Shown: piece by piece, positions 1-64,000 of the stretch
Numbering within the stretch: the first letter of the stretch is position 1
Layout of the letters: every line of letters begins with the position of its first letter
Position numbers and translations under genes: made by a program
The notes under the pieces: generated by a model
The model's input: the letters and a program-made list of their open reading frames with translations, nothing else
Told to the model about the DNA's origin: nothing
Databases searched by the model: none
Assembly: GCA_015057005.1 (NCBI GenBank)
Contig: SVFF01000006.1
Span: 62,001-126,000 of the forward strand
DNA length: 64,000 nt
Direction: 5' to 3'
Origin: Lachnospiraceae bacterium
GTDB taxonomy: Bacteria; Bacillota; Clostridia; Lachnospirales; Lachnospiraceae

Positions 1-1
1 A

Positions 2-460
2 ATAGACACATACTTAAACTGCGCAGAGGTATTTGCCTATCGCAGTACTTGTCTGAAGCGAAAGTACGGCGCGGTTATCGTAAAAGATGATGTGGTGATC
101 TCCACCGGGTATAACGGGGCGCCCAGAGGATTTGATAATTGCTGTGATCTGGGTACTTGCCCCAGGATTGACCGGAACATGCACCAGGGTGAGGATTACG
201 GCATCTGCCGCGCCATCCATGCGGAGGCCAATGCACTGCTGAATTGTTCCCGCCAGCAGACTATGGGCGCGGACTTGTATCTAGTAGGCATCAATCCCGC
301 AGATAATTCCATTCACCAGGCCAAACCATGTCCTATGTGCGCCAGAAGTACTATTCAGGCCGGGATTGATAAAGTCTACTTGCGGGTAGGAGAAGGAGCG
401 GAGAATTATATCGTGGTACCGGCTAAGGAGTTGGAGTGGGTGCAGGAAGTCAGGGATTAG
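2..460 (+). CDS. dCMP/cytidine deaminase (ComEB-like), 5' truncated at window edge
   Basis: Frame open from base 2; HAEANAL and PCPMCA zinc deaminase motifs. Confidence 0.88.
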   Translation: MDTYLNCAEVFAYRSTCLKRKYGAVIVKDDVVISTGYNGAPRGFDNCCDLGTCPRIDRNMHQGEDYGICRAIHAEANALLNCSRQQTMGADLYLVGINPADNSIHQAKPCPMCARSTIQAGIDKVYLRVGEGAENYIVVPAKELEWVQEVRD

Positions 461-522
461 TTTTTCGGTAGAAAAAGTGTGCAGCATAGGAACGAATGAT
501 AAGGAGTTAGGAGCAAAGCGTA

Positions 523-669
523 GTGGATGAAAGATTAAAAAGAATCCGTGAAAGTGAAAAGAAGTCTCATAAACTTAGAGTGTTGGATCTGGGATGCGGA
601 GTGGGCAGGAATCAATGGTTCAGGAACAGCAGTATGATATTCCCAGAGAATGGGGAATCAGTGCTTTGA
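523..669 (+). pseudogene. SAM-dependent methyltransferase remnant with internal deletion
   Basis: GTG start reading VDERLKRIRESEKKSHKLRVLDLGCGVGRNQWF...; class I methyltransferase LDLGCGVGRN motif then early stop. Confidence 0.5.
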
Positions 670-748
670 CGAGTAACGTGGTTACATTTGTTGCACGTAA
701 GTAGTAGTAAAAGTGCAAAATTTGCACTTGTATAGTGGCAAAGGTGAA

Positions 749-789
749 AAAAAGGAACCGGTTTCCAAAATAACCGATTCCTTTTTTTA
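749..789. terminator. bidirectional Rho-independent terminator
   Basis: AAAGGAACCGGTT...AACCGATTCCTTTTTTT hairpin. Confidence 0.6.
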
Positions 790-803
790 TTTTGTATCCT
801 ATA

Positions 804-1544
804 TTACAAATCATACTTCTCTTTATTCTTAAAATAAGTCTCTGCAATGATCCCCTGCACATACTTGCCAATGGCCTTGCGGTTCTCCTTGTCCAGCTCA
901 TTCATGTAAACAGGCTTGCCGTATTCGATTACTACGGTGGTCTTTTTTATTTTGGGGAAGTGATCCTCAAAAATGTCGGCGGAGTTGACGATGGTCATGG
1001 GGATGATGGGGACGCCGCCCTTGTCTGCAATCTTGAAGCTGCCGTCGTGAAAAGGCAGGAAGGTGTCGGAGGTCTTGTTGCGGGTGCCCTCCGGGAAAAT
1101 GCAGATGGAGATACCGCTTTTGACTTTTTCGATTGCCTCCAGAATGGTCTTTAAGCCCTCCTTTATGTTGTCACGGTCAAGGAAGAGGCAGTGGAGATTG
1201 CGCATCCAGATATTCAGCAGGGGCCATTTCTCGTTTTCTTTCTTGGAAACGTAGCCGGTGAGGCGGGGAACTCTCGCATAAGTCAGGATGATGTCGAAAA
1301 AGCTGCGGTGGTTGGCCACATAAAGAACCGCTGTGTCAGTGGGGATATTTTCCTCGCCTAAGGCAATCACATTGGTGCCGCAGATCCAAATGAGAACCCG
1401 GAAGGCCCATTTGACGATGGCCAGGGAACTTTTGTCCTTCAGAGCGGGATTGAATTTGCCGATGATCCATTCCACGATCATAAGAGGTATGGACAGTACT
1501 AAAAAAGAAACAACCCAGGTGACACCAAAAATAAAACGAATCAT
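804..1544 (-). CDS. 1-acyl-sn-glycerol-3-phosphate acyltransferase (PlsC family)
   Basis: NHRSFFD and FPEGTRNK motifs. Confidence 0.88.
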   Translation of the reverse strand: MIRFIFGVTWVVSFLVLSIPLMIVEWIIGKFNPALKDKSSLAIVKWAFRVLIWICGTNVIALGEENIPTDTAVLYVANHRSFFDIILTYARVPRLTGYVSKKENEKWPLLNIWMRNLHCLFLDRDNIKEGLKTILEAIEKVKSGISICIFPEGTRNKTSDTFLPFHDGSFKIADKGGVPIIPMTIVNSADIFEDHFPKIKKTTVVIEYGKPVYMNELDKENRKAIGKYVQGIIAETYFKNKEKYDL

Positions 1545-1704
1545 ATTTACCTCTGTTTCTGCCGCAATTTACGGCTGATTATAATTAAGACACGGAAGTC
1601 ATTTGCTGCATGTTGGCAGACTCTCAAACAGTGTCAGTATAACATATTTTTTGTACAATGTACATATAATGAAGCAAAACAAGTGGCGTGGATTGTGAGA
1701 GAGA

Positions 1705-2151
1705 ATGGAGAGAAAAAGTAGAAAAAATCGGATTAGAACAGTGGGAAAGAGGCTGGCGGCAGCATTGATTGGGAGTGTGGTGCTGTTATTAATAACCGGA
1801 TGCAGTATGATGAGCGGGGAACGTGTAAAGCTGCGGGATTTGGAATTTACGGTGCTTGGAGAAGAGAAGATCCCGGAGGAATTGCTGACGATCATGAAGG
1901 AAAAGGGCGCTGAGTCTTTTCAGCTGATTTACAGCGATAACGAGTATCTGTACATCAGTATAGGGTATGGTGAACAGTCCACCGGCGGTTACAGCATCGC
2001 GGTGGAGGAACTGTATCTGACGGACAACGCCATCTATGTGCGTACCAGCCTGCTGGGACCCGATACTGACCTGCGGAGCAACGGGACGCCCTCCTACCCT
2101 TGTATTGTGATCAAGACAGAATATCTGGATAAGACGGTAATCTTTGAATAG
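1705..2151 (+). CDS. small putative lipoprotein of unknown function
   Basis: N-terminal hydrophobic segment with LITGC lipobox. Confidence 0.6.
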   Translation: MERKSRKNRIRTVGKRLAAALIGSVVLLLITGCSMMSGERVKLRDLEFTVLGEEKIPEELLTIMKEKGAESFQLIYSDNEYLYISIGYGEQSTGGYSIAVEELYLTDNAIYVRTSLLGPDTDLRSNGTPSYPCIVIKTEYLDKTVIFE

Positions 2152-2368
2152 AGGGAACGCGCTTTGTTTTGAATGGAGAACTTGGTGGAGTTTCTATTGA
2201 GCCGCAAACGGAAATGTGGTAAGATATACGCGAGCGGTCCACAAAGCGACGCGTGACAGCAGTTGGTTTTAGTCGTGATAACCGGCAAAACGTGCTGCGA
2301 AGAAACAGATAAGCACGCAGTGCGGTTTGTCGAGTGAGGACGCCAGCAAAAAAAACGGAGGTACACAA

Positions 2369-3661
2369 GTGTTACTGATCAAGAACGGATATATGATAGA
2401 CTCCAGATCAGGCCGTCAGGGAGAATATGACATCCTGATCGAGGATAAGAAGATCGTTAAGATTGCGGAGAGAGACGCTGCCGGAGAGCAGATTGGGGAG
2501 GCGGTCTGTGAAAAGGATTGCCAGGTGATCGATGCCGCAGGTCTGATCGTGGCACCGGGCCTTGTGGATGTGCATGTGCATTTCAGAGAGCCCGGATTTA
2601 CCCACAAGGAGGATATTGACACTGGAGCCAGGTCTGCCGCCAGAGGCGGTTTTACTACGGTAGTGCTGATGGCCAACACCAAGCCTGCTGTGGACAATCC
2701 TGAGACTCTGGAATATGTGATAAAGCGTGGACTGGAGACTCCCATCCATGTGACCACTTGTGCCAATGTGACCAAGGGCCTGGCAGGCAAAGAACTGGTG
2801 CCCATGAAGGAACTGGCGACCAAAGGCGCAGTGGGATTTACGGATGATGGTATTCCTATTATGGATGTAGAACTGGTACGCCGGGCAATGGAAGAGGCTG
2901 CGGCATTGGACATGCCCATCAGCTTCCACGAGGAAGATCCTGCGTATATTACCAATAACGGCATCAACCGTGGCAAGGCCAGCGAATTTTTCGGTATCGG
3001 CGGTTCGCCCAGAGAGGCGGAGATTACCCTGGTAGAGCGGGATCTGCAGATTGCGGTGGAGACAGGAGCCTGCATTAATATTCAGCATATCAGTACCAAG
3101 GAAGCTGTGGAACTGGTGAGACGGGCCAGGGAAAAATCCTCCAACATCCACGCAGAGGCCACTCCTCATCACTTCACTTTGACGGAAGAAGCAGCCATCA
3201 AATACGGCACTCTGGCCAAGATGAATCCTCCCCTCAGGGAAGAGGCGGACAGACTGGCGGTGATCGAAGGCCTGAAGGACGGCACCATCGATATCATTGC
3301 CACTGACCATGCCCCTCATACTGCAGAGGAGAAGGCAAAAGCCATCACTGATGCCCCCAGCGGCATCATCGGTCTGGAGACTGCCCTGCCCCTGGCAATC
3401 ACTTCCCTTGTGAAGGAAGGGCATCTGACCCTGGCGGAAGTGCTGCAGAAGATGAGCACCAATCCTGCTGCTATGTACCATCTGGATGCAGGTTACCTTG
3501 CAGAAGGCGGTCCCGCAGATCTGATCCTGATCGATCAGAATGCTGGACAGGTATTTACGGAGTATGCGTCCAAAGCCACCAACACTCCTTTTACCGGCTG
3601 GGAGCTTCAGGGAGTTGTGAAGAAGACGATTTGTGACGGGAATGTCATTTATGAGGCGTAA
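2369..3661 (+). CDS. pyrC: dihydroorotase (start likely GTG 2369 behind ACGGAGG)
   Basis: DVHVHFREPG, ATDHAPH motifs; next to pyrK/pyrD. Confidence 0.93.
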   Translation: MLLIKNGYMIDSRSGRQGEYDILIEDKKIVKIAERDAAGEQIGEAVCEKDCQVIDAAGLIVAPGLVDVHVHFREPGFTHKEDIDTGARSAARGGFTTVVLMANTKPAVDNPETLEYVIKRGLETPIHVTTCANVTKGLAGKELVPMKELATKGAVGFTDDGIPIMDVELVRRAMEEAAALDMPISFHEEDPAYITNNGINRGKASEFFGIGGSPREAEITLVERDLQIAVETGACINIQHISTKEAVELVRRAREKSSNIHAEATPHHFTLTEEAAIKYGTLAKMNPPLREEADRLAVIEGLKDGTIDIIATDHAPHTAEEKAKAITDAPSGIIGLETALPLAITSLVKEGHLTLAEVLQKMSTNPAAMYHLDAGYLAEGGPADLILIDQNAGQVFTEYASKATNTPFTGWELQGVVKKTICDGNVIYEA

Positions 3662-3759
3662 CTTTATTGAATGCTGAAAAGCCACGCCCAATAAACAGTG
3701 AAACCAACGAAGAACGGTGAGACTGAGAAGGTAGAAATAAACAAGAAAGGAATCAAAAG

Positions 3760-4530
3760 ATGAAAGAGAAAGTGACAGCACTGGTGATTTCCCAGCAGGA
3801 AATTGCCGAAAACATTTTTGATATGTGGATTGAGACCAAGCTGGCTGCGGAAGCACATCCCGGACAGTTCATCGGTGTTTTCCCCAAGAATAAAAGCACC
3901 ATTTTGCCCAGACCAATCAGTATCTGTGAGGTAAATGAGGAGAAGACCGCCCTGCGTATCGTATACCGTATTGCCGGTCAGGGCACCAAGGAGTTTTCTT
4001 CCTACACAGCAGGTGACAAGGTAGATATCCTGGGTATTCTCGGAAACGGTTTCCCACTGGAGGCCGGCAAGGGCAAGAAGACTTTCCTGATGGGCGGCGG
4101 CATCGGTGTGCCCCCCATTCTGCAACTGGCTAAGGAACTGGATGCTGAGAAGCAGGTGGTAGTGGGATATCGTGACAACAATCTTTTCCTGAAAGAGGAT
4201 CTGGATAAATATGCATCCGTTTACGTGGCTACTGAGGACGGCAGCGTCGGCACCAAGGGAAATGTAATGGATGCCATCGCAGCCAATGCCCTGGACGCAG
4301 AAGTGATTTACGCATGCGGTCCCATGCCCATGCTGCGCGCTATCAAGAAATATGCAGAAGAGAAGGGAATCAAGGCTTATATCTCCCTGGAGGAGCACAT
4401 GGCCTGCGGCGTAGGCGCTTGCCTGGGCTGTGTGGTGAAGACCAAGGAAGTGGATCACCACTCCCATGTGAACAATGCAAGAATTTGTACCGATGGTCCT
4501 GTTTTTGATGCTGAGGAGGTAAATATCTGA
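3760..4530 (+). CDS. pyrK: dihydroorotate dehydrogenase electron transfer subunit
   Basis: FAD/NAD domain and CGVGACLGCVV...C [2Fe-2S] motif; overlaps pyrD. Confidence 0.92.
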   Translation: MKEKVTALVISQQEIAENIFDMWIETKLAAEAHPGQFIGVFPKNKSTILPRPISICEVNEEKTALRIVYRIAGQGTKEFSSYTAGDKVDILGILGNGFPLEAGKGKKTFLMGGGIGVPPILQLAKELDAEKQVVVGYRDNNLFLKEDLDKYASVYVATEDGSVGTKGNVMDAIAANALDAEVIYACGPMPMLRAIKKYAEEKGIKAYISLEEHMACGVGACLGCVVKTKEVDHHSHVNNARICTDGPVFDAEEVNI

Positions 4531-5435
4531 TGAATACAAAAGTGACAATCGCCGGAGTAGAATTAAAAAATCCCGTGATGACCGGTTCCGGTACCTTTGG
4601 TTCCGGTATGGAGTACGGTGAGTTTGTGGATCTGAATCAGCTTGGTGCTGTTGTGACCAAGGGTGTGGCAAATGTACCCTGGCCCGGCAACCCTACCCCC
4701 CGCGTGACTGAAGTGTACGGCGGTATGCTGAATGCCATCGGTCTGCAGAATCCCGGTATCGATGTGTTCATGGAGAGAGATATTCCTTTCCTGAAGCAGT
4801 ATGATACCAAGATCATTGTGAATGTATGTGGAAAAAGCGTAGAGGATTACGTGGAGGTTGTGGAAAAGCTGGGGGATTCCAAGGACGTGGCCATGCTGGA
4901 GATCAACGTGTCCTGCCCTAACGTCAAGGAAGGTGCCATTGCTTTCGGCCAGAAGGCTGACGCCCTCTACAATATTACTTCCGAGCTGAAAAAGCATGCA
5001 AAGCAGCCTATTATCATGAAGCTTTCTCCCAATGTGACCGATATCACCGAGATGGCAAGAGCCGCAGAGGCAGCAGGCGCTGATGCCCTGTCCCTGATCA
5101 ATACCATCACCGGTATGAAGATCGATATTCACAGAAGAAAATTTGCCCTGGCCAACAAGACAGGCGGCATGAGCGGCCCTGCCATCAAACCCGTGGCTGT
5201 GCGCATGGTTTACCAGACTGCCCAGGCAGTCAAGATCCCCATTATCGGCATGGGCGGTATCGCCACCGCTGAGGATGCTATTGAGTTCATCCTGGCCGGT
5301 GCCACTGCAGTCAGCGTAGGCGCCATGAACTTCGTAAATCCTTACACCACTGTGGAAGTAGTGAAGGGCATCGAAGATTACATGAGAAGATACAATGTAG
5401 AGAATCTGACTGATTTGATTGGAGCTGTACAGTAA
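4530..5435 (+). CDS. pyrD: dihydroorotate dehydrogenase, class 1B catalytic subunit
   Basis: GSGTFGSGMEYG, INVSCPNVKEG, GMGGIATAEDA motifs. Confidence 0.94.
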   Translation: MNTKVTIAGVELKNPVMTGSGTFGSGMEYGEFVDLNQLGAVVTKGVANVPWPGNPTPRVTEVYGGMLNAIGLQNPGIDVFMERDIPFLKQYDTKIIVNVCGKSVEDYVEVVEKLGDSKDVAMLEINVSCPNVKEGAIAFGQKADALYNITSELKKHAKQPIIMKLSPNVTDITEMARAAEAAGADALSLINTITGMKIDIHRRKFALANKTGGMSGPAIKPVAVRMVYQTAQAVKIPIIGMGGIATAEDAIEFILAGATAVSVGAMNFVNPYTTVEVVKGIEDYMRRYNVENLTDLIGAVQ

Positions 5436-5474
5436 AAATAATGAATAGCCAGGAGCGAGAGCGTGTCGCGTGCA

Positions 5475-5502
5475 GGATATAGTGCCCTCACTCCGTCATA
5501 TT
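5475..5502 (+). promoter_or_regulatory. candidate sigma-E promoter of sipL
   Basis: GGATATA - 15 bp - CATATT resembles sigma-E -35/-10. Confidence 0.35.
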
Positions 5503-5512
5503 CCCCCACAGA

Positions 5513-5550
5513 CCTTCATATATATACTTGTAGAAGTATATATATGGAGG
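5513..5550 (+). promoter_or_regulatory. 5' UTR hairpin sequestering the sipL Shine-Dalgarno
   Basis: CCTTCATATATATACTT-gtag-AAGTATATATATGGAGG; 17-bp stem pairing the GGAGG with CCTTC. Confidence 0.6.
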
Positions 5551-5557
5551 TTTTATT

Positions 5558-7108
5558 GTGGAACTGATTAAAAGGAATATACATATGGACCGCATACGCA
5601 CTGAGGCAATCAGTCAGATTACCCTGGAGGATGATGTGAACATTTCGGACAACAAGCCGGATGTGGATATGATAAATATGGAAAAGGGAGAAATCCTGAT
5701 CGACGAGGTGAAAGCAGGAGCGGATATGGTTCATATTCGGGGGCGGCTGTCCTTTTGCATCCTGTACTGTACCTCGGAGAAGGGAAGCAATCTGGCAGTG
5801 CTGGAAGGGAAAATTCCCTTTGAAGAAAAGTTGAATCTGCAGGGATGCACCGCTCAGGATGGGGTGACGGTAGACGGCAATGTTGAAGATTTACATATTG
5901 ATATCATCAATTCCAGGAAGCTCAGTGTACAATCGGTGGTGACCCTGCATGCACGGGTGGAGGAGCTTTACGATGAAGAAGTGCCCATCGCGCTGCATGG
6001 CGGCCAGGTAGTGGAATATAGGCAGATGCCCGTGGAACTGGTGCAGATTGCGGTCAATAAAAACGACATTTTCCGGGTAAAAGATGAATTGTCCCTACCC
6101 TCGGGATATCCCAATATTCTGCAGATTTTGTGGAGCAATGTGTCTCTTCGGGACGTGGAGTGGAAGGTGCTGAACGAGAAAATCGCCCTGAAAGGTGATG
6201 TTCAAGTGTTTGTATTGTATGAGGGGGAGGGGGAAAACCACCCCATACGGGCTTACGAGACGATCCTGCCTTTGAGTGGCACATTGGAATGTCACGGATG
6301 CCGTGAGGGAATGCTGCCGGATATTTCCTTTTGCTTAAGTCAGCAGGAATTTGCCGTGCGGCCTGACTTTGATGGAGAAGAGCGCAATATCGGTATGGAA
6401 CTGATGCTTGACATTCTCATTAAATTGTATGAGGAAGAACAGGTGGAGATCATCAGCGACATCTATGGAGTCAGCAAAGAGGTGGAGAGCACGGTGCGCA
6501 AAGCCAATCTGCGGCGTATTTTGTCCCATGTGACAGGCAAAACAAGGATTGCGGAGCAGGTACGGACTGGCGGGATTCCCATCCTGCAGCTGCTGCACAG
6601 CGAGGGCCAGGTGCTGCTGGACCACAAAAAGGTGGTGGAAAACGGTATCCTGCTGCAGGGCAGCTTGGCAGTAAAGGTCATGTACATTACCGGTGATGAC
6701 AAAAAGCCCTACGTGAGCACCAGGGTCGTGCTGCCCTATGAGTACACGTTGGAGGTGCCCGGGATTCGTCCGGAGGACCTGGGAAATGTCAGGATCGGTC
6801 TGGAAGTGCTGCAGGTCAATATGCTGGATGGAGAAGAACTGGCAGTCAAGGCCGTTCCGGTATTTAGTACTACCGTATTCCAAAATGTGCCCATTGGCCT
6901 CATCAGCCAGGTGAAGGTGGGGGATATCGACAGCGACAAACTCTCTAACCTGCCGGGCATGGTGATCTACATGGTGCAGCCGGGAGACAATCTGTGGAAC
7001 ATCGGAAAGCGGTATTATGTGCCGGTAAAGAGCCTGCGGGAATTGAATGGGCTGGGAAATGACGAACTGAAGACGGGGCAGAAACTGTTGATTGTGAAGG
7101 GGAGCTGA
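5558..7108 (+). CDS. sipL: SipL-like spore coat/morphogenesis protein (DUF3794 domains plus C-terminal LysM)
   Basis: DUF3794-type repeats; C-terminal YMVQPGDNLWNIGKRYYVPVKSLRELNGL LysM. Confidence 0.82.
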   Translation: MELIKRNIHMDRIRTEAISQITLEDDVNISDNKPDVDMINMEKGEILIDEVKAGADMVHIRGRLSFCILYCTSEKGSNLAVLEGKIPFEEKLNLQGCTAQDGVTVDGNVEDLHIDIINSRKLSVQSVVTLHARVEELYDEEVPIALHGGQVVEYRQMPVELVQIAVNKNDIFRVKDELSLPSGYPNILQILWSNVSLRDVEWKVLNEKIALKGDVQVFVLYEGEGENHPIRAYETILPLSGTLECHGCREGMLPDISFCLSQQEFAVRPDFDGEERNIGMELMLDILIKLYEEEQVEIISDIYGVSKEVESTVRKANLRRILSHVTGKTRIAEQVRTGGIPILQLLHSEGQVLLDHKKVVENGILLQGSLAVKVMYITGDDKKPYVSTRVVLPYEYTLEVPGIRPEDLGNVRIGLEVLQVNMLDGEELAVKAVPVFSTTVFQNVPIGLISQVKVGDIDSDKLSNLPGMVIYMVQPGDNLWNIGKRYYVPVKSLRELNGLGNDELKTGQKLLIVKGS

Positions 7109-7121
7109 GGCTCCCCTTTTT
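7099..7121 (+). terminator. Rho-independent terminator
   Basis: GGGGAGC-TGAG-GCTCCCC-TTTTT. Confidence 0.7.
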
Positions 7122-7180
7122 GGGGCCAATATGTCTCCGGCGAAAAGATTATCGGGAAAACATAAAGAAATAAACGGATG

Positions 7181-7209
7181 TTGTCTTGCGGCCCTTTGTG
7201 TGCTACACT
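7181..7209 (+). promoter_or_regulatory. toxin promoter
   Basis: TTGTCT - 17 bp - TGC-TACACT (extended -10). Confidence 0.6.
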
Positions 7210-7299
7210 TGTCCTATGGGAAAACCAGAGAGCTTGGCGGCTTACCCTCTTTTAACGGAGGGGCTAACCCTTCGGACGAAAGAAAGGAGGGCGTTGCAA

Positions 7300-7392
7300 A
7301 TGATTACATATTCTGATTTGATTCAGTTTTGTATATTCATTATCGCCCTTGTTGGTCTGTGTCATCAGATGTTCAAGGGAAAACGTAAATAG
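7300..7392 (+). CDS. small hydrophobic holin-like type I toxin (30 aa, MITYSDLIQFCIFIIALVGLCHQMFKGKRK)
   Basis: AAAGGAGGG RBS; single TM with basic tail; paralogous copy at 11758. Confidence 0.75.
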   Translation: MITYSDLIQFCIFIIALVGLCHQMFKGKRK

Positions 7393-7479
7393 CCGCCATT
7401 ACCTGCAATAATGACGGCTAACTTAAAAAAGTATTAGCTGAAATTAGGGTAAGCCGCATCTCTGGTTTTCCCTTTTTCT
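7380..7479 (-). ncRNA. predicted antisense antitoxin RNA, copy 1
   Basis: Minus-strand promoter TTGACA-17-TATTCT (7514-7486); hairpin 7390-7420 pairs better as minus-strand RNA (G-U instead of C-A). Confidence 0.6.
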
Positions 7480-7627
7480 ATTTATAGAATAGTCTATCTT
7501 TTAAACTTTGTCAATGTTTATGTTTCTGTCCTTTTCTGAGTAAATATTTTTATTCCGGGTGTTGTAAATGAGTTGACGGTGTTGGAAATGTGTGTTATTA
7601 TGTGGATATGGTTGGAGGTGATTGTGG

Positions 7628-8410
7628 GTGTTTGCGAAAGAAAGACAAGATCAAATCTGCGAATTGATCCAAAAACAGGGCAATGTGATCGTATCCGACT
7701 TGGTGGAACGGTTCGGGGTATCCATTGAGACAATCAGACGTGACTTGCTTTGCATGGAAGAAAACGGTCTGCTTGTCCGTGTACACGGCGGTGCCGTGAC
7801 GGCTTCGGAGATGAAGATTTACAATAGTCTCCCCCAGCGTAAACAGGAGCACAGTGATCAGAAACGTGAGCTGGCGAGACTGGCTGCAGAATTTGTCAGA
7901 GAGGGCGATTACATCGGTATCGATACCGGCAGTACCGCAGTGCCTTTTGCGGAAGCCTTGAAGGAAAAGTTCAAGAATCTGACAGTGATCACTCATTCAG
8001 CCGGTGTATTCGACATCCTGAAAGGGCACGAGAATTTCTCGGTGATCCTGTGCGGCGGCCATTACATGAGCAGCGAGAATGCTTTCTTTGGTGCGCTGAC
8101 GCTGGATATGCTGGATCATCTTCACATGCAGAAGGCTTTTATTTTCCCGTCTGCAGTTTCCTTGGAGTGCGGTATTTGTGAATATCAGCAGGAACTGTAC
8201 CTGATCCAGAAGAAAATGATGGAGTGTGCTGACAGCGTGTACATTCTGGCTGACAGCAGTAAGTTCGAGAAGCGGGCACTTTTGAAGCTGGATGATATGA
8301 AAGAGGAATATTTCTACATCACTGACAGTAATCTTACAGAAGAGAAGTCAAGGCTGTATAATGAAAAGGGCAGGAATGTAATCTGTGGAAAAGCTGCAGA
8401 AGAGGTCTGA
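7628..8410 (+). CDS. DeoR family transcriptional regulator
   Basis: N-terminal HTH with SDLVERFGVSIETIRRDL; DeoR sugar-sensor domain; GTG start behind GGAGG. Confidence 0.88.
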   Translation: MFAKERQDQICELIQKQGNVIVSDLVERFGVSIETIRRDLLCMEENGLLVRVHGGAVTASEMKIYNSLPQRKQEHSDQKRELARLAAEFVREGDYIGIDTGSTAVPFAEALKEKFKNLTVITHSAGVFDILKGHENFSVILCGGHYMSSENAFFGALTLDMLDHLHMQKAFIFPSAVSLECGICEYQQELYLIQKKMMECADSVYILADSSKFEKRALLKLDDMKEEYFYITDSNLTEEKSRLYNEKGRNVICGKAAEEV

Positions 8411-8509
8411 TAAAAAATGCGGGGTGCCGATTTAGGCATAGCATTTACATAAAAAATGAACTAATTTTTTAAACATAAAAACATAAATAATTTTACGGAG
8501 GAGAAACAA

Positions 8510-9949
8510 ATGTTAAAGACAGATGTAGTAATTGTAGGCGCAGGCGCTGTAGGCTGTGCCATCGCAAGAGAACTGTCCAAGTACCATGTGGATGTGGTAG
8601 TTGTGGACAAGCGTGATGATGTGGGCGGCGATGCTTCCAAGTCCAACAGCGGTATTATCTGTAGTGGTTATGATGCTTATCCTGATACACTGGAGTCCAA
8701 GCTGATCGTGGCTGCAAACCCCATGTTTGACAAGCTGGCAGCAGAGCTGGAGTTCCCTTTCATCCGCTGCGGCGCACTCCTGCCCGCGTTTACTGATGAG
8801 CAGTATGAGAAACTGCCTTCTATTAAAGAGACTGCTTTCAAGAACCATGTTTACGATATCGAGTATCTGAGCCGCGAGCAGATCCTGGCAATCGAGCCCG
8901 AGCTGAATCCCGAGGTAAAGGGCGGCCTGCTGATTCCCAGAGAAAGCATCATCGATCCCTTCGTTTATGTACAGGCACTGGCTGAGAATGCTTACGAAAA
9001 TGGCGTAAAGTTCCTGCTGAACACAGAGGTTCTGGACATCAAGACCGAGGATGGTCAGATCAAGTCCGTAGAGACCAGCGCAGGTACCATCGAGTGTAAC
9101 CGTGTTGTAAATGCAGCAGCTCTTCACTGCGACGATATCGCAGCTATGGTAGGCAAGGCTGACTTCCATGTAGAGGCAAGAAGAGGCCAGATCTACATTC
9201 TGGACAAGAACACTTCCTGCAAGGTAAACCACATTGTATTCCCCATCCCCACCAAGGTGACCAAGGGTAAACTGATGACTCCCACCACCCACGGCAACAT
9301 GCTGGTAGGTCCTACTGCTGAAGATCTGGACAACAAGGAAGACCGTTCTACCACCGCAGAGGGTCTGGAGAGCATTTACGAGGATGTTCGCAGAATGATC
9401 CCTAACGTAAACGTAAGAGATTCCATCACCCAGTACAGCGGACTGAGACCCAACCGTAAGCCTGAGGGTCTGCACGTGGATGTTTACGAGGATCTGCCCG
9501 GATTTGTAAACCTGTCCGGCGTACGTTCCACCGGTGTTTCTGTATCTCCTGCTATGGCAAAGTATGTAGTAGAGAAGATGAAGGAAATGGGCTGGGAGAT
9601 GAACCTGAAAGAGGACTTCAACCCCATCAGAAAGGGTATCCCCTGCTTCCGTGAAATGTCCAATGAGGAGAGAGAAGCAATCATCAAAGAAAATCCTCTG
9701 TACGGTACCATCGTTTGCCGTTGTGAGACTGTTACCGAAGGCGAGATCGTTGCTGCCATCAACCGTCCTCTGGGTGCCCGCACCGTAGATGCTGTTAAGC
9801 GCAGAGTACGTGCTGGTATGGGACGCTGCCAGGGTGGCTTCTGTGGCCCCAAGGTGCTGGAGATCCTGGCCCGTGAGCTGAATGTGCCCACAGGCGAGAT
9901 CAACAAGAACCTGAATGGTTCCTACATGGTAGTTGGTAAGAATAAATAA
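8510..9949 (+). CDS. NAD(P)/FAD-dependent oxidoreductase, GlpA-like, with C-terminal [2Fe-2S] BFD-like domain
   Basis: GAGAVGCAIARELSKY dinucleotide fold; CRCETVTEGEI...GMGRCQGGFCG. Confidence 0.87.
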   Translation: MLKTDVVIVGAGAVGCAIARELSKYHVDVVVVDKRDDVGGDASKSNSGIICSGYDAYPDTLESKLIVAANPMFDKLAAELEFPFIRCGALLPAFTDEQYEKLPSIKETAFKNHVYDIEYLSREQILAIEPELNPEVKGGLLIPRESIIDPFVYVQALAENAYENGVKFLLNTEVLDIKTEDGQIKSVETSAGTIECNRVVNAAALHCDDIAAMVGKADFHVEARRGQIYILDKNTSCKVNHIVFPIPTKVTKGKLMTPTTHGNMLVGPTAEDLDNKEDRSTTAEGLESIYEDVRRMIPNVNVRDSITQYSGLRPNRKPEGLHVDVYEDLPGFVNLSGVRSTGVSVSPAMAKYVVEKMKEMGWEMNLKEDFNPIRKGIPCFREMSNEEREAIIKENPLYGTIVCRCETVTEGEIVAAINRPLGARTVDAVKRRVRAGMGRCQGGFCGPKVLEILARELNVPTGEINKNLNGSYMVVGKNK

Positions 9950-9978
9950 GCGCAGGACAGATAAAGGAGAAAATCGTT

Positions 9979-11241
9979 ATGTACAATATAAATTGTGATG
10001 TAGCAATCGTTGGCGGCGGCCCCGCAGGTCTGTCCGCAGCAGTTGCAGCTAAAAAAGAAGGCGCAGAGAGAGTACTTGTAATTGAGCGTGATGAGAGTAT
10101 CGGCGGTATTCTGCAGCAGTGTATTCACCCCGGATTCGGTTTGTCTTATTTTAAAGAAGAACTGACCGGTCCCGAGTACGCAGGCCGTTTTGCAGAGGAA
10201 GCAGAAGAGCTTGGCGTAGAATTCCTGCTGAATTCCATGGTTCTGGAAGTAAACGAAAAAGAAGGCAATGTTGTGTGTGTAAATAAAGAGTACGGCATGA
10301 CCTGCATCAATGCAGGCAGTATCGTGCTGGCTATGGGCTGCCGTGAGCGTACCCGTGCCAATATCATGACTCCCGGTGCACGTCCCGCAGGTGTTTATAC
10401 CGCAGGTGCTGCACAGAGACTGGTAAACCGCCAGAATGAGCTGGTAGGTAAGAAAGTTGTAATCCTTGGTTCCGGTGATATCGGTATGATCATGGCTCGC
10501 AGAATGACCCTGGAAGGTGCTCAGGTGCTGGCTGTTATCGAAATCATGGACTTCCTGGCTGGTCTGACCCGTAACAAGGTACAGTGTCTGGATGACTTCG
10601 GTATTCCTTTGTACCTGTCCCACACCATCACCAAGATCCACGGTTATCAGCGTGTAGAGGGTATTTCCTTTGCGCAGGTAGATGAGAGAAAGAAGCCCAT
10701 CCCCGGCACCGAGCAGTTTATTGAGTGCGATACCCTGCTTTTGTCCGTAGGTCTGATTCCTGAGAACGAACTGACCAGACAGACCGGCATCGCTATCTCT
10801 CCTGTAACCAACGGTCCTAAGGTGAACCAGTACATGCAGACTTCTGCAGAGAAAGTTTTTGCCTGCGGTAACGTAGTTCATGTAAACGACCTGGTAGACA
10901 ATGTAAGTACCGAGAGCTTAAAGGCCGGTAAGTATGCTGCGCAGTATGCTATGAACAAGCTGGCTGCAACCGTAAAGACTGTTGAAAACGTTCCCGGTGA
11001 GAATGTTCGTTACCTGTGCCCTCAGTCCCTGAGCATTTCCGAAGAGAATGAAAAGGCAAGCCTGTATTTCCGCGTGCTGCATCCCGAAAGCAATGTGACC
11101 ATTATCGCAAAGTCCGGTGACAAGGTACTTGCAAAGAAGAAAGCACTGCGCGTAAATCCCGGTGAAATGGAGCACATTGATTTTAACACCGCAGAGGTAG
11201 AGGGAGACAACGTGACCGTCTCTGTTCTGAAGGAGGTCTAA
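9979..11241 (+). CDS. NAD(P)/FAD-dependent oxidoreductase
   Basis: VGGGPAGLSAAVAA, VILGSGDIGMIMARR, VFACGNVVHVNDLVD motifs. Confidence 0.87.
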   Translation: MYNINCDVAIVGGGPAGLSAAVAAKKEGAERVLVIERDESIGGILQQCIHPGFGLSYFKEELTGPEYAGRFAEEAEELGVEFLLNSMVLEVNEKEGNVVCVNKEYGMTCINAGSIVLAMGCRERTRANIMTPGARPAGVYTAGAAQRLVNRQNELVGKKVVILGSGDIGMIMARRMTLEGAQVLAVIEIMDFLAGLTRNKVQCLDDFGIPLYLSHTITKIHGYQRVEGISFAQVDERKKPIPGTEQFIECDTLLLSVGLIPENELTRQTGIAISPVTNGPKVNQYMQTSAEKVFACGNVVHVNDLVDNVSTESLKAGKYAAQYAMNKLAATVKTVENVPGENVRYLCPQSLSISEENEKASLYFRVLHPESNVTIIAKSGDKVLAKKKALRVNPGEMEHIDFNTAEVEGDNVTVSVLKEV

Positions 11242-11245
11242 GCAT

Positions 11246-11602
11246 ATGAAAAAAGAAATTATTTGTACCGTATGCCCTATGGGCTGCCATATTACCGTAG
11301 AGGGTGAGGGCGAGCAGATCCTGTCCGTAACCGGTTACACCTGTAAGCGCGGCCTGGAATATGCAAGTGCAGAGTTCGCTCATCCCGTGCGCATCCTGAC
11401 CACCACCGTAAAGACTGACAGCGAGAAGTGTCCTCTGCTGGCAGTACGTTCCAACAAGCCCATCCCCAAGGAAAAACAGATGGACTGCATGGCAGTGATC
11501 CGTGGCATTCAGGCCAAGGCACCTGTGAACCGCTATGATGTGCTGGTGGAGAATATCTGCGATACCGGTGTTGATATTGTGGCTACCGGCGTGCTGAAAT
11601 AA
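11246..11602 (+). CDS. DUF1667 domain-containing protein
   Basis: CTVCPMGCHITVE...CKRGLEYA cysteine motif; co-directional with the GlpA-like pair. Confidence 0.85.
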   Translation: MKKEIICTVCPMGCHITVEGEGEQILSVTGYTCKRGLEYASAEFAHPVRILTTTVKTDSEKCPLLAVRSNKPIPKEKQMDCMAVIRGIQAKAPVNRYDVLVENICDTGVDIVATGVLK

Positions 11603-11639
11603 GAAAATTATCGGGAAAACATAAAGAAATAAACGATGG

Positions 11640-11668
11640 TTGTTTTGGGGATAAGAGTGTGCTACACT
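11640..11668 (+). promoter_or_regulatory. toxin promoter, copy 2
   Basis: TTGTTT - 17 bp - TGC-TACACT. Confidence 0.6.
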
Positions 11669-11757
11669 TGTCCCATGGGAAAACCAGAGAGCTTGGCGGC
11701 TTACCCTCTTTTACGGAGGGGCTAACCCTCCGGACGAAAGAAAGGAGGGCGTTGCCA

Positions 11758-11850
11758 ATGGTTACATATTCTGATTTGATTCAGTTTTGTATATTCATTG
11801 TCGCCCTTGTGGGTCTGTGTCATCAGATTTTCAAGGGGAAACGAAAATAG
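11758..11850 (+). CDS. small hydrophobic holin-like type I toxin (MVTYSDLIQFCIFIVALVGLCHQIFKGKRK)
   Basis: AAAGGAGGG RBS; 27/30 identity to copy 1. Confidence 0.75.
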   Translation: MVTYSDLIQFCIFIVALVGLCHQIFKGKRK

Positions 11851-11936
11851 CCGCCATTACCCACAATAATGACGGCTGTTTGAAAAACAGTTAGTTATGA
11901 ACAAGGGTAAGCCGCTTCTCTGGTTTTCCCTTTTCT
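11840..11936 (-). ncRNA. predicted antisense antitoxin RNA, copy 2
   Basis: Minus-strand promoter TTGACA-17-TATTCT (11971-11943) and terminator-like hairpin AGCCGTCATTA...TAATGGCGGCT. Confidence 0.6.
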
Positions 11937-12009
11937 ATTTATAGAATAGTCTACAAAACTAGATTTGTCAACGTATAAGTTGCTTGCAGATACATTGACT
12001 ACAAATGAA

Positions 12010-14202
12010 TTAAATATATAAAACATTTTCGGTGCTCTGAAGCTCTTTTTCCACATCGCCGTAGTGGAATTGGGCGGTTACGCCTTGGGGGAGTGTAATA
12101 CAGAATTTTACGGCAGTATCCTCTTTCTCCCATTTCACACTGACCTTTCCGCAGGGAAGTGTGCGGTAACCTTCGGCAAAATTCAAGATAGAAGGTACTA
12201 CAGGTGCGATTACGAGACTGTCGTAGTTACTGCTGTCTTTGGGCTGATCAATCCCCAGAATGTAATCAAACAAGTAAGCCGTCACAGCCCCAAACATGGG
12301 ATGGTTTAAGGATCTGTGATAGTTGGCCTCAGGCCAGTATTCCCAGAGGGTGGTGGCACCTGTGCGGCGCATTCCTTCAAAGGAATGTGCCTTGGAGGAG
12401 GCCATCAGCTTCGCGGCAAGCTCCCCGTCGCCTTTTTCAAAAAGCACGCGGGTCAGGATGTCTGTACCGAAAATACCAGTGTCGTATTCTTCCAGCTTGC
12501 TGTAGCGCTTTACCAGCTCCGGATAAGTTCTGTGATCACCAATGCCAATATCTACAGCAAAGGCGTTGGCACCCTGGACATTACCCAGGAAGTTGCCGTC
12601 CCACTTGTTAAAGTAGGCTGTCATGATCGCCGCTTTCCGCTCTCCAATGCGCTTTTCGAACAGTCCGATATCTTCTGTGTGACCTATCAGTTTTGCAATC
12701 TCAATCATCCGGTAGAGGCATTTGATGTAGAAATAATTATTTACAAAAGGTGCGGGAAGTACCACAGCCTCAGGGGGACACCAGTCGCCGAGACACCAGG
12801 CTCCTTCCTTGTCGCTGACCACAAGGGCATTTACAGATTTGGCCTCCAGGTAGTCAAAATAGCGGAGCATCTGATCGTACATGGCGATTAAAAATTGCTT
12901 ATCCCCGTAATGCTTATAATACTGATAAGGAACTTCGATGATGGCACATCCCCAGCCGCCGGGCCCACCGCCGCAGCGTGTATAAGGGGCGGTGTACTGT
13001 ACATGTCCTGTAAGGGTGTCCTGGCAGTCGCTGATATCAGCGATCCACTTTTGGTAGAAGGTTTGGGCATTCAACAGATTCATAGCAGCGTGACAGGTCA
13101 GCTGCCCGTCGCCAGTATAGCCTCTGCGCTCCAGGTGAGGGCAGTCTGAAGGAATGCCGGTGTGCATGTTGGAAAGCTGGGTGGTGATATAAGCCTCGTA
13201 CAACCAATTGAGAGCCTCGTTGTCACATTTAAAGGCGGAGGAAACCTCGATATCGGTGCACAGCATGCTTACCCGGACAGGGACAGCGTTGCCTGTTATG
13301 GTAAAATAACGGAAGGCGAACCAGGTAAACAGGGGGCAGGTTTCGGTCTCCTGTCCGTCTGAAATGATGATGAACTGCTGCCAGTGATGAGTGGTCTCAT
13401 CGGGGGTGCCGTCTGCATTCAGCGCCTCATAAAAATCCACGGTGACGGTTTCATCTTCGGCTGCCAGAATCCGGAAATAGGGAAGCGCGGAACAGTTCTT
13501 GCCCGTATCGTAAAGGGAGATGCCGTCTGTTTCGCTTAATTTGGTGATGGAGAGATCTTCCCGGAGTCTGTCGGCGGGACAATCGGTGGATAAGTATCTG
13601 GTATCCAGAGGCTTAGCGGGGATTGCATTTGCCCAGGCAGAGTCATCGTAGGACTTTTCAAATACATCTTTCTCATATTTGCGAAGATCCTGGGTCTCAA
13701 AATCATGGCGGTCATAAGCGTTTGTTGTAAAATTGTAATCCGGGATGTAGCTTTCGCTGATCTTATCCTGCCTGGAGGAGCAGAAGGAAATATCGCCGTC
13801 GTCGGTCTGCACTGTCAGGTTCCAGATTGCCTTAGGCAGTCCGAAGCGCTCATCATTTACCGCATACCAACCGCCGCCGAAATGCACCGCGATCACGTTC
13901 TCGCCCTCTTCCAGCAAATCTGTTACATCATACCCGGGCACATAAATGCGGTGGCCGGTGACGATCTCCTCTCTGGGCCAGTTATTTCTGGGCTCAAAGT
14001 CCGTGAAAAGAGGCAGAAACAGATCATCACTGACCCGCTTGCCGTTTATGTAGCAGTGGAAAAATCCCAGTCCCAGAACAGTGAGACGGGCTTTTGTAAA
14101 GCTTCTTAAAGTAAATTTGCTCCTGAGGATATAAAAGGGCTGGTTCAACTCAGAGGTGCCGGTCAGCCATTGCCCGTTGCCAAAATAATCCTGCTGTGTC
14201 AT
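12010..14202 (-). CDS. alpha-L-rhamnosidase (GH78-like)
   Basis: N-terminal beta-sandwich, catalytic (alpha/alpha)6 segment with DCPHLERRGYTGDGQ, TTLWEYWPEA. Confidence 0.87.
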   Translation of the reverse strand: MTQQDYFGNGQWLTGTSELNQPFYILRSKFTLRSFTKARLTVLGLGFFHCYINGKRVSDDLFLPLFTDFEPRNNWPREEIVTGHRIYVPGYDVTDLLEEGENVIAVHFGGGWYAVNDERFGLPKAIWNLTVQTDDGDISFCSSRQDKISESYIPDYNFTTNAYDRHDFETQDLRKYEKDVFEKSYDDSAWANAIPAKPLDTRYLSTDCPADRLREDLSITKLSETDGISLYDTGKNCSALPYFRILAAEDETVTVDFYEALNADGTPDETTHHWQQFIIISDGQETETCPLFTWFAFRYFTITGNAVPVRVSMLCTDIEVSSAFKCDNEALNWLYEAYITTQLSNMHTGIPSDCPHLERRGYTGDGQLTCHAAMNLLNAQTFYQKWIADISDCQDTLTGHVQYTAPYTRCGGGPGGWGCAIIEVPYQYYKHYGDKQFLIAMYDQMLRYFDYLEAKSVNALVVSDKEGAWCLGDWCPPEAVVLPAPFVNNYFYIKCLYRMIEIAKLIGHTEDIGLFEKRIGERKAAIMTAYFNKWDGNFLGNVQGANAFAVDIGIGDHRTYPELVKRYSKLEEYDTGIFGTDILTRVLFEKGDGELAAKLMASSKAHSFEGMRRTGATTLWEYWPEANYHRSLNHPMFGAVTAYLFDYILGIDQPKDSSNYDSLVIAPVVPSILNFAEGYRTLPCGKVSVKWEKEDTAVKFCITLPQGVTAQFHYGDVEKELQSTENVLYI

Positions 14203-14466
14203 ATGTTTACTCCTTGTCTGCGTGGTTGGGTGGAACAAGATGGTCTATAGGGACAGTATAGAGTATTGGAGGTGGGGAAATCAAGGGTTTTATGGTATTG
14301 CGTGGTGTTAAGATGGTGTGATAAATCTTGACAAAATTGTAGAGATTGTATAAAATTAAATACAATCCATGTATACAAAATACATTTGAGGACATAGTAT
14401 ACATAATAGAAAAAGAAAGCGCTTGCAGGGCGCTTCAGAATGGGGACTTACATGAGCGGACTTACG

Positions 14467-15309
14467 ATGAAAGCATACGCAAAGATTAATCTGGGACTGG
14501 ATGTGGTGAGAAGGCTGGAAAACGGCTACCATGAGGTAAAGATGGTGATGCAGACCGTTGGTATCGCCGATGTACTGACCTTTGAAAAGAGGGCGGAGGG
14601 CATCGTGATCACCACGGATGCAGGGGAACTTCCCACCGATGAGAACAATCTGATCTACAAAGCCGCCAGATTGATGCAGGAGCGCTATCAGATGAAAGAG
14701 GGCGTGACTGTACATCTGGAGAAGCATATTCCCATTGCGGCCGGTATGGCCGGAGGCAGTACGGACGCGGCAGCGACCCTGAAAGGTATGAGAGAATTAT
14801 TTGGGCTGGACTGCACGGATCAGGAACTTAGGGAGATCGGTGTGAAGATCGGCGCGGATGTGCCTTACTGTGTCATGGGCGGCACCGCCCTGGCAGAGGG
14901 TATCGGCGAGGTTTTGACGGCGCTGCCGGCAGCGCCGGATTGTATTCTGGTGGTGGCAAAGCCTGATATCAACGTGTCCACCAAGTATGTTTACGAGCAT
15001 CTGGATGCAATGGAAGGATATGCGCATCCGGATATTGACGGCATGGTGGCGGCAATTAAAGAAGGCTGCCTTGGCGGAGTGGTGGAGCGTCTGGGCAATG
15101 TGCTGGAGACCGTAACAGTAGAGGCGCACCCCATCATTGATGTGATCAAGCAGAAAATGCTGGAGATGGGCGCTGAGGGCAGCCTCATGAGCGGCAGCGG
15201 CCCTACCGTATTTGGTATTTTTAACGATAGGGAAACGGCTGAAAAAGCTTGCGCACAGATTGCTAAGGAACAGTTAGCGAAGCAGGTGTTCGTGACCAGT
15301 TTTGTATAG
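14467..15309 (+). CDS. ispE: 4-diphosphocytidyl-2-C-methyl-D-erythritol kinase
   Basis: AKINLGLDV, IPIAAGMAGGSTDAAATL, MSGSGPTVFG motifs. Confidence 0.94.
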   Translation: MKAYAKINLGLDVVRRLENGYHEVKMVMQTVGIADVLTFEKRAEGIVITTDAGELPTDENNLIYKAARLMQERYQMKEGVTVHLEKHIPIAAGMAGGSTDAAATLKGMRELFGLDCTDQELREIGVKIGADVPYCVMGGTALAEGIGEVLTALPAAPDCILVVAKPDINVSTKYVYEHLDAMEGYAHPDIDGMVAAIKEGCLGGVVERLGNVLETVTVEAHPIIDVIKQKMLEMGAEGSLMSGSGPTVFGIFNDRETAEKACAQIAKEQLAKQVFVTSFV

Positions 15310-15422
15310 AGCGTGTAGTGTACGCGGGAATGTGAAGAAGTTCACGCGAGAGACCGGGTGAAGTAACAAGGGGAAAACAGTAAAAAACGATATCGTGCCG
15401 GGGGGCGCGGAACGGAGGAAGG

Positions 15423-16124
15423 ATGCAGGATAGTTTACAGTCAAAGAATTTTCGGATCAATATGGATGAGTTTTTGCCGCTGAGGGATGTGGTGTTCAAT
15501 ACCTTACGCCAGGCCATTCTCACAGGAGAGTTAAAGCCCGGCGAGCGTTTGATGGAGATTCATCTGGCCAACAAGCTGGGTGTGAGCCGTACGCCTATCA
15601 GAGAGGCCATTCACAAGCTGGAGCTTGAGGGTCTGGTGATCATGATTCCCAGAAGGGGCGCGGAAGTGGCCCAGATCACCGAGAAAAGCATGAGCGATGT
15701 GCTGGAGGTCAGAAGAGCTGTAGATGCACTTTGCGTGGAGCTGGCCTGCGACCGGATTTGCGATGAAGAACTGGATGCCTTAAAGAAGGCTTGTGACAAT
15801 TTTGAGGAAGCGGTAAAGACCAAGGATGTGAAAGTGATCGCCCAGGCTGATGTGGATCTGCACGATATTATTGTGCAGGCAACCAGAAACCAGCGTCTGG
15901 TGCAGCTGATAAACAATCTTTCCGAGCAGATGTACCGCTATCGTTTTGAGTACATTAAGGATTTCAGCCAGCATGATAAAGTGATCGAGGAACACAGGAA
16001 GATTTACGAAAGCATGCGCGTTAAGGATAAGGAGGCCGCCACGGAGGCTGCCAAGACTCATATTGACAATCAGAAAAAGGCGATCATCCGCCAGATTCAG
16101 CTGGAGAGACAGAAAAACGCATGA
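15423..16124 (+). CDS. GntR family regulator (FCD domain)
   Basis: GERLMEIHLANKLGVSRTPIREAIHKLELEGLV wHTH; FCD-type C-terminus. Confidence 0.9.
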   Translation: MQDSLQSKNFRINMDEFLPLRDVVFNTLRQAILTGELKPGERLMEIHLANKLGVSRTPIREAIHKLELEGLVIMIPRRGAEVAQITEKSMSDVLEVRRAVDALCVELACDRICDEELDALKKACDNFEEAVKTKDVKVIAQADVDLHDIIVQATRNQRLVQLINNLSEQMYRYRFEYIKDFSQHDKVIEEHRKIYESMRVKDKEAATEAAKTHIDNQKKAIIRQIQLERQKNA

Positions 16125-16294
16125 TAGCAGGCCGCTTTGTAACGATCGGTAAAAGCAGCATGACATTTGAATAAAACATTTTTTTCAGGCAATAATCCGG
16201 ATATATCAATCCGGATATACAATTCGGAAACTGAAATCAGAAACAAAACCGGTTACGTTTTTTAGACAAGGCGGTTTTGGAAAGAGGTTATTGC

Positions 16295-16624
16295 ATGAAA
16301 AAGAAGGAATGGCGGATGTCTCTGCAAATTATGTTGACGTTCTGTGCACTGTGGGGTTGGTGGGGAATGTTGTACCCGGAGTTTACGCTGACGGAGGACA
16401 CCTACCGCGTTGTGTATGAGGAGACAGAGGATACAGATGCCGGGCATGCGTATCCGGAAAACGGTGAAGCGGCTGATATGCAGAACGACGCAGGAGCAAA
16501 ATCGGCGGAAGCAGATGGAGAATCGCCGCGGGAACTTTACCGGCGCCTGCTGCATGCATCAAAAGGTCAGCTTCGCTTCCGCAGCAAGTTTTTGATACAG
16601 CTGCAGAAATGGATGGAACAATAA
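16295..16624 (+). CDS. small membrane-anchored protein of unknown function
   Basis: Single N-terminal TM; directly upstream of murI. Confidence 0.6.
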   Translation: MKKKEWRMSLQIMLTFCALWGWWGMLYPEFTLTEDTYRVVYEETEDTDAGHAYPENGEAADMQNDAGAKSAEADGESPRELYRRLLHASKGQLRFRSKFLIQLQKWMEQ

Positions 16625-16639
16625 AAGGCAGGAAACAAA

Positions 16640-17482
16640 ATGAAACAGGAATATAGTATCAATCTGCGCAAGGATGCGCCCATCGGTGTGTTTGATTCCG
16701 GTGTGGGCGGCCTTACGGTGGCCCGTGAGATCATGCGTCAGATGCCCAATGAGAAAATTATATATTTCGGCGATACGGCCCGTGTGCCATACGGCAGCAA
16801 GTCTAAGGAAACGGTGACCCGCTATTCCAAGCAGATCGCCCGCTTCCTGCTAAGCTTCCAGGTGAAGACCATTGTGGTGGCCTGCAACACGGCCAGTGCC
16901 TATGCCAGGGATGAACTGGAGCAAGAGGTGGATATCCCGGTGTTGGGTGTGGTGAAGCCCGGTGCCAGGACGGCAGTGGATGTGACACGGAACGGTAAGA
17001 TCGGCGTGATCGCCACCGAGGCTACTATCGGAAGCCACATGTACAACAAATACATAACGGAATTAAACAAAGATGTGACGATATACGAGAAGGCCTGTCC
17101 CCTCTTTGTGCCGCTGGTAGAAGAAGGACTCTGGCAGGATCCGGTGACAGACGAGATTGCCAAACGCTATCTTTCCGAGCTGATCGATCTGGATATTGAT
17201 ACCCTGATCATGGGGTGTACCCACTATCCCCTGATACGCTCCACATTGGGCAGGATCATCGGAGAGGAAGTGACCTTGGTCAATCCAGCTTACGAGACAG
17301 CCATGGAATTAAAGCGCCTGCTGGCAGAGCAGGATCTTTTGAATGATCAGCCGCCTAAGCTTGGGGAGAACCAGTACCAGTTCTATGTAAGTGACGGCGC
17401 GGAGAAATTCAAACGCTTTGCCAATTCCATCATCAAGTACGGCATTTTATCGGCCAAGACCATACAGATTGAAGATTACTAG
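16640..17482 (+). CDS. murI: glutamate racemase
   Basis: GVFDSGVGGLTV, FGDTARVPYG, VACNTASA, GCTHYPL motifs. Confidence 0.95.
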   Translation: MKQEYSINLRKDAPIGVFDSGVGGLTVAREIMRQMPNEKIIYFGDTARVPYGSKSKETVTRYSKQIARFLLSFQVKTIVVACNTASAYARDELEQEVDIPVLGVVKPGARTAVDVTRNGKIGVIATEATIGSHMYNKYITELNKDVTIYEKACPLFVPLVEEGLWQDPVTDEIAKRYLSELIDLDIDTLIMGCTHYPLIRSTLGRIIGEEVTLVNPAYETAMELKRLLAEQDLLNDQPPKLGENQYQFYVSDGAEKFKRFANSIIKYGILSAKTIQIEDY

Positions 17483-17584
17483 GACCGGGGCAATTTGCGG
17501 TGCCTGAATCTGGAAAGTCACAATAAATGCAGAGAGTGACAATCAGAGAGTTACCATCAAAGAGTTGCGATAAAGGAAAAACAC

Positions 17585-17998
17585 ATGAATAAAGAAGTGA
17601 TCGTCACCATATCGGGTCAGCACAGTAATGATGGGGAAAACCTGGCCGCCAAAGTGCACGGGGAATATTTCCTGCGAAACGGCACCCATTATTGTGTCTA
17701 CGAAGAGCAGGAAGAAGGCTTCGCCCAGACTACCAAGTGCACCATTAAGATCAAAGACAGAAAATTGGAAATGCTCCGCCAGGGCCTGCTTAGGACCCAT
17801 ATGATTTTTGAAGAAGGCGTGAAGCATATGACCGGTTATCAGACCCCTTACGGGCAGATGGCGCTGGGTGTGGAGACCAAGTCAGTGCGCGTATTGGAAA
17901 CGGAAGACTGCATCCGGACCACTGTGGAATACACATTGGAGGCGGATGGTGCGTACCTGTCAGACAGTAAAATTGACATAACCATAAAGCAGGCATAA
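17585..17998 (+). CDS. DUF1934 family protein
   Basis: Beta-barrel pattern; located downstream of murI. Confidence 0.7.
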   Translation: MNKEVIVTISGQHSNDGENLAAKVHGEYFLRNGTHYCVYEEQEEGFAQTTKCTIKIKDRKLEMLRQGLLRTHMIFEEGVKHMTGYQTPYGQMALGVETKSVRVLETEDCIRTTVEYTLEADGAYLSDSKIDITIKQA

Positions 17999-18059
17999 GT
18001 ACAAAAAGTAATCATAAAACAGGAATCAACATAAAAAACGAATAATTATACAAAAGAAA

Positions 18060-18103
18060 AACACCGTACGCTGAAATGTCAGGTACGGTGTTGTGTTTTG
18101 TGA
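18060..18103. terminator. Rho-independent terminator
   Basis: ACACCGTAC...GTACGGTGTTGTGTTTT. Confidence 0.6.
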
Positions 18104-18109
18104 ATATCA

Positions 18110-18586
18110 TTATTTGATGGGCTTTGCTCCGGCTTTCTCCTGAGCTTTTTCCACCATGCGCTTGAAGAAGCCCTTTTTCTTCTTGGGCTGGGAATCGTTC
18201 TTGCCGTGCAGTCCTTTTACATCCATGATGTAGATACCGCTGACTACAGCCTTTACTTCCTTCTTGACAGGGATGCTGTCGAAGATCTTGGGCTCACTGA
18301 TGAGGGAAAGGATCTGGGGACCAACCTTTGCTTTTACGATGGGAAGCTTGGACCAGCGCATGTATTTGGGTGTCTGGTCGATTACAGACTGGTGAAGACC
18401 GGAATCCTTGATCTTCATACGCTTTTTGTCAATGATCAGCATGGAAACGGTCTGCTTGTTTGCTTCCATGAGTTCCTGCTGCTGTGCCTGTTTCTTCTGT
18501 GCCTTCTTGCCTACAAAATACAAAACAATTGTACTGATGATCGCAAAGGCGAAAAGAACTAATAATGTAATTGTAAACGCGTTCAT
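18110..18586 (-). CDS. single-TM protein of unknown function
   Basis: MNAFTITLLVLFAFAIISTIVLYFV TM then basic soluble domain. Confidence 0.65.
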   Translation of the reverse strand: MNAFTITLLVLFAFAIISTIVLYFVGKKAQKKQAQQQELMEANKQTVSMLIIDKKRMKIKDSGLHQSVIDQTPKYMRWSKLPIVKAKVGPQILSLISEPKIFDSIPVKKEVKAVVSGIYIMDVKGLHGKNDSQPKKKKGFFKRMVEKAQEKAGAKPIK

Positions 18587-18724
18587 TTTATCAGAACCTC
18601 CTTGTGCTGAGATAATACTCGTATCAAGTATTTTAACACATAAAAGGTGAAATAGGCAAGTGATAATCACAACTATTGTGGAGTATTATGGATGCAGTGT
18701 GAGCAGAAAGGGGGAGGAGGCCAT

Positions 18725-20197
18725 ATGGAAATTGCGGCGGAGGTGTTGAGGGACATTGAGATGCTGTTTGCGGAGCGGATGTTTTTGTGGAATGTGGTTT
18801 TTGCGGTTTTTATTGTTTTTTTTCAGAGGAGAGACCCCAGGGGTGTGTGGGCCTGGCTTTTGCTGCTATATTTCATTCCGGTTTTGGGATTTGTGTTCTA
18901 TTTGCTCTTTGGGCAGGATATGCGAAAAAGGAAGATGTTCCGGATGAAAGAGCTGGAGGATCAGCTGAACGTGGCTATCCGCAGACAGGAGCACCGGTTG
19001 AAAGCAATGCGGATAGAAGACCTGGATGCAGAGATTCAGGAGTATAAGGATCTGATACTGTACAATCTGGACACGGCGGGCGCCATGCTGTCGGCGGACA
19101 ATGACATTGATATATTCAGGACGGGCAGTGAAAAGTTTGAGGCGCTGCTGGAGGATCTGAAAAAAGCCGAGCATTTTATCAATATACAATACTATATTAT
19201 CCGAAATGACGAGTTGTTTGGCAGGATCAGGGAGGTTTTGCGGAAAAAGGCTGCGGAAGGAGTGGAGGTCCGCGTATTGTTTGATGCCATGGGATGTCGT
19301 GCTGTGTCACGCAACATGTGGAAGGAACTGCGGGGGGAGGGAATCCTGGTGGCAGAATTTTTTCCTGCCATTCTGGGAAGGCTTCAGCTTCGTATCAACT
19401 ACCGTAATCATCGCAAAATAGTAGTCATCGACAATAAGGTGGCCTATGTGGGCGGCTTTAATGTGGGCAGGGAGTATCTGGGCCTTCACAAAAAATTCGG
19501 TCATTGGCGGGATACGCATCTGCGCATTGCAGGCGGTGCTGTAGTCAGTCTGCAGATGCGCTTTATCATGGATTGGAACTATGCGGCGGGGGAAAATCTG
19601 CTGCAGAATCCCAGAATGTTCGTGGAGGCAGCTTCAGGGAAAAGCGAAAACTGTAAAATGCAGATCATCAGCAGCGGACCGGACCACACAGCCCAGCCGG
19701 TGAGGGACAATTATCTGCGTCTGATTGCCGGAGCCAGGCACAGTATCTACATCCAGACCCCTTATTTCATCCCGGATGAATCTATTTTCAATGCCCTGCT
19801 TTTGGCTGCCCGGTCGGGCATTTCCGTAAATATTATGATTCCCTGCAAGCCGGATCATCTCTTTGTGTATTGGGCAACTTATTCTTATGTGGGGGATATG
19901 GTGGCAGCAGGAGCCAACTGTTATACTTACAACGATGGCTTCCTGCACAGCAAAGGTCTGGTGGTGGACGGGGAGGTGCTCTGCTACGGCACTGCCAATA
20001 TGGACATCCGCAGCTTTGCACTGAATTTTGAGGTGAATGCCACAGTGTACGACAGGAAAAAAGCGCTGGAGATGGAAAGCTGCTTTAAGGAAGATCTGAA
20101 GGTGTGCCGGCAGATTACTGTAGAATTTTATGCCGGCAGAGGTATTTTGGTGCGGGTAAAGGAGCAGATTTGCCGATTGCTGTCGCCGCTTCTTTAG
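18725..20197 (+). CDS. cls: cardiolipin synthase (PLD family)
   Basis: Two TM helices; two HxK motifs (NHRKIVVIDNK, HSKGLVVDGE). Confidence 0.92.
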   Translation: MEIAAEVLRDIEMLFAERMFLWNVVFAVFIVFFQRRDPRGVWAWLLLLYFIPVLGFVFYLLFGQDMRKRKMFRMKELEDQLNVAIRRQEHRLKAMRIEDLDAEIQEYKDLILYNLDTAGAMLSADNDIDIFRTGSEKFEALLEDLKKAEHFINIQYYIIRNDELFGRIREVLRKKAAEGVEVRVLFDAMGCRAVSRNMWKELRGEGILVAEFFPAILGRLQLRINYRNHRKIVVIDNKVAYVGGFNVGREYLGLHKKFGHWRDTHLRIAGGAVVSLQMRFIMDWNYAAGENLLQNPRMFVEAASGKSENCKMQIISSGPDHTAQPVRDNYLRLIAGARHSIYIQTPYFIPDESIFNALLLAARSGISVNIMIPCKPDHLFVYWATYSYVGDMVAAGANCYTYNDGFLHSKGLVVDGEVLCYGTANMDIRSFALNFEVNATVYDRKKALEMESCFKEDLKVCRQITVEFYAGRGILVRVKEQICRLLSPLL

Positions 20198-20305
20198 AAA
20201 ACCCGATAAAATCAGGCGAAAAAAGGCTTTCAAAAAGAAAATACTTGTGGTATAATCGAACATTATCTGTATGGACAAACGTATGAGATGAGAAAGGAAG
20301 TATAT

Positions 20306-21355
20306 ATGAAAAATAAATTAGCAACATTACTGGCGATCCTGACGGCAATGTCCATGCTTGCAGGCTGTGGACGGGCACAGGAGAAACTGGCGCTGAAGGA
20401 TATGAACGTGGAGCAGTACGTTACCCTGGGAGAGTATAAGGGCCTGGAGGTTACTGTGGCAGCCCCATCCGTGGATGAAACTGAGCTTGAAGACACTATG
20501 ATGCAGACATTCATTGACTATTTTCCTGCTGAGATGGGCGTTACCGACCGCGGCATTGTTGAGGGAGATACCGCCAATATCGATTATGTAGGTAAAAAGA
20601 ATGATGTGGCCTTTGAAGGCGGTACTGCTGCCGGCAGTAATCTGACCATTGGCTCCGATAGTTTTATTGATGGTTTTGAAGATGGACTTGTAGGTGTAAA
20701 AGTCGGTGAGACAGTGGATCTGAACCTGACCTTCCCTGAGAATTACCGTAATGCGGATCTGGCAGGAGCAGAGGTTGTTTTCACCGTTACCGTAAATTAT
20801 ATTATTCCGGCCGAAATGAATGATGATGCGATTGCGGCTCTGGGATTTGAGGGGGTGACCAATGAGGAAGAGTTTCGACAGTTCGCGTACGATTATCTGT
20901 ACCAGGCAGCTGAAGAGGAACGCAATGCAGAAGTGCAGAATGCGGTAGTGGAAGCCTTCCTGGCAAATTGTTCCTTTAATGAGATTCCCGAAGCTATGAT
21001 CAAGGAATACAAGGGCACCATTAAGGACAATATTGAGAATACAGCCTCAGTTTATGGTGTTGATGCAGATACATTTACTACTGTTTTCTATCAGATGGAT
21101 CTGGACACCTTCGTGGATACCCACGCTGAGAATAATGCCAAGCAGAACATTGCCATGCAGGCAGTGGCCAACAAAGAGGGACTGGCGATGAGCGATGCCG
21201 ATCTGGATACCCAGCTTCTGATTGAGGCACAGGCAGCAGGTCATGAGACCATTGACGAGTACATCGGCGATGCTTCCAAGGAGGATTTCAGAGAGTATTA
21301 TATGTACGTGGATGTATTGAAGTTCCTGGTTGACAATGCTGTGGTAAGCGAGTAA
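20306..21355 (+). CDS. FKBP-type peptidyl-prolyl isomerase lipoprotein, trigger-factor-like
   Basis: Lipobox MLAGCG; FKBP core GDTANIDYVGKKND...FIDGFEDGLVGVKVGE. Confidence 0.83.
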   Translation: MKNKLATLLAILTAMSMLAGCGRAQEKLALKDMNVEQYVTLGEYKGLEVTVAAPSVDETELEDTMMQTFIDYFPAEMGVTDRGIVEGDTANIDYVGKKNDVAFEGGTAAGSNLTIGSDSFIDGFEDGLVGVKVGETVDLNLTFPENYRNADLAGAEVVFTVTVNYIIPAEMNDDAIAALGFEGVTNEEEFRQFAYDYLYQAAEEERNAEVQNAVVEAFLANCSFNEIPEAMIKEYKGTIKDNIENTASVYGVDADTFTTVFYQMDLDTFVDTHAENNAKQNIAMQAVANKEGLAMSDADLDTQLLIEAQAAGHETIDEYIGDASKEDFREYYMYVDVLKFLVDNAVVSE

Positions 21356-21484
21356 TACCAAAAAAACGCCCCGTGCAGGCGGATTCCAACAGAATGCATG
21401 AAAGCGGACCGGAAAATATGTGCAGCCGGTTTGCATGATTTAATAAATACAAAAGCACGTCACATCGTGCGGATAGGATGAACA

Positions 21485-22876
<1,392 letters not shown>

Positions 22877-22892
22877 TTGTAATAAATAAAAT

Positions 22893-22948
22893 GGGGCGTG
22901 CCTCAGGTCAGTGCTTTGACTGGCTTGGGACACGCCCCTTGTTTTTTG
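22893..22948. terminator. Rho-independent terminator
   Basis: GGGGCGTG...CACGCCCCTTGTTTTTT. Confidence 0.7.
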
Positions 22949-22955
22949 TTTGGAA

Positions 22956-23735
22956 TTAATCATTTTGCCGATATTGCTTGGGAGACATTCCGGTAAACTG
23001 ATGGAATTGGCGGCTGAAGTGTGTGGCATTGGAATATCCCAAGGATGCCGCAATAGCGGAAATGGACTGATTTGTAAATGAAAGAGCATTTTTTGCAGAG
23101 TCGATTCTGGCGCGGATCAGGTCATCCATGGGGGATGTGCCGTAAAAAGAACGGTAAACATTGTAAAAACGTGATTCGCTCAAGGGTATATGGGATGCCA
23201 TCTTGGCAACAGTCCAGGGATAGTCTAAAGATGCAAATACTTTGCTGCGGAGACTGCGCAAACGCTCCAGGGTGGAGTCATCTGTGGTAAGGACAGAGTC
23301 GCTGTGGGAAGCCCTGGAAAGCTGAACGAACAGTTCTACGATCCGGGCGGAGATCAGTTCCCGGCTGCCTACATGGTGTGCGAAAAACTCTCTTTCCATT
23401 TCCTGCACAAGGGGCGTAATGAACTGGTAGTTTTGAGGATAAAACAGAGTGTCCAATGGAAGCTCCAGTTGTTCCAGAAGAGGTTCCGGAATCCCGGAAA
23501 AGTGAAACCAGTCGTGGACCAGAGGGCGGTGACTGACAATATGCTGAGGTGTTTCGGGCCGGTATATGATGCAGGCGTGATCAGAGGTGACGTTTGTTTC
23601 GCCGTGCAGTCTGATTTCTACTTTGTTGCTAAAATGAACAAAGGAGTAATCGGGGTGACCGTTTTGTCTGTTCAGACAAAAGCCGGCTTGTTCCGGCCAG
23701 GCATGTCTGATACCGGTGATAGTGAACATAAGCAT
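22956..23735 (-). CDS. AraC family transcriptional regulator
   Basis: C-terminal double HTH ISAIAASLGYSNATHFSRQFHQFTGMSPKQYR. Confidence 0.9.
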   Translation of the reverse strand: MLMFTITGIRHAWPEQAGFCLNRQNGHPDYSFVHFSNKVEIRLHGETNVTSDHACIIYRPETPQHIVSHRPLVHDWFHFSGIPEPLLEQLELPLDTLFYPQNYQFITPLVQEMEREFFAHHVGSRELISARIVELFVQLSRASHSDSVLTTDDSTLERLRSLRSKVFASLDYPWTVAKMASHIPLSESRFYNVYRSFYGTSPMDDLIRARIDSAKNALSFTNQSISAIAASLGYSNATHFSRQFHQFTGMSPKQYRQND

Positions 23736-23922
23736 TCCTCCCGTAGGTTATGATACAATTCTAAATTAAAATGAATAGTAGGATATGTCAAGTAAATAAA
23801 AGGATAAGATATGGAATACTCACCGTCAAAAAGTCATAATAGTATGAGAAAACGGCGCAGTCTTATGCTGTGACTGAGAAAGTTGGAGAAAAGAAATAGA
23901 AGATTTAACAGGAGGATTTGAT

Positions 23923-25119
23923 ATGACTTCAAGAGAACGTGTACGTGCAGTATTGAACCATCAGATACCTGACCGTGTGCCCAATGGATTGGGCGCCTGT
24001 GAGACGGAAGGGTTGCATCTGGTCGCGTATGACAATTTACAGAAGATTTTAGGTGTGGAATATAAGCCCCCCAGACTGGATACCTTTATGGTCAACGCAG
24101 TATTTGAGGAGCCTGTGATCCGGGCCATGGATGGAGATATGATCCTGCTGGCTTCCCCTAAAATGTGCAAGAGCGATCTGCGGGGTGATGTGACAGGCCA
24201 GTGGAAAGAGCAGAAGCTGTGGGGCAGAACTTTTTCCGTTTCTGTAGGGGAATATTTTACGGAAGATGCTGACGGAACCATTCACTGGGGCGGCAAAGTG
24301 TGCCCTCCCGGCGGTTATTATTTTGATGGAAAAGGAAACACTGATTTCCTGGCAGACTTTGACGTGCCCGATCCGGATGACTATCATCCCTGTGATACCT
24401 TTGACGATAAAATGCTCCGCAAGCTGGAGGATACTGCAAAGCAGCTGTATGAAGAGACCGACCTGTCTATTTGCCTGGGAGAGTCCGTTACCGATCTGCA
24501 GGTGTCTCCCGGCGGCATGATCGGCGGTATGATCTTGATGAAGGAAGAACCTGATATCATGAGGGCTTTTCTGGAAAAATCCCTGGAGGCGGGCTTGAAG
24601 CAGATCGAACTTTTGGATCAGGCGGTAGGAAAATATGTGGATATCATGACAGTAGCTCATGATTTCGGTGATAACAGAGGGGTTATGATCGGCGAAGAAC
24701 TGTGGCGGGAGATCTACAAGCCCTACTACAAACAATTCTTCAGGGGATGGCAAAAGCGTACCAACATGAAAGTGAATTTCCACTCCTGCGGCGCTATTTC
24801 CGGTATTCTCGGTGATCTGATCGAATGCGGTGTCCAGGTGCTCAATCCGGTACAGACCTCGGCGGCCGATATGTCCCCTGCTTATCTGAAGGAGAACTTC
24901 GGAAAGGATGTGATTTTCTGGGGCGGTGCCTACGATGCCCAGCTGGTGAACCAAAACGCATCCTATCAAGAGGTGTACAATATTGTCTGTGACAACATGA
25001 AGATTTTTGCCAGGGGAGGCAATTATATTTTCTCCGGCGTCCACAATCTGCCCGGTGATATGCCCGAGCACCATCTGAAGGCGATGTTGGATGCTTATCG
25101 CGACAGCAGAAATTATTAA
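23923..25119 (+). CDS. uroporphyrinogen decarboxylase-family protein (methyltransferase-like)
   Basis: URO-D fold motifs incl. NFHSCGAISGILGDLIECGVQVLNPVQ. Confidence 0.83.
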   Translation: MTSRERVRAVLNHQIPDRVPNGLGACETEGLHLVAYDNLQKILGVEYKPPRLDTFMVNAVFEEPVIRAMDGDMILLASPKMCKSDLRGDVTGQWKEQKLWGRTFSVSVGEYFTEDADGTIHWGGKVCPPGGYYFDGKGNTDFLADFDVPDPDDYHPCDTFDDKMLRKLEDTAKQLYEETDLSICLGESVTDLQVSPGGMIGGMILMKEEPDIMRAFLEKSLEAGLKQIELLDQAVGKYVDIMTVAHDFGDNRGVMIGEELWREIYKPYYKQFFRGWQKRTNMKVNFHSCGAISGILGDLIECGVQVLNPVQTSAADMSPAYLKENFGKDVIFWGGAYDAQLVNQNASYQEVYNIVCDNMKIFARGGNYIFSGVHNLPGDMPEHHLKAMLDAYRDSRNY

Positions 25120-25201
25120 AACTTGCTGTTGGGGGGAAGATTTATGGAATATTAAATATTTTCCAGATGAAAAATCCGGAGAAGTATGGTATGCTCTTAA
25201 T

Positions 25202-26419
25202 ATGAAAAAACGAATGATAAAATTAATGAACTTAATATTAGTGGCAGGGCTTACCGTTAGTGTGATTTCTCCCGCGGCCCAAAAGGAGCTTCAGGTGCAG
25301 GCCACCAGTATCTCCGAAGTACAGCAGCATATCAAGGATACCCAGCAGCAGCTGGAAAATATTACCGGCAAGATAGATGCTCTTACAGACGAGCAGGATC
25401 TGATCGAGGAGCAGATCGACGACCTGAATGCTGAGATCATTAACACGATGACCAGTATCGGCATGAAGGAGGACGAGATTGCGGCCAAGGAGACCGAACT
25501 TGTGGACAAACAGGCCCAGATTGATGTGACCCAGCAGGAGTACGAGGAGGCCAAAGCAAGAGAAGAGCAGCAGTATGTGGACATGATCGGCCGTATCCGC
25601 AGAATGTACGAGAATGGTTCCAATACTTACCTGAATCTTTTCCTGGCAGGCGGCGGCCTGGGCGGTATGCTGAACCGGATGGATCTGGTGGAGCATATTT
25701 ACGAGTATGACCGGGATAAATTGACTGAGTATGAGGAGACTAAGGTTCAGGTCCATGACCTGTGGGATCAGCTGGAGATAGAGAAGACCCAGCTTCAGAC
25801 AGACAAGACCAGCCTGGAGGCTGACAGAGAAAAGCTTCAGGCCCAGAAGACAAGTCTGGACGGGATGTTGGCCAAGAAAAAGAAGGAATCCAGCAATTTT
25901 GATGCGGAGATCAAGAAAGCCAAGCAGGAGGCGGCAGTAGCCAAGAAACTTCTGCAGCAGGAGCAGAAGAAACTGGCGCAGCTTCAGGCTGCCCAGCAGA
26001 AGCCCAGCGGTTCTGCCAATAACGGCAATTATACTTCTACCAGTCACACATCCACCATCGATAATGCCTCAGGCAGTGAGGCTGGCAAGAATGTGGCCAA
26101 GTACGCGTGCCAATATATTGGCAATCCCTATGTATACGGCGGTACCAGCCTGACAAACGGTGCAGACTGTTCGGGATTTGTCTACCGCGTGTACAAGGAT
26201 TTCGGTTATAATCTGCCCCGTACTTCCACGGAGCAGCGCAGCGCCGGCACCGGCGTATCCTACAGCGATGCCCAGCCCGGTGACCTGATCTGCTATGATG
26301 GCCATATCGGTATTTACATTGGTGGGGGCAAGATTGTCCACGCCAGCAACAAAAAGACCGGTATCAAGGTCAGCACAGCCACTTACCGTACCATTTTGGC
26401 GGTACGCAGAATCCTTTAA
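25202..26419 (+). CDS. NlpC/P60 peptidoglycan hydrolase with N-terminal coiled coil
   Basis: Coiled coil; C-terminal GADCSGFVYRVY...HASNKKTGI catalytic motifs. Confidence 0.92.
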   Translation: MKKRMIKLMNLILVAGLTVSVISPAAQKELQVQATSISEVQQHIKDTQQQLENITGKIDALTDEQDLIEEQIDDLNAEIINTMTSIGMKEDEIAAKETELVDKQAQIDVTQQEYEEAKAREEQQYVDMIGRIRRMYENGSNTYLNLFLAGGGLGGMLNRMDLVEHIYEYDRDKLTEYEETKVQVHDLWDQLEIEKTQLQTDKTSLEADREKLQAQKTSLDGMLAKKKKESSNFDAEIKKAKQEAAVAKKLLQQEQKKLAQLQAAQQKPSGSANNGNYTSTSHTSTIDNASGSEAGKNVAKYACQYIGNPYVYGGTSLTNGADCSGFVYRVYKDFGYNLPRTSTEQRSAGTGVSYSDAQPGDLICYDGHIGIYIGGGKIVHASNKKTGIKVSTATYRTILAVRRIL

Positions 26420-26467
26420 TAGTCTGTGCGACAGCACGCTGATACGATCATATTGTAAGTTGAGATG

Positions 26468-26500
26468 CAGTCCCGCCTTGTAAGCGGGACTGTTTGTTTA
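26468..26500 (+). terminator. Rho-independent terminator
   Basis: CAGTCCCGC-cttgtaa-GCGGGACTG-TTTGTTT. Confidence 0.65.
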
Positions 26501-26516
26501 GCAAGGAGAAAAGATT

Positions 26517-27350
26517 ATGCTTAGAATCGGATGTCATTTATCATCTTCCAAAGGTTTTTACAGCATGGCAGAGACGGCCGTGCAGATTGGTGCAAATACC
26601 TTTCAGTTCTTTACCAGGAATCCCCGGGGAGGGGCAGCCAAAGAGTGGAAGGAGCAGGATATTGCGGCCATGCTGGAGCTTTTTGCACAGAAGGATATTG
26701 CTTATCCCCTGGCTCATGCACCCTACACATTAAATGCCTGCGCCAAGGATGAGAGTATCAGGGAGTTTGCGTTCAATACTATGAGGGAGGACCTGGACAA
26801 GCTGGAAAGCATCCCCGGCGCCATGTACAATTTCCATCCCGGCAGCCATGTGCAGCAGGGGGCGGAGACCGGGATCGAACTGATCGCTGACCAACTGAAC
26901 CGTATTTTAAAGCCGGAGCAGTCTACCATAGTGCTGCTGGAGACCATGGCAGGAAAGGGCAGTGAGGTGGGAAGGACCTTTGAGGAATTGCGGACCATTA
27001 TCAATAAGACCCTATGTAGTGATAAAGTGGGCGTATGCCTGGACACTTGTCATGTATGGGACGGCGGTTATGATATTGTGAACAGATTGGATGAAGTGCT
27101 GGAAGAGTTTGACGCGGTTATCGGGCTGGATAAACTGCGGGCCATTCATTTAAATGATTCCATGAATGGACCGGGCAGTCACAAGGACAGACATGCCAAG
27201 ATCGGTCAGGGTAATATCGGGCTGGAGGTTTTCCAAAATATCGTAAATCACCCGAAATTACGGCACTTGCCATTTTATCTGGAAACTCCCAATGAACTGG
27301 ACGGCTATCAGCAGGAGATTGCGCTCCTTCGCAGTTTGTGCGGCAGCTGA
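26517..27350 (+). CDS. nfo: deoxyribonuclease IV (endonuclease IV)
   Basis: [51 protein letters not shown] motifs. Confidence 0.95.
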
Positions 27351-27432
27351 ATTTTAACACACAATCTGTTGACTTTTTTGCGTGCTCCAATGTAATATTA
27401 AGATATATTCTTAATGAACGGTGGTATGTAAA

Positions 27433-28614
27433 ATGTACAAAAGACATCTTGTTTATTATAGGTTGCTGCATCCCCTTGTGGTGCTGTTTTTATGGCTCCG
27501 GTTTGGATATCGTTTTAAAAGGGCGAAGAATCTGCCGGAGACTTATATTGTATTATCAAACCATACTACGGATTACGATCCCATTCTGGTTGCGGCCAGT
27601 TTTTCGCAATATATGTATTTTGTGGCCAGTGAGCACATTGCCAGATGGCCGCTGGCATATAAATTCTTAAAGCATTGTTTTGCGCCCATTATCCGCTATA
27701 AAGGTACGACAGCCACTGCCACTGTAATGGAAATGCTCCGGGCAGTCAAAGCTGGCAGAAATGTCTGCATGTTTGCAGAAGGCAACAGAAGCTGGGACGG
27801 TGATACGGCAGAAATCGCACCCGCTACCGGAAAAGTGATAAAGAGCGCCCGTTGCGGTCTGGTTACATACAGAATTGAAGGCGGTTATTTCGTAAGTCCC
27901 AGATGGGGCAAGGGCTTAAGGCGCGGCAGATTGTACGGAGCACCGGTGAATGTCTACACAAAAGAACAGATCGCAGCCATGAGTGTGGATGAGATCAATG
28001 AGGTGATCAAGCGTGACCTGCATGAGGACGCCTATGCAAGACAGCTGGAATCTCCTGCGAAATACAAAGGTAAGAATCCTGCAGAACAGCTGGAGAGCCT
28101 GTTGTTTATCTGTCCCGGCTGCTGCGGAATCGATACCATGCATTCCCGGGGAGATACTGTGACATGCAGTCACTGTAGTGCTTCCTTCCGATATAATGAG
28201 TATGGAATGTTGGAGGGAGCGCCTTTCAAGACGGTAAAAGAGTTTGCAGCATGGCAGAAAGAACTGGTAAAAGAGGCGGTCAAATCCGGCGGCAGTTATT
28301 CGGCACCCATGGGCAGACTGGTGACTGTATCCCAGAGTGTAGAAAGTTTAGTGGCAGAGGGACCTGTAACACTTAGCGGAGAAAAACTCACTTGCGGAGA
28401 TCATCATATATCCACAGAAGAAATTCTGGATCTGGAAATGCATGGACGCAGGGCATTGGTATTTTCCACTAAGGATGCTTACTACGAGCTGAAGCCCTCG
28501 GAGGAAGTAAGTTCAGTAAAATTTAAAATGTTCTATGAGGCTTACAAAGCCCAAAATGCAAAAGTGGGTGCAGCAGACGCCGGCAGGAAGAAAGCGGCAA
28601 GAGCAGTGGAATAG
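27433..28614 (+). CDS. 1-acyl-glycerol-3-phosphate acyltransferase with C-terminal zinc-ribbon-like extension
   Basis: SNHTTDYDP and FAEGNRSWDG acyltransferase motifs; CPGC...CSHC at C-terminal part. Confidence 0.82.
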   Translation: MYKRHLVYYRLLHPLVVLFLWLRFGYRFKRAKNLPETYIVLSNHTTDYDPILVAASFSQYMYFVASEHIARWPLAYKFLKHCFAPIIRYKGTTATATVMEMLRAVKAGRNVCMFAEGNRSWDGDTAEIAPATGKVIKSARCGLVTYRIEGGYFVSPRWGKGLRRGRLYGAPVNVYTKEQIAAMSVDEINEVIKRDLHEDAYARQLESPAKYKGKNPAEQLESLLFICPGCCGIDTMHSRGDTVTCSHCSASFRYNEYGMLEGAPFKTVKEFAAWQKELVKEAVKSGGSYSAPMGRLVTVSQSVESLVAEGPVTLSGEKLTCGDHHISTEEILDLEMHGRRALVFSTKDAYYELKPSEEVSSVKFKMFYEAYKAQNAKVGAADAGRKKAARAVE

Positions 28615-28783
28615 ACTGTTCCTGTATAAGGCGGGCAGAAAAAAGGTATGCATAAATTATGCACAGGTTTGCGTTGGAATTTGCAGAAAATTGTGGTTTA
28701 ATTAATATATATTCAGTATCTTCGAGCAGTTATCAGCAAACATGAGGAGGAAATCAGGCTCCCCGGGGCCTGACTGAAAAGGC

Positions 28784-29743
28784 ATGAAATATTATATTGC
28801 TGCAGATGGCGGCGGTACAAAGCTGCAGGCCATCCTTTACAACGAGGATTTCCAGATTATCAGAACAGCCAGGATGGCAGGAACCAATGAACGGTATATT
28901 CCCATTGAGCAGATCAGGCAGCAGCTGGCACAGTTGGCAGTGGAACTGATTCCAGATGATATTACTGAAATAGAGGGAGCAAATCTATGTATTGTAGGTA
29001 ACAATGAGATCGTGGAGCGGGCGTTGAAACAGCGCTGTTCTATCAAACATTGTTATTTCCTGGGGGAAGGTCCGGCGGGCTTGTCAGCTTACGGTGTACA
29101 TCACGGAATTGTGGCCCAGGCAGGTACCGGATCGGTAGCATTTATGGTTCAGCCCGAAAAACACTTTCAGGTAGGTGGCTGGGGATATATGCTGGGTGAT
29201 GAAGGCAGCGGTTTTGATATTGGTATGCGTACACTGCGTGCGGCGGTCTACTCTTATGACGGCAGGGGTCCCAAGAGCCTGATCGAGAGTATGCTGATGC
29301 AAGAGTGGAAGCTGGATGATCTGCATCAAATGATACACATGTTGATCCATGAACCCAATTATCGCCATGTGGTGGCATCCGCCAGCTATATTGCCGCTAA
29401 GGCAGCGGCACAGGGGGACGAGGTGGCACTTTCTATTTACGACGAGGCAGCCCACGAAATGTCCAGACTGGTACTTACAGGCATTAAACGAAACGGCGGT
29501 ACCTGGGTGGGACCTATTGTGGCGGCAGGCGGTGCCTGGAAGGGCAGCAGCAGGATGTTCGAAACCTTCCGGAAAGATATTCTGGAGGTGCATCCGCAGG
29601 CAGAAGTTACCTATCCCATCTTTGAACCGGTGGTAGGCTGTGCGATTTACAGACAGTTCAAGGCTGGTAAGACCTTTGAAGAATTGGAAGAGAAAGTACG
29701 GGAAGGTTTTTCCGCCTATTATTTTAAAAAGCCTGTCAAATGA
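28784..29743 (+). CDS. BadF/BadG-type ATPase, N-acetylglucosamine kinase-like
   Basis: AADGGGTKLQA phosphate motif; AGTGSVAF; GGWGYMLGDEGSGFDIG. Confidence 0.87.
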   Translation: MKYYIAADGGGTKLQAILYNEDFQIIRTARMAGTNERYIPIEQIRQQLAQLAVELIPDDITEIEGANLCIVGNNEIVERALKQRCSIKHCYFLGEGPAGLSAYGVHHGIVAQAGTGSVAFMVQPEKHFQVGGWGYMLGDEGSGFDIGMRTLRAAVYSYDGRGPKSLIESMLMQEWKLDDLHQMIHMLIHEPNYRHVVASASYIAAKAAAQGDEVALSIYDEAAHEMSRLVLTGIKRNGGTWVGPIVAAGGAWKGSSRMFETFRKDILEVHPQAEVTYPIFEPVVGCAIYRQFKAGKTFEELEEKVREGFSAYYFKKPVK

Positions 29744-29815
29744 TGAAAAGCGGTTCGCTCACAGGGGAAGAACCGCATGAGTATATACAAAAAAACTTCA
29801 TGGGAGGATATTATT

Positions 29816-30463
29816 ATGAGACTTATTGACACATATCAGCAGCATGTAGGGGATCTGCTGTACAAGGTGCGCACCACTCAGAGAGAAACAATCGAAAAGG
29901 CAGCTGAGATCATCGCAAAGGCTGTTGAGAAGGGCAACCACGTGTATCTGGACAACATCTGCCATCACATTCAGCACGATGTGGTTGACAGGGGCGGCGG
30001 CCCTACCTTCTATCAGTTCTATAAGCCCGGCGAGACCGAGCTTAAGGAAGGCGATGTTCTGTTCTTAAGTTCTGTATCCGGCCGTACCTTAAGCGTTGTG
30101 AACCTGGCATATGACTGTGTAGAGAAGGGCATCAACGTAATCGCATTCACCAGCATGGAGTATGCAAAGGCAGTTGATCCTGTGCATCCTTCAGGCAAGA
30201 AGCTTTATGAAATCGCTACCATTACCATGGACAACTGCGCTCCCGCAGCTGAGGCAATGGTTGAGGTGGAGGGTATCGAGGCCAGATTTGCAGCAGCTTC
30301 CGGTATCGCTTCCGCATTTATCCTGTGGAGCATCACAGCTTGCGTGGTTGAGATCATGCTGGCTGACGGTTACACACCCGGTATCTTAAAGAGTGCTAAC
30401 TATCCCGGCGGCCGTGACTACAATCAGGGTCTCTATGACCATTACAAGGAGTTTGGCTGGTAA
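29816..30463 (+). CDS. SIS (sugar isomerase) domain protein
   Basis: VLFLSSVSGRTLSVVNLAYDCVEKGINVIAFTS. Confidence 0.83.
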   Translation: MRLIDTYQQHVGDLLYKVRTTQRETIEKAAEIIAKAVEKGNHVYLDNICHHIQHDVVDRGGGPTFYQFYKPGETELKEGDVLFLSSVSGRTLSVVNLAYDCVEKGINVIAFTSMEYAKAVDPVHPSGKKLYEIATITMDNCAPAAEAMVEVEGIEARFAAASGIASAFILWSITACVVEIMLADGYTPGILKSANYPGGRDYNQGLYDHYKEFGW

Positions 30464-30489
30464 GAAGAAATAATCCGAGGTGACATAAA

Positions 30490-31230
30490 ATGAGCGCAAT
30501 CAATACTTTTTATTCCCGTATTACTGATATTATGTCCGAAGTTTTCACCAAAGAGGGCGAAGCAATTGAAAAGGCAGCAGCAGTATTGGCAGATGCCAAC
30601 AAGAATAAGCACTCTATCTTTGCATTCGGCTGCAACCATGCAGGTCTGATCACACTGGAGCTGTTCTACCGCACCGGCGGTATGGTGACTATCAATCCCG
30701 TGCGTTCTCCCGGTATGATGCTGGAGGTATCCCCCATCACCATGAGCAGTGAACTGGAGCGTATCCCGGATTACGGCCGTGTGATCTTCAACGGTCTGCC
30801 CACTAAAGAGGGCGATGTGATCATCATCCACTCCGTATCCGGCCGCAATTCCGTGACCGTTGACATGGCAAAAGCTGCCAGAGAAAAGGGACTGACTGTG
30901 ATCGTTGTGACCAACATGAACACTGCCACCACTGTGACTTCCCGTCACCCCTCCGGCAAGATGCTTCATGACTTTGCGGATATCCTGATCGACAACCACG
31001 GCGATCGCGGTGACGCATCCGTGCAGATCGGTGATTTCCCTCAGAAGGTGGCTTCCACCTCCACAGTAATTGGTGCGGCAATCCTGAATGCAGTGATGGC
31101 CAGAGCCTGTGAGCTGCTCTACGAGGAAGGCATTGAGCCTCCCGTATTTATGAGCGGCAACATGGACGGCGGTGATGCGTACAACAAGAGAGTGATCGCA
31201 GAGCACGCAGAGAATATTTTTTATATGTAA
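30490..31230 (+). CDS. SIS domain protein
   Basis: VIIIHSVSGRNSVTVDMAKAAREKGLTVIVVTN; FAFGCNHAGL. Confidence 0.85.
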   Translation: MSAINTFYSRITDIMSEVFTKEGEAIEKAAAVLADANKNKHSIFAFGCNHAGLITLELFYRTGGMVTINPVRSPGMMLEVSPITMSSELERIPDYGRVIFNGLPTKEGDVIIIHSVSGRNSVTVDMAKAAREKGLTVIVVTNMNTATTVTSRHPSGKMLHDFADILIDNHGDRGDASVQIGDFPQKVASTSTVIGAAILNAVMARACELLYEEGIEPPVFMSGNMDGGDAYNKRVIAEHAENIFYM

Positions 31231-31244
31231 AAGAAAGTAATTGC

Positions 31245-31277
31245 AGCGGCACGGTTTAGAGACTGTGCCGCTTTTTG
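31245..31277 (+). terminator. Rho-independent terminator
   Basis: AGCGGCAC...GTGCCGCTTTTT. Confidence 0.65.
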
Positions 31278-31416
31278 TATGATTGTTTTGGGATTATTGC
31301 AACTCTTGGGGTTTCCTTCTTGCGCTGATTGTGGTAAAATCGTTTAAGTGATAGTTAAGTTGTTAATTAGTTCCAAGAAGATAAAAATTATATTATCCAA
31401 TGGAGAGGGAGCAGCG

Positions 31417-32892
31417 ATGAAAACAAATGACAAATTACAGACAACGCTGGACCGATTGCCCTATGGAGAAGAGAATCAATCCGGCGATCTGAAAGTGAAC
31501 AAAAAACTGCCGGAGGGTGTCAGATCAGGTGAATTGTACAAGGATATTATCCGGATTGCCTGGCCCAGCTTTGTGGAGCTTTTGCTGACCCAGCTGGTGT
31601 CCATGGTGGACCTAATGATGGTAGGATCCATGGGAGGAAAAGCCAATCCCCAGCTTGGCACACAGGCACTGGCGGCTGTGGGTTTGACCACTCAGCCCAA
31701 GTTTCTGCTGATGACAGCGTTCATGGCCATGAATACCGGTGTTACAGCCCTGGTAGCACGTTATAAAGGACGTAGCGACAAAGAAAAGGCCAATCTGGTA
31801 GTTCGTCAGGGGTTGTTGATCACTTTCTTCCTGGGCGCTATCATGTCTGTCCTGGGTGTTTTGTTTGCAAGGCCACTGGTTATTTTTATGGGCTCTACGG
31901 AGGAAATTGTCACCCAAATGGCCACCCAGTACCTGCAGATCCAGATGGCAGGTTTCCTGACCATGGCATTGACCAGTACCGTGACGGCGGCCCTGCGCGC
32001 AGTGGGCGATTCCAAGACATGCATGGTCTACAATCTGGTGGCCAACCTGGTAAATGTCTGCTTTAACTGGCTGTTGATTTACGGTAACTGGGGCTTCCCG
32101 GAGATGGGTGTTGCAGGTGCGTCCCTGGCAACCGTATTCGGTCAGTTTGTGGCGTTTGTGATGGCATTTGCAGTTATCATCAAGGGAAACAGTTTCCTGA
32201 AGCTGGAATTCAGATTGGGCTTCAAGCCGGACAAAGCTGTTATCACAGATATGCTGGGCGTAGGTATGCCCGCAATGGTAGAGCAGCTGCTGATGCGTGC
32301 CGGTATGATCATCTATGCCAAGACCGTGGCTTCTCTTGGTACCACGGCATATGCTACACATCAGGTGTGTATGAACATTCAGGCCCTGTCCTTTATGATC
32401 GGTCAGGCATTCGCGGTGTCTGCTACTACCCTGATGGGTCAGTCCCTGGGAAAGCGCCGCCCCGATATGGCCCAGGCATATACCAGCCGTACACGGACCG
32501 TGGGCTTCTGCTTCTCCATGTTGCTGGCAGCAGTGTTCATCCTATTTGGTAAAAACATTGTCGGCCTCTACAACAGTGATCCTGAGATCATCCGCATCGG
32601 CGGCCAGATCATGTTGTTCGTAGCATTCCTGCAGCCCTTCCAGGGCTCCCAGTTTATCATTGCCGGCGGCCTGCGCGGTGCCGGAGACACCAAGACCACG
32701 GCAATGATCACTTTTATTACTGTTTTGTTGGTGCGCCCCGGTGTGGCCATCCTGCTGGTAAACGCCACCAGTCTTGGCCTCTATGGCGCTTGGATCGCTC
32801 TGGCCTGCGACCAGATGCTGCGTACGGCATTGGTATTTGGAAGATATAAGAGCGGCAAATGGAAGACGATCAAATTGAAAACGGAGGTATAA
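31417..32892 (+). CDS. MATE family efflux transporter
   Basis: 12 TM pattern; IAWPSFVELLLTQLVSMVDLMMVG N-terminal MATE motif. Confidence 0.9.
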   Translation: MKTNDKLQTTLDRLPYGEENQSGDLKVNKKLPEGVRSGELYKDIIRIAWPSFVELLLTQLVSMVDLMMVGSMGGKANPQLGTQALAAVGLTTQPKFLLMTAFMAMNTGVTALVARYKGRSDKEKANLVVRQGLLITFFLGAIMSVLGVLFARPLVIFMGSTEEIVTQMATQYLQIQMAGFLTMALTSTVTAALRAVGDSKTCMVYNLVANLVNVCFNWLLIYGNWGFPEMGVAGASLATVFGQFVAFVMAFAVIIKGNSFLKLEFRLGFKPDKAVITDMLGVGMPAMVEQLLMRAGMIIYAKTVASLGTTAYATHQVCMNIQALSFMIGQAFAVSATTLMGQSLGKRRPDMAQAYTSRTRTVGFCFSMLLAAVFILFGKNIVGLYNSDPEIIRIGGQIMLFVAFLQPFQGSQFIIAGGLRGAGDTKTTAMITFITVLLVRPGVAILLVNATSLGLYGAWIALACDQMLRTALVFGRYKSGKWKTIKLKTEV

Positions 32893-32896
32893 AATT

Positions 32897-33733
32897 ATGA
32901 AAAATGTATGTGTGATTACCGGCGGCGGAAGCGGAATGGGCTTAGAAGCTGCAAAGTGTATGCCTAAGGAGAAAATCATTGTAATCTCCGGCAGAACCGT
33001 CGCAAAACTGCAGAAGGCAGTAGAGGAACTGAAAGCACTGGGTTTTGAAGCCTATGCCCATGCCTGCGACACCTCTGACCGTGAAAGTGTAAAGAAGCTG
33101 GCAGAATATGCCGCGTCTTTGGGTGAAATTAAAAATGTGATCAACGCGGCAGGTATTTCCCCTGCTATGGGCAGCGCGGGCGACCAGGAAAAGATTCTGA
33201 GGATCAATGCCCTGGGAACCGTATATGTGAATCAGGAATTTGCCAAGGTTATGAAGGCAGGAAGTGTTATCTGCGATATTTCTTCCAACTCCGCTTATTC
33301 ACTGCCGGAGTTTATCCTGCCCAAGAAGGCGTATCCCCTGGCTGAAACCGATGAGGCTGCTTTCCTGGCAAAACTGATCAAGAGATCCAACATGGCCAAG
33401 ACTGATTACCAGAAGAACGGTTTTGCATATGGTCTCTCCAAGAATTTTGTGTGTTGGTATGCTGCAAAGAGTGCCTTTGATCTGGGTCCCAAGGGTATCC
33501 GTGTAGTATCTTTAAGCCCCGGCCTGATCGCTACCGATATGGGTAAGCTGGAGGAAGAGAATGGCGGCTTCCTGATTGGCTTCTCCTGCGAGGGACGCAT
33601 GGGTAAGCCTGAAGAATTGGGCTTTGCCATTGCCACAGCTGCTGATGAACGAAACGGTTATCTGGCGGGTGTAGACATTCTCTGTGATGGCGGAAGTACC
33701 AGAGGTCAGAAAGAATTTAAGAAGAAAAAATAG
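32897..33733 (+). CDS. short-chain dehydrogenase/reductase
   Basis: VITGGGSGMGLEAAK; NAAGIS; YGLSK; LSPGLIATDMG. Confidence 0.9.
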   Translation: MKNVCVITGGGSGMGLEAAKCMPKEKIIVISGRTVAKLQKAVEELKALGFEAYAHACDTSDRESVKKLAEYAASLGEIKNVINAAGISPAMGSAGDQEKILRINALGTVYVNQEFAKVMKAGSVICDISSNSAYSLPEFILPKKAYPLAETDEAAFLAKLIKRSNMAKTDYQKNGFAYGLSKNFVCWYAAKSAFDLGPKGIRVVSLSPGLIATDMGKLEEENGGFLIGFSCEGRMGKPEELGFAIATAADERNGYLAGVDILCDGGSTRGQKEFKKKK

Positions 33734-33743
33734 TGTTTATGAA

Positions 33744-33790
33744 AAAGCAGGAGTCCTTCTCAAAACGAAAAGGCTACTCCTGCTTTATTT
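33744..33790. terminator. bidirectional terminator shared by SDR gene and spoIIID
   Basis: AAAGCAGGAGT...ACTCCTGCTTT with T tracts on both strands. Confidence 0.65.
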
Positions 33791-33801
33791 TTCGGCTTCT
33801 G

Positions 33802-33948
33802 CTATGCCCGGTTCACCTCATGGTGAAGATATTTCTCTTTTGTTGCCAGACCTCCCCGGATATGTCGCTCGGATTTATTTACGTCCAAAACCTTCCTGGC
33901 CTGTCTGGCCAGTGACGGGTTGATCTGCATCAGTCTGTCCGTGACGTC
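33802..33948 (-). pseudogene. spoIIID: spoIIID 3' fragment (C-terminal half of interrupted gene, potentially restorable)
   Basis: HKDVTDRLMQINPSLARQARKVLDVNKSERHIRGGLATKEKYLHHEVNRA* matches SpoIIID C-terminal half; 5' half found at 46256-46405. Confidence 0.88.
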
Positions 33949-33949
33949 C

Positions 33950-35509
33950 TTATGTGCGGTCGTTACTATTAGGAATGGTTGGATTGGCATCAATTAATAC
34001 CTTTTCATCTAGGCCTAAATCCCCCATTATACGCAAGAAAATATCTACATGACCTTCTTGGTCCACCTCGATTCGGTGAATCAGGCGTTTTAATTGTTCA
34101 TTTGTCATGTCGTGTATATCTGTGATATCCTCTATCTCTTTGAATGTGCGATTTAAGATATTTTCAAGTTGTTCACCTTTCGTCAAATTGTAGGATACCA
34201 TTTTGAGCTCGTTTTCAAGCCGCTCAATTTCTTTGCGCATGTCGCCGATTTTCTCATTTAATTCCTCTCGGGAAATTAAATCGTCAGTGTACATATCCAT
34301 GTACTTTTGTCTGGATTTTCGTAACTTGGCAAGCTGGGATGTCAATTCTTTCTCGTATTCCAGATTCTCATCTTTGGCTTTGTATACTCGTTGGAATTCA
34401 CCGGTGACATAACTAATAACTTTTTTCTTCTGTTTCAAAATCATACTGAAATAATCCTGCAATACTTCCAGGAGTTCTTCTTCGTCTACTGAAACGGCAT
34501 TGGGGCAACTGTCAGCGCCTCTACCATTGTGTCCGGAACAAACCCAACGCACATAGGTATTTTTGTAAGTACGAACCATACGACGAAAAGACCAACCACA
34601 ATCCTTACACTTAATTAGTGTAGAGAGGAGATATTTATTGCTCTGACGTTCATGGCTCATGCGGAACGATTGATATCTGGAATGCAGAATAGACTGTGCA
34701 TTTTCAAATATTTCGTCTTCGATAATGCGCAAGTCAGGTCGCTCTACGACCATCCATTCTGTTTCATCTCGTTCAGCTCTTTGGCCTGTCAAGAAATCAG
34801 CTATTTCCTGTTTACCATTAATAACCTTACCTGTATATATCTCATTCGTTAGAATGCGGCATATAGCATTCTGGCTCCATTGGCAATTACGCTTAGTTTT
34901 TATGCCCCGTTCATTCAGCATATTTGAAATTTTTGCAGCGCCATACCCTTCTTCTGTATACCACTTATAAATTTGGCGAATGATATTTGCTTCTTCTTTG
35001 TTGATTTCCAGATTAAAGTAATCACCAATTGTTTTGTTGTAGCCGTATACGATATTGGGAACCCGTCCTTTTTCTGCATTTACTTTTTTGCCGAATTTAA
35101 TACGCTTTGAGGTATTTGCACTTTCTTCTTGGGCCAGTGCAGCGAACATAGTCATAACAAATTCGCTATTTCCCATACTAGTCATATTAGCTGTCAGGAA
35201 TTGTGTTTCAATGCCAAGAGCTTTTAGCTTGCGTACACTTTGCAATAGATCAACAGTGTTTCTGGCAAAACGGGAGAGATCTTTTACTACAATCATGTCA
35301 AACAAACCATGCTCTGCATCTGTTAACATGCGTAAGAATTCTCGTCTATTTTTGATTTTAGTTCCTGAAATTCCTTCATCGGCATATACTTTTACGAGAG
35401 TATCGCCTGTCCTCTTAGCATATTCGATGAAAAACTGTTTTTGAGTCTCTAAGCTGTTGAGCTGGTCTTCTTTATCTGTGGAAACTCTGCAGTATGCTGC
35501 TATATTCAT
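33950..35509 (-). CDS. large serine recombinase (resolvase, recombinase and zinc-ribbon domains)
   Basis: MNIAAYCRVSTDKEDQLNSLETQ; YADEGISGTKIKNRREFLRML; KCKDCGWSFRR zinc ribbon; stop codon at element end. Confidence 0.95.
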   Translation of the reverse strand: MNIAAYCRVSTDKEDQLNSLETQKQFFIEYAKRTGDTLVKVYADEGISGTKIKNRREFLRMLTDAEHGLFDMIVVKDLSRFARNTVDLLQSVRKLKALGIETQFLTANMTSMGNSEFVMTMFAALAQEESANTSKRIKFGKKVNAEKGRVPNIVYGYNKTIGDYFNLEINKEEANIIRQIYKWYTEEGYGAAKISNMLNERGIKTKRNCQWSQNAICRILTNEIYTGKVINGKQEIADFLTGQRAERDETEWMVVERPDLRIIEDEIFENAQSILHSRYQSFRMSHERQSNKYLLSTLIKCKDCGWSFRRMVRTYKNTYVRWVCSGHNGRGADSCPNAVSVDEEELLEVLQDYFSMILKQKKKVISYVTGEFQRVYKAKDENLEYEKELTSQLAKLRKSRQKYMDMYTDDLISREELNEKIGDMRKEIERLENELKMVSYNLTKGEQLENILNRTFKEIEDITDIHDMTNEQLKRLIHRIEVDQEGHVDIFLRIMGDLGLDEKVLIDANPTIPNSNDRT

Positions 35510-35555
35510 ATTCAACAACCTTTCTGTTGTGTTTATAAAGTTCTGTTACAACTTC

Positions 35556-35583
35556 ATTATATCATGTAATGAAAAAATGTAAA
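35556..35583 (-). promoter_or_regulatory. sigma-A-type promoter of the serine recombinase
   Basis: Minus strand TTTACA - 16 bp - TATAAT. Confidence 0.5.
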
Positions 35584-35592
35584 CATACAAAA

Positions 35593-35624
35593 AGAGAAGT
35601 TACCATAAAGTGTAGCTTCTCTTT
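35593..35624. terminator. hairpin terminator
   Basis: AAAGAGAAGttac...gtagCTTCTCTTT. Confidence 0.5.
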
Positions 35625-35629
35625 AATCG

Positions 35630-35833
35630 TTATGTAGAATGGAGTTCATGTTGTTGTCCTTTTGGGGGTTCTACTATATCATTTGTTTCATCTGCACATG
35701 ATAATGCGGCCTGCTGTATTGCACGTTCTACTTTAGCCATGTTTGCTTCAATCAAAATCTTACATAAGAATTCAGCGGTATCCTCCACCGAATTCGGATT
35801 ATGGAAGCGATAAATTAATTTTCTCTTTTTCAA
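35630..35833 (-). CDS. small conserved-looking mobile-element protein
   Basis: MKKRKLIYRFHNPNSVEDTAEFLCKILIEANMAKVERAIQQA, immediately upstream of recombinase. Confidence 0.6.
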   Translation of the reverse strand: MKKRKLIYRFHNPNSVEDTAEFLCKILIEANMAKVERAIQQAALSCADETNDIVEPPKGQQHELHST

Positions 35834-36111
35834 GTGGAAACTCTACCTCCTTCTTTACTTGTCCTCTTCCCAATCCTATGAGAGTAGTTCTGAGCTTAGA
35901 CCACTCTTTTTACTCTAAAGCTTGGGCTTAATGTTAATTGTTATCTTTATATCTTGAGTCTACCTTATATTTCTTGGATGTGCCGTATATCCGAAAGCTA
36001 GGAAAAACACAGTAATTCTTCGTATTTCCACGCTTTGGGAAACGCGCTTATACTGCTCTTTTTAGGGGGGAGCACTAAAAAGGACTTGTCCACGATTGCC
36101 ACCCAATGAAA

Positions 36112-36188
36112 AAAGCCCAACAAGGAAGGGGTGACAATGAAGTCCGGCAACGGACGTAAAAAGACTGTCATTCTTTCCCGAAGGGCTT
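36112..36188 (-). ncRNA. candidate structured RNA with nested stems (possibly an attenuator)
   Basis: Minus strand AAGCCC...TGACA...GTCCG-TTGC-CGGAC...TGTCA...GGGCTTTTTT. Confidence 0.4.
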
Positions 36189-36330
36189 AGTTATTATATA
36201 TTTACTATCTATTTAATTTTTTATTATTATTTGTTGTTATTGTTGTCAAGTGTAGGGAAAGCCTTATAAATAAAGGATTTCCCTGACACACCACCGGACA
36301 ACATACAGGCATATTTGTAGGCAACCTGTC

Positions 36331-37686
36331 CTAAGTTTCAAACGACAGTGCAATCTGTTCGGCTACCTCAGGGGAGAGTGATAAAAAACCATTCTCCGTT
36401 TCGAGTTCTGTTGCAGAGGGAATGTTGTCGCGTTCCCAACCGCGCTGCCGTCCATATCTGCCAAAATGCCTGGGATTGATAAAAGTCTTCCAGCCGGTGA
36501 TCACAGTGTTCATGATGTTGTTGATCTCACGAAGCTCCCAGCTCTTAGGTTCTTCATACGGATGATTTAAGGCCTCGTGGTATAGCTGCTTGGAACAGAC
36601 TTTATCACCTTTATACCCATCCAGATAGGCTTGTATCATTCCAGCCATAGCATCTTCAGGCATGAAATTTTTCTGGAATTCCTTCAGGTACTGTTCATTT
36701 TCCCGTGACAGGATTGGTCTATAGTTGCCCTTACGATAGAGTTCCATAGCTTCGGCCCATACCTGTTCCATATATGCTCTGGAAGCGTCTTCGTCCTCCA
36801 GGATGTGCACTTCAGCGTTGCCGGGATCTACTATGATGGGATGAAATCTTCGATTACCGGTCCGATCCAAAGGCAGGAAATCCATGGTATTGGAGGTACC
36901 GCCAAATACACACTGACGTGGCCTGTCCACCGGATGTACTTCGTAAGGTACCTTATAGGTATCCTTGTGACGGCTTAAGAAAGACTTGATCTCCTCGATG
37001 CTCTTGGCATTTGCAGTAGCGATCATCTCCGACATTTCTATGATCAGATGTCCCTGCATCTTGCGGTAGATATTTTCATCATCCAGCTTCTTTAAATCAT
37101 CGGAGAACCATTCATCCTTCATGGCAAGGAACCGAAAAAAGGTAGATTTTCCTGCGCCTTGACCACCCACCAGGCAGAGCATTGTCTCGAATTTATAACC
37201 GGGCTCAAAGACCCGATTGATGGCTCCTAAGAGGAACACCAGCATGGCATCATGAGTGTAATCATTGACTTCCGCGCCCAGGAAATGGTGCAGGACGTAT
37301 CTGATCCGATGCTGTCCATCCCACTGTAGGAGATTTAAATAATCACGAATGGGATGGTATTGATTTTGATCGGCTATGATATTGAGGGCCCGTTGCACTT
37401 TTTTTTCGTTGGAGAGGTCGTATTGCTGTTCCAGATATAACAACAGGTAATTCAAGTCAGTATCGTTAAGCACAGTGCCTGTTTTATTCCACCAGACTTT
37501 TCCTGTGACGTCAATTCTTCCCGTGAAGCTGTTGTACTGGATCAAGTCTTGGAGTTTTTCATCATTCTCTAATGCCAGCATACAGTTCGGAAGAGTGTTC
37601 TTCACAGTTCCATTTTTGGTATATTCCAGATATTCACGGATTTCTTTCGGGGAAAGTTTTCTTTTGTTCTGTAATCTGTTTGTCAA
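36331..37686 (-). CDS. virulence-associated E (VapE)-like replicative helicase/ATPase
   Basis: Walker A CLVGGQGAGKSTFFRFLA; GNRRFHPI; VapE-type arrangement downstream of a primase. Confidence 0.85.
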   Translation of the reverse strand: MTNRLQNKRKLSPKEIREYLEYTKNGTVKNTLPNCMLALENDEKLQDLIQYNSFTGRIDVTGKVWWNKTGTVLNDTDLNYLLLYLEQQYDLSNEKKVQRALNIIADQNQYHPIRDYLNLLQWDGQHRIRYVLHHFLGAEVNDYTHDAMLVFLLGAINRVFEPGYKFETMLCLVGGQGAGKSTFFRFLAMKDEWFSDDLKKLDDENIYRKMQGHLIIEMSEMIATANAKSIEEIKSFLSRHKDTYKVPYEVHPVDRPRQCVFGGTSNTMDFLPLDRTGNRRFHPIIVDPGNAEVHILEDEDASRAYMEQVWAEAMELYRKGNYRPILSRENEQYLKEFQKNFMPEDAMAGMIQAYLDGYKGDKVCSKQLYHEALNHPYEEPKSWELREINNIMNTVITGWKTFINPRHFGRYGRQRGWERDNIPSATELETENGFLSLSPEVAEQIALSFET

Positions 37687-38266
37687 GTTCAACCACCTCC
37701 TTCCCGTGATCTGATAGAAGTGCTGTTTTATCTTCCGCAGTGCCCCAGAGCAATGTATCCAGAAGATACTCCACATAGCTTTTATTCTGCAAGGCCTCTG
37801 TAAAGCGAGAATCCCATTCGCAGTCATATGTTTTAGGGGCAAAGTGTTCCTGCCAGTACTGCAGCATGTGCAGATATGAGGCCAGCGTATGAAAGCATGG
37901 TATGGTTGCTTTTAGGGCCAATTTATCAAGAGGTAGATTCGTCACTTCAGTTGCAGCTTTTGTATAGCTTTGTGACTGACGCTGTGGTGAGAAGCGCGCT
38001 CTGATGGTCACCGGAATCCCGAAGTCCGCTGCAAGCTTTAAGGCAGCTTCTTTGGGATTTAAGTCATAGAGTCTTGCCACTAGGTCAATCACATCTCCAT
38101 CTGCCTGGCAGGCAAAACAGTGAAATCTGTTATCAAGCTTCATGCTGGGATTCGTATCTTTGTGAAATGGGCAGACCACCATGCCGTAACGATTGATGCG
38201 GATACCATATCGCTCAGCGGCCTGTCTGGCGGTTACTTGTTGTTTTACTGTTTCATATACATTCAT
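37634..38266 (-). CDS. CHC2 zinc-finger DNA primase-like protein
   Basis: CPFHKDTNPSMKLDNRFHCFACQADGDVIDLV. Confidence 0.87.
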   Translation of the reverse strand: MNVYETVKQQVTARQAAERYGIRINRYGMVVCPFHKDTNPSMKLDNRFHCFACQADGDVIDLVARLYDLNPKEAALKLAADFGIPVTIRARFSPQRQSQSYTKAATEVTNLPLDKLALKATIPCFHTLASYLHMLQYWQEHFAPKTYDCEWDSRFTEALQNKSYVEYLLDTLLWGTAEDKTALLSDHGKEVVELDKQITEQKKTFPERNP

Positions 38267-38326
38267 TTGTTTCTCCTTTCCGGGAATAGAAAAAGCACCT
38301 GACATTTTTTAAATGACAAGTGCTTT

Positions 38327-39550
38327 TTAGCGTTCCATATTTTTTTGTTTCGTTTTCTTCTCTGAATCTCCGGCGCGTTTTATGAGCGTTTTGTTTCGCT
38401 GCAGTTTTTCGAGCAGGGATTCTTTTGCTTTTTCTTTGATCAAGGCCTTAGCCTGTTCTTGAAGAGAGGGAGATTTTAGAGCTGACATTACTTTCTGCCG
38501 CAGCTTCTCCGCGGATTTTTTTATTCTGTTCTGAACAGCATCTAGAGATCTTATGATCAGATTCTTTTTGTCTGTAGGGAGATTGCGGTCTTTCGAACTG
38601 ATCCAAGTCTGATAGTTTTCAACTATTGCAAGATCCTGCTTCTGCGTTTCCTCAAAAACCTTTTCAGCCACCGTCTCACAGGCTTTCTCATATGCAGTAT
38701 CAACAATCTCCTCTACAAGGGTTTCTGCGTCTTCCAATTTCATGGTGATCTCATTCAATGCCTGTTCTTTCTCGGCGATTGCACTTTTTTGTTTGGCAAG
38801 GATAAAATCATTTTTCTCCATGTGGCTTCGGCCTCCATATTCCGGTTCACGATCCAGATGAACTCCATGCTGCTCACAGATATCGAAGAGCATGGAGCGA
38901 CAGATTGCGTCAAAGGTCTGTTTACGATTATTGAACTTGCTTCTCGGCTGGGTCGGATCCGGCAGTTCAATTCCCAATGCTTCCAGTGCTTTCTCCTGTT
39001 GCGGACAGATCTCTCCGTATTGGTTTTTACAATCAAACACGTGACGTTCCTGGATGTGTGGGGTTTTCTCATCCAAATGCAGAGCCCAGTTCAGAATATG
39101 GACATGCTCTCCAAACTGGTCACGCATTTTTGTCAAAAACTCCGTTGTGATCTGTAACAGAATCTCCGGCGGAACCGATTCATCCATGTTTCCAATCTGA
39201 TAAATGGTTTCTTCGGGACAGGTCTTTTTGTTTTTCAACAGATCCTCTACAGACCGGTTCCTGTTTGCATGTCTGCTCTTGATGTTTCTCTCATTTTGCG
39301 CATTGATAAACGCAGTATATTGGGAAGTATAAAACAGAAGCTCTACATCTTCAAAAGAGATATCACCGTCTTTGTCCATTTGATGATCCTGCGGTGTGGT
39401 AAATCCGTTGATACAATCCCAATAAATGTTTTGTTTGGTCAGTTCCGGGTTTATATGGTCACTATTATCCACATCAAATCTACGATCGTTATGTTTTGGA
39501 TTATAAGTGCCATGCTTCCCGCAACGACCATTGTGTCGTGTCAGTTTCAT
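38327..39550 (-). CDS. MobV/Pre-type plasmid mobilization relaxase
   Basis: NERNIKSRHANRNRSVEDLL; LHLDEKTPHIQERHVF relaxase motif. Confidence 0.82.
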   Translation of the reverse strand: MKLTRHNGRCGKHGTYNPKHNDRRFDVDNSDHINPELTKQNIYWDCINGFTTPQDHQMDKDGDISFEDVELLFYTSQYTAFINAQNERNIKSRHANRNRSVEDLLKNKKTCPEETIYQIGNMDESVPPEILLQITTEFLTKMRDQFGEHVHILNWALHLDEKTPHIQERHVFDCKNQYGEICPQQEKALEALGIELPDPTQPRSKFNNRKQTFDAICRSMLFDICEQHGVHLDREPEYGGRSHMEKNDFILAKQKSAIAEKEQALNEITMKLEDAETLVEEIVDTAYEKACETVAEKVFEETQKQDLAIVENYQTWISSKDRNLPTDKKNLIIRSLDAVQNRIKKSAEKLRQKVMSALKSPSLQEQAKALIKEKAKESLLEKLQRNKTLIKRAGDSEKKTKQKNMER

Positions 39551-39633
39551 CGACTTTCCTCCATTTCTTTTTTCTTTTTTTCAAAAGCGAAGCAGCTAGC
39601 TGCCATCCTGCCTCATTTATGCGCCAGGTAATA

Positions 39634-39668
39634 CCCAATACTAGGTGGCGAGGCGCCACCTAATTGGG
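39634..39668. other. candidate oriT inverted repeat upstream of relaxase
   Basis: CCCAAT-AC-TAGGTGGCG-AGG-CGCCACCTA-ATTGGG. Confidence 0.45.
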
Positions 39669-40025
39669 CAAGACTGCCGCCCTTGACCCGCACAGGGATA
39701 TTGCATTCCCTGTACCCATGCACAAAGGGCTGCGCCCTCTGTACTCCTGCCGGAGAAACTGTATCAGACCGCTGGCTAGCCAATCCTCACAGTCTCACCG
39801 TTTTTCCAGAACTCTCCACCGGAGACTTCTGAAAAAGAGAGACGATGAACCATCCGCCGTCGCGGAGCTTCACCGTCTTTTCGGGTATGCGCAGCTGCAT
39901 CCCCGAGATTGATAAATCGCCCGGGCAATTTATCCTCTTTCTTTGCAAATGAGCAAAACAAAAGCGACCAACTTTATTGTTGATCGCCTTTGGCTTGGTC
40001 ACTATTTTAAATTTAAATAATAAAA

Positions 40026-40162
40026 CAACCGAGTAAGTTTATACCTGCTCGATTGCTCAATATAACTATACCACACTCAAAGTATAATCACAATAGATGA
40101 AACATAGACGAAACATAGATGAAACATAGATGGAACATAGATGAAATATAGATGAAACATAG
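40026..40162 (-). repeat. iteron/promoter/hairpin module 1
   Basis: Six 11-bp repeats (ATGAAACATAG, 40097-40162); minus promoter TTGTGA-17-TATAGT (40093-40065); hairpin 40055-40026. Confidence 0.75.
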
Positions 40163-40223
40163 ATTTGCATCATTTCTGTGTAGTTCCGACTTTTCAATAT
40201 GTGAGGTTTCGTCAAAAAGAAAA

Positions 40224-40354
40224 CAACCAAGTAGGGATTCCTGCTCGATTGCTTAGTATAATAATAACATAGTTGTTTTACATTTGCAATGGACACCTTA
40301 TAGACACCTTATGGACACTTTATGGACACCTTATGGACAGCGTATGGACACTTG
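40224..40354 (-). repeat. iteron/promoter/hairpin module 2
   Basis: Six 11-bp repeats (ATGGACACCTT, 40289-40354); minus promoter TTGCAA-17-TATTAT; hairpin 40251-40224 followed by TTTTCTTTTT. Confidence 0.78.
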
Positions 40355-40375
40355 TACTTTTTTACATGTTTTGTT

Positions 40376-40403
40376 GTACCAGTGTATGTACCAGTGTACC
40401 AGT
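40376..40403. repeat. GTACCAGTGTA short direct repeats (x3)
   Basis: GTACCAGTGTAT GTACCAGT GTACCAGT. Confidence 0.6.
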
Positions 40404-40410
40404 CAATAAA

Positions 40411-40459
40411 AGTAGACAAATTTTTTTCATCAGTAGACTATTCTTTTTCAAAAGTAGAC
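40411..40459. repeat. AGTAGAC x3 with exact 21-bp period
   Basis: AGTAGAC at 40411, 40432, 40453. Confidence 0.65.
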
Positions 40460-40533
40460 TCTGTATTAGGAGTTGCGCATCAAATGTATGCGCAACCACA
40501 CCTATAGTAAACAGGTTTTGTTGCAAAAGAAAA

Positions 40534-40649
40534 CAATCGGGCAGAAAATTTCCTACTCGATTGCTTATTATAACTATAACACATTCAAAAAAGGAATACA
40601 ATGGGGGTAGTGTAGAGGATTTGTAGAGATTTTGTAGATTTTTTGTAGA
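40534..40649 (-). repeat. iteron/promoter/hairpin module 3
   Basis: TGTAGA at 40611, 40622, 40633, 40644 (11-bp period); minus promoter TTGTAT-17-TATAGT; hairpin 40563-40534. Confidence 0.75.
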
Positions 40650-40971
40650 TGGTTTGCCTAACAGGCCTTAAAGGACATAATCAAGAGGGAGAAATTGCAG
40701 GATTGGTAGTTTCTTTTTTGGTTACAGAATGCTAAAATGAACTTGTGCGATATATCCGAAGTGATTGCACAAGAAGAATGATGCAAAACACGAAGTTGAC
40801 AGAAGATGTGATATATTGGAAAAGCACGAATTTGGCATGATACAGAATGCGGTGTTTTTGGGTATTATCTTAAGTTTTTCTTAGGATTTGGGGACCTGGC
40901 TTTACAGGAGAGTGAAATTAAGGTAAAAAATAGTACAAGAATCAAGAAATAAGATACAGAGGAGAGTTTGC

Positions 40972-41664
40972 ATGAGAACAGTAGCAATTATCACAGCGCG
41001 TGGAGGTAGTAAGAGAATACCCAGAAAGAATATTAAGGAATTTTGTGGGAAGCCCATTATTGAATACAGTATCGATGCAGCATTAAAAGCAGGAATTTTT
41101 GACGAAGTTATGGTGTCTACTGATGATGCGGAAATTGCCCGGATTGCAGAAGAGGCTGGCGCAAAAGTGCCATTTTTCAGAAGTGCAGAAAATTCTAACG
41201 ATTTTGCTACTACTGCAGAGGTAGTAGATGAAGTGTTGCAGGATTATATGGCCAGAGGAGAGCGTTTTGATTTAGCTTGCTGTATTTATCCCACAGCACC
41301 TTTTGTAACTGCAGAGGCGATTAAGACAGCCATGGAAACTTTAGAACGCGAAATGGCAGATGTATGTATTCCCGTAGTTAAATTTTCTTTTCCTCCGCAG
41401 CGTTGTGTAGTGGTAAACGAGGGCAGATTGGTACCCAAGTGGCCAGAGTGTATGAAGATGCGTTCTCAGGATCTGGAACCCTATTATCATGACTGTGGTC
41501 AGTTTTACTGTTTGAATGTGGAAGCATTCCTGGAACAAAAGGTAATCTGGATGAAGGATATTGTACCTTTTATTCAGGATGAGAGTACGGTACAGGACAT
41601 TGATACCATAGAAGATTGGAAAATTGCAGAGCTGAAATACAAGATTATGAACAAGCTAGTTTAG
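40972..41664 (+). CDS. pseF: CMP-nonulosonate (pseudaminic acid/acylneuraminate) cytidylyltransferase, PseF-like
   Basis: IITARGGSKRIPRKNIKEFCGKPIIEYSIDAAL; STDDAEIARIAEEAGA. Confidence 0.85.
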   Translation: MRTVAIITARGGSKRIPRKNIKEFCGKPIIEYSIDAALKAGIFDEVMVSTDDAEIARIAEEAGAKVPFFRSAENSNDFATTAEVVDEVLQDYMARGERFDLACCIYPTAPFVTAEAIKTAMETLEREMADVCIPVVKFSFPPQRCVVVNEGRLVPKWPECMKMRSQDLEPYYHDCGQFYCLNVEAFLEQKVIWMKDIVPFIQDESTVQDIDTIEDWKIAELKYKIMNKLV

Positions 41665-41688
41665 AAATGGAGTAAGGAGGACGTCATT

Positions 41689-42876
41689 TTGATAAAATTG
41701 AATGACATGCAAAATCATTTTATTCGATTCCTACTCTGTGGTAAAGTTGAAATATCAAATAAGGAGGCTGCAACCAGGTGGAATCAATTAGGACTTTCCT
41801 GGCTAAAGCCTCCTTTTGTGGTGGTGAAGATTGCTCCGGTCTTTTCTAGTGTAGCGTTTGATAAAAAAGATAAGAGTATTTTTGAATACGAACAATCAGT
41901 GATAAAACTTCTAAAGAGAGAAGGGCTCACGTTTTGTACCTTAATTGATGAATACAATACTATTCAAGTAATCATATCCATGGAAAACAACGATGCTGTG
42001 TTGGATGACGTTTTTATCCGAATTCATGAGCAGCTACTTATTTTGTATGGTTTGGACCTTTTTATTGGTATAGGAAGCCGTGTTGATGCTCTTGAGAAAC
42101 TTGCAATTTCTGTAGCTGATGCTCATTTAATGCTTGCATACAAATATCAGTATGCAGATCGAGGAGTTGTTGATATTGAAAATATTGTGCGTTTTCAGAA
42201 TAACTCTAACATCGGACCATCGATCTCATTTGATCGTGTCATTGGCTGTTTCCAGGACTGGGATTTGGGACGTATGCAAATAAGAATGAACGAACTAGTT
42301 GAAGAAGTGAGAAATAGGCCCAATGTTTCTAAAACAAGTATTCGGCGTACGCTGATCGAACTTGTTGTCAGAATATTAAATGTAGCTTCGTATACCGGAG
42401 TTGATGTGGATGATGTATTAGAAGGGAAAGATCCTTATTACTGGATATTAAGCCAAAACCATACAGAAGTGATAACGGAATGGATCATGGAACTAAGTTC
42501 GCAACTTATTCTGCGCATGGACACCCAAATTGATCATGTTGAAAAAGACACGGTTAGGCAGGCGTGCGAATTCATAGAGGAACAATTAATGGATCCGGGG
42601 CTTGGTTTAGATGCAATAAGCGATAGAGTCTCTCTTTCCAATGCATATTTCAGTCAGTTGTTTAAAAATGAAATTGGCATTGGTGTTAACAATTATATTA
42701 CCAATCATAGGGTGGCAAGAGGTAAGTATTTGTTGGAAAAATCCGAGCTTAAAATGGACGATATTGCAAGACAATGTGGATTCGCCTCAACGAATTACTT
42801 TAACAGGACATTTAAGAAAATAACGGGTATGACACCGTTACAATACAGAAAGAGCATTAAAATCGAAAAAAAGTGA
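41689..42876 (+). CDS. AraC family transcriptional regulator
   Basis: C-terminal GLDAISDRVSLSNAYFSQLFKNEIGIGVNNYITNHR...FASTNYFNRTFKKITGMTPLQYRK. Confidence 0.87.
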   Translation: MIKLNDMQNHFIRFLLCGKVEISNKEAATRWNQLGLSWLKPPFVVVKIAPVFSSVAFDKKDKSIFEYEQSVIKLLKREGLTFCTLIDEYNTIQVIISMENNDAVLDDVFIRIHEQLLILYGLDLFIGIGSRVDALEKLAISVADAHLMLAYKYQYADRGVVDIENIVRFQNNSNIGPSISFDRVIGCFQDWDLGRMQIRMNELVEEVRNRPNVSKTSIRRTLIELVVRILNVASYTGVDVDDVLEGKDPYYWILSQNHTEVITEWIMELSSQLILRMDTQIDHVEKDTVRQACEFIEEQLMDPGLGLDAISDRVSLSNAYFSQLFKNEIGIGVNNYITNHRVARGKYLLEKSELKMDDIARQCGFASTNYFNRTFKKITGMTPLQYRKSIKIEKK

Positions 42877-42963
42877 TATTTTCCAAAAAATGTGCAATTT
42901 CTATTTGAGTTTCAAGTTTTTATAATGATATACAAGAAACCATTTGGAGGTGCAAGATTGAAA

Positions 42964-44310
42964 ATGAAAAAAATGTTCGCTCTGTTGCTGGCACTGGTCG
43001 TGTGCGTTGGCCTAGTTGCATGCGGTGCCAAAGAAAAAACTGCTTCTCTTACTAATGAGCAGGAAGATGTTACCCTCTCTCTGTGGGTATACGAAGATGG
43101 AGATGCTGTTACTGCTCTGTATGAAGAGTTCTGCGATGCAGTCAATACTGCTCATCCCTATATCACCATTGAACTGGAGGTTCTGCCTTATGACTCCGGT
43201 CCCGAAAAGTTCTCTGTTGCTTGTGCAACCAACACTACTCCTGACTTGTATTTCGACGGTTACTCCCGAATTGCTCCCGCTGTTAAAGCAGGTCTGACGG
43301 TCAATGTTTCTCCTCTGCTTGAGCGGCATGCTGATAAATTTGTTGCTACTCAGAAAGATGGTATTATGAATGACGGCAATTATGGTTATGTTGCCACCGC
43401 TACCGGTGCGGCATACTGTATCCTGGTAAACATGGATCTGGCTGAGCGTCTGGGAGTTGCTGATATGCTGCCTGACGATATGCTAACTTGGTCTTATGAT
43501 GATCTGCTGGCGGTTTGCCGTGCTGCAAAGGCTGCTGATCCCAACATTATCCCCATCGACCTGTTTGCAGGTTCGCAGTCGTCTGACTCTTATACCTACT
43601 CCTGGTTTACCGCTAACGGTGTAGAACTGACCAATGATGACCTAACTGCCACTGCTTTCAACGAAGGCGAAAGCAAGGAAAATGCACTTGAAGTTTTGAA
43701 CTTTTACAAAACTTTGTTAGACGAAGGCCTGTCTGTTGATGGTGCTGCTACTCTGGCTGATACCGACGTTCAGGTTTTGTGGGAGGCTGGCAATGTCCTA
43801 TTCTTCCACGGTGCATTCAGCAACATGACTTTTTATTACAACAGAATGAACGAAGGACTGTGTGTTCCTTTTGTTTATGATGCTGTTGGTATTCCTTCCG
43901 CTGACGGCGTTGGTAAGACCACTGTTTGTAACTGGGGCAACTATGGCTACTGTGGTTTCAAAAACAATGGTCATGAGGACGCAATTCTGAAGGCTCTGGA
44001 AATTTGGATTACCGACCCTTATTGGCAGTCCGCTCTGTCCAACCTGACCGGTCGTCTGTCCGTCATGTCGACCACTACTGCTGAATACCCCGAGGAGTGG
44101 ATTCAAGTTACTATGGACCGTGGCGCTGCTTACGGTGCTGAATTTGCAATCAGTGATTTTGGTGTCCTTGAACCATGGTGGGCCGATTTCCGCGGTACCC
44201 TCTATCCACAACTGCAGGACTTTTATGCTGGCAATATTGATGCAGAGACCCTGCTGAACAATTGGCAGACTGCTGGCGATGCTGTTATTTCTACAGCATT
44301 GGATAGTTAA
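42964..44310 (+). CDS. sugar ABC transporter extracellular solute-binding lipoprotein
   Basis: Lipobox VGLVACG; SBP family 1-type sequence; followed by two permeases. Confidence 0.87.
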   Translation: MKKMFALLLALVVCVGLVACGAKEKTASLTNEQEDVTLSLWVYEDGDAVTALYEEFCDAVNTAHPYITIELEVLPYDSGPEKFSVACATNTTPDLYFDGYSRIAPAVKAGLTVNVSPLLERHADKFVATQKDGIMNDGNYGYVATATGAAYCILVNMDLAERLGVADMLPDDMLTWSYDDLLAVCRAAKAADPNIIPIDLFAGSQSSDSYTYSWFTANGVELTNDDLTATAFNEGESKENALEVLNFYKTLLDEGLSVDGAATLADTDVQVLWEAGNVLFFHGAFSNMTFYYNRMNEGLCVPFVYDAVGIPSADGVGKTTVCNWGNYGYCGFKNNGHEDAILKALEIWITDPYWQSALSNLTGRLSVMSTTTAEYPEEWIQVTMDRGAAYGAEFAISDFGVLEPWWADFRGTLYPQLQDFYAGNIDAETLLNNWQTAGDAVISTALDS

Positions 44311-44391
44311 ATTACAATGTTGAAGGAGAGGGAGGAAACTCCCCTTCCTTTTTCTATGTTCTGAAATCCTATAAAGAAAGGTCCTACGTAA

Positions 44392-45297
44392 ATGGAAAAT
44401 ACTACAAAAAGGAGGAAAATGAGCAAGCTGGAAGCCAGAAAAGCCAAGTGGGGCTATATATTTCTACTGCCTTGGTTTGCCATATTCTGCGTCTTTTACG
44501 CGTATCCTCTATTTTATGGCGTCTATGTTTCTTTCACAGACTTTACTCTTGGCGGAAAAAACTGGATAGGTTTGGCTAACTATAAGAAAATCTTCCAGGA
44601 CTACGCATTTTGGCGTAGTCTCTTAGCAATGGGAACCTATGCAATCTTAGTTATTCCGTTGCAGATGTTTTTGCCTCTTTGGATGGCTAATGTTTTGCAG
44701 AAACATGGACCTAAGTTCAATACTGTTGTCAAGTTATTAACTTATTTACCTGGTGTTACTTGTTCAGTTGCATTAGTTCTGTCCTGGAAGTTTATGTTAG
44801 ATCCAAATTTTGGTATTATGGCAACAATTCTTCGCTGGTGCGGTATATCAGGCTTCTCAATTTTTAATAGTGCAAAGACGGCGATTCCGGTGTTGTCAAT
44901 ACTGATTGTGTTTTGTAATCTTGGCAGCAATTTGATTATTTATACCGTAGCACTTAACGCAATTCCTCCAGACTTCTATGAGGCGGCAGAACTGGACGGT
45001 GCGAGCCGTGGTCAGCAGTTACGAAAAATTACCATGCCCTTAGTTCGTCCGACTATTGTTTATGTTTTGATTACTGCCACTATTTCAGCGTTGCAGATTT
45101 TCGTCATCCCCAAACTATTGACCGCCGGTGGCCCTAACTATACAACGTCTACTTTATTAATGCAGGTTTATGATACGGCTTTCTCTAACAACCAGTTTGG
45201 TTATGCATCTGCTATTGGTGTCATTCTATTTGTTTTGACTGCCATTGTAGCAGTAATTCAGTTTCGCGTCACAAGACGGGAAAATCTAGAATACTAA
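44392..45297 (+). CDS. sugar ABC transporter permease (MalF-type)
   Basis: EAAELDGASRGQQLRKITMPLVRPT EAA loop; 6 TM. Confidence 0.92.
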   Translation: MENTTKRRKMSKLEARKAKWGYIFLLPWFAIFCVFYAYPLFYGVYVSFTDFTLGGKNWIGLANYKKIFQDYAFWRSLLAMGTYAILVIPLQMFLPLWMANVLQKHGPKFNTVVKLLTYLPGVTCSVALVLSWKFMLDPNFGIMATILRWCGISGFSIFNSAKTAIPVLSILIVFCNLGSNLIIYTVALNAIPPDFYEAAELDGASRGQQLRKITMPLVRPTIVYVLITATISALQIFVIPKLLTAGGPNYTTSTLLMQVYDTAFSNNQFGYASAIGVILFVLTAIVAVIQFRVTRRENLEY

Positions 45298-45310
45298 GGA
45301 GGTGCCAGCA

Positions 45311-46129
45311 ATGAAAAAAGTGAAATTCTCTATTACTGGCACAATCCTTTTGTTGTGTTTGCTTGTAGTTATTATTTTGCCTTTCTATATCATGTTTGTT
45401 GGTGCATTCAAACCCAACACGAGTTTGATTCAGGTCCCCATTGACTTAATGCCTTTCCGAGATTTTACCTTTAAAAACATTGTGAAAATTGTGGAAAAGT
45501 CAGACTTATTGATGTGGTTGAAAAACAGCTTTATCATCAGTATTTCGGTAGCATTTTCTACATGCTTTATCGGTGTTACCGCAGGCTATGCATTTTCTAA
45601 GATTAACTTTAAGGGCAAGAATATTCTCTTTGCTCTGGTTATGGCAACTATGATTATGCCTAAGCAGATGCTTCTGATTCCCAACTATCTTGTTGCATAT
45701 AATTTGAAGCTGCAAGATACGATGTTAGGTGTTATCCTAACCAGTATTTCCCCTGCTTTCGGCGTTTTTCTAAGCCGCCAGTTTATTTCTACTTTGCCGT
45801 CAACACTATTTGAAGCGGCAGAAATTGATGGCTGTAGTGAACTGGGTAAATTCTTCCGAATTGTATTGCCGTTATCTTTACCATCTGTTGGTACAATTGC
45901 TATCTTCTCTTTCTTTGCAACATTCAACGATTACATCTGGCAGCTGATTATGATTTCCAACAAGAAACTGCAGACCTTACCTATTGGTCTCGCATTCTTT
46001 GCATCGAAATCCGGTAAAGGTGAACAGTTGGCATTGACGCTTCTGGCAACACTGCCACTGATTATTCTATTCATTGTTTGCCAGAAATTCTTTATTAAAG
46101 GCGCTACGGCTGGCGCAGTTAAGGGTTAA
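45311..46129 (+). CDS. carbohydrate ABC transporter permease (MalG-type)
   Basis: EAAEIDGCSELGKFFRIVLPLSLPS EAA loop. Confidence 0.92.
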   Translation: MKKVKFSITGTILLLCLLVVIILPFYIMFVGAFKPNTSLIQVPIDLMPFRDFTFKNIVKIVEKSDLLMWLKNSFIISISVAFSTCFIGVTAGYAFSKINFKGKNILFALVMATMIMPKQMLLIPNYLVAYNLKLQDTMLGVILTSISPAFGVFLSRQFISTLPSTLFEAAEIDGCSELGKFFRIVLPLSLPSVGTIAIFSFFATFNDYIWQLIMISNKKLQTLPIGLAFFASKSGKGEQLALTLLATLPLIILFIVCQKFFIKGATAGAVKG

Positions 46130-46136
46130 AACTAAT

Positions 46137-46172
46137 GATCCGCCGAAGCAATTCGGCGGATCATTTTGGAAA
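46137..46172 (+). terminator. Rho-independent terminator of ABC operon
   Basis: GATCCGCCGAAGCAATTCGGCGGATCATTTT. Confidence 0.65.
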
Positions 46173-46255
46173 AAGGACAATAGTCATTGTTAGTATTAAT
46201 GGGTTTGAGTAAGAGTTCTGTTTCACATATAGGATTCACTTGGTTGGCTACTTTA

Positions 46256-46405
46256 CTACCCATAAATACCGTTCTTTGATGTTACCTCTTTGTGTACCGT
46301 GCTCTTGCTCACTCCGAATGCCTTTGCGGTCTGGCGCACTGTAGCGTTGCAATCAATGATATAGCTGGCAATGCTGATTGCACGTTCCTCGATATAGTCC
46401 TTCAA
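46256..46405 (-). pseudogene. spoIIID: spoIIID 5' fragment (N-terminal HTH half of interrupted gene)
   Basis: LKDYIEERAISIASYIIDCNATVRQTAKAFGVSKSTVHKEVTSKNGIYG*; SpoIIID N-terminal half with TTG start. Confidence 0.88.
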
Positions 46406-46429
46406 AAGAAAACCCCCAAGAATTGTTTT

Positions 46430-46460
46430 TACATTGTATGTAAAAGCTCTTGGGGGTATG
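46430..46460. repeat. 31-bp direct repeat, copy 1
   Basis: TACATTGTATGTAAAAGCTCTTGGGGGTATG; 30/31 identical to 57341-57371. Confidence 0.85.
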
Positions 46461-46461
46461 C
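46433..46461 (-). promoter_or_regulatory. candidate sigma-E promoter of spoIIID
   Basis: Minus strand GCATACC - 14 bp - CATACAAT; -10 matches sigma-E CATACANT. Confidence 0.5.
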
Positions 46462-46494
46462 CTGTTTGAAGGCTTTATGCTTAGGTCTTTTCTG

Positions 46495-46700
46495 TACCGG
46501 AATCATGACACTTTCAAAAACATGGCACCCAAGATATTCCGATACACGACCGTTCCCGTAACTTATTTCCTTGTTGATAGCAGGAATAGCGGGAAATTTA
46601 AGCATACACAATTCATTGTTATATATTACAGAGATTTTACTGTCGTTTGCACCTGCATAGGTCTTGTTACGTATAGGAAGAAGATTGACAATAATTAAAA
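46495..46700 (-). pseudogene. HipA-like protein N-terminal fragment
   Basis: RNKTYAGANDSKISVIYNNELCMLKFPAIPAINKEISYGNGRVSEYLGCHVFESVMIPVQ then loss of similarity. Confidence 0.5.
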
Positions 46701-46919
46701 AAAGAAATTATCACCTATAATGCTGATTGTGTCATCTGCTATAATAGGGATTGTAGTAACATAATACTGAATTTTGATAATGTTTGACGAAAAAGAACTT
46801 GAACTTATAAGAGTTATCGGTTTAAATGATAGATAGGTACAGATTTATAGTGGTATAAAATGTTGCTAAATAACATGCTGTAAAAATATAAGAATTCAAA
46901 GTCACAGAAAGGGAAAAAC

Positions 46920-48038
46920 ATGAAGATACAGGAATTACAGACACCGGCAGTTTTTATTCGGTCAAAGGCAATGTATGATAATTTAAAAAGATATCAAGGC
47001 GAATGTAATAAATTCGGAAAAGAGCTTTGGCCTATGCTTAAGACACATAAATCTACAGAAATTGCGAATATACAGATGGAGTTAGGAGCAAGCGGATTTT
47101 TGTGCGGTACATTGGATGAATGCGAAACCCTTTGTAAAAACGGTGTGGGCAAGTTGATGTATGCTTATCCGGTAGCAGGATCTGTTTCCTGCAACAGAGC
47201 AGTAGCGCTGGCAGAAGCGTGTGAGTTTTACGTGAGAATTGACAGTATTGAAGGTGCCCGTCAGTTGGATGCGGCAGCTGCGGCGAAAGATGTAACTGTC
47301 AATTATACTATTATTTTGGATTGCGGTCTTCACAGATTCGGAATGGATGCAGAAAAGATATTACCTTTTGCTCGTGAGATGAAGCAGTTTTCTCATCTTG
47401 CATTCTGCGGAATATCCACTCACTGCGGTCATGTATATGGAGAGGCGGATGCGGATAAAGTTCCTATGTATGCAAAGCAGGAGAAGGAAGCCGTTCGCAG
47501 AGCAGTAGAGGATCTGAAATCGGATGGATTTGACGTAAAAATGGTGACCAGCGGGGCGACGCCCACATTTTGGGGAACCGTTGATGATGAGTATATTAAT
47601 ATTTATCATCCGGGTAATTATATTTTCAATGATCGTATCCAGATGGCAAATCGTACGGCTACGGAAGAAGAATGTGCATTGGTGGTTTATGCTACCGTAA
47701 TTTCGAATCCCAGAGAGGGACTTTTGATCTGTGATGCCGGCGCAAAGTGCCTGGGTCTTGATCAAGGTGCTCATGGCAACAGTGCATTGGCAGGACACGG
47801 AAGTGTGGTCGGTCATCCGGAACTTCTGGTTACAGCACTTTCGGAAGAAGTGGGTAAGATTGCCGTGACAGGCAGTACAGAAGTGAAGGTGGGAGACCGG
47901 ATCATGATCATTCCTAACCACTCTTGCTCAACTGCGAATCTTACGGATTATTATCTGTTGACAGATGGAGAAGACGTGGAATCCGTCATTTCGGTTGATA
48001 TTCGCGGCAATTCTACTCTGAAGGGATTAGTACTGTAA
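46920..48038 (+). CDS. DSD1/D-threonine aldolase-type PLP enzyme (alanine racemase fold)
   Basis: TPAVFIRSKAM; MLKTHKSTEIANIQMELGASGF; metal/PLP C-terminal PNHSCSTANL. Confidence 0.87.
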   Translation: MKIQELQTPAVFIRSKAMYDNLKRYQGECNKFGKELWPMLKTHKSTEIANIQMELGASGFLCGTLDECETLCKNGVGKLMYAYPVAGSVSCNRAVALAEACEFYVRIDSIEGARQLDAAAAAKDVTVNYTIILDCGLHRFGMDAEKILPFAREMKQFSHLAFCGISTHCGHVYGEADADKVPMYAKQEKEAVRRAVEDLKSDGFDVKMVTSGATPTFWGTVDDEYINIYHPGNYIFNDRIQMANRTATEEECALVVYATVISNPREGLLICDAGAKCLGLDQGAHGNSALAGHGSVVGHPELLVTALSEEVGKIAVTGSTEVKVGDRIMIIPNHSCSTANLTDYYLLTDGEDVESVISVDIRGNSTLKGLVL

Positions 48039-48185
48039 CGATAGTATGAAACGGTACTATAATATTAAAAAAGTCTTAAAAATAAATTAAAATTATACTA
48101 TATAAAAAACAATACATCGTTGACGATATGGGTATTTTCGTGTAGAATACCAATTGATGTATTTTGGAGAATTAGGAGGCGGGAA

Positions 48186-48962
48186 ATGCTTACGAGAATT
48201 TTTGAAACACATGCTCATATGGATAGCCCCTGTTATGCAGGTGATCTTGATGCAGTTATGAATAAACAGAAGGAACTTGGTGTGAACGGAATCATCACAT
48301 CCGGTTCAGAACTTCCTTCTTCAAAACGTTCCGTAGAATTGGCTGATAAATATGATTTTGTATATGCTACAGTGGGAATTTACCCCAATGAGACAGCCAA
48401 TCTTCCGGAAGATTATATTGAGCAGTTAAGAACCATGGCGAAAAACAGCTCTAAAGTGGTTGCAATCGGTGAAATCGGTATGGACTATGGATTTGAAGGT
48501 CATCCGGATCCGGCAATTCAGGAGAAACGTTTCCGTGAACAGCTGGAATTGGCGATTGAGTTAGACCTTCCTGTTGTAATCCATGACAGAGATGCGGATG
48601 AAGATACGCTTCGCATTATCAAAGATTACAATATAAGAGGAGAGATCCATCGTATTTTCTCCCCGGTAGAATATGCCAATGCATTTATGGAATATGGCCT
48701 GTATGTGGCGGTAGGTCCTCAGATTACATATCCTAACAGCGAATGTCTTGTGGAGATGGTAAAGACCATGCCGCTCGATAAATTGCTCTTAGAAACAGAT
48801 GCTCCGTTTTTACCTCCGGCAGCTTTAGCTGGCCAGGATGCATATCCGGACATGATTTCTTACGTGGCAGAAGAAATTGCACGTATTCGCGGTGATGTGA
48901 CTGCACAGCAGGTTCTTGACATTGCCTATGCCAATGCAAAAGCACTTTACGGTTTAAACTAA
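48186..48962 (+). CDS. TatD-family metal-dependent hydrolase (divergent)
   Basis: FETHAHMDSPCY; AIGEIGMDY; LLETDAPFLPP. Confidence 0.82.
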   Translation: MLTRIFETHAHMDSPCYAGDLDAVMNKQKELGVNGIITSGSELPSSKRSVELADKYDFVYATVGIYPNETANLPEDYIEQLRTMAKNSSKVVAIGEIGMDYGFEGHPDPAIQEKRFREQLELAIELDLPVVIHDRDADEDTLRIIKDYNIRGEIHRIFSPVEYANAFMEYGLYVAVGPQITYPNSECLVEMVKTMPLDKLLLETDAPFLPPAALAGQDAYPDMISYVAEEIARIRGDVTAQQVLDIAYANAKALYGLN

Positions 48963-49036
48963 GAGTGCTGATCTACCAATGATTATTGGGTGAAATTAAT
49001 CACCAATAAATAAAAAACATAAGGAGAAACAAAAAA

Positions 49037-50380
49037 ATGAAACAAAAGCTTGAAAAATTTTTCAAGATCTCTGAGAGAGGTTCATCCGTTTCTACAGAGA
49101 TAATCGGTGGTGCAACTACTTTTGCAACGATGGCTTACATCCTTGCATACATGACATTTGCAACATCTGTCATCCCCGGAATCAACTCTACCGGCGTATT
49201 AGTATGTACTGCTCTGGTTACCGCTATTGCATGTATCGGTATGGGTCTGTATTCCAATACCCCTATCAGCTTAGCTCCCGTACTTGTAATTCCCGGCCTT
49301 ATCGCTGGTTGGATTGCTGACGGTACCTGCACATATGCACAGGGCTATGGTCTGGTATTTGTATCCGGTGTTCTGTTCCTGTTAATTTCTGTATTCAAAC
49401 TGCGTGAACTGTTTGCAAGATGCCTTCCTAAGAACATGAAGGTTGGTATTGCTTCTACCATCGGTTTCCTGATTGCAAGAATCGGTATGAACTCTTGTGG
49501 TCTGTACTCTGTAGATGCAGTAAATGGTTATACTTTCGGTGATTTCACCCAGAAGAATACCATTCTCGGTCTGATCGGTATTGCAATCTGCTTTATCCTT
49601 ACCTATGTAAAGATCAAGATCAACGGTCGTCTGTACAAGATCAAAGGCGCTCTCCTTATCGGTATCGTTCTGACTACTCTGATCGGTATCCCTATGGGCG
49701 TTACTGTATTACCTGAAACTATTTTCACTACCAATGCTTTCGCATCTATCAAGGATGTAGCTTTCCAGGTTGATGTATTCGGCGTTCTGAAGCTGAGCTT
49801 CATCCCCATCCTTCTGATGCTTTTGGTTAACGACTTCTTCGGTACTCTGGGTTGTGGTCTTGCACTTGCTGGTAAGGCTGGTCTCATGGACGAAGATAAG
49901 AACTTCCCTGCATTCGGTAAGGTATTCCTGGTTGACTCTTCCGCAACCATTTTAGGTTCTTTCTTTGGTATTTCTACTGTTAGCTGCTTCGCAGAGTCCG
50001 CATCCGGTATTGAATCCGGAAGCAAAACCGGTCTGTCTAACGTTACTACCGGTATCCTGTTCCTGCTTTGCTGCTTCATCAGCCCTCTGTTCCTTTGCAT
50101 CCCCGGTGCTGCTACCGGTGCTGCTTTAGTAGTAGTAGGTATCTCTATGCTGGAAACTGTAGCTTCTATCGATACTGATCCCGTTGAGTTCTTACCCGTT
50201 GCTGCTATGTGGCTGATCACCATCTTCATGTCTGACTATGTAGGCGGTATCGTAGTAGGTATGTTCGTATTCGTATTTATTGCTGTAATCAGATCTATCA
50301 TGGAAAAAGAAAAGAAGTATTTCCCTTCTCTTCCTGTATGGATTATGACAGCATTGATGAGCTTGTACTTCATTTTCTAA
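49037..50380 (+). CDS. NCS2-family purine (guanine/hypoxanthine-type) permease
   Basis: Multi-TM; EIIGGATTFATMAYILA; SCFAESASGIESGSKTGLSNVTTG. Confidence 0.92.
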   Translation: MKQKLEKFFKISERGSSVSTEIIGGATTFATMAYILAYMTFATSVIPGINSTGVLVCTALVTAIACIGMGLYSNTPISLAPVLVIPGLIAGWIADGTCTYAQGYGLVFVSGVLFLLISVFKLRELFARCLPKNMKVGIASTIGFLIARIGMNSCGLYSVDAVNGYTFGDFTQKNTILGLIGIAICFILTYVKIKINGRLYKIKGALLIGIVLTTLIGIPMGVTVLPETIFTTNAFASIKDVAFQVDVFGVLKLSFIPILLMLLVNDFFGTLGCGLALAGKAGLMDEDKNFPAFGKVFLVDSSATILGSFFGISTVSCFAESASGIESGSKTGLSNVTTGILFLLCCFISPLFLCIPGAATGAALVVVGISMLETVASIDTDPVEFLPVAAMWLITIFMSDYVGGIVVGMFVFVFIAVIRSIMEKEKKYFPSLPVWIMTALMSLYFIF

Positions 50381-50426
50381 TCAGGTGAGATGAAGACTTG
50401 TTATCGCATATTTAAGTAAATATAAA

Positions 50427-50468
50427 GAGGTATAGGAATTGGATTCCTATGCCTCTTTTATTTTTTAA
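50427..50468 (+). terminator. Rho-independent terminator
   Basis: AGAGGTATAGGAATTGGATTCCTATGCCTCTTTTATTTTTT. Confidence 0.7.
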
Positions 50469-50553
50469 GTTTGTCATTTTTTTGTGTTTGAAATATCGAC
50501 AATTAATTCTTTTTTAAATATAATATAGGTATCAATGTTAAGGAGGACGAGAA

Positions 50554-51924
50554 ATGAACGCTGTAAAGCAGACTTATTTTAAAAATGGTTATATTTTGAC
50601 AATGAATGATATTAACCAAGTGTATGCTTGTGGTGAACTTTTGGTGGAAAATGACAAGATTGTAGCAGTGGGAAAGGTGGATCCTGCTCTTGTAAAACCG
50701 GATGCGGAAGTGATTGATTTAAACGGGAAATATATCCTTCCCGGTTTTGTTAACACACATGTACACACATCTCAGCAAATTAGTAGAGGTGTAGGTGATG
50801 ATGTAGATTTTATTACCTGGCTTCATAAGAGAATGTGGCCTTTCGAAAGTAATATGACAGAGGAAGACTCTTACATTTCTACATTAATGTGTTCATTGGA
50901 ACTGATCAAATCCGGTGTAACCAGCTTTGCAGAGCCCGGCGGACAGTTTGTCAGCGGTATGGCAAAGGCAACTGCTGAATCAGGTCTGAGAGGCAAATTG
51001 GCAAAATCTGTTATGGACTGTGGTACAGGCTTGCCTGCAGTTTGGCAGAAGACCATGCAGGAAGAACTGGACAAGCAGGTGGATGACCTGAACAAATACC
51101 ACAATACTGCAGACGGCAGAGTACAGGTATGGTTTGGTCTCCGTACCATCTTTAATAATACCGACGAATTGATCGTGAAGACCAAGGAATTGGCTGACAA
51201 ATACAATGTGGGAATCCACATGCATGTTGCAGAAGCAAAGTCTGAAATTGATTATACCAATGAAGTATACGGCGAAAATACCGTAACACATCTTCATAAG
51301 TTGGGTGTATTGGACAAAAATCTCCTGGCAGTACATACCGTATGGCTTACCAACGAAGAAATCGATCTGTTTAAGAAATATGATGTAAAAGTATCTCACA
51401 ATCCTGCATCTGCAATGAGAGTGCTTGGTTTTGCTAAGATTCCTCAGATGCTGAACAAGGGTGTGTGTGTATCCATCGGTACAGACGGAGCTTCTTCCAG
51501 CAACCGTATGGATATGGTGGATGAAATGTGGTTGACTTCTCTGATCCACAAGGGATGGAGATTGGATTCCACAGTGGTTCCTTCTACTGATATTTTGTGC
51601 ATGGCAACCAAGAACGGTGCAAGAGCACTTTTGGATGACCATCTCTATGGCAGTCTGGAGGTAGGTAAGAAAGCTGACTTGATCATCATCAATCCTTTCG
51701 GACCGTCTATGATGCCGGTTAACGATCCTATTGCAGCGTTAGTTACTGCAATGCATTCTACAAACATTGAAAGCACCATGTGTGACGGTAAATGGCTTAT
51801 GAGAGATCGTAAGGTATTAACTCTGGATGAAGAAGCTATAGTGAAAGAAGCACAGGCTCATGCGGAAGCGATTTATAAACGTGCAGGAATCGTACTTCCG
51901 GACAGATTCCCAACCATTCGGTAA
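50554..51924 (+). CDS. amidohydrolase (ATZ/TRZ, MTA/SAH-deaminase-like)
   Basis: LPGFVNTHVHTSQQ; HMHVAEAKSEI; SIGTDGASSSNRMD. Confidence 0.87.
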   Translation: MNAVKQTYFKNGYILTMNDINQVYACGELLVENDKIVAVGKVDPALVKPDAEVIDLNGKYILPGFVNTHVHTSQQISRGVGDDVDFITWLHKRMWPFESNMTEEDSYISTLMCSLELIKSGVTSFAEPGGQFVSGMAKATAESGLRGKLAKSVMDCGTGLPAVWQKTMQEELDKQVDDLNKYHNTADGRVQVWFGLRTIFNNTDELIVKTKELADKYNVGIHMHVAEAKSEIDYTNEVYGENTVTHLHKLGVLDKNLLAVHTVWLTNEEIDLFKKYDVKVSHNPASAMRVLGFAKIPQMLNKGVCVSIGTDGASSSNRMDMVDEMWLTSLIHKGWRLDSTVVPSTDILCMATKNGARALLDDHLYGSLEVGKKADLIIINPFGPSMMPVNDPIAALVTAMHSTNIESTMCDGKWLMRDRKVLTLDEEAIVKEAQAHAEAIYKRAGIVLPDRFPTIR

Positions 51925-52197
51925 TCTTAAAATTATTGCAGTAGTGGAATGTTTTTTTAGGAATAGAGCCTTCCACGTGATTGTCATTAAGATATACAAA
52001 ACTGAGATGGACAAAAGATGTTGAAAGAAATTATAAAGTTATGCTGCGGTGTTGCGGAATGTAACGCTGCAGCATTTTTATTATCTGTAAAGTTATAAGA
52101 TGGGGGTCATCTTGACATGTTTTGACACAATCGTTATAATAAATAATATATAATGTGTTTATTATGCGATAATTTTGTCATAGGAAGAAGGAAACAT

Positions 52198-53382
52198 ATG
52201 AGTAGTGTGATAGAAGAAAAAGTAAAACAGTTGCAAGGAGATGTGATTACCTGGAGAAGATACTTACATCAACATGCGGAAATTTCCTTTCAGGAATACG
52301 CGACAAGTGCTTATATTGAAAATGAATTAAAGAAAATGGAAGGGATGACTGTGTCAAGACCCTTGCCTACCGGCGTGATCGGTGTTATTGAGGGGGCGTA
52401 TCCGGGTAAGACCATTGCTCTTCGGGCAGATATAGATGCATTGCCCATGGTAGAAGATAATGGACTGGAATTTGCGTCTGTAAATACCGGTGCCATGCAT
52501 TCTTGTGCCCACGACGGACATGCTGCAATGCTGTTAGGGGTTGCGAAAATATTTTCTGAAGAAAGAGCAAAAATGCATGGTAAGCTGATCTGTATTTTCC
52601 AGCATGCTGAGGAGCTTCCCCCGGGAGGCGCTGTAGAAATGGTAGAAAAGGGTGTTATGGAAGGAGTAGATGCCATTTTCGGTATGCATTTGTCCTCTAA
52701 TTTCCCTACCGGAACATTTGGTGTAAAAAGTGGTGTTCTTACTTCGGCAACAGATGGTTTTACCATTAAGGTATTCGGTAAGGGTGGGCATTCATCCATG
52801 CCGGAGCAGTGCATTGATCCGGTAACTACAGGTGCCCAGATCATTATGGCACTGCAGAATATTAAGTCCAGATTTGTGGCTGCGTCAGAAACGCTGGTAT
52901 TTTCCGTGTGCAAAGTACATTGTGGTGATGCTTATAATATTATCCCCGGTGAAATGGTGATAGAAGGTTCTGTTCGCTCCTTCTCAAAGGAAATCAGAGA
53001 ACGTCTTCCACAGTGGATCGAGCAGATTGCATCCGGAATTGCGGCAGCAAACGGTGCGACAGTGGAGTGTATTTATGATTATGGATACGCTTCGGTGGTA
53101 AATGATCCGGAGCTTACGGACGAAGCAAGAGAAGTGTTAACAAAGTGGTTCGGCAAAGAAAGTATTTTGGAAATCGGACTGTTGATGCCGGGAGAAGATT
53201 TTTCTGCATTTACAGAGCTGACAGGTGTTCCCGGTTGTTTTGTGGAGATCGGTACTGCCAATGATGAAAAAGGAACCAGAGTAAATCATCACAATCCCAA
53301 ATATATTATGGATGAAGATGCTTTGTATTATGGTACTGCATTTTTTGCGGGCATGGTAGAGAAAGAACTTGAGGTATATTAA
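52198..53382 (+). CDS. M20 family metallopeptidase/amidohydrolase
   Basis: LRADIDALPMVEDNGL; MHSCAHDGHAAMLLG; GEDFSAF. Confidence 0.92.
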   Translation: MSSVIEEKVKQLQGDVITWRRYLHQHAEISFQEYATSAYIENELKKMEGMTVSRPLPTGVIGVIEGAYPGKTIALRADIDALPMVEDNGLEFASVNTGAMHSCAHDGHAAMLLGVAKIFSEERAKMHGKLICIFQHAEELPPGGAVEMVEKGVMEGVDAIFGMHLSSNFPTGTFGVKSGVLTSATDGFTIKVFGKGGHSSMPEQCIDPVTTGAQIIMALQNIKSRFVAASETLVFSVCKVHCGDAYNIIPGEMVIEGSVRSFSKEIRERLPQWIEQIASGIAAANGATVECIYDYGYASVVNDPELTDEAREVLTKWFGKESILEIGLLMPGEDFSAFTELTGVPGCFVEIGTANDEKGTRVNHHNPKYIMDEDALYYGTAFFAGMVEKELEVY

Positions 53383-53840
53383 TGGCAGAAATAAAAGTGA
53401 CAGCTAGTGCCGGAAGTTCTACTATGACGGAGATCCATACCGGTAATCATACAATATACATAGATGAGCCGCCTTTTTTTGGAGGAGAAGATCAGGCTCC
53501 CAGTCCGGTAGCCATGTTTTTGGCTTCCTTAGCAGGTTGTATCAATGCCATCGGACAGTGGGTGGCGAAAGAAATGGGAATTACCATAGAGTCTCTTCAG
53601 ATGGAAATTGTAGGAGAGGTGGATGCGAAATGCTTTTGTCAGGGAGATGAAAGTGTGAGAGCCGGTTTCTCTGCAATTCGAGTAACACTTGACCTTGTAT
53701 CAGATGCGAAGGAAGAAGTTGCCAATGCATGGAAGGAAGCGGTAATGAAGCGTTGTCCTGTATGTGACAATATTTGTCATCCGGCAGAATTTTCATTAAG
53801 CATGAACAGTACACGGCCCGAGGGTACGAAAGAAAGGTGA
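53382..53840 (+). CDS. OsmC family protein
   Basis: PSPVAMFLASLAGCINAIGQWVAKEMG; KRCPVCDNI. Confidence 0.83.
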   Translation: MAEIKVTASAGSSTMTEIHTGNHTIYIDEPPFFGGEDQAPSPVAMFLASLAGCINAIGQWVAKEMGITIESLQMEIVGEVDAKCFCQGDESVRAGFSAIRVTLDLVSDAKEEVANAWKEAVMKRCPVCDNICHPAEFSLSMNSTRPEGTKER

Positions 53841-53845
53841 TAGAT

Positions 53846-55429
53846 ATGTTTGATCTGTTGATAAAGAACGGAACTGTTATAGACGGATCCGGACAAGAGG
53901 GTTTTAAGGCGAATATAGGAGTAAAGCAGGGTAAAATAACCATCTGTTACAAAGATGCAGAGGCGAAAGAGGTCATAGATGCGGAAGGCATGATCGTGTG
54001 TCCCGGTTTCATAGACGCTCATTCCCACGGGGATCAGGTTCTGGGACAGTATCCCGGTATGCTTTCAAAGATTAATCAGGGAATTACCACAGAAATTGCA
54101 GGACAGTGCGGCGGCTCCATGTTCCCGGTTACAAAAGAGAATCTGGATTTGGCAAAAGGTTTGCTGGCAATCGGTACGCTGACTTTCCCTGATGATATGG
54201 AAAATTGGACCAATGCGGAAAATTATTTTGCATATGCAAAATCTATTCCTACCATTGGAAACATGCGTATTTTGATCGGTCACAGTACCCTGCGTGCTGC
54301 GGTAATGGGATATGATGCCCGTAAGCCTACTGATGAAGAACTTGAAATTATGAAAAAGCATGTGCGAGAAGCTATGGAGGCCGGTGCGGTAGGACTTAGC
54401 TCCGGTTTGATCTATTCTCCCGGATGCTATGGTGATATTGAAGAATTGGCGGCTCTTGCAGCAGAGATTAAGCCTTATGGCGGATATTATGCCAGCCACA
54501 TTCGTTCAGAATCTTCCGGTTTGATCGAGGCTGTAAAGGAAGCTATCGAAATCGGAAGACGTGCAGATGTTCCTGTATGGCTGTCTCATCACAAGGCGGC
54601 AGGTCGTCAGTATTGGGGTGATGTGGAAGAAACCTTAAGATTGGTAGATGAAGCAAATGCATCCGGTATGACAGTAACCTTAGATCAATATCCTTACGAA
54701 GCAAATATGACCAATTTAAATATCTGTATTCCGCCGAAATATTTCCATAATGGTGGTGTGGATGCTATGGTAGCTGCTTTAAAAGATCCGGAAATGCGTA
54801 AACAGGTAAAAGAAGACATGATTCGTAAGGATTGTGGTTATGACAATTTTTATCAGAACGCAGGCGGTTTTGACGGCATCTTTATTACCGGTTGTCCGAT
54901 GGTTCCGGAAGCAGACGGTATGTATGTAAGTGAGTATGCCAAGAAGGTGGGCAAGGATCCCTTCGATGCATATTTTGATTTGCTGATTGCCAATGGAGGA
55001 TATGCGAACGCAACCTATTTCACTATCAGCGAAGAAGATATGAAGAAGATTATTACCAATCCTAATGCTTGTGTAGGTACCGATGGTTGTTGTCGTTCTT
55101 TGGAGGAGAAAACCCATCCCAGAACTTTTGCGTCCTTCCCCAAGGCAATTCGCTATTACCACAAAGAATGCGGTGTTTTGACTTTGCCTGAGATGATTCG
55201 TAAAATGACAGGATTTACAGCAGAGAGAGCAGGAATTGCAGGGAAAGGTTTTATCCGTGATGGTTATGATGCTGATATTGTAATCTTTGATTACGAGCGT
55301 ATCAATGACACGCCTTCGTATGCTAAACCGGTACAGATGTGTGATGGTATTGAATATGTGATCGTAGACGGTCAGATAGTTTATCATGATAAGAAGACAA
55401 CCGGTGTATATCCCGGTAAGGTTTTTTAG
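53846..55429 (+). CDS. N-acyl-D-amino-acid deacylase family amidohydrolase
   Basis: GTVIDGSGQEGFKANIGV; CPGFIDAHSHGD; SSGLIYSPGCY; HIRSES. Confidence 0.9.
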   Translation: MFDLLIKNGTVIDGSGQEGFKANIGVKQGKITICYKDAEAKEVIDAEGMIVCPGFIDAHSHGDQVLGQYPGMLSKINQGITTEIAGQCGGSMFPVTKENLDLAKGLLAIGTLTFPDDMENWTNAENYFAYAKSIPTIGNMRILIGHSTLRAAVMGYDARKPTDEELEIMKKHVREAMEAGAVGLSSGLIYSPGCYGDIEELAALAAEIKPYGGYYASHIRSESSGLIEAVKEAIEIGRRADVPVWLSHHKAAGRQYWGDVEETLRLVDEANASGMTVTLDQYPYEANMTNLNICIPPKYFHNGGVDAMVAALKDPEMRKQVKEDMIRKDCGYDNFYQNAGGFDGIFITGCPMVPEADGMYVSEYAKKVGKDPFDAYFDLLIANGGYANATYFTISEEDMKKIITNPNACVGTDGCCRSLEEKTHPRTFASFPKAIRYYHKECGVLTLPEMIRKMTGFTAERAGIAGKGFIRDGYDADIVIFDYERINDTPSYAKPVQMCDGIEYVIVDGQIVYHDKKTTGVYPGKVF

Positions 55430-55483
55430 TACATTATGGGGTTACCCCTTTAATAATACAAAAGTAGAAAGGATAATGAAATT

Positions 55484-57247
55484 ATGAACCACAGATTGAT
55501 TGATGTAGCATTAGGCAATAGCCCGGCTGATCTGGTGATCAAGGGCGGAAAACTTGTTAATGTCATCACAAAAGAAATTTACGACACAGATATCGCTGTT
55601 GCAGATGGAAAGATTGCAGCAGTTGGATACATCCAGGAAGGTGCAATCGGACCGGACACCAAGATTGTAGATGCGAAGGGCAAATACATGACTCCCGGTT
55701 TTATCGATGCGCATATTCACTTTGAGAGTAGTATGCTGACTATGACCGAGTTCAGTAAAATGGCTATTAAGCACGGTACCACCGGTATTGCCAGTGATTT
55801 GATGGAAATCGCTATCGTGGCAGGTAGAGAAGGTATCGAAGCTATTTTTGATGAAGTTAAGGATCTCCCCGTAAAGCTTCATTATCCCGTTCCTGCTTTT
55901 ATGAGTGAGGAAGGCGGTTTGCAGACTATCGGTGCAGCTCTGTATATCGAAATGGTTGAAGAATTGATTTCTTATCCTCAGGCAGTAGGATTAGCAGAAG
56001 TGCTTTATCCCCCTATTCTGGGACATAGCCCTGCAAGTGAGCGTATGCTGGAAGCTGCTGCAAAGAATGGTAAAACAGCAGAAGGACACGCACCTGCTTT
56101 ATTTGCAGAGAAATTGAATGCATATATTACTACAGGTATTCGGTCTGATCATGAAAGTACCAGTGCCGAAGAAGCTCTGGATAAGCTTCGTCGCGGTCTT
56201 CGTGTATTGATCAGAGAAGGTTGTGCAGCAGCGGATTTAGAAGCACTTCTTCCTATGCTGACTGAGCATAAGGTGGATTCCAGACATTGTGCAATGGTAA
56301 GTGATGATATTGATATGCTTCATATGCACGAAAAAGGACATCTGGATCACAAGGTTCGTATGGCTGTAAACGGTGGTGTAGATCCTATCGAAGCAATTCA
56401 GATGGTAACCATCAACCCTGCAGAAAGCTTAAAGATTGATGACCGTTGCGGTATTATTGCTCCCGGTCGCGAAGCTGATATTGTATTCCTCAATGATCTG
56501 GCAACTTGTGATGTAGATACCGTTATCAGCAGCGGTAAGGTAGTTGTTGAAGGTGGTCAGGTAGTTGTAGCATTAGAAAAGAAAGATTACGCTCCTTGTC
56601 TTCTGAATACCGTAAAACTGGATCATGAAATTACTGCAGACGAATTGGCTGTAAAGGTAGATCCTTCTGCAGCAACTGCTAAGGTTCGTGTGATTGGTGC
56701 AAATGCAACCAGCTTGCTGACAGACGATCTGGAAGCAGACCTGGAAGTAAAAGACGGTATTGTACAGGCTGATGTGGAAAGAGATATTCTTAATATCGCT
56801 TGTGTAGAGAGATATGGCAAGGGCGGAAGTATCGGACGTTCCTTCATCAAGGGCTTTGGTATCAGCAAGGGTGCGATCGCAACCTCTATGGGTCACGATC
56901 ATCACAATATTACCGTTGTTGGTTCAAATGGCGAAGATATGGCTACAGCAGTAAATCGTATTCAGGAATTACAGGGTGGTCTTGTTATTACTGAAAATGG
57001 TAAAGTAAAGTATGAACTTCCTTTACCTATCTGTGGTCTTGTAAGTGATAAAGACGGCGTAGAATGTGCAGCTATCTTAAAGCAGATGCAGGAAGACCTT
57101 TCTGCAAAGGGATGTCAGATGCAGTCTCCTTTCATGACTCTGGCATTTATCACATTGATCTTCATCCCTATGTACGGTATTACAGACAAGGGTCTTGTAG
57201 ATGTTCTTCAGGGTAAACTGGTTGATCCTGTTATTTCCTGCAAATAA
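55484..57247 (+). CDS. ade: adenine deaminase
   Basis: TPGFIDAHIHFESSMLT; GHAPALFAEKLNAYITTGIRSDHEST; SMGHDHHNITVVGSN. Confidence 0.93.
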   Translation: MNHRLIDVALGNSPADLVIKGGKLVNVITKEIYDTDIAVADGKIAAVGYIQEGAIGPDTKIVDAKGKYMTPGFIDAHIHFESSMLTMTEFSKMAIKHGTTGIASDLMEIAIVAGREGIEAIFDEVKDLPVKLHYPVPAFMSEEGGLQTIGAALYIEMVEELISYPQAVGLAEVLYPPILGHSPASERMLEAAAKNGKTAEGHAPALFAEKLNAYITTGIRSDHESTSAEEALDKLRRGLRVLIREGCAAADLEALLPMLTEHKVDSRHCAMVSDDIDMLHMHEKGHLDHKVRMAVNGGVDPIEAIQMVTINPAESLKIDDRCGIIAPGREADIVFLNDLATCDVDTVISSGKVVVEGGQVVVALEKKDYAPCLLNTVKLDHEITADELAVKVDPSAATAKVRVIGANATSLLTDDLEADLEVKDGIVQADVERDILNIACVERYGKGGSIGRSFIKGFGISKGAIATSMGHDHHNITVVGSNGEDMATAVNRIQELQGGLVITENGKVKYELPLPICGLVSDKDGVECAAILKQMQEDLSAKGCQMQSPFMTLAFITLIFIPMYGITDKGLVDVLQGKLVDPVISCK

Positions 57248-57340
57248 TACTTCTGCACTGAAAGATTAATAGCAATGATTAGGGCTGAAGGCTCCTTGAA
57301 GGAGCTTTCAGCCCTTGTTCTGTATATATAAAGCAAAAGA

Positions 57341-57371
57341 TACATTCTATGTAAAAGCTCTTGGGGGTATG
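57341..57371. repeat. 31-bp direct repeat, copy 2
   Basis: TACATTCTATGTAAAAGCTCTTGGGGGTATG. Confidence 0.85.
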
Positions 57372-57373
57372 AC

Positions 57374-58444
57374 CTATTCATGTGTTAATCGTGCAACTTC
57401 TTTTACAATAGAATCAGCTTCGTCCTTGGTGGACGCGCCTGTCAATAAAAACAGTCCCTTTGAGGAAAGATTCTCAAGCAATGGTCTGATCTGATGTGGA
57501 TCCACATGAATGATCAAGTTCTTTCCTGCTGCCTGTATGCGCTTCAGCACGTCAATGTATTCGGTACAAGGTGCCTGGCCGACCACCTGTGTCCACTGGA
57601 TCGCACGAAGGTTGGGAATGGAAAGCAGGTCGTCCAAGTGGCGGACCTGTTCTACACCGTCAAAATGATACAACGGATAATCTAACAAATTACACTGAGC
57701 CTGCAGTTCCGGCATAATAAATTCTTTAAAGAGCGGATTTGAGATCATAACGGACATATCGCACTGCATCTGGGCGTGAAAACCGGGAGCCCATGTGTGC
57801 AGCCAACCAACACTGCTTCCGCCATCATTGGCATCACGCACAATATCATAAACGTTTCGCATTATTTTTTCATAGGAACACTGTATCTTGTCCAATGCCC
57901 TTTTTACTGCTTCCGGTTCTTCCAGCATTGCCGGCAAAAGTTCGTCTGCTCCGAACAGATGGGACAACGCGTCAGCATTTCCGGTACTATCGGGCATGGC
58001 CACGATATAGTCGCCGCCACTGTCCTGGGCGAACGCACGAGCCATCTCAAGGGTTTTTTGATACAAGTAGCTGTTCTCGTCGAATTCCAAAGCGTCCAAA
58101 TCGGTCAGGGAAGGGAAAAACCAGACGGTATCGCTGATTTTGTAATCAGCTCCTTTAAAGAATCCTGCATGTCCGGATGCGCCCAGATCAAGAGTGACAG
58201 AGGGAAAGGATTCTCCCGCATAATAAGTATGTTCCATGATCAGTCTGCTCTTTTCGATGATCAATTCGGGAGTGGTCCGGTACCGCATAATATCCTGGTC
58301 GTTGTGACAACGAAAACGTTCCAGTAAAGGAGCCACTTTATTGTCTGTGGCTTTCACGCATATGCAGCACCGATCCAGGATTTCTCCATCCCAGAAAGCA
58401 GTAAATCTTTTTTTCGTTAATTCCCAATCTTCTTTATAACGCAT
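57374..58444 (-). CDS. uroporphyrinogen decarboxylase-family protein
   Basis: URO-D-like; PLYHFDGVEQVRHLDDLLSIPNLRAIQWTQVVGQ. Confidence 0.75.
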   Translation of the reverse strand: MRYKEDWELTKKRFTAFWDGEILDRCCICVKATDNKVAPLLERFRCHNDQDIMRYRTTPELIIEKSRLIMEHTYYAGESFPSVTLDLGASGHAGFFKGADYKISDTVWFFPSLTDLDALEFDENSYLYQKTLEMARAFAQDSGGDYIVAMPDSTGNADALSHLFGADELLPAMLEEPEAVKRALDKIQCSYEKIMRNVYDIVRDANDGGSSVGWLHTWAPGFHAQMQCDMSVMISNPLFKEFIMPELQAQCNLLDYPLYHFDGVEQVRHLDDLLSIPNLRAIQWTQVVGQAPCTEYIDVLKRIQAAGKNLIIHVDPHQIRPLLENLSSKGLFLLTGASTKDEADSIVKEVARLTHE

Positions 58445-58543
58445 GATATTCTCCTTTTTGTCTGCAGTAACTTTATTATGATTCTAACATTTGCACACAC
58501 ACAAGACCTTTACTTTTCGGACATTTATCTATACAATAAAGAC

Positions 58544-59377
58544 ATGAAAGAGTTTAAATTACGGGAAAAAAGACAACAAAAAGAAGTAAAATTTCATATT
58601 GAAAGCAGTGTGATAAAAGGGGATTTTGAATTCCATGGACATGATTACTGCGAACTGGCCTTCATCGCTTCCGGACAGGGATGGCATACCATTGGGGATC
58701 GCCAATATCAGCTGAAGAAAGGCGACATTTATATCGTGAAAGGGAAGGAGAAGCATGGTTTTGCGGCCCTGGAGAATGTGAGGATCTTCAATATCATGCT
58801 GAATGTGTATGATCTGGTGGAAGAGGACTGCGGAGCCCTGCCGGGCTTTTGGGTTCTCTTTGTGCACGAGCAGTTTGATGATTTCCTGTCCCACATGCAT
58901 GTTACCGGAGCGGATTATGACCGGGTGCTTGAGTGGTGTGAACTGCTGCAGCAGGAATATACGGAGAAAGAGCCCGGCTATGTGACGGTCTGCCACAGCG
59001 TGCTGATGCAGTTGATCGTATTTTTGTCGCGGAAGTTTAGGATCAGGCAGCAGAATGAAATGAACATGGATTTTCGGCTGGCCGGAGCGGTGGTTCACAT
59101 GCAGACCAGTTTTGCAGAGAAGATCACCATAGAGCAGTTGGCAGATCTGTCCGGCTTTTCCAAGAGACATTTTACACGCCTGTTTCAGCAGGTGTATGGT
59201 ATGGCGCCTATGCAGTTTTTGAATGAGCTGCGATTGAAGCACGCCAAGATGCTTTTAGAAAGCGGAAACTATAAGGTTACGGAAGTGGCATCTCTTTGCG
59301 GTTTTCAGGACAGCAATTATTTCTCTGCCTATTTCAAAGAAAAAAACGGCTGTCCTCCCTCGGAGTGGAGAGGATAA
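58544..59377 (+). CDS. AraC family regulator with cupin sensor
   Basis: Cupin FHGHDYCELAFIASGQG; HTH ITIEQLADLSGFSKRHFTRLFQQVYGMAPMQFL. Confidence 0.9.
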   Translation: MKEFKLREKRQQKEVKFHIESSVIKGDFEFHGHDYCELAFIASGQGWHTIGDRQYQLKKGDIYIVKGKEKHGFAALENVRIFNIMLNVYDLVEEDCGALPGFWVLFVHEQFDDFLSHMHVTGADYDRVLEWCELLQQEYTEKEPGYVTVCHSVLMQLIVFLSRKFRIRQQNEMNMDFRLAGAVVHMQTSFAEKITIEQLADLSGFSKRHFTRLFQQVYGMAPMQFLNELRLKHAKMLLESGNYKVTEVASLCGFQDSNYFSAYFKEKNGCPPSEWRG

Positions 59378-59401
59378 GCCGCTGTTTTGACGCATTGCCG
59401 C

Positions 59402-59875
59402 CTAGAAACCGCCTTTCTGCCTTTCCAGGCGCAGGGCTTTGCGCTTCTCGCCCATGCGGAATTCTTCTTCCTGAATATCGTTTTCCAGAATAAGACCGGG
59501 TACCTGGGTAGGGTGTCCCTCCTCATCCAGGGCCACCATCACGATGTGGGCCCGGTTGATGGGCATGCGCATGCCGTCGATACGCTCTACATAGGTGTCC
59601 ACGCGCACCTCCATGGAAGTGCGGCCGGTGTAGGTAAGATAACCGATAAGGACGATCAGGTCATTGTTGTAAGCGGCGGCCTTGAAATTCAGGTTGTCTA
59701 TGGCCACGGTTGTCACGCTCTTCCGACCGGTGTGGCGCATGGCAACGATAGCGGCCACCTCGTCGATCAGTTTTAAAAGCACGCCGCCGAAAAGGCGGCC
59801 TGCACCGTTTAAGTCTGCGGTCTGTACCAAATGTACCTGTTCTGTTTTTGAGAAGTCAACCGTTCTCTTCTGCAT
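59402..59875 (-). CDS. acyl-CoA thioesterase (hotdog fold)
   Basis: LNGAGRLFGGVLLKLIDEVAAIVAMRHTG. Confidence 0.85.
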   Translation of the reverse strand: MQKRTVDFSKTEQVHLVQTADLNGAGRLFGGVLLKLIDEVAAIVAMRHTGRKSVTTVAIDNLNFKAAAYNNDLIVLIGYLTYTGRTSMEVRVDTYVERIDGMRMPINRAHIVMVALDEEGHPTQVPGLILENDIQEEEFRMGEKRKALRLERQKGGF

Positions 59876-60120
59876 ATACATCCTCTTTTTCTGCCGCGGT
59901 AATGGCGGTCTTATGGATTGGTTACAAGTGTTTCTTATTGTATAGTATAACAATATTTTTCTTTCCGTTCAATTGGGAATTTGTGAAGTACCGGGCAGTC
60001 GGAGAAATTGCCGTAAATTGGCAGGAAATGCGATATGTATCGTTGTATAATTAACAATCTTATGGTATAATTGCATAAATATACTGAGTTTTGGATTGAT
60101 GGAACCGGGCTCAGAGAAAG

Positions 60121-60612
60121 GTGATAGCAAAGACTATGTTAGACCAGATTTACTACGACAAAGCTGATGAAATTATCGAACTGCATGGTGCGAATCAGGC
60201 TTCCCTGATATCCATTATCCAGGATATCCAGAGTGAGTATCGCTACCTGCCCCCTGAACTTTTGAGCTATGTAGCCAAGAAGATTGGCATCACAGAGGCA
60301 AAAGCATACAGTGTTGCGACCTTCTATGAGAACTTTTCCTTTGAGCCTAAGGGAAAATATGTAATTAAAGTGTGTGACGGTACAGCCTGTCACGTGCGTA
60401 AATCCACAGCAATTCTGAATGCTCTCCGCAAGGAACTGAATCTGACTGCTGATAAGGTGACCACAGATGATATGCTGTTTACTTTAGAGACCGTATCCTG
60501 TCTGGGTGCCTGCGGACTTGCGCCTGTTATCATGGTAAATGAGACAGTTCATCCTGCCATGACGCCTGATAAGGTTGCCGAGTTGATCAAGAGCCTGAGG
60601 GAGGAAGTGTGA
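60121..60612 (+). CDS. NuoE-like [2Fe-2S] subunit of electron-bifurcating hydrogenase (HydC-type)
   Basis: Cys motif CDGTACHVRKS...CLGACGLAPV; operon with HydB/HydA. Confidence 0.9.
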   Translation: MIAKTMLDQIYYDKADEIIELHGANQASLISIIQDIQSEYRYLPPELLSYVAKKIGITEAKAYSVATFYENFSFEPKGKYVIKVCDGTACHVRKSTAILNALRKELNLTADKVTTDDMLFTLETVSCLGACGLAPVIMVNETVHPAMTPDKVAELIKSLREEV

Positions 60613-60687
60613 AAATTAAAATTTTCACACGCAAATTTGTGCCTGCGGCCCAAAGTTTGCAGGTGACGGAAAGGCAAGGTTATATTA

Positions 60688-62574
60688 ATGGAAAAAATCA
60701 TGAATCAATCCCAGTTAAATCAGGTGAAGGAAAGAGAACTGGAGATTATCAAGAACAGCAAATGCAGAATCCTGATCTGTGCAGGTACAGGATGTCTGGC
60801 AGGCGGTTCCGGAAAGATATACGAGAGAATGTGTGAGCTGGTAAAGGACAACCCGGATGTGGAAGTACATTTCGGTCCCGAGATCGCTCACGGTGACGGC
60901 GAAGTGACTGTCAAGAAGAGCGGCTGCCACGGTTTCTGCGAGATGGGCCCTCTGATGCGTATTGAGCCCATGGGACTGCTCTACACAAAAGTAAAATTGG
61001 AAGACTGCGAAGAAATCTTCGAGAAGACCGTCAAGAACGGTGAGGTGATCCACTCCCTTCTGTACCAGCAGGACGGTAAAGAGTACCAGAAGCAGGACGA
61101 GATCCCCTTCTACAGCAAGCAGACCCGTCTGGTGCTGGAGGATTGCGGTCAGATCGATGCGGAGCATATCGAGGAGGCTATTGCTACTGACAAATATCAG
61201 GCTCTGGCAAAGGCACTCTTTTCCATGACTCCTGCAGAGGTGATCAAGGAAATCTCCGATTCCAACCTGCGTGGCCGTGGAGGCGGTGGTTTCCAGACCG
61301 GTTACAAGTGGAGTCAGGTGGCAAGACAGCAGGAGAAGATCCGTTATGTGGTATGTAACGGTGACGAGGGTGACCCCGGTGCGTTCATGGACCGAAGCAT
61401 CATGGAGGGAGATCCTCACAAGATGATCGAAGGTATGATGATCGCAGCATACGCTGTAGGCGCACAGGAAGGTTACATTTACGTGCGTGCAGAGTATCCG
61501 CTGGCAATCAGCCGTTTGAAGACTGCTATTGAACAGGCAGAGGCAGCAGGCCTTCTGGGTGACAACATCCTGGGCACTGACTTCTCCTTCCATTTACATA
61601 TCAACCGTGGTGCAGGCGCTTTCGTCTGCGGTGAAGGCAGCGCCCTGACCGCATCCATCGAAGGTAATCGCGGTATGCCCCGCGTTAAGCCTCCCCGTAC
61701 AGTAGAGCAGGGTCTCTTTGGCAAGCCCACTGTACTGAACAACGTTGAGACTTTTGCAAATGTGCCCATGATTATTAACAAGGGCGCAGATTGGTTCAAG
61801 GGCATCGGTCCCGAGAGTAGCCCCGGTACCAAGGCATTTGCTTTGACCGGTACCGTAAACAACACCGGTCTGATCGAGGTTCCCATGGGAACCACCCTGC
61901 GCGAGGTTATCTTTGAGATCGGCGGCGGCATCAGAGGCGGCGGTGAATTCAAGGCGGTTCAGATCGGTGGACCTTCCGGCGGATGTCTGATCACTCCTCA
62001 CCTGGAAGTACCTCTTGATTTCGACTCCCTGAAGAAAATGGGTGCCATGATCGGTTCCGGCGGTCTGGTAGTTATGGACGCCAACACTTGTATGGTAGAG
62101 GTGGCCCGCTTCTTCATGAACTTTACCCAGAATGAAAGCTGCGGTAAGTGCGTACCCTGCCGTGAAGGTACCAAGCGCATGCTGGAGATCCTGGAACGTA
62201 TCGTTGCAGGCAACGGTACGCTGGAAGATTTGGATATGCTGGAGGATCTGGCTCACACCATTACCGACACAGCTCTCTGCGGCCTGGGTAAGAGTGCGGC
62301 GCTGCCCGTTATCAGTACCCTGAAGCTGTTCCGCGACGAGTACGAGGAGCATGTAGTGGATAAGAAGTGCCGTGCAGGCAACTGTCAGGCTCTTCGCCAG
62401 TATGTGATCGATCCCGAGAAATGTAAGGGCTGTTCCAAGTGTGCACGCAACTGTCCTGTGGGCGCTATCAGCGGACAGATCAAGAACCCTTATACCATTG
62501 ACAGCAGCAAATGTATCAAGTGCGGCGCTTGTATGGGCGATTGTCCTTTCGGTGCGATTCGCATTGCTGATTAG
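60688..62574 (+). CDS. NuoF-like NADH-binding subunit (HydB-type)
   Basis: GRGGGGFQTGYKWS, CNGDEGDPGAFMDR, SCGKCVPCREG, two 4Fe-4S motifs. Confidence 0.94.
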   Translation: MEKIMNQSQLNQVKERELEIIKNSKCRILICAGTGCLAGGSGKIYERMCELVKDNPDVEVHFGPEIAHGDGEVTVKKSGCHGFCEMGPLMRIEPMGLLYTKVKLEDCEEIFEKTVKNGEVIHSLLYQQDGKEYQKQDEIPFYSKQTRLVLEDCGQIDAEHIEEAIATDKYQALAKALFSMTPAEVIKEISDSNLRGRGGGGFQTGYKWSQVARQQEKIRYVVCNGDEGDPGAFMDRSIMEGDPHKMIEGMMIAAYAVGAQEGYIYVRAEYPLAISRLKTAIEQAEAAGLLGDNILGTDFSFHLHINRGAGAFVCGEGSALTASIEGNRGMPRVKPPRTVEQGLFGKPTVLNNVETFANVPMIINKGADWFKGIGPESSPGTKAFALTGTVNNTGLIEVPMGTTLREVIFEIGGGIRGGGEFKAVQIGGPSGGCLITPHLEVPLDFDSLKKMGAMIGSGGLVVMDANTCMVEVARFFMNFTQNESCGKCVPCREGTKRMLEILERIVAGNGTLEDLDMLEDLAHTITDTALCGLGKSAALPVISTLKLFRDEYEEHVVDKKCRAGNCQALRQYVIDPEKCKGCSKCARNCPVGAISGQIKNPYTIDSSKCIKCGACMGDCPFGAIRIAD

Positions 62575-62588
62575 GAGGATAAACAATT

Positions 62589-64000
62589 ATGAAATATATG
62601 ACAATCAACAACCGCAAGGTTGCCTTTGATGATGAGAAGAATATCCTTCAGGTGCTTCGCAAGGCGGGAATCAACCTTCCTACCTTCTGCTACCATTCCG
62701 AACTCTCCACCTACGGCGCGTGCCGTATGTGTGTGGTTGAGGACAATCGCGGAAGAGTGTTTGCATCCTGCTCCGAGACACCCAGAGACGGTATGATCAT
62801 TTATACCAACACCCCCAGACTGCAGAAGCACAGAAAGATGATCCTGGAGCTGCTGCTGTCCTCCCACTGTTCCGATTGTACTACCTGTCATGTAAACGGC
62901 CAGTGTACTTTGCAGGAACTGGCACAGAGCATGAACGTGGGCAAGGTGTCCTTTGAGAACAACAAGCCTATACTGCCCATTGACGATTCCTCACCTTCCA
63001 TCGTAATCGATCCCAACAAGTGTATCCTTTGCGGTGACTGTGTGCGTACCTGTGAAGAACTGCAGGGTGTGGGCGTATTGGATTTCGCGCACCGTGGCTC
63101 TAAGCTTCAGGTGACACCTGCTTTTAACAGAAAGCTCTGTGAAACTGATTGTGTAGGCTGTGGTCAGTGCCGTGTAGCTTGTCCTACCGGTGCCATCACC
63201 ATCAAGCACAACTTTACCCCTATCTGGGAAGCACTGTCCGATCCTCATGTACGTGTGGTTGCACAGATCGCTCCCGCTGTAAGAATCGCTATCGGCGACA
63301 AGTACGGCATCCCCAAGGGCGAGAACTCCATCGGCAGACTGGTGACCGCTCTGCGTATGCTGGGCTTTGACGAGATTTATGACACCAACTTCGGTGCTGA
63401 CCTTACTGTTATCGAGGAAGCAAACGAACTGATGGAGAGACTGGAGAAGAACGAGAATCTTCCTCTGTTCACCTCCTGCTGTCCTGCCTGGGTGAAATTC
63501 TGCGAGACCAGATATCCCGATCTGGCTAAGCACATTTCCACCTGCCGTTCTCCTCAGCAGATGTTCGGCGCGCTGGTAAAGGAAGACGCCCGCGTGAACC
63601 CCAAGGATGACCGCAGAACTCTGATGGTATCCATCATGCCTTGTACTGCCAAGAAGGCAGAAATCTTGAGACCCGAACACTTTACAGAAGGCGAGCAGGA
63701 TGTAGATTACGTTCTGACCACCGATGAAGTGATCCGCATGTTCAAGGTTGCAGGTATCGACTTCAACTCCCTGAGTGCAGAAGCTCTGGATATGCCCTTT
63801 GGTCTGGCTTCCGGTGCTGCAGCAATCTTCGGCGTAACCGGCGGTGTTACCGAGGCTGTACTCCGTTACGTTGCTAAGAGCAGCAAACTGGAAGATCTGG
63901 AGCAGATCAGTTACATGGGCATCCGCGGCGACGACGCCATCAAGGAAGCTACCGTACAGCTGGGCGACCGTGAATTGAAGATCGCAGTAGTAAACGGTCT
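62589..64000 (+). CDS. hydA: [FeFe]-hydrogenase catalytic subunit, 3' truncated at window edge
   Basis: TSCCPAW and MPCTAKK H-cluster motifs; N-terminal 2Fe-2S and 4Fe-4S domains. Confidence 0.93.
   Translation, partial: MKYMTINNRKVAFDDEKNILQVLRKAGINLPTFCYHSELSTYGACRMCVVEDNRGRVFASCSETPRDGMIIYTNTPRLQKHRKMILELLLSSHCSDCTTCHVNGQCTLQELAQSMNVGKVSFENNKPILPIDDSSPSIVIDPNKCILCGDCVRTCEELQGVGVLDFAHRGSKLQVTPAFNRKLCETDCVGCGQCRVACPTGAITIKHNFTPIWEALSDPHVRVVAQIAPAVRIAIGDKYGIPKGENSIGRLVTALRMLGFDEIYDTNFGADLTVIEEANELMERLEKNENLPLFTSCCPAWVKFCETRYPDLAKHISTCRSPQQMFGALVKEDARVNPKDDRRTLMVSIMPCTAKKAEILRPEHFTEGEQDVDYVLTTDEVIRMFKVAGIDFNSLSAEALDMPFGLASGAAAIFGVTGGVTEAVLRYVAKSSKLEDLEQISYMGIRGDDAIKEATVQLGDRELKIAVVNG

Follow-up and report, generated by a model that had tools for sequence, protein, structure and literature searches.

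What is the role of three tandem modules in the genome of a gut-type Lachnospiraceae bacterium, each an array of 11-bp repeats that runs into a promoter and an immediate hairpin, upstream of genes that appear to belong to a mobile element? We examined these modules within the window, by which we mean the whole 64-kb stretch of DNA analysed, and in related genomes and phages. Inspection of the sequence, TRF and a module scan all place the modules where the preliminary description had put them, on the minus strand and with a 17-bp promoter spacing (Table 1). Each reads, in minus-strand order, array, -35 element, 17 bp, extended -10 element (TGN-TATWRT), TATANTR, a hairpin from about +1 and a U-rich tail. 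The -35 meets the array directly in Modules 1 and 2 and is separated from it by about 9 bp in Module 3; in Module 2 the last in-phase unit begins 29 bp upstream of the -10. TRF assigns period 11 to positions 40093-40164 (6.5 copies, 90% matches), 40289-40351 (5.7 copies, 86%) and 40611-40655 (4.0 copies, 79%). A lag scan of the whole window found three segments of period 11, one of period 14 and none of any other period from 7 to 20, and 100 composition-preserving block shuffles yielded no period-11 segment. The three modules are the only period-11 arrays in the 64 kb and have a real, well-defined regulatory anatomy.

Table 1. Modules and neighbouring genes in the window (all on the minus strand; folding energies are predictions)
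Feature	Position	Strand	Description
Module 3 array	40606..40657	-	4 units of TCTACANNNNN, period 11; from sequence, TRF and module scan
Module 3 promoter	40573..40601	-	-35 TTGTAT (40596-40601), 17 bp, extended -10 TGT-TATAGT (40573-40578)
Module 3 5'-terminal hairpin	40523..40566	-	AAGCAATCGAG...CCCGATTG, tail UUUUCUUUU; terminator-like, about -15.5 kcal/mol
Probably decayed array(s) between Modules 3 and 2	40375..40460	-	CTGGTACA repeats, 40375-40398; GTCTACT repeats of 21-bp period, 40408-40460; decay presumed
Module 2 array	40289..40354	-	6 units of TGTCCATAAGG, period 11
Module 2 promoter	40261..40289	-	-35 TTGCAA (40284-40289), 17 bp, extended -10 TGT-TATTAT (40261-40266)
Module 2 5'-terminal hairpin	40214..40254	-	tail UUUUCUUUUU; about -14.4 kcal/mol
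Module 1 array	40093..40164	-	about 6.5 units of CATCTATGTTT, period 11
Module 1 promoter	40065..40093	-	-35 TTGTGA (40088-40093), 17 bp, extended -10 TGG-TATAGT (40065-40070)
Module 1 5'-terminal hairpin	40016..40058	-	tail UUUUAUUAUUU; about -15.4 kcal/mol
Relaxase-like gene (plasmid-recombination type)	38327..39550	-	the first gene after the modules; 44% identity to the homologue in L036
CHC2 zinc-finger primase-like gene	37634..38305	-	PF01807
VapE-like helicase gene	36331..37842	-	PF05272, E 6.8e-68
Large serine recombinase (integrase) gene	33950..35518	-	PF00239, PF07508, PF13408; far end of the co-directional gene block

The 11-bp period of the preliminary description stands, but the units within a module are similar and not identical, and the Module 3 array is better read as CTACA-N6 on the coding (minus) strand. 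Its view of the modules as promoters with a short RNA product agrees with the predicted RNAs of ~40 nt, each folding as a 5'-terminal hairpin (-14.4 to -15.5 kcal/mol) followed by a U-rich tail. It did not list the two decayed patches (Table 1). An Rfam search of the modules matched no family. Two inverted repeats lie close by, one near-perfect between Modules 3 and 2 (40468-40500; GGTTGCGCATacatttGATGCGCAAC) and one between Module 1 and the relaxase gene (39960-39990; GCGACCAACTTTATTGTTGATCGC), the latter possibly a terminator or part of a transfer origin.

The modules point into a block of relaxase, primase, VapE and recombinase genes that runs in the same direction. Integrase, primase and VapE are assigned by Pfam; the product of the relaxase-like gene matched no Pfam, NCBIfam or PDB sequence, and its tentative assignment as a relaxase relies on gene context and similarity. 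Besides recombinase, VapE, primase and relaxase-like genes, no recognisable activator gene was found in the element, and near the modules there are no phage late genes for packaging or structure, the relaxase block lying downstream instead. A search for direct repeats marking the ends of the element gave none that was convincing. The carrier of the cassettes looks like an integrated mobilizable element.

Homologues of the relaxase occur in 52 of 397 family genomes. Among about 43 relaxase-family loci examined, period-11 arrays were present only in the window, L036 and L100 (the latter in genome G207). A scanner for the complete module (period-11 array, 17-bp spacer and extended -10), run over the relaxase-family loci (706 kb in all), matched three times in the window, four times in L036 (two being overlapping readings of one promoter), four times in L100 (including one opposite-strand match) and at none of the other loci; at control lags of 8, 9, 10, 12, 13, 14 and 15 it matched 0, 5, 1, 1, 0, 0 and 1 times. 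In all three loci the modules lie upstream of the relaxase gene and are co-directional with it, apart from the opposite-strand match in L100, and in L036 a distance of 4.5 kb, in which an opposite-strand gene lies, separates the cassettes from the relaxase gene. A module also lies upstream of, and co-directional with, a MobQ-type element at L005. We considered a tie between the modules and this relaxase family and rejected it, with modules at 3 of about 43 loci; the cassettes are therefore not needed for mobility.

Elsewhere in the genome of the window, L005:3492-3657 carries a Module 3 copy (95-97%) together with a vestige of the Module 2 array, and L006 has a solitary Module-3-like cassette (75%) where no element genes were seen. 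The truncated start of an IS91-like transposase (L005:3142-3372) immediately precedes the copied Module 3. G031, from a different Lachnospiraceae genus, holds (L029/L036) two hairpins of the window type and three further arrays, of types TGTCTACA, TGTCCCCA and TGACCCCC, each abutting an extended -10 promoter of 17-bp spacing. A covariance model of promoter plus hairpin, applied to about 300 family and 100 genus genomes, matched only the copies in the same genome and those in G031. Two of its candidates (L037 and L038) were rejected as ordinary sequence or terminators; exact-pattern hairpin matches in genome contigs at an unrelated Chloroflexi locus (L035) and at what looks like a group II intron end (L034) were treated as chance.

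The 5' arm of the hairpin, AGCAATCGAG, is invariant in all six modules compared, from two genera, and differences in the conserved part of the 3' arm are confined to wobbles or mismatches, with no compensatory changes among the six. The invariant arm is consistent with common descent and is no proof of a functional RNA. The preliminary description had asked whether related elements combine a conserved hairpin with variable repeats: these six modules do, and outside L005, which copies the window modules, the repeats of related elements differ from those of the window; yet several other cassettes in L036 and L100 are without a window-type hairpin. At L036:9843-9915, in a second hairpin module, the predicted transcript start coincides with an ATG and the hairpin forms the start of a 97-aa ORF with no PHROG match.

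The same architecture is found in phages. Three-unit TGTCC-N6 arrays occur in 19 of 397 family genomes, a reversed control pattern giving far fewer matches, and four-unit arrays in at least 120 viral contigs; since the surveys were built on TGTCC and CTACA cores, these counts understate arrays with other cores. The viral arrays fall into two classes. Those of one class lie inside replication-initiator ORFs and presumably are origins. Those of the other are intergenic, start at most about 40 nt past the stop codon of the preceding gene, a small one (mostly 137-229 aa), and run into an extended -10 promoter, beyond which come HNH/terminase or structural genes. This intergenic class shares the anatomy of the window modules. 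Among 25 of its upstream proteins, 24 match PHROG 36 (transcriptional regulator), 19 PHROG 248 (transcriptional activator), 10 TIGR01637 (ArpU) and 7 TIGR01636 (RinA), and one matches a Q-like antitermination PHROG. At L146, L156, L161, L257 and many other viral loci, 11-bp GGACA-N6 arrays in replication-initiator ORFs (around aa 105-145) are probably linker-encoded origin iterons. Among genus members, near-CTACA-N6 arrays at L373, L376 and L379 may be PhoB-type 11-bp repeats of a conjugative element, and at L374 (genome G501) a CTACA array lies upstream of a CHC2 primase/VapE gene pair on the other strand.

Arrays and promoters in phages are also in helical register. In viral contigs where three TGTCC units precede an extended -10, the distance between them is 27-29 bp in 34 and 22-24 bp, half a turn off, in 4; these are not independent events, because the 34 include a few within ORFs and several that are closely related, and removing those leaves 24 distinct promoters. 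The preliminary description was right to point to the helical phasing of the 11-bp units. The CTACA cassettes, with 27 bp from array to -10, fall within the phage range, and the distance is 29 bp in Module 2, three G031 cassettes, one L100 cassette and one G115 cassette. An intrinsic terminator follows within about 90 nt at 13 of the 24 distinct viral promoters, compared with 46 of 1440 random windows (3%) from the same loci (Fisher P 3e-13). Terminators being enriched after viral late promoters, the immediate hairpin of the window modules also fits the phage architecture.

We then turned the comparison around, locating ArpU genes by protein similarity and the TP901-1 activator by gene name, and inspecting these phages without reference to arrays. 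The best lag at the end of the activator gene is 11 in Harrison (26/33), Pd_22F (29/33), Spoks (24), phiERICV (19) and TP901-1 (21). In SDFMU_Pfc periods 10 and 11 score about equally, and in Lily, whose ArpU gene is followed at once by another gene, period 11 is absent from the gene end. A terminator directly after the promoter is present in phiERICV, SDFMU_Pfc and Spoks as well. The one past the Spoks late promoter (L423; GAATTGATCGAGG...CCTTGGTTGATTC) resembles the window hairpins (ATCGAG / GGTTG), which may reflect a leader motif common to both. The phi13 paper (PMC13123087), the second-hand source of the repeat geometry quoted here, gives four imperfect repeats as the usual target of Ltrs and places the Alt sites of TP901-1 at -76 to -32. 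That span equals four 11-bp steps, the geometry seen in the window modules.

The window modules are probably phage-type late-promoter cassettes responsive in trans to late activators, a link that the preliminary description had missed. The 11-bp array would provide head-to-tail sites for a late activator of the ArpU/RinA (Ltr) superfamily. Because the last site overlaps or adjoins the -35, bound activator would stand on one DNA face beside RNA polymerase at an extended -10 promoter that would be silent without it, and the hairpin would be the promoter-proximal terminator commonly found after such promoters. Since the element has no activator of its own, we infer that an activator supplied in trans would turn the cassettes on: the late activator of a phage, whether resident or newly infecting, or the similar regulator of a conjugative helper; the three unlike arrays may then read three different activators.

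Three candidate purposes remain: timing of the gene block of the element itself, which position and direction favour, titration of activators, and production of a hairpin RNA. The simplest use would be to time the relaxase-primase-helicase-recombinase block, with the terminators read through when an activator is present, and induction of the element as the purpose is plausible, if somewhat short of probable. Its main difficulty is the promoter-proximal terminators, which argue against simple expression of the relaxase block. This difficulty would be solved if the activators also antiterminate, as hinted by the Q-like PHROG match and the parallel with lambda pR'-tR'. More speculatively, and we regard this version as doubtful, the cassettes could form a multi-input sensor, in which each array answers the late activator of one phage and all have a common output; ArpU/RinA proteins would both activate and allow read-through of the terminator, and entry into late phase by any one of several phages would make the element replicate and leave.

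Other readings were weighed against phage-type promoters. The cassettes might be decoys that titrate phage late activators and blunt late-gene expression, their terminators only insulating neighbours and their variable arrays covering several phages. Several unlike arrays (4-7 sites) in one place with promoter and hairpin alike, a terminator immediately past each predicted start, and the L006 cassette without an obvious gene to drive would all suit a decoy; a promoter in exact register is unnecessary for one, yet register and promoter are kept in every module, and titrating a late activator may take more than three or four chromosomal arrays. We think this unlikely. We likewise give little weight to the idea that the protein bound by the arrays is not a phage one but an OmpR/PhoB-type winged-helix or sigma-like regulator encoded by a conjugative helper, the mobilizable element being timed by its ICE as SGI1 is by AcaCD, a precedent described in PMC4605294 and PMC5058578. 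OmpR/PhoB-type regulators can use 11-bp repeats too, the near-CTACA arrays of L373, L376 and L379 have an OmpR-type winged-helix gene on their upstream side and a sigma-like gene downstream, and the G115 module adjoins a replication-initiator-like gene. However, those near-CTACA arrays are without an in-register extended -10, whereas the window modules agree with phage late promoters in array register, extended -10 and terminator.

The preliminary description had itself offered small regulatory RNAs, and the conserved hairpin could be the functional output with the variable arrays as inputs. The invariant 5' arm speaks for this, although common descent of the cassettes can explain the identity; the want of compensatory changes and of an Rfam match, the L036 and L100 cassettes without this hairpin, and the unrelated terminators at the same place in phages make it quite improbable. 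Its suggestion of iteron-like origin or copy control, which we considered as one or more replication origins of the excised element bound by a Rep or VapE protein, was at first attractive to us, given the viral TGTCC arrays inside initiator genes and the primase and VapE genes of the element. We set it aside on register and context, and consider it very unlikely: viral origin arrays lie within the initiator ORF, while the window arrays are unlike one another, where an iteron origin usually has a single array type, and each is tied in fixed register to a sigma-A-type promoter, matching phage late promoters. In about 40 of the 43 related elements whose relaxase belongs to this family, no such array lies close to the relaxase gene. 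Single-strand promoters used in transfer, also proposed there, do not agree with what are ordinary duplex promoters whose module recurs in phages. Finally, decayed arrays between Modules 3 and 2 and the truncated L005 copy might indicate that the modules are late promoters left over from prophages and now without function. This we find very unlikely against three intact tandem in-register cassettes with no phage gene nearby and their recurrence upstream of other mobilizable elements.

Known systems resemble the window in different respects. Late promoters of the Ltr/ArpU/RinA type (TP901-1 Alt, S. aureus phi13 Ltr, phi11 RinA) likewise have a direct-repeat array that lies upstream of the -35 and reaches it, and the activators act through these repeats (PMC13123087). 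TP901-1 shares period 11 with the window in our lag scan; the phi13 repeats are 18 bp. Unlike these phage promoters, the window modules adjoin neither an activator gene nor phage late genes, and several unlike arrays stand in tandem in a mobilizable-type element. The Q-dependent lambda pR'-tR' region also combines a late promoter with a promoter-proximal terminator. Lambda Q binds within the promoter and antiterminates, whereas for ArpU/RinA antitermination is a suggestion made here. Phage satellites (PICI/SaPI) have integrase, primase and replication helicase genes in common with the window element, and a response to a helper phage would be common to both; they differ in that the window element has a relaxase-like gene and no capsid or packaging genes were seen in it. 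Classic PICIs are induced by derepression and not through tandem late-promoter copies. SGI1/MGI islands, with their AcaCD-responsive promoters, are mobilizable elements timed by the activator of a helper element (PMC4605294, PMC5058578), as the window element would be by its putative helper; activator family and DNA motif are different, and the window element has several array specificities.

Partners for the window arrays were sought directly. No activator or phage matching them was found among the sequences searched: the viral contigs had neither the Module 1 nor the Module 2 array, the phages and genus genomes lacked that of Module 1, and neither array turned up in a prophage. Matches to PHROG 36/248 in the host assembly, which is about 86% complete, look like ordinary sigma factors, and a plasmid search gave one weak match. 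Enrichment of period 11 beside every PHROG 36/248 match was tried and was uninformative because those families also match host sigma factors; the clear late regulators among the matches had 10-bp arrays.

Such cassettes are ordinary in phages; here they stand in tandem, with different specificities, in mobilizable-type elements. Mobile elements that eavesdrop on or trap phage late regulators were not found in the literature searched. The signature of 11-bp array, 17-bp spacer, extended -10 and immediate terminator offers a simple means of finding late promoters and activator specificities in phages of Gram-positive bacteria, and the enrichment of terminators after late promoters makes antitermination by ArpU/RinA a testable question. 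The different recognition arrays suggest that the element listens to, or traps, control proteins from more than one phage or related helper.
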